From a virus: 23,140 nucleotides of DNA. Position 1 is the first letter of the stretch, and every line of letters begins with the position of its first letter. Location of the stretch: positions 1 through 23,140 of the IMG/VR virus record IMGVR_UViG_3300025132_000317. One strand, written 5' to 3'. The position numbers and the translations under genes are program-made. The notes under the pieces are model-generated. The model saw only the letters and a program-made list of their open reading frames with translations. It was not told the DNA's origin and did not search any database. Positions 1 to 23,140 of the stretch are shown here, in pieces.

Positions 1-71
1 CTAGGAGAAATATATCCGTAGTTGTTTTTATTTATTACAGCCATCACTGCATTTCGTACTTCGTTTATCAT
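1..71 (-). CDS. Partial phage structural protein (N-terminus only)
   Basis: Only the first 23 codons lie in the window; the gene continues past the left edge. The peptide begins MINEVRNAVMAVINKNNYGY. From memory, the R-N-(T/A)-V-x-x-x-x-NKNNYGY-(I/L)-(S/T)-P opening is typical of a conserved structural protein downstream of the capsid gene in marine and crAss-like phages. The ATG at 71 is chosen because the other nearby ATG (76) meets a stop after two codons. A TAnnTTTG element (89-96) sits 17 bases upstream. Function is not known to me beyond likely virion assembly. Confidence 0.6.
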   Translation of the reverse strand, partial: MINEVRNAVMAVINKNNYGYISP

Positions 72-88
72 TGCATTTAATCTTTACA

Positions 89-96
89 CAAAGATA
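89..96 (-). promoter_or_regulatory. Candidate Bacteroidota -7 element (TATCTTTG)
   Basis: The minus strand reads TATCTTTG, matching the known Bacteroidota sigma-factor -7 consensus TAnnTTTG, 17 bases upstream of the partial gene at 1-71. No TTTG or TTG is found at the expected -33 distance, so the call rests on half the promoter and on the recurrence of this element upstream of other starts in the window. Confidence 0.35.
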
Positions 97-138
97 CATA
101 AAAAAAATACGATTTGATTTATTCGAGGATATACTCTT

Positions 139-891
139 TTATTTATCTAGCATTTTCTTTAATAGCTTATATGACTCAACACCTTCGTCTGTTTGAAAAT
201 ATGAGGCTACAATGTAAGATGGTTCTTCACCATGAGGAACTGTAAGCATTTTAGTTTTATTTTTCTTCAAATTAAAATACACATCTCTATTTTTATTTCT
301 CATTTGTAATAAAGTGGCGCTAAACATTTTAACTACTTCGTCTTGTAACTCAACCATAGGGTCGTTAATTAGATCTAAAAACTCTTGTGGATCTCTTCTA
401 GCAAATATCATTATATCTCTTTTAAGCTCCGCTGTTGTCATTTTATCCGCTCTAACACCCAACACTACTCTAGAAATACTTTCTAGCTTAGAAAGGCTTA
501 AATCGCGCGCAGCTACTTGAGCTTCTAATTCAAAGTTCATAATTTCCATATCTGCAGCAGCATCTTGTTCATTATCTACTTCATAAAAAACATTGCCATT
601 ACCTGGATGAAGTTTTAAAAATTGTTGTAAAATTTGATTTTGTCTTGGAACCCTTAACATTCCTTCTTCAAAAATAATAGGTTCTAATATAGCATTACCA
701 TCTTGCTCGTCTTCAAAAATAGATTTTTGATTTCTTGCATAGCGTAAAGCTCTATTAATTCCTGTGTCTTCATCAAAGTAAAGTAAGGCTTTTCTTTTTG
801 TGTGCTTGGATGACAGCATATAAGAAAGTGGTGCTGCATCTCTTCTTAATCTGTATACCTTATCATGGTATACTTGTTTATTTTTTTTCAT
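139..891 (-). CDS. Conserved phage structural/head-neck protein, unknown role
   Basis: A 250-residue soluble protein directly downstream of the major capsid gene and its terminator. It has no signal peptide or membrane segment. The N-terminus is basic (MKKNKQVYHDKVYRLRRD). A motif RNQKSIFEDEQDGNAILEP lies near residues 53-71, HPGNG near 95-99, and a region rich in charged helices follows to residue ~210. I recall similar proteins after the capsid gene in marine phages, always as hypothetical or structural proteins. The position suggests a capsid-associated or connector role, which is inference. The start at 891 follows an AAATTAAATCAA leader identical to that of the scaffold-like gene at 3577. 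Confidence 0.75.
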   Translation of the reverse strand: MKKNKQVYHDKVYRLRRDAAPLSYMLSSKHTKRKALLYFDEDTGINRALRYARNQKSIFEDEQDGNAILEPIIFEEGMLRVPRQNQILQQFLKLHPGNGNVFYEVDNEQDAAADMEIMNFELEAQVAARDLSLSKLESISRVVLGVRADKMTTAELKRDIMIFARRDPQEFLDLINDPMVELQDEVVKMFSATLLQMRNKNRDVYFNLKKNKTKMLTVPHGEEPSYIVASYFQTDEGVESYKLLKKMLDK

Positions 892-903
892 TTGATTTAA
901 TTT
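892..903 (-). promoter_or_regulatory. Conserved A/T leader before start codon (copy 1)
   Basis: The twelve bases AAATTAAATCAA immediately precede the ATG at 891. The same twelve bases precede the ATG at 3577. Bacteroidota translation starts usually lack Shine-Dalgarno pairing and favour A-rich leaders, so a ribosome-recruiting role is plausible. Nothing more can be read from the sequence. Confidence 0.35.
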
Positions 904-912
904 AAAATTTAT

Positions 913-950
913 AAAAAATATCTAGGGGGTGAAATTCACCCCCCGATATT
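913..950 (-). terminator. Rho-independent terminator after the major capsid gene
   Basis: Positions 925-943 form a near-perfect GC-rich inverted repeat (GGGGGTGAA / TTCACCCCC). The arms extend outward with AATATC (917-922) pairing to GATATT (945-950) after a small bulge. On the minus strand the hairpin is followed by a T-run at 918-913. It lies 13 bases past the capsid stop and before the 250-residue gene. It is the only strong GC hairpin I see in an intergenic gap here, and would limit transcription after the most highly needed structural gene, much as Tphi does after gene 10 in T7. Confidence 0.85.
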
Positions 951-963
951 ATTGAACTACTTA

Positions 964-2394
964 TTATGCATCTTGGAATAAGAAGAAGTTGTTTGCACCT
1001 AAAGTACAAAGCGCTCTTTCTGATAAGAAGTTAACTTGCATTACATCAGTTCCTGAAGTAGCAGCGCCACCAGCAGATCCTGTAATCCATGTTTTGTATC
1101 TTCTATCTTCAGTTTCAGAAGCTCTATATCTTACGTGTAAGAATGGTCTCTTAGCGTTCTTACCTAAGATTTGATCGTATACTGAAGTTGAACCAGCTGG
1201 TACAAGTACCCCGTTGATTTTTCCTCCAACAATATCTCCTCTCATAGTAGGATCGTTAAGGTATTTCCAATCTGTTTTGTAGAAATCATAACCTCTTCTG
1301 AATCCAGAGAATCCTAAATTTAAAGCCATCTCTTCATCATTATCAAATAATCCATAAGAACTACCACCTGCACCATAAGAATTTTGTGCAGCTAACATAT
1401 CATCAATATCAAAAGAAAATTCTCTATTTAAGAATAATACATTTTCTTCGATAGCTCCTTGTTTATCTAATCTTTGAATGATAGCGTCAAAGTCTGCTAA
1501 AGCAGCAGGTATTCCACCGCCCCATACATTTCCTCTTTGACCTAATACATAAAACAATCCTTCAGATCCTTTATTACCTGTACCTGATGCTACTCCAGCT
1601 GCGATAGCTGCTACACCAGAACCTGCTTCAGCTGGAACTGCTTCCACCATAGCTGTCTCTAGATAATCTTCAAATCTTAATCTTGTTTCATGTTCTGATT
1701 TTAAATACCATAAGTATCCTGTCGCTCCGTTTTCTGTAGTAACTTCAATCCATCCAATTTGAGCCATATCAGAACCAGATACTTCGTAAAGATCTTTGAT
1801 AATGATTGGACTGTTTTGGAAAATGACATCGTCAGCTTCTAAAGAATTTTCCATAGCAACTGAACCTTTTTGGAATTCAGAACCATATATAAATAATGAA
1901 CACTGTACAGCTGCAGCCATTGTTTGACCACCTGCTTCATAATACGCAACATCAATTGTTCCTGCTGCATAGTTAACTGCAGTAACGATACCTTTGTTAC
2001 TATTAGTTGAACCAATTGAACTGTCTGATAACATAAATGTTTGTCCTACTCTAATAGCAATTCCTCCTGTACCTGGTACAAGAACGTCATTGATAGTTAA
2101 TGTAGCAACATCTTGAGCTGCTGCTGCAGCTGAAGTTACATTTGTGTATTTAGTGTGTAATCTTCCTTGTTCTGCCCATTTGATAAGGTCAGAATTAGAA
2201 GGCATTTCAGCGCCTACCATTCTTAAGAATGACGCTACTGTTCTATTACCATATCTTTCAAATTCCTTTTCATAAGTATCTGGAAGATACTGATTCAAGA
2301 AATTGAAATTAGTAATGTAGTTTGATTGTACGGCTACTCTCTCAGCACTTGGTTGTAACGCAAATGTTGGAGTACCGGCTACTGCTCCTGGCAT
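964..2394 (-). CDS. Major capsid protein
   Basis: A 476-residue protein placed after portal and scaffold-like genes. It starts MPGAVAGTPTFALQPSAERV and carries a long C-terminal stretch I recognise as conserved in capsid proteins of marine and crAss-like phages: FSGFRRGYDFYKTDWKYLND near residues 359-378, GGKINGVLVPAGSTSVYDQ near 388-406, RPFLHVRYRASETEDRRYKT near 414-433, and NFLSERALCT near 451-460. It probably has the HK97 fold. An Ala/Gly-rich loop (residues ~250-275) may be an exposed insertion. No transmembrane segment is seen. Codon use looks somewhat cleaner than in neighbours, fitting high expression, and a strong terminator follows directly. Assignment rests on context and remembered family motifs. 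Confidence 0.85.
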   Translation of the reverse strand: MPGAVAGTPTFALQPSAERVAVQSNYITNFNFLNQYLPDTYEKEFERYGNRTVASFLRMVGAEMPSNSDLIKWAEQGRLHTKYTNVTSAAAAAQDVATLTINDVLVPGTGGIAIRVGQTFMLSDSSIGSTNSNKGIVTAVNYAAGTIDVAYYEAGGQTMAAAVQCSLFIYGSEFQKGSVAMENSLEADDVIFQNSPIIIKDLYEVSGSDMAQIGWIEVTTENGATGYLWYLKSEHETRLRFEDYLETAMVEAVPAEAGSGVAAIAAGVASGTGNKGSEGLFYVLGQRGNVWGGGIPAALADFDAIIQRLDKQGAIEENVLFLNREFSFDIDDMLAAQNSYGAGGSSYGLFDNDEEMALNLGFSGFRRGYDFYKTDWKYLNDPTMRGDIVGGKINGVLVPAGSTSVYDQILGKNAKRPFLHVRYRASETEDRRYKTWITGSAGGAATSGTDVMQVNFLSERALCTLGANNFFLFQDA

Positions 2395-2416
2395 AATTTT
2401 TAATTTTTAAATGTTA

Positions 2417-3577
2417 TTAATTATTTTTTTTTATACTTCTAATCTTTAAACCTCGACCTGAATCTTGATTTAGAGATCTTACTTTGAAGCCAGATTTTGA
2501 TGTGACTTGTGGAGCTGATCTTACATCCATATTTATATTTTTTGTTTTTTTGGATATATTATCAACAGCATCAGCCTTGCCTTGTTCGTAAAAGAACTTA
2601 GCATACTTGTCTGGATTCATGGCCATAGATAAAGCTCTATGATACTGCGAAGTGTTTTTTACCAAACCTTTATCGTCAACATATTGTTGAATAAAATTAT
2701 CGATAGACGATTGACTTTTCTTTACATCTTCAACAGCAGAAGGTAAATAAGAAATTTTCTTATCATTAATAACAAACTCAAAACCTTTGAAATCTTTATT
2801 AAATACTTTATTAGTTTCTTCTTTAAACCAATTTAGCTTATTAGCTGCTTCTTTTTCATACGCAGCATTATCTTCTATGTACTTTCTATAAGCTTTTATT
2901 TCCTTTTCATTACTTGAAGAAACAACTTCTCTTGACTCAAGAGGTAGTTTGTATTTTTCTTTTTGCTCTTTAAAGTATTTTTTAGCTTTAGATAGTTCTC
3001 TTTTTTTTGCTAGTTGTTTTTTCTTTTTTTCTTTTTCATCATCTAAATCTTCATCATAACCAAATTTGTCATCCATAAGATATTGTATATCTTCTGAATC
3101 TAAACCCTCTTCAGTTACAGAATAATAACTAGCAATTAAAGAATCAGGATTCATAGAATCATAATCTTGTTGTAATTTTACAAAATCATTTATACTTCTT
3201 CCTGTTTCTTTTTTATATTCAAAGTAAGCTTTTACATCTTCAGGTAATTCTTCTGACGTATTACGCTTAACAATGAAATCATCCAGTGAAGAAACCTCTT
3301 CACCGTATTTGTTTTCAATATATGAAAGAACGTCGCTATCTGACATTTCTGGGGCAGAAACTTGTGGAGCTTCTACTACAGGTTCTTTTATTTTTTCTTC
3401 TACTACTACCTCTTCTTTAACCGGAGTCTCTTGAAGATTTATACGATCAACGTCATCTTTTTGCGCTGGATTATCTAACGCTTCTTGTTGAGCTTCATGC
3501 TTATCTAGTAGTTCTTTTTCAATTTCTTGTGTTGATTTAGATTCCATTTCGCCTAAATCTTTTACTTTAATTTCCAT
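2417..3577 (-). CDS. Putative scaffolding protein
   Basis: A 386-residue, very charged protein between portal and major capsid genes, the classic scaffold position. The first ~190 residues are acidic and probably largely disordered, with a Val/Glu/Pro-rich stretch near 50-75. Residues ~180-210 are dense in lysine and arginine (EKEKKKKQLAKKRELSKAKK), followed by predicted helices. The C-terminus is short and basic (GRGLKIRSIKKNN), as expected for scaffolds that contact capsid protein through a positive tail. No protease motif is visible, and I see no separate prohead protease in the window. The start at 3577 follows the AAATTAAATCAA leader and a TAnnTTTG element. Confidence 0.6.
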   Translation of the reverse strand: MEIKVKDLGEMESKSTQEIEKELLDKHEAQQEALDNPAQKDDVDRINLQETPVKEEVVVEEKIKEPVVEAPQVSAPEMSDSDVLSYIENKYGEEVSSLDDFIVKRNTSEELPEDVKAYFEYKKETGRSINDFVKLQQDYDSMNPDSLIASYYSVTEEGLDSEDIQYLMDDKFGYDEDLDDEKEKKKKQLAKKRELSKAKKYFKEQKEKYKLPLESREVVSSSNEKEIKAYRKYIEDNAAYEKEAANKLNWFKEETNKVFNKDFKGFEFVINDKKISYLPSAVEDVKKSQSSIDNFIQQYVDDKGLVKNTSQYHRALSMAMNPDKYAKFFYEQGKADAVDNISKKTKNINMDVRSAPQVTSKSGFKVRSLNQDSGRGLKIRSIKKNN

Positions 3578-3589
3578 TTGATTTAATTT
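3578..3589 (-). promoter_or_regulatory. Conserved A/T leader before start codon (copy 2)
   Basis: AAATTAAATCAA immediately precedes the ATG at 3577 and is identical to the leader at 892-903. The two copies flank the capsid gene, one in front of the putative scaffold and one in front of the post-capsid gene. A role in translation initiation is inferred. Confidence 0.35.
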
Positions 3590-3592
3590 TTA

Positions 3593-3600
3593 CAAAGTTA
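3593..3600 (-). promoter_or_regulatory. Candidate -7 element (TAACTTTG)
   Basis: The minus strand reads TAACTTTG, fitting TAnnTTTG, 15 bases upstream of the scaffold-like gene start. No -33 TTTG is evident at 17-23 bases. It could drive a scaffold-capsid transcript that ends at the hairpin at 913-950. Confidence 0.35.
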
Positions 3601-3630
3601 ATAATAATTATAAATATAATTTTAGGTGTA

Positions 3631-3762
3631 TTAAATATTTGAAAATCTTCTTTTGGATTCCCAAAATACTTTTTTGGTTTTACCTAAAATTGATTTTCTT
3701 TCTACCCTTAAATTAAATTCTTCTCTGATTTGGGTTAATTGCGGCCCACTTACTTTTTGCAT
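3631..3762 (-). CDS. Small basic hypothetical protein, 43 residues
   Basis: A short reading frame in the 195-base gap between portal and scaffold-like genes, beginning MQKVSGPQLTQIREEF and ending in KVFWESKRRFSNI. It starts 10 bases after the portal stop with an A/T-rich leader (AAATAAAATATA), the usual spacing in this operon. It is rich in K and R, with a plausible amphipathic helix across its first half. I do not recognise it. Placement in an otherwise unexplained gap in a compact operon supports a real gene, but its length allows chance. Confidence 0.5.
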   Translation of the reverse strand: MQKVSGPQLTQIREEFNLRVERKSILGKTKKVFWESKRRFSNI

Positions 3763-3772
3763 TATATTTTAT

Positions 3773-6208
3773 TTATCTTGGATTGAATTCAGCCAAATCA
3801 AACCCATCTAAAGTATCTTCATTAGATTCAAAACTTATAGGTGGTAAATTATTTTTTCTTTGTTCAATTAATTTTGACTGCTCAGTATTAGCTTGACTTA
3901 TTCTTTTATTTTTAGCTTTCTCTCTGCTTTTTTCTCTTTGATCTATAGCCTGCTCTTCTCTACCTTTGAGCTGCATATTATAATCAAATTCTACTTGCAT
4001 CAACTCACGTTTTAACATAGCTTCATTTTTTAGCCTTTCTATATCAAAAGCCACCTCTGCTTGTTTTGCTTGCATTTTTACTTGAGCTTCCATTTGAAGC
4101 TTTTTCATTTCCTGTTCTGCTTGCATTTGCTGAACTTGCATTTTTGTTTGTGCGTCCATTTGCTTTTGAGTTAATGCAAATTGCTGATCTTTCTCTTGCT
4201 TCTTTTGTCTCTTAACTTTAAGTAATTGGTTGGCAAGTTTTATATTTTTAAGCTCTCTTATATCAATAGCATCTTCTAAGTTTATATCATTTTTAGATAA
4301 AGCCATTTGAATGTTTTGTTCTAACTGTGCTTTTTCTTCTTCATCTGGAGCCACTTCTATGAATATGCCAAAGTCATAAATATATAAATCTTTTATATCT
4401 TCTAATATTCCTACATTATATTTTCCAATTTGCATTTTAAACTCTTCTTTGAATTCAGCATACTCTAATATATCTGCTATTCTAACAGAAAGAGCTTCAG
4501 CTAAAGTTTGAGTTATATATAAACTTCCATGTAAGATATGACGTGTTGCTGTATTTGAATTTAAAGCTGCTAATTTTTGAACACCAACCAAAGCATATGG
4601 ATCAGGTTTAGTGCCATCTCTAGCTTCATTTAATCCTGTTACACTCCTTAACATATCCATGTAATGATTATAGGTTCCTATCAAACTATTAATTTTACCC
4701 TGCCCACTACTAGCAGTTAATTGTTGAATAGGTACTCTAGCATTATTAAACTCTCCGTCTTGAGTATAACTTCTTCCAATTACCGATCCAGTTTGAAAAT
4801 ATAATCTTAATGCATCTTGCGGGTTATACGCATTACCTGTTCCTAAGTCTACCTCATTTAAACCATCTGCGTCTATAAATACACCATCAGGCACAGTTCT
4901 TGCAATTACTTGCTGGAGCTTTAAATGTGTCATTTGAATTAAATCAGCAAACGTAATCATTCTTCTTACTAAAGATTCTATCACACCTTTATACATTCTT
5001 GGAGCGCATGCAATGTAATTTGGCATTGCGTATTGAGAGGCAGACTGAGGCCTAACCATGTTCTCCATTTTTTTCCATTGCAGCATTATGTTTGTTCCCA
5101 TTACCATAACCCCTTCATACCAAACATCTATTTTCTTTTCAACTTTTTCAAAATTTCCTTCCTCCATCATTTCTTCTGGCGGATTAAATTGATCATCTTT
5201 TTCTATAACTCTTGCTCCACCTCCATCTAATTTCTTTTTCTTGTATACTATAGAATTAGTGGTTTTGTAATTAAAATATAATAGCGTTGCTGTATCTCTA
5301 TTGAAAATACTGTTTTCGTAAAATTGAGCTACGTTATAATAATCATACCAAGCTTGACTGTATTGCGATATTTCATCTAAATCTTCATTCGTTAAACTTG
5401 GGTCGATTTTAGGAAGTTCTGTCATTGGTACAGTTTTTATTTCTCCCCAATAAAAACAATCTTTAAAGTAAGGGTCTTCCGTATAGCTATATACTACATT
5501 AGCTGGGTCTACATAATCTATTTTTACACCTTCACCTGGCAAAAAGTATTGTTTTGTTATTCCGATACCTAGTACGGTTATATCATAATCTACTCGCTTT
5601 CTTACTTGCGAATAATGATTTTCTTCAAATAAAGTATTTATAGCTTCTTCTTCAGCAATTTCTATTCCTGGCTTGTAATTTAATTGCATATACAAAGCAA
5701 GCTCTTCATCATTATTAGGAAGTTCATCAGGATCAGTTGCGAAAGGATTTACTCCAAATCCTTTTTGTATTTGATTTAGAATTGGTTTTGCCACCATATC
5801 AGCTTCAATCATATCTTGAAACGATGAACGATTTTCTGCAGATAAAGCATCTTGTGCATATGCCTGAACTTTAAATAATCTATCAGACATTCCATTTACT
5901 ACAATATCAACAAATTTAGGTATTATAGGAACTGGTGTCCAATCTAAATTTAAATAACTTAAATCACCATCTATAGCTAATTCATTTTTATACTTTTGGA
6001 CTGACTGCTCTCCTCTTGCATATAGTCTTAATCTATGATAATCTCTCCATTGAGAATAAAACCTACAAGTATTACTATCTTTACGAAACCATTCATATTG
6101 AATTGCTTGACCAATTTGCAATCCATATTCTACTGTATCTTTTTCACTATCAGAAACAAATAAGTTCGGAAACCCTATTGGGTTTATATCAATTTTTACA
6201 TCTACCAT
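3773..6208 (-). CDS. Portal protein
   Basis: An 811-residue protein whose start overlaps the terminase stop by one base (TAATG). The N-terminal half has motifs I associate with portals of marine and crAss-like phages: LNLDWTPVPIIPKFVDIVVN followed by GMSDRLF (residues ~87-113), YDITVLGIGITKQYF (~208-222) and DYVDPANVVYSYTEDP (~230-245). Residues ~640-790 form a long glutamine-, lysine- and methionine-rich helix (e.g. TKMQVQQMQAEQEMKKLQ), which would suit an extended C-terminal barrel of the kind known from podovirus portals such as P22. The role is the dodecameric ring at the packaging vertex. Immediate adjacency to the large terminase supports the call. A three-dimensional fold match is not shown. 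Confidence 0.85.
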   Translation of the reverse strand: MVDVKIDINPIGFPNLFVSDSEKDTVEYGLQIGQAIQYEWFRKDSNTCRFYSQWRDYHRLRLYARGEQSVQKYKNELAIDGDLSYLNLDWTPVPIIPKFVDIVVNGMSDRLFKVQAYAQDALSAENRSSFQDMIEADMVAKPILNQIQKGFGVNPFATDPDELPNNDEELALYMQLNYKPGIEIAEEEAINTLFEENHYSQVRKRVDYDITVLGIGITKQYFLPGEGVKIDYVDPANVVYSYTEDPYFKDCFYWGEIKTVPMTELPKIDPSLTNEDLDEISQYSQAWYDYYNVAQFYENSIFNRDTATLLYFNYKTTNSIVYKKKKLDGGGARVIEKDDQFNPPEEMMEEGNFEKVEKKIDVWYEGVMVMGTNIMLQWKKMENMVRPQSASQYAMPNYIACAPRMYKGVIESLVRRMITFADLIQMTHLKLQQVIARTVPDGVFIDADGLNEVDLGTGNAYNPQDALRLYFQTGSVIGRSYTQDGEFNNARVPIQQLTASSGQGKINSLIGTYNHYMDMLRSVTGLNEARDGTKPDPYALVGVQKLAALNSNTATRHILHGSLYITQTLAEALSVRIADILEYAEFKEEFKMQIGKYNVGILEDIKDLYIYDFGIFIEVAPDEEEKAQLEQNIQMALSKNDINLEDAIDIRELKNIKLANQLLKVKRQKKQEKDQQFALTQKQMDAQTKMQVQQMQAEQEMKKLQMEAQVKMQAKQAEVAFDIERLKNEAMLKRELMQVEFDYNMQLKGREEQAIDQREKSREKAKNKRISQANTEQSKLIEQRKNNLPPISFESNEDTLDGFDLAEFNPR

Positions 6209-8454
6209 TAAGTGCGTATTTCGCTGTATATTCCCTTGTTATTATACCTTGCAAAGTTAATCTTTATTTTTGACTCTTTTTTTTGTGGTGTGTATAAGTG
6301 TTTTTGATTAGCCATAATAGCTAATCCAGAACTTATACTAGCATCAAACTTAGTTCTATTGTTAATATTAAACCTAGCCCAGTCTTCGAGAGTTTTATTA
6401 AAATGCATAGTTCCCATATCTAATTTATCTCTAAATGAACCTTCCATATCCATTCCTACATACTTCTCTATATAACTTTCTATAGCACTAGCGTGAGCTT
6501 GTTTTACTTCTTCTGAAGAGTTAGGGATTCCTCCTATTTCTTTTTCTGATTTAGATAATTTATTATAAATTTTATCAGGTCTATTCATACAGTATTTCCT
6601 ATAACCTCTGTTTTTAAAATGGTACAATAATCTAGGTTTATTATTTTCTATTAATATAGGCATTCCATAAAACACGCAAGCCATAAGAACATCTTCAAAA
6701 AATAATTCTGCTGTTTGCGGTCGAGCAACATACTCTAAAAAAAACTCATTACTTGGAGCGTTGTCCATGTTAAATTTAGTTAATCCATGTAATGCTCCAT
6801 TAGACCCTCCTCCGCCTACTGTTCCAGATATATCGTATGAGTCACACCCAAAACTACCCAGATGATCATTTCCAGGTAAATAATTTCCATTTTGATTTAA
6901 CCTACAATTTTGCAAGTTTTTTTCTGGTATCCAAGAAACTAAAAACCTACCTCTAGAATCTGGAGACCATACTACTTTTGTATCTTTGATTCCGTTTTTC
7001 CAACTAAATCTACCTTGCGTTAAAAAATGTTCTTTAATTAAAGAATCATTGTAATCTATTTGCTGATAAATTTTTGTTAAATTAAATAATGACTGTTTAC
7101 TTTCATCTCTAAATGCATGAGAATCTGTTCTAGGAAATTGTCTGTAAAATTCATTTAAAACATCTGCATCTTTCTTTAAAGATTCTACTTCATTTTCCCA
7201 ATAATTAATAGCCCCTTGATAAATAAATTCTCCGTCAGAACCTACAATACTTTTGTTCGGAGTCTTGAACACAGGCATTCCGTATCTATCTATATATCCT
7301 TCAAAATTCCATTCCATTGGTATAAAAAGATTATATAATCCGCTTTTAGTTTGACCGTTTTGATTTCTGTTTTTTACATTAGAATCATAAAATAATTTTT
7401 TAAAATTAGAACCTCCTTTATCTAGAGCGTTAGACGTAGATCCCATCATACACTTACCTATAATCTTACTACCTAATCTTAAACAAGTTTTAGTTACATT
7501 CCAATTGTTTATAATATTATCTGGCTTTAGCCATTTACCTGATTCATCGTGAATTAATAGTTTTAATTTTTCTCCATCATAACTATTATCTGCAGTGTTC
7601 TTCCAATCTATAGTTGTATCCAATCCTTCTAACTCCTCTTCATCTGCCTGAAACATGTTTTTTTTAGTAATCTTGGAAGCTGGAACCCTGTAAGCTAATT
7701 CAGTTTTTGGTCTATCCATTCCGTCCTGAATTGGTTTAAAAAAGAAAGGATAGTTATTAGAAATAGGAACTACTTTGTCTGTAAACATTTTTTTAGCATC
7801 AGACCCTGTTTTAGAAAGTATACCTACTCTTGCATCTTTACTTATAGTAGCTGTATTTACTGCTTCACAAGATCCCATAAAAGAAAATCCTGAACGTCTT
7901 ATTTTTAAATAACACATTCCAAAACTTCTTTTGTCAGCTTTACATGCTTCCCAAAAAATATAAAATATTCTATTAGCTTCTCTAAATTCTGGTTTACCAA
8001 TATCTATTTTTGTCCATTGCAAATACATATAATGAGTCCCTGTTATGTATGTTGGATTTCCATTATTATAAAACCAGAAACCTTCTTCTCTCCTGTCAAA
8101 TTCACTTTCAATATAATCAACCCATTGATTTTTAAATTCAGTATTCATTTCATGCCATTGAAATATAGAATTTATTTTTGATAAAACTTTAGGATACTCA
8201 AACACAGACCAGTATTGATCAGAAGTTTTTTTAGATTTTTTAAAAATTTGTTTTGGAGTTTTTGGTAAACCAATTAACAAACCATTTATATTGTATATAT
8301 CACCTACGGTTCCATCTTTACTAATAACAATCAAATCATGTTTAGGATTATAACCATAAGCCCAAGATCTATGCTGATTCATCTTCAACATAGATTGTTT
8401 AGATACATGGTTTTTTACAATAGTATATAGTTTATTTTGATCGTCTTTCTGCAA
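6208..8454 (-). CDS. terL: Terminase large subunit (packaging ATPase/nuclease)
   Basis: A 748-residue motor protein. Residues ~184-191 (KIRRSGFS) fit the altered Walker A/arginine-rich loop of many phage terminases. LLIHDE at ~299-304 is Walker B with catalytic Glu, and GSTSNA at ~338-343 is the coupling motif. The segment NGQTKSGLYNLFIPMEWNFE near 366-385 is one I associate with crAss-like and marine terminases. The C-terminal nuclease has candidate acidic residues in FGCDSYD (~535-541), ILIENN (~600-605) and KFDASISSG (~702-710). The length is usual for this group. The start at 8454 overlaps the upstream gene by 23 bases, indicating translational coupling with the putative small subunit. 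Confidence 0.93.
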   Translation of the reverse strand: MQKDDQNKLYTIVKNHVSKQSMLKMNQHRSWAYGYNPKHDLIVISKDGTVGDIYNINGLLIGLPKTPKQIFKKSKKTSDQYWSVFEYPKVLSKINSIFQWHEMNTEFKNQWVDYIESEFDRREEGFWFYNNGNPTYITGTHYMYLQWTKIDIGKPEFREANRIFYIFWEACKADKRSFGMCYLKIRRSGFSFMGSCEAVNTATISKDARVGILSKTGSDAKKMFTDKVVPISNNYPFFFKPIQDGMDRPKTELAYRVPASKITKKNMFQADEEELEGLDTTIDWKNTADNSYDGEKLKLLIHDESGKWLKPDNIINNWNVTKTCLRLGSKIIGKCMMGSTSNALDKGGSNFKKLFYDSNVKNRNQNGQTKSGLYNLFIPMEWNFEGYIDRYGMPVFKTPNKSIVGSDGEFIYQGAINYWENEVESLKKDADVLNEFYRQFPRTDSHAFRDESKQSLFNLTKIYQQIDYNDSLIKEHFLTQGRFSWKNGIKDTKVVWSPDSRGRFLVSWIPEKNLQNCRLNQNGNYLPGNDHLGSFGCDSYDISGTVGGGGSNGALHGLTKFNMDNAPSNEFFLEYVARPQTAELFFEDVLMACVFYGMPILIENNKPRLLYHFKNRGYRKYCMNRPDKIYNKLSKSEKEIGGIPNSSEEVKQAHASAIESYIEKYVGMDMEGSFRDKLDMGTMHFNKTLEDWARFNINNRTKFDASISSGLAIMANQKHLYTPQKKESKIKINFARYNNKGIYSEIRT

Positions 8455-8710
8455 ATCCTTGTCTTGATTTTTCTTCTACTTTTTCAACTCCGTTTAATAA
8501 ATCTTTTTCTAATTCAATTCTTGTTAATATTTCAAATGCATCAAATATAGCAAGCTTTTTAGTAGCAGCTGCATTCTTTAACCTATCCGCAGCTAACTCA
8601 TCATCTTTATCATATTTAATAATATCTTCTTTAGCAACTTTTATTAACTGTGATACAGCTAATCTTCCTGCGTTAATTATTTCAAGTTTCAAGTCTTTTG
8701 ATGTTTTCAT
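8432..8710 (-). CDS. Putative terminase small subunit
   Basis: A 92-residue, largely helical, charged protein directly before and overlapping the large terminase gene by 23 bases. Its start overlaps the previous gene as ATGA. The sequence has a central Ala/Lys/Asp-rich helix (ELAADRLKNAAATKKLAIFD near residues 38-57) and a second helix ending FAERRSK. No helix-turn-helix is obvious. The position is that of the small subunit that recognises DNA for packaging. Small subunits diverge strongly, so assignment is mainly from context. Confidence 0.5.
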   Translation of the reverse strand: MKTSKDLKLEIINAGRLAVSQLIKVAKEDIIKYDKDDELAADRLKNAAATKKLAIFDAFEILTRIELEKDLLNGVEKVEEKSRQGFAERRSK

Positions 8711-9270
8711 AATACCATAGTTATATTATTCCAAAACATTCTATAAATCTTTTCCCCATTTATATAAAAAGGATATTCACACTCAGGTTCGAATACCACT
8801 TCATCATTTTCCTTTACACCTAATTCAGTTAGTTTTTGATTAGAATATTTAACTATACCTACAAGAGGTTCTTCTTCCACTGGTTTCATAATTATTGATT
8901 CTCTTACAGGTACGGGTTTTATAAAACAATACTTAGAATGAGTTTGCCATTTACCTTTATTATAATACATATAAAACTGATCGTAATCAATAAAAAATAA
9001 ATCTTCTTTAAAAAAACTTCTTCCGCTTTTTTCTCGACCTTTCATGTCATAATATATTTTAAAAACATTATGATGAACTAACAATATATCTCCTGTATTT
9101 ATTTCTCCCTTATAATTTAACGGACAACTGACTACTTCAGCAAATCTGTTAGAAGCCGTGTGATCTTCTTGAGAAACGCTTGTAAAAAAATCTATACCTC
9201 CTATTTTTTTTACATTGTCATATCTTCTTCCCTTTAAAGGTTTTACTATAAAATAATAAGGTGATTTCAT
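8707..9270 (-). CDS. Putative GroES-like (Cpn10) co-chaperonin
   Basis: A 187-residue protein with two segments resembling the Cpn10 beta-barrel. The first has FIVKPL (7-12), an IGGI turn (23-26) where the GroES mobile loop would lie, and NTGDILLVHHNVF (58-70), matching the GroES pattern V-x-V-x-G-D-x-V-L. The second has FIKPV (116-120), GIVKY (138-142), GVKENDEVVF (151-160) and a terminal INGEKIYRMFWNNITMVL (170-187), like the GroES ending G-E-E-Y-x-x-x-x-x-x-D-I-L-A-V. Phage co-chaperonins such as T4 gp31 adapt host GroEL for capsid folding. Its place just before the packaging and capsid genes fits. It could instead be an unrelated beta-barrel. ATGA overlap with the next gene. Confidence 0.45.
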   Translation of the reverse strand: MKSPYYFIVKPLKGRRYDNVKKIGGIDFFTSVSQEDHTASNRFAEVVSCPLNYKGEINTGDILLVHHNVFKIYYDMKGREKSGRSFFKEDLFFIDYDQFYMYYNKGKWQTHSKYCFIKPVPVRESIIMKPVEEEPLVGIVKYSNQKLTELGVKENDEVVFEPECEYPFYINGEKIYRMFWNNITMVL

Positions 9271-9278
9271 TTTTTAAT

Positions 9279-9464
9279 TTATGAGCCACAACCTATACAA
9301 TCTATATATGTATCTGTTGGTTTTACTCCATTTAATTTCATTTTGATGTTGTGAATTTTATCTGCTATTTGCATTTCTTTTTCAAACGTCAAACCCGGTT
9401 GTTTTTTTTGTTCAATATATATATCAAGTTCTTCTTTTAATTCTTCAATAACTATTTTTGACAT
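9279..9464 (-). CDS. Small conserved phage protein with C-terminal CxxCGS
   Basis: A 61-residue acidic helical protein. Residues 1-45 look like two helices with a heptad-like charge pattern (EELKEELDIYIEQKK and FEKEMQIADKIHNIKMKL). The tail ends DCIGCGS, a C-x-x-C pair that could bind metal or form a disulfide. I recall similar short proteins with the same tail near terminases in marine phages, without known function. It follows the 74-residue gene with a two-base gap. Confidence 0.7.
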   Translation of the reverse strand: MSKIVIEELKEELDIYIEQKKQPGLTFEKEMQIADKIHNIKMKLNGVKPTDTYIDCIGCGS

Positions 9465-9466
9465 AC

Positions 9467-9691
9467 TTAAAAATTTATATTATATTCTATAGATATAGGC
9501 ATGTTAGAATTAAATTCTTTCCATAATAATACTTCATTATTTTGTTCAATCCAAATTTTTATTGAACTATTTAAAGAATCGTGTTTAATTAAATGTATTG
9601 TGTAACTACCACCTAAGACAGACTGCCCTATTAAATAATGCATTGCACTTGACTTATAATCAGCGCCTATGGAAATCTTTCTTATATCCAT
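9467..9691 (-). CDS. Small conserved phage protein, unknown function
   Basis: A 74-residue protein beginning MDIRKISIGADYKSSAMHYL and apparently rich in beta strands (SYTIHLIKHD, SIKIWIEQN, VLLWKEFN). It has no signal or membrane segment. I recall close relatives in marine phage genomes, always uncharacterised. A TAGTTTTG element lies 24 bases upstream, so it may open the head/packaging transcript. Confidence 0.7.
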   Translation of the reverse strand: MDIRKISIGADYKSSAMHYLIGQSVLGGSYTIHLIKHDSLNSSIKIWIEQNNEVLLWKEFNSNMPISIEYNINF

Positions 9692-9715
9692 AATAAATTA
9701 AATTTTATTTTATTA

Positions 9716-9723
9716 CAAAACTA
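9716..9723 (-). promoter_or_regulatory. Candidate -7 element (TAGTTTTG)
   Basis: The minus strand reads TAGTTTTG, fitting TAnnTTTG, in the 29-base gap upstream of the 74-residue gene and reaching into the stop region of the fibre gene. No -33 element is evident. If active, it would be the entry promoter for the head/packaging block. Confidence 0.35.
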
Positions 9724-11673
9724 TGTTAAATCTACCGTAAGATCAGCAGTATTTAAAATTCTATATTTTATATTATACAAAACTGTACTATCGCCGCCAG
9801 TTGGGTTGGAGCCAGGTTCACGAATCTCTATACTTTGATTTTCACTCATAGAAATCATTCCAGTACCAAATGAAATACCGAAATCTAAAGCGTATTTATC
9901 AGAAGTACCTGATATATCTAATTTAGCGGTGCTCGAAAAAATAGGCTGTCCAGCTGGAGATGAATATTTCATCTCTAGACCAACGCTACCTGAATATGCA
10001 CTGGTAACAAAATTGTATTTAGTTACAACAGAATCTACTACTACTAATTTACCTGCTCCTGGTGCAGCAATAACATTTACTGGAGCAGTAGCAATATTCA
10101 AGATTTGGGCTGATGTCAATTCACCAACTACAATTCTTGTTCCATCCGCTAACGGGAGTGATGGTGTGTTAGTAATCCACTGAACACCGGTTCCTGTCGA
10201 AGATAATACTTGACCGCTTGTTCCTGCGCCTCCTGTACTATCTAAAATAGTTTTTTTGAATTCTGCAGGACTATAGTTAATTATTTTTGATGTTATGTTA
10301 GAAGCATTAAATTCTATATTATTTTGACTATCTAATCTTAAATCTAAAAGACTAGTTAAACTAATTGCTCCTGAAACACCATTTGCGACAAAAGTAAGCG
10401 CCCCTGTTCCAGATGACATTTCTTGATTTCCACTTGTGTTGCATGTAAATGTAGAACTAGTTATAGCTACCGCTCCTGCGATATCTGATACACTACTGTC
10501 AGTTAATGTGTCTGAGTCTAACCATTTAGGTAATTTATTAGCAATACCGCTTCCGTCTACTACATTTTTCCACTGAACTTTAGTTCCTATACTTGATAAT
10601 ACTTGCCCAGCTGTACCTGCAGCACCAGTCGCATCTCTTAGCTCGCCATCAAATCTTGCGTTTCCGTAAAAATAATTTAAACCGTAAAACTGATTAGTTC
10701 CAGCTGGTGTTCCAAGATCATTTGTAGTTCCTGTAAAGCTTATATTACTGGTAGATGTTAATGTAACTCCATCGTCTGTTAAAGTACTATTTCCTAAAGA
10801 CTGAGTTCCAGTCCACTTAGTCATAGTATTTGAAGTTCCTGATCCTGAAAATATATTTTGATTATCAATTTCTTGCCAAGCCGTGCCATTAAATATAGCC
10901 CAATCTCCTGTTTGCCAACTATTATTTCCATCTAAGTTAGTAGTACCTGGTGTTTCTACAATATAATAATAACCCTGCACTCCGACTCCTGAAGCTAATG
11001 CTGGGGTATTTGTAGCTGCATTCCACGCTCCTTGAAAATTAAGTCCGGAAGGTAATTGATCTATCCATTGAACTCCCGTTACAGTCGAAGATAACACTTG
11101 ACCGATTCCACCTGCATTCCCACCCGCATCTTGCAATGTAGAGTTTACTCTGGCGTTTTGCAAGAAAGTCATGGTGCCATTTACAATTGCTGAGTCCGAA
11201 ACTTGATTTCCTATATGAATTGTATTTCCTTGTAGGTATATATCATTAGAGACTATAACGCTAGTTCCGTCATCAGTGATTGAACTATCACCCAATGTAT
11301 CACCGTCTGGAGTCCATTTAGCTAATGTGTTTAATGTGCCAGAGCCGTCCACATTGTTGATCCAATTTGTTCCCGCTCCAGTCGAAGATAACACTTGCCC
11401 TGAAACACCTACATCACCACTACTGTCAGTGACTGTACCTGATACTGAAAGGTTTCCAGTTAAAGTAATATTGCCTGTTAAGATAATATTATTAGTAGCC
11501 GTATTTCCTGCTGCCAACACTTCTGCAAGTGTGTCCGCTGGGATTATGTCAGCAATGGACTGTAGTGTAAAGTTTACAGTCTCATTACTGTTGGATGTAT
11601 CTGTACCTATTACATAATCTCCTAGTTGCGGTGCAACAGTAGGGTAGGCTATTAAATTACTTATCTTTGCCAT
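9721..11673 (-). CDS. Tail fibre / adhesin with GQVLSS repeats
   Basis: A 650-residue fibre. The N-terminal ~45 residues (MAKISNLIAYPTVAPQLGDY to FTLQSIADII) resemble a small anchor domain. The shaft contains four repeats centred on G-Q-V-L-S-S-x-G-T-x-V-Q-W, two of them followed by a KW...DS...(T/S)DD or similar linker. The last ~140 residues form a distinct globular domain starting near GELTSAQILN, with an APGAGKLVVVD motif also present in the 178-residue protein at 13452-13988. The composition (Ser, Thr, Gly, Asn) fits trimeric fibres. It overlaps the upstream coiled-coil gene by 17 bases. Host receptor binding is inferred. Confidence 0.8.
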   Translation of the reverse strand: MAKISNLIAYPTVAPQLGDYVIGTDTSNSNETVNFTLQSIADIIPADTLAEVLAAGNTATNNIILTGNITLTGNLSVSGTVTDSSGDVGVSGQVLSSTGAGTNWINNVDGSGTLNTLAKWTPDGDTLGDSSITDDGTSVIVSNDIYLQGNTIHIGNQVSDSAIVNGTMTFLQNARVNSTLQDAGGNAGGIGQVLSSTVTGVQWIDQLPSGLNFQGAWNAATNTPALASGVGVQGYYYIVETPGTTNLDGNNSWQTGDWAIFNGTAWQEIDNQNIFSGSGTSNTMTKWTGTQSLGNSTLTDDGVTLTSTSNISFTGTTNDLGTPAGTNQFYGLNYFYGNARFDGELRDATGAAGTAGQVLSSIGTKVQWKNVVDGSGIANKLPKWLDSDTLTDSSVSDIAGAVAITSSTFTCNTSGNQEMSSGTGALTFVANGVSGAISLTSLLDLRLDSQNNIEFNASNITSKIINYSPAEFKKTILDSTGGAGTSGQVLSSTGTGVQWITNTPSLPLADGTRIVVGELTSAQILNIATAPVNVIAAPGAGKLVVVDSVVTKYNFVTSAYSGSVGLEMKYSSPAGQPIFSSTAKLDISGTSDKYALDFGISFGTGMISMSENQSIEIREPGSNPTGGDSTVLYNIKYRILNTADLTVDLT

Positions 11674-11914
11674 CTTCTGGTTTGTCTTTTATCTCGCCTG
11701 ACTCTAAATTAATTACTACGTTATCTCCGTATTCTTTAATTAATTCAGCTTCAAAAGTTTTGAATTCAGAGCTAAGATTATCAATAGCATTTAATACTTG
11801 ATGTTTTCTTACTTCTAAATCCCCGACTTGTTTATGAAGTCCTGCGAATTGTTGGTTTAATTCTTGAAGTTTATTTAAATGTTCTTCACTTACTTTTTTT
11901 ACTTGTTCACTCAT
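11657..11914 (-). CDS. Small coiled-coil phage protein
   Basis: An 85-residue soluble protein, mostly one long coiled coil (residues ~5-65, with LNKLQELNQQFAGLHKQVGD and EVRKHQVLNAIDNLSSEFKT), then EYGDNVVINLESGEI and a charged tail. I recall similar proteins next to fibre genes in marine phages, annotated as hypothetical. The 17-base overlap with the 650-residue fibre suggests coupled translation, and the gene could be a fibre chaperone or trimerisation helper (inference). A TAAATTTG element lies 26 bases upstream. Confidence 0.75.
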   Translation of the reverse strand: MSEQVKKVSEEHLNKLQELNQQFAGLHKQVGDLEVRKHQVLNAIDNLSSEFKTFEAELIKEYGDNVVINLESGEIKDKPEDGKDK

Positions 11915-11940
11915 TATATTATATTTTATTATTATTTTTT

Positions 11941-11948
11941 CAAATTTA
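11941..11948 (-). promoter_or_regulatory. Candidate -7 element (TAAATTTG)
   Basis: The minus strand reads TAAATTTG in the 50-base gap between the S74 fibre and the coiled-coil gene, 26 bases before its start. No -33 match is found. Confidence 0.3.
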
Positions 11949-11964
11949 CTTAAATTATTTTACT

Positions 11965-13434
11965 TTATGCGTTTTCTAAAGCTGAAACTTTTGCTGATAA
12001 TTCTTGTATAGCTTTTACTAATATTGGTACAAGTTTTCCATAACTCATTTCAAGTTTTTCTGGATTAGCATCGTATATCAATCTTAATGTATCATCATCA
12101 TGAACTTGTACTTCTTGTGCGATAAACCCAAAATCTTTTTTGCCTTTGTTCGAGCTGATAATTTCTTTAAGCTCGGCGCTTTCTTTGTTTTTTGAATGCG
12201 GTAAAAATTCTTTGTATTCAGATCTATTATTCCATACAAATTCTCTAGGTTGTAATTTACTTATAAAATCTAGACCATATGTGATATCTTTAATATCTTT
12301 TTTATCACGTTCATCGGACAATGAAGTTATAGATGTTACTGCTGCTCTGATTGCTGTTATACTTGCGTTACCTAAAGTTATTTCATTAGAAACACTTACA
12401 GAACTTGCTGCAGCATTATATCCTAACACAATATTATTAGAACCTGTAGTTAAAGCATCTCCCGCAAATGATCCTATTAAAGTGTTTTGAGTACCGGATA
12501 ATATAGAGTATCCTGCCCTGTGTCCAAAGTATGAACCGTTATCTCCATTCGTTGACCCCTGAACCCCAAGCCCTGCCTCATATCCTACCGCTGTTGTAAA
12601 AACTTCGTCACCAAGCTCTAAATTTCTATTAGCATAATAACCAATAACTGTAGAAAACTCATCGTTACTTCCTCGATTACTAGCCTCGTATCCAATAGCA
12701 ATATTCCCATCATTAGTACCTGTATATCCAGCTCTATAACCTATAAGCACAGTTCCAACATCGGTACCACCTCCTTGTTGTCCAGCCAAAGATCCTATTT
12801 TAACACCATATGCTCCGGTAGCAGCTTGATAACCTATTGAGACACATTCTTCTCTACCCCCATGTACTCTGTATCCTATATTAATTGATCTTTCACCACC
12901 TAATTCACCTGCTTCATGTCCTACAGCGACTTGTCGAGAGAATGTGTTAACTGCGAGGTAACCTGCTTCGTTACCAATAAAAACGTTATCTGAACCTGTT
13001 GCTCCTTCCCCAGCTCTGAAACCAACATATGTGTTTTCGTTACTAGAACTACCCGCGGATCCTGCATTAAAACCAATGAATATATTTTGAGTACCTGCAC
13101 TGGTTACATTAATTCCAGTTGCCGTATCTGTAACATTCGCGGCTCCAGCTGATATTGTTTGAAACGAAGGATTTGCTCCTATTCCTGCTGAAGTTAATAC
13201 TTGTCCTGGCAAACCTACACCTAAACTACTTATAGTATTAGTGTCTGTAAATACAGGTATTGCGTATTGTACACCTGATCCATCTATAGAACCTCCAGTT
13301 GCAGATACAGTGTTAATAATATCTTGCATTGTATAGATTTCTCTACCACTATTTGCTCTTGCAGATCCTAGATCTGAAGTAACTGTTGACGAGGTTAATG
13401 TGTGAAATTTTTGTCCTATAGGTATTATTGCCAT
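11965..13434 (-). CDS. Fibre/spike with beta-roll and S74 self-cleaving chaperone domain
   Basis: A 489-residue protein in three parts. Residues 1-45 are the MAIIP...KFH...YTMQDI anchor shared with two neighbours. Residues ~110-355 hold repeated I-G-x-x-A-G and V/I-G-Y-x-A units (VFIGNEAGY, IAIGYEAS, TLIGSFAGD), as in YadA-head-type beta-rolls. From residue ~373, SDERDKKDIKDI begins a peptidase S74 (endosialidase-type) intramolecular chaperone of ~117 residues, with FGFIAQEV and a terminal leucine-zipper-like helix (LVPILVKAIQELSAKVSALE). In this family the chaperone trimerises, folds the fibre and cuts itself off before the serine of the S-D-x-R-x-K motif. The key Ser, Arg and Lys are present. 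Role: adsorption. Confidence 0.88.
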   Translation of the reverse strand: MAIIPIGQKFHTLTSSTVTSDLGSARANSGREIYTMQDIINTVSATGGSIDGSGVQYAIPVFTDTNTISSLGVGLPGQVLTSAGIGANPSFQTISAGAANVTDTATGINVTSAGTQNIFIGFNAGSAGSSSNENTYVGFRAGEGATGSDNVFIGNEAGYLAVNTFSRQVAVGHEAGELGGERSINIGYRVHGGREECVSIGYQAATGAYGVKIGSLAGQQGGGTDVGTVLIGYRAGYTGTNDGNIAIGYEASNRGSNDEFSTVIGYYANRNLELGDEVFTTAVGYEAGLGVQGSTNGDNGSYFGHRAGYSILSGTQNTLIGSFAGDALTTGSNNIVLGYNAAASSVSVSNEITLGNASITAIRAAVTSITSLSDERDKKDIKDITYGLDFISKLQPREFVWNNRSEYKEFLPHSKNKESAELKEIISSNKGKKDFGFIAQEVQVHDDDTLRLIYDANPEKLEMSYGKLVPILVKAIQELSAKVSALENA

Positions 13435-13440
13435 TGTTTA
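13319..13440 (-). repeat. Anchor-coding repeat, copy A
   Basis: About 120 bases encoding the ~40-residue N-terminal anchor (MAIIPIGQKFH...YTMQDI) plus the upstream AAATAAACA-type leader. It is clearly similar in DNA to copies B (13873-13995) and C (15844-15966), all in the same orientation. Confidence 0.8.
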
Positions 13441-13451
13441 TTTATTTTTAG

Positions 13452-13988
13452 TTAAGCTAAATTTATTTCTCTATACAAAAAGGAAAACTTTAGAGTAGAA
13501 TCTCCTTGCGATACTGTTATTCCAGAAGTTGATTCTACACTAACACTTGTATTAATTGAAGGGGGAGTACCAATGGTACCTGATACCACTTTATCCGCTG
13601 CGGAATTTAAATTGTTGAAAGTTAAACCAGTTCCGTCCTCAGTGCCTTGTATAAATCGAACAACTTGACCTAAATTTCCTGCAAAATTATATGCTACTGA
13701 ATTAAAATCTAAAAACTGAACAACATTTTCCACTACTATTACTTTATTTGCGCCTGGTGCCGGAATTAGCTCAATTACTGCGCCTCCATTCAAACTAAGT
13801 AGTTGAGCGGCTGATAATGTTACTGTTAAATTTTTTAAATCTGTTGAACTGCCCGCAGGAATACTATCGATAATATCTTGCATTGTATAGACTTCTCTCT
13901 GAGATTGAAATTCTGCTGATCCTCTGTCAGTTGTATCTACAGTAGATGAGACTGTATGAAATTTTTGTGCGTTAGGTATAATTGCCAT
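13452..13988 (-). CDS. Short fibre/adhesin: shared anchor plus globular tip domain
   Basis: A 178-residue protein joining the anchor (MAIIPNAQKFHTVSSTVDTT to YTMQDIIDSI, residues 1-43) directly to a ~130-residue domain like the C-terminus of the 650-residue fibre. Both have a TSAAQ/LSAAQ strand, an I-x-APGA-x-K-x-x-VV motif, an AY strand and a terminal Y/F-x-YR. No shaft repeats are present, so it looks like a minimal adhesin, perhaps a head decoration, baseplate tip or competing fibre. Receptor binding or virion decoration is inferred. A TATCTTTG element lies 26 bases upstream. Confidence 0.75.
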   Translation of the reverse strand: MAIIPNAQKFHTVSSTVDTTDRGSAEFQSQREVYTMQDIIDSIPAGSSTDLKNLTVTLSAAQLLSLNGGAVIELIPAPGANKVIVVENVVQFLDFNSVAYNFAGNLGQVVRFIQGTEDGTGLTFNNLNSAADKVVSGTIGTPPSINTSVSVESTSGITVSQGDSTLKFSFLYREINLA

Positions 13989-13995
13989 TGTTTAT
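13873..13995 (-). repeat. Anchor-coding repeat, copy B
   Basis: The second copy of the ~120-base anchor module, coding for MAIIPNAQKFH...YTMQDI. Its last part (ATATCTTGCATTGTATAGA on the plus strand) is nearly identical to copy A. The start-codon region GCCATTGTTTATTT is shared with copy A. Confidence 0.8.
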
Positions 13996-14011
13996 TTTAT
14001 ATTTGTATTTT

Positions 14012-14887
14012 TTACAAAGATAAGATATTTTTAATTATAGTTTCGTCGTCATACACGTCATCAAGATTTTTATAAGGCATTGTCTTTATATCTTCAGTTA
14101 AAAGAAAAGGTTGATAGTTGGGATGTTCATATAAAGGATTTATGTTAAATTGATTTGAAATTATATTTTTATGAAGCTCATACCCAAAACAATGTGGAGA
14201 AGTTGTAACCCAACAAACAACAGCGGGTAAGTTTAAGGCAGTTGATAAATGTTGAGCAAAACTATCTATAAATAATCTTTTTTTTGAAATTGCTAATAAT
14301 ACTGCAATACTTCTAAATCCATCCAATGCTTGCAATGTATTAGCAAATGTAGGCTGATCTTTTCTTTTGATGTGACAAATAGTGTATTCTTCTTTAAATT
14401 GATTTATAATATTTTCAATTGTTGAGTTAGGCAAGTCTCTTGCCCAATTATACCGTTGCGCTTGTTCGCCGCCGCCACCATGAGTTTGAATTGCAAAAAT
14501 AGGCTTGTCAACCTTATAAACACTTTTGTAATAATCTATTTCAGATTGTGTTAGAAAAATTTGTGGAACTTCATTATTATATTTTAATCCATATAATTCA
14601 CACCAAATATAAAATAAATGTTTTTTGTTTTGAAGAAAATCGTCAGTGTGATAAGGATTGGCTACGAATATTTTACACTTTTGATCCTTTATATATTCTT
14701 TATACAACCTATTGCCATTATCACCTTTTAAACATCTGTTTACATAAGGATTGTGTAAAAATACATCAGGGTATGCTGTAACAACTATTAAGTTGGATTT
14801 TTTATATTTTTTTTTTATAGCCTGAACTACAGCAGTAGCCATTATAGATTTTCCTAGACCACCATCAATTGCAAATATTATATTCAT
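14012..14887 (-). CDS. GT9-like glycosyltransferase (heptosyltransferase superfamily)
   Basis: A 291-residue protein with a GT-B, family-9-like layout. Residues 1-20 are MNIIFAIDGGLGKSIMATAV, the glycine-rich first strand/loop seen in heptosyltransferase-type enzymes. VVTAYPDVFLHNPYV (35-49) and IQTHGGGG (133-140) follow. FIDSFAQHLSTALNLP (206-221) then AVVCWVTTSP is the typical sugar-nucleotide-binding region with S/A-Q-H before the loop. It is cytoplasmic, with no signal or membrane segment. It sits among fibre genes, so it may glycosylate virion proteins, host surface sugar, or another target; the acceptor and donor are unknown. It has its own full Bacteroidota-type promoter (14904-14934). 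Confidence 0.75.
   Translation of the reverse strand: MNIIFAIDGGLGKSIMATAVVQAIKKKYKKSNLIVVTAYPDVFLHNPYVNRCLKGDNGNRLYKEYIKDQKCKIFVANPYHTDDFLQNKKHLFYIWCELYGLKYNNEVPQIFLTQSEIDYYKSVYKVDKPIFAIQTHGGGGEQAQRYNWARDLPNSTIENIINQFKEEYTICHIKRKDQPTFANTLQALDGFRSIAVLLAISKKRLFIDSFAQHLSTALNLPAVVCWVTTSPHCFGYELHKNIISNQFNINPLYEHPNYQPFLLTEDIKTMPYKNLDDVYDDETIIKNILSL
14015..14022 (-). promoter_or_regulatory. Candidate -7 element (TATCTTTG)
   Basis: The minus strand reads TATCTTTG at the end of the glycosyltransferase gene, 26 bases upstream of the 178-residue adhesin start. No -33 TTTG is found at the expected distance. Confidence 0.35.
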
Positions 14888-14903
14888 TTAAATTAAATTT
14901 AAA

Positions 14904-14934
14904 CAAATATATGTATTATGTCACAATATTCAAA
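14904..14934 (-). promoter_or_regulatory. Bacteroidota-type promoter before the glycosyltransferase gene
   Basis: The minus strand shows TTTG (14934-14931), 19 bases of spacer, then TATATTTG (14911-14904). This fits the known Bacteroidota consensus TTTG-N(about 19-20)-TAnnTTTG in both boxes and spacing. It begins inside the last codons of the upstream fibre gene, and the -7 box ends 16 bases before the ATG at 14887. It is the only site in the window where I find both boxes. Confidence 0.65.
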
Positions 14935-15959
14935 ACTCCTGAATTATTCCAAACCGAACCTGAAGGTAATCCTGCTGCTGATGTAGGTATGTTTTTAATA
15001 GACAAATTGTTTACAAAAGTTGAACAAACTCTATCAGTAGTAATTCCATTCCCTACTACAAAACTACAACCACAAGAACTAGTGTTTCCTTCTCCTCCTA
15101 AAACAGCTGAATTAGTTCCGCTTGCAGTATTACTTTTTCCTCCGCTTACTACACTTTGGCAGCCTGTTGCGTCATTGAACAACCCACCCGAAATCACAGA
15201 TGAGTAAGATGTTAAGTCGTTTAATGCTCCACCAGTTACTACAGAGTATTGACCTGCCGAGCTAGTTATATCATTACTTAAACCTCCACCTATAAAGTTG
15301 CTATCACATGCAGTAGTACAAATTTTATTACCGGAACCCCCAGCAATTGTGTTATACTGACCGTCACAAATCTCATGATTCATTCCCCCACCAATTGTAT
15401 GCCCACAAAGGTTAGTAGAAATTTCATTGCTGCATCCACCGGCTATTACAGAAAATGCCGTGTTGCCTCCCATAACGTTACAGCAACCACCTCCAATAAA
15501 TGATTTATCACGCACTGTATTACATCTACCACCACCAATAACACCTTCAGCTGAAGCTGTATTGTCGATTCCTCCTGCGATTGTAGCGCTAGAACCCGTT
15601 ATACAATTTGAACCTCCGCCTCCTATTGTGGAAGAATTACCTAAACTTATACAGTTAATGGCGCCACCTGAAATAGTTGCTTTACAGGAACCATTTATAT
15701 TATTGGAATATCCTCCGCTTATAACGGTACAAGCTGACCCTCCCGTTATTGTATTTTCGCTTCCACCTGTTGGGATAACAGGTAAAATAGAATTTGATTC
15801 ACCTATTGTATATGGACTTACCGTCACATCAACTGTTTCGGCAATATCTGCCATTGTGAAAATTTTTCTTTTTGACTGAAATTCTGCTGAGCCTCTATCA
15901 ACAGTATCTACTGTAGATGAAACTACGTGAAACTTACATGAATTTGGTATTATTGCCAT
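14916..15959 (-). CDS. Cysteine-rich beta-roll/beta-helix spike
   Basis: A 347-residue protein with the shared anchor (MAIIPNSCKFHVVSSTVDTV to FTMADIAETV, residues 1-43). Residues ~60-310 are then a repeat array of about 12-16 residues with the core (I/V)-x-G-G-x-x-N-x-(I/A), e.g. TISGGAINCI, SVIAGGCSNE, SVVSGGKSNTA. The repeats predict a left-handed or YadA-like roll, usually trimeric. It ends in a short cap (LPSGSVWNNSGVLNIVT). It has 17 cysteines, some at equivalent repeat positions, against almost none in the related fibres. There is no S74 chaperone. Role: virion spike/adhesin (inferred from anchor and repeats). Confidence 0.78.
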   Translation of the reverse strand: MAIIPNSCKFHVVSSTVDTVDRGSAEFQSKRKIFTMADIAETVDVTVSPYTIGESNSILPVIPTGGSENTITGGSACTVISGGYSNNINGSCKATISGGAINCISLGNSSTIGGGGSNCITGSSATIAGGIDNTASAEGVIGGGRCNTVRDKSFIGGGCCNVMGGNTAFSVIAGGCSNEISTNLCGHTIGGGMNHEICDGQYNTIAGGSGNKICTTACDSNFIGGGLSNDITSSAGQYSVVTGGALNDLTSYSSVISGGLFNDATGCQSVVSGGKSNTASGTNSAVLGGEGNTSSCGCSFVVGNGITTDRVCSTFVNNLSIKNIPTSAAGLPSGSVWNNSGVLNIVT

Positions 15960-15966
15960 TATTTAT
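15844..15966 (-). repeat. Anchor-coding repeat, copy C
   Basis: The third copy of the ~120-base anchor module, coding for MAIIPNSCKFH...FTMADI. It is closer to copy B in the middle (TCAACAGTATCTACTGTAGA against TCAGTTGTATCTACAGTAGA on the plus strand) and more diverged toward the end of the module. Confidence 0.75.
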
Positions 15967-16263
15967 TTATTTTAAATCGTTAAGTACTGCTAAAACTAAA
16001 TCATCAATTGAATCTACGTCTCTTAATTTCCATGTATCATTCTCTATATCTACCCATTTTACAACCGAGCCATTAAATACAAAATAAGATGTATAACCAT
16101 CAATACTTCCGTTTTTATCTGAAGGCTTTAATGCAAACACAGCTTCGGTTAACGCCGCCAAAGAAGAAACATCTTCCACAGATTTATCAGCTGACCAGTC
16201 TTCTGATTCATGTTGAACACAAACTTTTTTATTTTTTTCCACGTGTAGTGTAAATTTAACCAT
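15967..16263 (-). CDS. Hypothetical protein, 98 residues
   Basis: An acidic soluble protein (MVKFTLHVEKNKKVCVQHES at the start) with probable strands FTLHVEKN, YTSYFVFNGSVVKWVDI and a helical end (DSIDDLVLAVLNDLK). No signal or membrane segment. I do not recognise the family. It lies between the basic mini-proteins and the cysteine-rich spike, seven bases before the latter, so it may be co-translated with it. A TATATTTG element lies 25 bases upstream. Confidence 0.7.
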   Translation of the reverse strand: MVKFTLHVEKNKKVCVQHESEDWSADKSVEDVSSLAALTEAVFALKPSDKNGSIDGYTSYFVFNGSVVKWVDIENDTWKLRDVDSIDDLVLAVLNDLK

Positions 16264-16288
16264 GATCTTTTGTTTATTTATTTTTTTA

Positions 16289-16296
16289 CAAATATA
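16289..16296 (-). promoter_or_regulatory. Candidate -7 element (TATATTTG)
   Basis: The minus strand reads TATATTTG in the 33-base gap, directly after the stop of the basic protein at 16297 and 25 bases before the 98-residue gene. No -33 match is found. It would mark the entry to the fibre block. Confidence 0.35.
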
Positions 16297-16587
16297 CTAA
16301 TATTTTCCCTGTTTACTTTTAGGGGAAGACTTGGTGCTACCGCCTTTTCCTGCCCATAATTTTTTGCACGCCCAATATCTAGCGGTTAGTTTTGATTTAG
16401 CGGTGCCACATTTATGTCTAGCTCTAAAACTTTTTCTTGCTGCGGCAGAATAATTGTGCCCATAGCCTTTAGCTCCAAAGTGAATTAGTTTCTCTTTACC
16501 ACCCTCACAAGCTTTAACCATTTTCTTTTTCCCTGGTCTTGTTGAGGGTCTTACTTTATTGCAAGACATATTTTTTTTACTAGCCAT
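16297..16587 (-). CDS. Small basic cysteine-containing phage protein, 95 residues
   Basis: The chosen start at 16587 (MASKKNMSCNKVRPSTRPGK) follows an A/T leader and avoids overlap with the previous gene. An upstream ATG at 16632 in the same frame would add 15 residues and overlap that gene. The protein is very rich in Lys and Arg, with four cysteines and a recognisable core KCGTAKSKLTARYWACKKLW (residues ~60-79). The tail is Gly/Ser/Lys-rich and probably disordered. I recall similar cores in small proteins of marine phages and large DNA viruses with no known function. Nucleic-acid binding or packaging inside the virion is an inference from charge. Confidence 0.75.
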   Translation of the reverse strand: MASKKNMSCNKVRPSTRPGKKKMVKACEGGKEKLIHFGAKGYGHNYSAAARKSFRARHKCGTAKSKLTARYWACKKLWAGKGGSTKSSPKSKQGKY

Positions 16588-16597
16588 AATTAATTTA

Positions 16598-16831
16598 TTA
16601 TTTTGCTCGTGCAGCTTTAGTGTTTGAAACAAATTGACGGCTTTTACCTTGTCTCTTTTTTTTCTTTGCTGTTGCCGCTAATTGTTTTTTACTTAGTCTT
16701 TTTGCTTTCGCTAATGGTAAACATCTATCAGGATTTTTTTTGTTTTTAGAAGTACCGCAAGGCCCTTTGATTTTACCATCGGTACCAATTCGAACCCATT
16801 TTTGTTTTACCCATTTTTTTAATTCTCCCAT
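16598..16831 (-). CDS. Small basic protein with GPCGTS...RCLPLAKA core, 77 residues
   Basis: The sequence opens MGELKKWVKQKWVRIGTDGK, continues IKGPCGTSKNKKNPDRCLPL, and ends in a run of K, R and A. The W-V-x-I-x-x-(D/G)-G-K-I-x-G-P-C-G-x-S...C-x-P core is one I associate with short proteins in marine phages and giant viruses, possibly the DUF5872 family (unverified). Two cysteines could form a disulfide or metal site. Its start overlaps the stop of the 51-residue gene by one base (TAATG). Confidence 0.75.
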   Translation of the reverse strand: MGELKKWVKQKWVRIGTDGKIKGPCGTSKNKKNPDRCLPLAKAKRLSKKQLAATAKKKKRQGKSRQFVSNTKAARAK

Positions 16832-16986
16832 TAATAACCTTTTGAGTATCTATTAGGATTATTTTTTTTATTTCCTTTCATTAATTTTGAAAACTCTTCT
16901 GCTTGCGCTTTTCCTACTGCATTGTAAGGGAAAGTTCTAGTCATTGATTTTCCTGAATCTGGACATGTATATTTTACTGTTGGCAT
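16831..16986 (-). CDS. Small conserved phage protein, 51 residues
   Basis: Begins MPTVKYTCPDSGKSMTRTFP, continues YNAVGKAQAEEFSKLMKGNK and ends with a basic Asn/Lys/Tyr tail. The MPTVKY-x-C-P...FPYN(A)VGKAQA pattern is one I recall from several marine phage genomes. It may be a tiny beta-hairpin plus helix. The stop overlaps the next start by one base, and the ATG at 16986 follows AATTAATT. Function unknown. Confidence 0.7.
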   Translation of the reverse strand: MPTVKYTCPDSGKSMTRTFPYNAVGKAQAEEFSKLMKGNKKNNPNRYSKGY

Positions 16987-16988
16987 AA

Positions 16989-17135
16989 TTAATTATTTTT
17001 TGCAATAAACTTAGCTTTTGGATCAGCTGCTGTTATTGCTGGGTTATTGTCTATTCCGTGGATTACACTTTGTAATCCTAAATTGTTTTTTCCGTTTTTA
17101 ATTCTAGGTCTATTACCTTTTGCTAATTTACTCAT
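16989..17135 (-). CDS. Small basic protein, 48 residues
   Basis: Begins MSKLAKGNRPRIKNGKNNLG and ends DPKAKFIAKNN. It is basic, Asn-rich and probably poorly structured. It overlaps the upstream gene by ATGA and is followed after two bases by the next start, the spacing of a translated operon member. Not recognised. Confidence 0.65.
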   Translation of the reverse strand: MSKLAKGNRPRIKNGKNNLGLQSVIHGIDNNPAITAADPKAKFIAKNN

Positions 17136-17248
17136 TTCTTTTTCTTTATTGATTTAAGCATCTTGTCTATTTTTGCTGCTTGTCCTTTGTGCATAGCAGA
17201 AGCTTTTCTAAGCTCTGACGCTATTTGTTTTAATTTTTTTGCATCCAT
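17132..17248 (-). CDS. Tiny lysine-rich helical protein, 38 residues
   Basis: Begins MDAKKLKQIASELRKASAMH and ends in KSIKKKK. Twelve of 38 residues are lysine. The whole chain could be one amphipathic helix. Its stop overlaps the next start (ATGA). It is flanked on both sides by genes at two-base or four-base spacing, supporting that it is real despite its size. DNA binding is possible but unproven. Confidence 0.6.
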   Translation of the reverse strand: MDAKKLKQIASELRKASAMHKGQAAKIDKMLKSIKKKK

Positions 17249-17250
17249 AA

Positions 17251-17409
17251 TTATTTCTTTTTTGCTTTCTTAGCGTAATTAGGATCTTTACAATATTTAC
17301 TTGCTGCCATATTCGCATACGCTGAAGGATATCTGTCAAAAGTTCTTTTTGCCCAAGCTATTCCAGCGGGACATATTTTGTTACCTTTTGTTCTACCTTT
17401 TTTTGCCAT
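17251..17409 (-). CDS. Small basic protein with CPAGIAWAKRTF core, 52 residues
   Basis: Begins MAKKGRTKGNKICPAGIAWA, continues KRTFDRYPSAYANMAASKYC and ends in KKAKKK. Twelve lysines and two cysteines. The C-P-x-G-x-A-W-A-K-R-x-F-x-x-Y-P-S-A-Y-A-N-x-x-A-S-K-Y-C pattern is one I have seen in many marine phage and virus sequences, uncharacterised. It begins two bases after the holin gene ends and leads the mini-protein cluster. Confidence 0.75.
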   Translation of the reverse strand: MAKKGRTKGNKICPAGIAWAKRTFDRYPSAYANMAASKYCKDPNYAKKAKKK

Positions 17410-17411
17410 TA

Positions 17412-17825
17412 TTATTTATGTTTATTATTACCCATTACTTTTTCAATTCCACGACTTCCAAAATAACTTCCTATTATTATAGTCAAAACACCTGATATTG
17501 AATTTAATTCTAATCCCCAATACCATCCTATTACATAAGCAATAGAAAAAAATATTAAAGTTAGAGGTCTAACATTTGCTGTAAGCCATCCGCTTTTTCC
17601 ATCTGATTCCCATCTTCGTGTAATCGCTTCCATTTCAGCTTCTTCTATTTTTAATTTTTCAAGAGCAATCTGTTTGTCTTCAGCACTCATGTCACTACCC
17701 CCGATTATAGCTTTAATTACTGACCCCACAGGAGTGTCATTAGCTATATCACCTACTATACCTGGAATTTTATTTAATAAAAATTTTCCGACTCCAGTAT
17801 CCTTGAAAGATTTTTTTTTACTCAT
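17412..17825 (-). CDS. Holin of the 3TM / gene-transfer-agent type
   Basis: A 137-residue membrane protein. The motif RWESDGKSGWLTANVRPLTL (residues 71-90) is typical of the GTA-holin-3TM-like family (SW-L-x-x-x-V-R-P-x-T-L). Two clear membrane segments follow at ~87-107 and ~109-123, with a possible weaker one at ~34-43, and the tail is basic. Holins permeabilise the inner membrane so the endolysin can act. The start overlaps the endolysin stop as ATGA, forming a lysis pair. Confidence 0.8.
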   Translation of the reverse strand: MSKKKSFKDTGVGKFLLNKIPGIVGDIANDTPVGSVIKAIIGGSDMSAEDKQIALEKLKIEEAEMEAITRRWESDGKSGWLTANVRPLTLIFFSIAYVIGWYWGLELNSISGVLTIIIGSYFGSRGIEKVMGNNKHK

Positions 17826-18286
17826 TTAATTATTTTATATATAGTTTTACCAAATTCTTTTTCAGCAAGTAAAACTCTATTTCTGTTTTTACCTTCTCCT
17901 TGATAACTTACGTGTATCCATGCCGGATTGTCATCATCACCAAACTCCCATATTAATTGATCAAAATTACAATGAGACCTTATCCAGTCAAACATTTGTT
18001 TATTAGTCTTACATCCATATACATCATCAATGTCCATTGCCATACCTTTGCAATGTTGGCTGGAAGACGCCCCGTTTAAAGCTTTATTTAAATTTTCAGA
18101 TCTAAACATGCTAGTTATTTTTATTGGGCCTCCTACCCACAACCTTAAAGGTTCAAAAATTTTTTCTGCCAACTCTATCATATTTTTAGTTTGCTCTTCA
18201 TTAGGTGTATTTTCTATTCCGCATCTTTTAGCTGTATTTGAATGTATAGCTTCAGCGTATGTTATATGCTTACTAATTCTCTTCAT
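17822..18286 (-). CDS. Endolysin, peptidase M15 family (D-Ala-D-Ala/L-Ala-D-Glu type)
   Basis: A 154-residue protein with the M15_3-type arrangement: KITSMFRSENLNKAL (57-71), then SSSQHCKGMAMDID (74-87) holding zinc ligands H78 and D85, a catalytic acid candidate E114 in LIWEFG, and the third ligand H125 in WIHVSY. The family hydrolyses peptide bonds in peptidoglycan cross-bridges. There is no signal peptide, so it depends on the adjacent holin. It is joined at both ends by ATGA overlaps, with the small membrane gene before it and the holin after it. All key residues are present. Confidence 0.88.
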   Translation of the reverse strand: MKRISKHITYAEAIHSNTAKRCGIENTPNEEQTKNMIELAEKIFEPLRLWVGGPIKITSMFRSENLNKALNGASSSQHCKGMAMDIDDVYGCKTNKQMFDWIRSHCNFDQLIWEFGDDDNPAWIHVSYQGEGKNRNRVLLAEKEFGKTIYKIIK

Positions 18287-18513
18287 ATATTTAATTTTAA
18301 TATTAAATAAAAAATTGCTGGTATACTAGAATATAAAAAGTCCATAAATTCAGGATTTCCTTTGCTCATATACCAGTCATAAACAATTTCCTTTCCTGCG
18401 TACAAAGTTAATGAAAATATAAATCCATAAATAGAGAATATATATATAAGAGGAAAGGCAGTTATTCCTCCCCAAAAAAAGTGTAATAACTTATCTTTAG
18501 GGATTTTATTCAT
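18283..18513 (-). CDS. Small membrane protein, 76 residues
   Basis: Two hydrophobic segments (residues ~13-38 and ~60-75) around a central polar part KEIVYDWYMSKGNPEFMDFL. The motif KDKLLHFFWG at 6-15 and the DK-x-x-H...KE-x-x-D layout resemble a small VanZ/DUF-type membrane family I have seen in marine phages, but I cannot name it. The start overlaps the beta-barrel gene stop by one base (TAATG) and the stop overlaps the endolysin start (ATGA). Context suggests a lysis accessory. Confidence 0.7.
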   Translation of the reverse strand: MNKIPKDKLLHFFWGGITAFPLIYIFSIYGFIFSLTLYAGKEIVYDWYMSKGNPEFMDFLYSSIPAIFYLILKLNI

Positions 18514-19688
18514 TACAGTCTAATGTTAAACCCAACAGACGATTGATATATTTTAGAATCCCAAAACTTTGTATATTCGGTTTCAACAAATATACCTAAA
18601 CTTTTTGATAATTTCCATCCGAAAGAAATTCCTGCTTGATAGTCTTCCCACTGCTCAAGATTAGCGTTTTCAATTAATCCACCTAAGCCCCAGTTGTTTC
18701 TATTTAAATAGCTAAAATCTAAATCTCCTTTAACATATTTATGATAAGGTAGTAAGTAAGAACCAAATGCATGTATCCAGAAGTTTCTTTTATAATGATA
18801 TACGTCAAAACCTATGATTGGACTAACTACTCCAAAAGCATCAAGATCATTCCAAATCTCTTGGTTATACCTATTCATTAAATCAGCAAAAACTGTATCT
18901 CTAAATTCCAAATCTGTATTAGCTATAATTTCTCCATCAGGATTAATCCAATACCAGTCGGATATTTCATTTCCACTTTCATCTTCTTGAGTGTAGTATA
19001 TATCATCATATCCATAATCAAAACCTAATGAGTACCATGGATTTACTGGCCAACCATTTTCGTCAGTTTCATTTAACCATATTTCAACCGGGTTATATCC
19101 ATAAGGACGATCATGAGTTCTTAAGATTGCGCCTACAGAAATACTTAACTTTTTACCTATTGGTAATTTTGCTCTAACTTCTGCAGCTTTATAATTAAAA
19201 TCGACTCTACCTTGTTTTCTACTCTCTAGTTTTATGACATGGTGTTTACCACTGTGTTTTAAAAAATATCTATGATTGGTAAACACTTCATCTCTTGATC
19301 TTTCTTTTTCATAATGAAAAGTATATTCCAAACCATTTACAGAGGAGTTGGTTGCAGATAATCCAATATTATTTTCTGTGCCATCATAATAATGTTTACT
19401 TTTAATTTCATAATCAAATCTTGCTAGTTTGCGTATCCCTATGCCATATCGATAATCGAAATCATAATAATCAGTGCCGTCTACCACTACCGGCGGAGCA
19501 TACAAATTACCATCAGGATTTGTTCTTACAAAATAATCTTTTACATTTTCTTTTGGATTGTCTATATTACCAGCTACATACAGAGTGCTATATTTAAATA
19601 ACTTGTTAAATATATTATCTTTTTTGTTTTGAGAATTTAAGTTCCAGCATAAGCCTAGAACTAATATAATAGTTGTTATTTGTTTCAT
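18513..19688 (-). CDS. Exported putative outer-membrane beta-barrel protein
   Basis: A 391-residue protein with a signal peptide (MKQITTIILVLGLCWNLNSQ; likely cut near S|Q). The rest has many alternating aromatic/polar strands (YDFDYRYGIGIRKLARFDYE, KLSISVGAILRT, YQAGISFGWKLS, LGIFVETEYTKFW) and ends SSVGFNIRL, like the C-terminal strand of outer-membrane proteins. The middle (~215-275) is Asp/Glu/Trp/Tyr-rich, like long external loops. It is unusual for a phage late operon: it could alter host receptors, block superinfection, or help open the outer membrane at lysis. The cysteine in the signal peptide does not fit a good lipobox. Barrel topology is inferred from pattern. Confidence 0.6.
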   Translation of the reverse strand: MKQITTIILVLGLCWNLNSQNKKDNIFNKLFKYSTLYVAGNIDNPKENVKDYFVRTNPDGNLYAPPVVVDGTDYYDFDYRYGIGIRKLARFDYEIKSKHYYDGTENNIGLSATNSSVNGLEYTFHYEKERSRDEVFTNHRYFLKHSGKHHVIKLESRKQGRVDFNYKAAEVRAKLPIGKKLSISVGAILRTHDRPYGYNPVEIWLNETDENGWPVNPWYSLGFDYGYDDIYYTQEDESGNEISDWYWINPDGEIIANTDLEFRDTVFADLMNRYNQEIWNDLDAFGVVSPIIGFDVYHYKRNFWIHAFGSYLLPYHKYVKGDLDFSYLNRNNWGLGGLIENANLEQWEDYQAGISFGWKLSKSLGIFVETEYTKFWDSKIYQSSVGFNIRL

Positions 19689-19695
19689 ATTATCT

Positions 19696-20019
19696 TTAAA
19701 ATTTACTTTCGATTATTTCATCAATTTTATCTTCGATTTGATTGATTGTGTCCTCGGGTAATTTTAATGATATCCCTGATTCTACTCTATGATATTCTTC
19801 TCCATTATATAATAATATAACAGTAGGAATATATTTAAGTTTATGTTTTTTGAATTTATCTGGGTTTTCAGACATATAAATAGTTCTAGTCTGATATTTA
19901 AATTTTTTTAAAGAAATTTCGTTGTCTATAACAAACGAAGCGCTGAATTGAATTATTTCTATATCAGTTTGAGCAAAACTAAAACATGTTATAAAAAAAA
20001 TAATTATTGCAGATCTCAT
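19696..20019 (-). CDS. Exported thioredoxin-like protein lacking the CxxC motif
   Basis: A 107-residue protein with a flavobacterial signal peptide (MRSAIIIFFITCFSFA|Q). The mature part has a thioredoxin-like order: strand IEIIQFSASF (20-29), an SASFV stretch where WCxxC would be, NPDKFKKHKLKYIPTVILL (52-70) with the cis-proline at P65, then YNGEEYHRVESG and a C-terminal helix. I recall related phage proteins with the same lost cysteines. It cannot perform dithiol exchange, so a binding or scaffold role in the periplasm is likely. It starts right after the stop of the previous gene and ends seven bases before the beta-barrel gene. Confidence 0.55.
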   Translation of the reverse strand: MRSAIIIFFITCFSFAQTDIEIIQFSASFVIDNEISLKKFKYQTRTIYMSENPDKFKKHKLKYIPTVILLYNGEEYHRVESGISLKLPEDTINQIEDKIDEIIESKF

Positions 20020-20334
20020 CTACTTTTTACTTATTTGATAAAGTCTTTCGTCAATTTTAGAAAGCTGATCTTTTATTTCACTTATATCATCTCCTAATAC
20101 ATCTTGCTTTTCCTCTAATCTTTTTACTGTTGATCTCACTAGTTCATCTTTATATTGAAACTCTATTGGGTTTACAGAGTTTTCTTTTAATGCAACAACA
20201 TCTTCGGTGTTTTTAGATACTGCAGCCGAAAGCGTTAAATAAGTTGTAGCTAAAGAAATAGTAAACCCTATTATAATTGCTATTGTTTTTATATCAAGTC
20301 TTACTTCTGTTTCTTCACCTATCTTATGTGCCAT
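20020..20334 (-). CDS. Membrane-anchored coiled-coil protein (i-spanin-like topology)
   Basis: A 104-residue protein with one hydrophobic segment at ~15-37 (TIAIIIGFTISLATTYLTLS) and then a charged coiled coil (VKRLEEKQDVLGDDISEIKD QLSKIDERLYQ in sequence, residues ~69-100). One N-terminal anchor plus periplasmic coiled coil is the layout of inner-membrane spanins, though it is also common in other phage proteins. No lipoprotein partner is visible within or next to it. One-base gap to the upstream gene. Confidence 0.6.
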   Translation of the reverse strand: MAHKIGEETEVRLDIKTIAIIIGFTISLATTYLTLSAAVSKNTEDVVALKENSVNPIEFQYKDELVRSTVKRLEEKQDVLGDDISEIKDQLSKIDERLYQISKK

Positions 20335-20335
20335 C

Positions 20336-20749
20336 TTATTTCTTTTTGCTTGCAGTTACTTTACTTTCTCCTTTAGTAACTGTAACGTCTGTATCAGTCA
20401 CATCTACTTGCATAGGATCATCTTCTTTATCAGAAAGTTCTTTAATCAAACTTTTAATTATTTCTAGTTCTGGTTTTTCTTCTTTTTCCTTAGCACCAAC
20501 TATGTGTTGTAAAATACCTATTAAGGCCATTGCAGCTGTAGAAACAAGACCTATTACCGCTGTTAAGGCTCCTCCTTCTAAAAACTGAGAACTAATAACT
20601 CCAATTACAACTAGTATAGTTATGTAATTAATTCCATGCTTACCTAAATGCTTTGAAGCAATTTCTTTAGCTGTGCTTTTAGCATTAATTTTATCAATTT
20701 CTATTTGAGCTAAAATTTCTTCAGTAGTTTTTTTGCTATTAAATTTCAT
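20336..20749 (-). CDS. Small membrane protein, possible second holin
   Basis: A 137-residue protein: a polar helical N-terminus (1-38), two membrane segments (~40-56, INYITILVVIGVISSQF, and ~60-84, GALTAVIGLVSTAAMALIGI), then a charged tail ending VTVTKGESKVTASKKK. The hairpin of two membrane helices with a charged end resembles class II holins or small membrane accessories. It opens the envelope/lysis run and is preceded by TATCTTTG only five bases away. Not recognised as a named family. Confidence 0.65.
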   Translation of the reverse strand: MKFNSKKTTEEILAQIEIDKINAKSTAKEIASKHLGKHGINYITILVVIGVISSQFLEGGALTAVIGLVSTAAMALIGILQHIVGAKEKEEKPELEIIKSLIKELSDKEDDPMQVDVTDTDVTVTKGESKVTASKKK

Positions 20750-20754
20750 ATTTA

Positions 20755-20762
20755 CAAAGATA
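20755..20762 (-). promoter_or_regulatory. Candidate -7 element (TATCTTTG)
   Basis: The minus strand reads TATCTTTG in the 30-base gap before the lysis run, only five bases from the ATG at 20749. If used, the transcript would be leaderless or nearly so. No -33 match. Confidence 0.3.
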
Positions 20763-20779
20763 ATTTATATTTTTAATTA

Positions 20780-22717
20780 TTATACTGCTGATACTGAAAG
20801 CGTTCCTCCGTTTGCTACTGTTACTCTATATCTTGTTCCGTCAGGTGACCTTAATATTAATCCGCTAGCTGAATCATCTACCTCAATATCACCACCATCA
20901 ACTTCTAATTTTGAAGCAGGACTCGTCGTTCCAACACCTACGTTGCCACCGGCTTTTACTGTAATACGCGATATGTTATTTGTATCTATAAATAAATCGT
21001 GATTACTGGTGTTTGCTAAATGTGAATTAGTATCTTGAGCATAAGCCTTAAAAGTTACATTGTTTGTTGTATCTTTTATTTGTAGATCAGGACTTGAAGC
21101 TGATTGTAAGTGTAGTAAACTACTAGGACTAGTCGTTCCAATGCCTACGTTGCCGGTGTTATATTCAATAGTAACTCTTTCGTTTTCACCACTAGTAGTG
21201 TCTTTTGATGTAATTGCAAAATCAGCGTCGCTTGAACTACCGCTTCCTATTTTCCAATCAGTATAAGCATCTCCACCCCAAGTGTCACTTGTGCCTCTCA
21301 TAAACTCTATACTTGTTGCTGGTGATGATTCATGATCAGCGTGTAGCCTTGCGGTTACAGTACCTGAAGTTTTCTTTAATTCAAGAAGTTGATTTGGATT
21401 AGCGGTTCCAATGCCTACATTGCCTGAAGCATCAATACGCATTTTTTCTATACCGTTAGTAGTAAACTGCATGTAATTAGAAGAGTGCACATATTGGATT
21501 TCACCCGCATCAGTATCATCAGTGTCACCAAACTCAATACGAGAATTACCTGCTGTCGACGCTAATAATTGTATATTTGGAGAACCTGTACCATCACCTA
21601 TAGATAATTCTCTATTAGGACTAGCAGTTCCAATACCTACGTTACCTGAAGAATCAATACGCATTTTTTCAGAGCCATTAACGTTTGTAGCTAAATAATT
21701 ACTAGAATGATTATATATAAATCCGCCTACATTATATGCTGATGTGTCAGAAAAGTAAAGGTTTGAAAAACCAGTTGCACCTCCTAGTATTTGTACTTGT
21801 GAAGTAGAACTTGCTGCTGCACTATCTTGAACTATTAAATCAGTGTCTCCTTGGGCCGCGGCAGTTCCTCCTTTACGAACTTCAAGTTTAGCCCCAGGAC
21901 TAGTCGTTCCAATACCTACGTAACCAGCGGTTCCGGCTGCTCCACTGTTTACAGTAATATATGTATTACCGGCTTTTCGTAATTCAAAATTATAATTACC
22001 ACTAGAGCCCTTACCTACAAGTTCCCATTGAAAAATTGTACCAAGAGCTGTTGAATAAGGATTTAAAATTAATTCAACATCAGTATTAGCGATAGTTTCT
22101 ATTCTTGCGTTACCGCCTTCTAGATGCAGTTTGTCAACAGGACTACTAGTTCCAACACCTACGTTACCTGCGCTAGAAGATGTTAAATATACATTAGCGC
22201 CGCCAGATCCAAGTTGTGATATTCCAGTTGCTATAAGAGTTCCATCTACCTCCAATTTAGCCGATGGACTAGTCGTTCCGACACCGACGTTACCAGAGGT
22301 AGTAATAATCATTCTGTCATTATTTCCATCTGTTTGAAAATTTAACTGACTACCAATACTTGTTCTAATAAAACTATTATTATTATCGTGAAATAATTGA
22401 ATGTTTTTATTGTTTGTTGTATCTTCAATTCTTATAGTAGGAGTTGATACGTCAGCGATATGTAATTTAGTTACAGGACTAGTAGTTCCTATTCCTAATC
22501 TTTTATTAGTATTATCAAAAAACAAATCATTATCACCTCCTATAGAAGAAGCTGAATCAAAAAATGCTACTTGTCCTGTAGCTCCAGATCCTGAAGGGTA
22601 GCTACCTAATAAATTGGCAGGAGTTATTTGTACATTTTCTGCACCATCCCAGCCAACTAAATAATTTACGTTTGCCTTATCTGTTTCAACTACGAATTGT
22701 GAAAATTTTACTGCCAT
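20780..22717 (-). CDS. Tail fibre with GIGTTSP repeats
   Basis: A 645-residue protein. A ~45-residue N-terminal domain (MAVKFSQFVVETDKANVNYL then VGWDGAENVQITPANLL) is followed by a shaft with eight G-N-V-G-(I/V)-G-T-x-(S/N)-P-x-x-x-L-x-(L/V/I) units separated by variable stretches of 30-90 residues, several with ADVSTPTIRIEDTTNN- or SEKMRIDSSG-type sequence. It ends GLILRSPDGTRYRVTVANGG followed by TLSVSAV, a C-terminal cap common in marine phage fibres. There is no S74 domain. Likely a trimeric structural fibre; receptor binding inferred. It begins three bases after the stop of the preceding fibre gene. Confidence 0.82.
   Translation of the reverse strand: MAVKFSQFVVETDKANVNYLVGWDGAENVQITPANLLGSYPSGSGATGQVAFFDSASSIGGDNDLFFDNTNKRLGIGTTSPVTKLHIADVSTPTIRIEDTTNNKNIQLFHDNNNSFIRTSIGSQLNFQTDGNNDRMIITTSGNVGVGTTSPSAKLEVDGTLIATGISQLGSGGANVYLTSSSAGNVGVGTSSPVDKLHLEGGNARIETIANTDVELILNPYSTALGTIFQWELVGKGSSGNYNFELRKAGNTYITVNSGAAGTAGYVGIGTTSPGAKLEVRKGGTAAAQGDTDLIVQDSAAASSTSQVQILGGATGFSNLYFSDTSAYNVGGFIYNHSSNYLATNVNGSEKMRIDSSGNVGIGTASPNRELSIGDGTGSPNIQLLASTAGNSRIEFGDTDDTDAGEIQYVHSSNYMQFTTNGIEKMRIDASGNVGIGTANPNQLLELKKTSGTVTARLHADHESSPATSIEFMRGTSDTWGGDAYTDWKIGSGSSSDADFAITSKDTTSGENERVTIEYNTGNVGIGTTSPSSLLHLQSASSPDLQIKDTTNNVTFKAYAQDTNSHLANTSNHDLFIDTNNISRITVKAGGNVGVGTTSPASKLEVDGGDIEVDDSASGLILRSPDGTRYRVTVANGGTLSVSAV
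20920..22500 (-). repeat. Eight imperfect DNA repeats coding for GIGTTSP units
   Basis: On the plus strand a ~28-base unit like GGACTAGTCGTTCCAACACC followed by TACGTTGCC recurs near 20921, 21128, 21402, 21618, 21897, 22139, 22265 and 22478. Spacing is irregular (roughly 125-280 bases), so it follows the protein repeat and is not a tandem satellite. Some copies (21128, 21897, 22265) are almost identical over 15 or more bases, enough for recombination. Confidence 0.8.
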
Positions 22718-22720
22718 ATT

Positions 22721-23140
22721 TTAGTGTACTATTTTTAATAAATCTCCTGTTCTATAAACATCTCCTGTTGTAAGTCCTCCTGCGAGAGCTGCTGTATTAT
22801 CCGCATATTCTGATACGCCTGAAATTTTAACCCCTGTACTTTCAGTTTGAAATTTCTTAGTATTATTATGATATAACTCAACTCCTCCGTTACCTGTAAC
22901 TTTTACTCCTGTTTCTCCCCCTTGAGGTTGAATAAATATATCATCTGCTGCTCGTAAATATAAATCGTGCCCTGTACCGTTTGCTTTAATATATAGATCT
23001 CCAGCGCTTGACGTGCTTGTTTCTATATAAGAATTAGCACTATCGTGATATATTTGTAAATCTTCACCACCACCAAGTTTTAAAAAAACACCATCATTTA
23101 ATAAAACTTCTTTTGAAAATATTGTTTTTTCACTTGAACC
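22721..23140 (-). CDS. Partial fibre protein (C-terminal 139 residues)
   Basis: An open frame entering from the right edge and ending at a TAA at 22721-22723. It includes VFLKLGGGEDLQIYHDSANS near the edge, then DLYIKANGTGHDLYLRAADD, GVELYHNNTKKFQTESTGVK, and a terminal AALAGGLTTGDVYRTGDLLK followed by IVH. The LQIYHD and VELYHNN motifs and the TTGDVYRTGDLLK ending are characteristic of marine phage tail fibres/structural proteins. The start lies outside the window. It is followed after three bases by the 645-residue fibre start. Confidence 0.8.
   Translation of the reverse strand, partial: GSSEKTIFSKEVLLNDGVFLKLGGGEDLQIYHDSANSYIETSTSSAGDLYIKANGTGHDLYLRAADDIFIQPQGGETGVKVTGNGGVELYHNNTKKFQTESTGVKISGVSEYADNTAALAGGLTTGDVYRTGDLLKIVH

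Follow-up and report, generated by a model that had tools for sequence, protein, structure and literature searches.

The 23,140-base linear virus record analysed here in full (the window), which also carries portal and terminase genes, contains a conserved three-gene cassette encoding a coiled-coil protein (CC), an exported thioredoxin-fold protein (TRX1) and a predicted outer-membrane β-barrel (BAR). We lean, if only slightly, towards the view that this cassette, at positions 18513-20334, encodes a trans-envelope device for the outer-membrane lysis step in phages of mostly marine Bacteroidota. More tentatively, the barrel and a redox-dead thioredoxin may replace the o-spanin lipoprotein, with BAR-less modules of CC and a second thioredoxin class (TRX2), sometimes accompanied by a lipoprotein, as an alternative arrangement, a proposal we regard as possible but somewhat doubtful. 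The main rivals to these readings are that a separate lipoprotein acts as the o-spanin, or that the cassette serves superinfection exclusion.

Host and gene content of the window

The window terminase matches 87 phage records, namely 68 of Flavobacterium, 15 of Cellulophaga, two of Tenacibaculum, one of Maribacter and one of an uncultured podovirus. The terminase of the uncultured Manatee Spring podovirus matches that of the window at 71%, and all terminase relatives with a known host infect Flavobacteriaceae. These matches and the signal peptides of Bacteroidota style (AQ cleavage) make it very likely that the host is a member of the Bacteroidota.

An ORF check recovered seven minus-strand ORFs (Table 1), with the positions and overlaps that an earlier note on this DNA had reported for a seven-gene envelope and lysis run. 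From 20336-20749 to 17412-17825, the successive junctions comprise a 1-base gap, a direct abutment (0), a 7-base gap, a TAATG overlap and two ATGA overlaps. The holin and M15 endolysin placed in this run are backed by profile matches. The endolysin contains a Peptidase_M15_3 domain (Pfam E = 2.3e-13; 50.6 bits against a cut-off of 23.2) and matches the endolysin profile phrog_894 (E = 6e-27), while the product of 17412-17825 is a predicted holin (phrog_3427; E = 3e-9).

Table 1. Features of the seven-gene run in the window and examples of the associated lipoprotein family.
Feature	Position	Strand	Evidence or remark
g137, membrane-hairpin protein, optional	20336..20749	-	directly upstream of CC
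CC, 104 aa, predicted inner-membrane coiled coil, i-spanin-like	20020..20334	-	hydropathy TM and heptads
TRX1, 107 aa, exported thioredoxin fold without redox cysteines, C-terminal Phe	19696..20019	-	model, Foldseek, profile
BAR, 391 aa, signal peptide, predicted outer-membrane β-barrel	18513..19688	-	AlphaFold and Foldseek
tm76, 76 aa, multi-TM protein	18283..18513	-	weakly related to YfiM-like proteins of other cassettes
M15 endolysin (Peptidase_M15_3)	17822..18286	-	Pfam and phrog_894
Holin-like protein	17412..17825	-	phrog_3427 profile match
LIP, example	L013:4254-4670		
LIP, example	L299:1812-2153		

The seven genes were proposed to form one unit, but only the core of CC, TRX and BAR is conserved; g137 is optional, and tm76 is confined to the phage group of the window, being found at 11 of all 111 BAR loci (hhalign against the YfiM-like family: E = 2.5e-4; probability 43). 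The g137 gene occurs in many unrelated gene contexts and is distributed independently of the cassette. The gene is hyper-conserved, its translated products mostly sharing 85-97% identity among distinct relatives. Recent horizontal transfer was rejected as the reason for this near identity, as a comparison with seven more distant loci showed only 61-68% of third codon positions to be identical.

Conservation and context of the CC-TRX-BAR cassette

Relatives of the cassette proteins were identified in viral contigs, comprising at least 440 for CC, at least 342 for BAR and at least 265 for TRX2, with single sequences and TRX2-only alignment rows serving as queries in the TRX searches. Gene-order conservation, the check proposed in the earlier note, was evaluated at the 111 unique BAR loci that are flanked by 1.5 kb or more on both sides. 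In 110 of these, CC and TRX are encoded on the same strand within 2 kb of BAR. Clustering and HMM annotation of the neighbouring genes showed CC-TRX-BAR or BAR-CC-TRX to be the constant unit, with tight CC/TRX junctions (-4, -1 or +1 in 117 cases), and CC is present in all 116 unique modules. The counts of modules and sequences cover related sequences and do not represent independent events; the arrangement is, nevertheless, far beyond chance, as it is conserved across many divergent contigs. The conserved unit is thus the three-gene cassette and not all seven genes. Around it, much varies: the order of the genes, the small genes lying between them, the type of endolysin, the holin, the YfiM-like gene and the lipoprotein. 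An M15 or amidase endolysin, non-homologous enzymes which fill the same slot, is encoded within 5 kb of BAR in 96/111 loci, and a holin in 49/111. The constancy of the cassette and its proximity to the endolysin both support a function in lysis.

Barrel and Trx-like genes located away from lysis genes, which the earlier note had named as counting against its proposal, do occur in three contigs, G001, G006 and G007, where the endolysin is about 12, 20 and 19 kb from the cassette, respectively, although an endolysin is close by at most loci. This separation weakens the lysis reading. However, lysis genes are likewise unclustered in T4-like phages (PMC6139136), and as such a distant cassette is compatible with a role in lysis. 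Furthermore, no lipoprotein or u-spanin was found in the remote endolysin-holin module of these three contigs, which leaves the cassette as the sole outer-membrane candidate in their examined DNA.

In one siphovirus-like group (L097-L106, L126 and L154) the cassette is located among the head and tail genes, which also weakens the lysis reading and would be expected if the products belonged to the virion or to a genome-ejection apparatus and crossed the envelope on infection instead of during lysis. Against this, cleavable signal peptides of the Bacteroidota type (xxAQ-like) are predicted for 136/138 TRX and 129/151 BAR proteins, indicating that both are exported from the producing cell, and most loci place the TRX and BAR genes with lysis genes. 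A virion function therefore appears highly improbable.

The cassette could also constitute an envelope-spanning system for superinfection exclusion or receptor shielding, with BAR mimicking or blocking a host surface protein, and be merely a passenger alongside the lysis genes in the late operon. The several relatives which carry it away from the endolysin are consistent with such a role, as is the swapping of BAR clades between otherwise similar cassettes, which is expected for a surface protein under antagonistic selection: L101 and L103 share 94% identity in CC and 79% in TRX, but 43% in BAR. Exclusion genes are usually early-expressed and optional. The cassette, unlike these, is near-invariant, the endolysin is mostly within 5 kb and a paralogous TRX2-CC pair sits directly in the lysis genes, and we thus consider an exclusion function unlikely.

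Neither BAR, CC, TRX1 nor TRX2 was found by tblastn in 50,697 records of cultured or named phages. A host origin of BAR was also considered and found no support: a pattern-based scan of 84,980 bacterial or archaeal species genomes returned only three contigs of a single Woesearchaeota MAG; these are best read as mis-binned phage DNA.

Predicted properties of the cassette proteins

None of the three proteins belongs to a confident family in Pfam, PHROGs or NCBIfam, with the exception of a long TRX1 relative which passes the Pfam thioredoxin threshold (PF00085; 31.5 bits against a cut-off of 23.5). CC was previously described as an i-spanin-shaped coiled-coil protein, and this description holds: hydropathy analysis of 141 unique relatives places one TM segment, which in most of them begins near residue 17, followed by regular C-terminal heptads that can be read from the sequence (VKRLEEK-QDVLGDD-ISEIKDQ-LSKIDER-LYQISKK). 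It thus combines the single N-terminal TM segment and predicted periplasmic coiled coil of an i-spanin. CC also weakly resembles the holin family phrog_1296 (E = 9e-4), which counts against the lysis-device reading.

The Trx-like nature of the exported protein was likewise substantiated. The AlphaFold model of TRX1 (pLDDT 86) matches thioredoxins in Foldseek, a profile search against the PDB also retrieves thioredoxins, with E-values as low as 3e-8, and a signal peptide is present. TRX shares the fold and the cis-Pro region of the thioredoxin family, but differs in being exported and in lacking the CxxC site, which is found in 0/151 TRX1 and 0/51 TRX2 proteins. The two classes are homologous (hhalign probability 99) and are distinguished by a C-terminal Phe, present in 147/151 TRX1 and 0/51 TRX2 proteins. 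Asn occupies both Cys positions in all 51 TRX2 proteins and in many long TRX1 proteins. The possibility that TRX is itself a lipoprotein was ruled out, as the Cys of the FITC/FLTC motif is not conserved in other TRX proteins. The literature searches made returned no account of a thioredoxin within a lysis module.

The interpretation of the third product as β-barrel-like is favoured by its signal peptide and by its best structural matches, which are outer-membrane barrels, but the confidence of the model is middling (AlphaFold pLDDT 66; pTM 0.58), and this in turn weakens the lysis-device reading. The model contains about 12 long strands, and Foldseek retrieved the NanC, FapF, EspP, OmpG and BamA barrels (E = 5e-6 for NanC and others, on a model of pLDDT 66), with query-normalised TM-scores of about 0.2-0.35 that indicate likeness at the level of any barrel. 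BAR resembles the 12-stranded barrels NanC, FapF and EspP in its predicted fold and signal peptide, but has no sequence similarity to them and is known only from viral contigs and one probably contaminated MAG. No sequence family was found for it in Pfam, PHROGs, NCBIfam or the PDB, while a distant match is the 342-residue viral protein A0A516LKJ4 (26% identity). Since the folds nearest to BAR are those of porins and transport barrels (NanC, OmpG and FapF), the protein might be a phage-encoded porin or uptake channel through which nutrient flux changes in the infected cell, while CC and TRX would help with its assembly. This explanation appears very improbable, as it does not account for the obligate inner-membrane coiled-coil partner, the lost redox cysteines of TRX or the lysis-gene context, and the fold likeness is not specific to porins.

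Co-divergence was examined by a mirror-tree comparison, in which BAR distances track those of M15 at least as well as those of TRX or CC. The comparison does not discriminate among CC, TRX, BAR and M15, and was dropped as proof of a complex; the lack of specificity detracts from the proposed device.

Pairing of TRX1 with BAR and the TRX2 modules

Among the 116 unique modules, BAR is present in all 98 that encode TRX1 and in none of the 18 that encode TRX2 only. Many TRX1 loci were collected by way of BAR; however, a sample chosen by CC, and thus not selected on BAR, gives the same pairing, with TRX1 always accompanied by BAR except on truncated contigs. Both TRX classes occur in eight modules, in the order CC1-TRX1-BAR-CC2-TRX2-endolysin(-holin). 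At the TRX2 loci, CC is located immediately upstream in 48/49, while an endolysin, holin or lipoprotein gene is directly next in 40/49. Both the strict pairing of TRX1 with BAR and the embedding of a paralogous CC-TRX2 pair among lysis genes support the interpretation of the cassette as a lysis device.

Lipoproteins and comparison with spanins

A scan of all frames and starts across the 23 kb window identified no credible lipobox ORF, and an ORF scan of the 62 kb contig G013, which belongs to the same group, likewise revealed no credible lipoprotein ORF. The claim that no lipoprotein o-spanin is visible thus stands for these sequences, but a minority of relatives add a lipoprotein. Among the loci examined, this exported lipoprotein family (LIP) is confined to these cassettes, in the arrangements M15-LIP-HOL, BAR-LIP-CC or CC-TRX2-LIP-HOL; it is present in contig G017 and absent from the window and G013. 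LIP is encoded in 8/98 BAR modules and in 6/18 BAR-less modules (Fisher p=0.008, ignoring relatedness), and is the best candidate for a conventional o-spanin.

CC may accordingly be an i-spanin that acts with a conventional lipoprotein o-spanin, either LIP or one encoded off the fragment, with BAR and TRX1 as accessories that tune the envelope. The restriction of LIP to these cassettes, its higher frequency where BAR is missing and the fact that the window is a genome fragment are in keeping with this explanation, and the eight BAR modules with LIP, which could be the true o-spanin, weaken the case for the barrel. However, 90 of the 98 BAR modules have no LIP nearby, no credible candidate is found across the 62 kb of G013, and the strict TRX1-BAR pairing is left unaccounted for, which renders a conventional o-spanin rather unlikely. 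Of the 18 BAR-less modules, 12 also lack LIP, such that some phages may lyse without either protein; this, too, weakens the lysis-device reading.

The cassette resembles the two-component spanins, such as Rz/Rz1 of lambda (PMC6139136), in the N-terminal TM segment and periplasmic coiled coil of CC, in being encoded with a holin and an endolysin, and in the overlap of partner genes. It differs in that the window encodes no lipobox lipoprotein next to or overlapping the i-spanin-like gene, in that a predicted barrel would be the outer-membrane part, and in that a third protein with a thioredoxin fold is always present. The cassette proteins show no sequence match to the spanin families of PHROGs or Pfam. 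Unimolecular spanins (T1 gp11), the sole spanin type assigned to Bacteroidetes phages (PMC12596118), provide phages of Gram-negative hosts with a step devoted to the outer membrane, a role that is putative for the cassette. The latter, however, consists of three proteins, none of which combines a lipobox with a C-terminal TM segment, and no protein with an N-terminal lipobox and a C-terminal TM segment is encoded in the window. As the defining lipoprotein was sought and not found, the cassette should not be classed as a spanin. Kongari et al. (2018; PMC6139136) proposed an outer-membrane protein as a possible o-spanin, and in the same survey Bacteroides and Croceibacter phages are among those lacking spanins; a survey of flavophages names spanins in only a few isolates (PMC8776804).

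Relatives without the cassette

The cassette is absent from the related Flavobacterium elemo phage, the Manatee Spring podovirus and Cellulophaga phi38:1. In each, a protein with an N-terminal TM segment, a rod and C-terminal β-strands (elemo gp32, a 208-aa protein in Manatee Spring and phi38:1 gp084, corresponding to phrog_25644) is encoded either beside the endolysin gene or no more than about 2.5 kb from it. On inspection, this protein resembles a trans-envelope device made of a single chain, which, as with the cassette, could span from the inner to the outer membrane by way of β-strands. It differs in being one protein rather than three, no relation in sequence to BAR, TRX or CC was detected, and its role is putative. 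The placement of a different, membrane-spanning-looking protein near the endolysin in cultured relatives that lack the cassette supports the lysis reading, and, if this assignment is right, these phages may generally use a β-anchored step at the outer membrane.

A putative trans-envelope lysis device

The earlier suggestion that the barrel and Trx-like protein form an outer-membrane device specific to Bacteroidota can thus be retained in part. It agrees with a near-invariant cassette that includes the i-spanin-shaped gene and in most cases lies next to an endolysin, frequently also to a holin, while the remote cassettes of three contigs and the additional lipoprotein of a minority do not, and its function we infer. 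In the proposed device, CC would serve as the inner-membrane anchor, with its coiled coil in the periplasm as in an i-spanin, BAR would be the anchor in the outer membrane, taking the place of the o-spanin lipoprotein, and TRX1 would act as a non-catalytic adaptor linking the two. Following triggering by the holin and the removal of peptidoglycan by the endolysin, collapse or oligomerisation of the coiled coil might draw the membranes together, or destabilise the outer membrane around the barrel, and virions would be freed after this membrane step.

Bacteroidota rank among the most abundant bacteria of the sea, and the way in which their phages breach the outer membrane is largely unexplained; for this step the cassette represents a concrete candidate. 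It is found in hundreds of uncultured marine phages, apparently of Bacteroidota, and is unnamed in Pfam, PHROGs and NCBIfam. BAR together with TRX1 also offers a marker for the annotation of lysis modules in marine viromes.

Genes near the cassette or endolysin

The membrane-hairpin protein g137, encoded directly upstream of the inner-membrane coiled-coil gene CC, is under extreme constraint at the protein level, optional though its gene is: in widely differing phages and genetic neighbourhoods the protein keeps 66-100% identity (mostly 85-97%; relatives L220-L259), while third codon positions of the distant loci compared are only 61-68% identical. A holin gene adjoins g137 in some loci.

The lipoprotein family LIP, with the conserved core KVLAVTxxGDTIQLDVNSLRPRVY, occurs, among the loci examined, only in lysis cassettes pairing CC with the exported thioredoxin-fold gene TRX, and is a candidate o-spanin. 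Additional CC-like paralogues, in some cases several per phage, adjoin holin or endolysin genes apart from the CC-TRX pair.

The predicted outer-membrane barrel gene, BAR, is repeatedly adjoined by DK-LHF-GG...KE-YD family genes, some relatives being exported or lipoproteins and the window copy a plain membrane protein. Mis-binning of Bacteroidota phage DNA is the best explanation for contigs L084, L085 and L086, which bear BAR and belong to the Woesearchaeota MAG PBPJ01.

In related phages, an endolysin gene lies close to or adjoins those encoding TM-rod-beta proteins, which are possibly one-protein lysis factors for the outer membrane.

Coordinates of genes associated with the cassette or endolysin in the window and related loci (L-numbers)
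Feature	Coordinates	Annotation
g137, membrane-hairpin protein	window:20336-20749 (-)	
LIP	L013:4254-4670; L299:1812-2153; L249:4391-4708	
CC-like paralogues	L196:7295-7597; L162:280-612; L296:6822-7106	
DK-LHF-GG...KE-YD family, window copy	window:18283-18513 (-)	
DK-LHF-GG...KE-YD family, YfiM-like genes	e.g. L005:900-1262, L057:7593-7916	
TM-rod-beta protein, phi38:1 gp084	L261:14185-14784	unannotated
TM-rod-beta protein, elemo gp32	L082:20614-21159	unannotated
TM-rod-beta protein, MW202828	L083:10391-11014	unannotated
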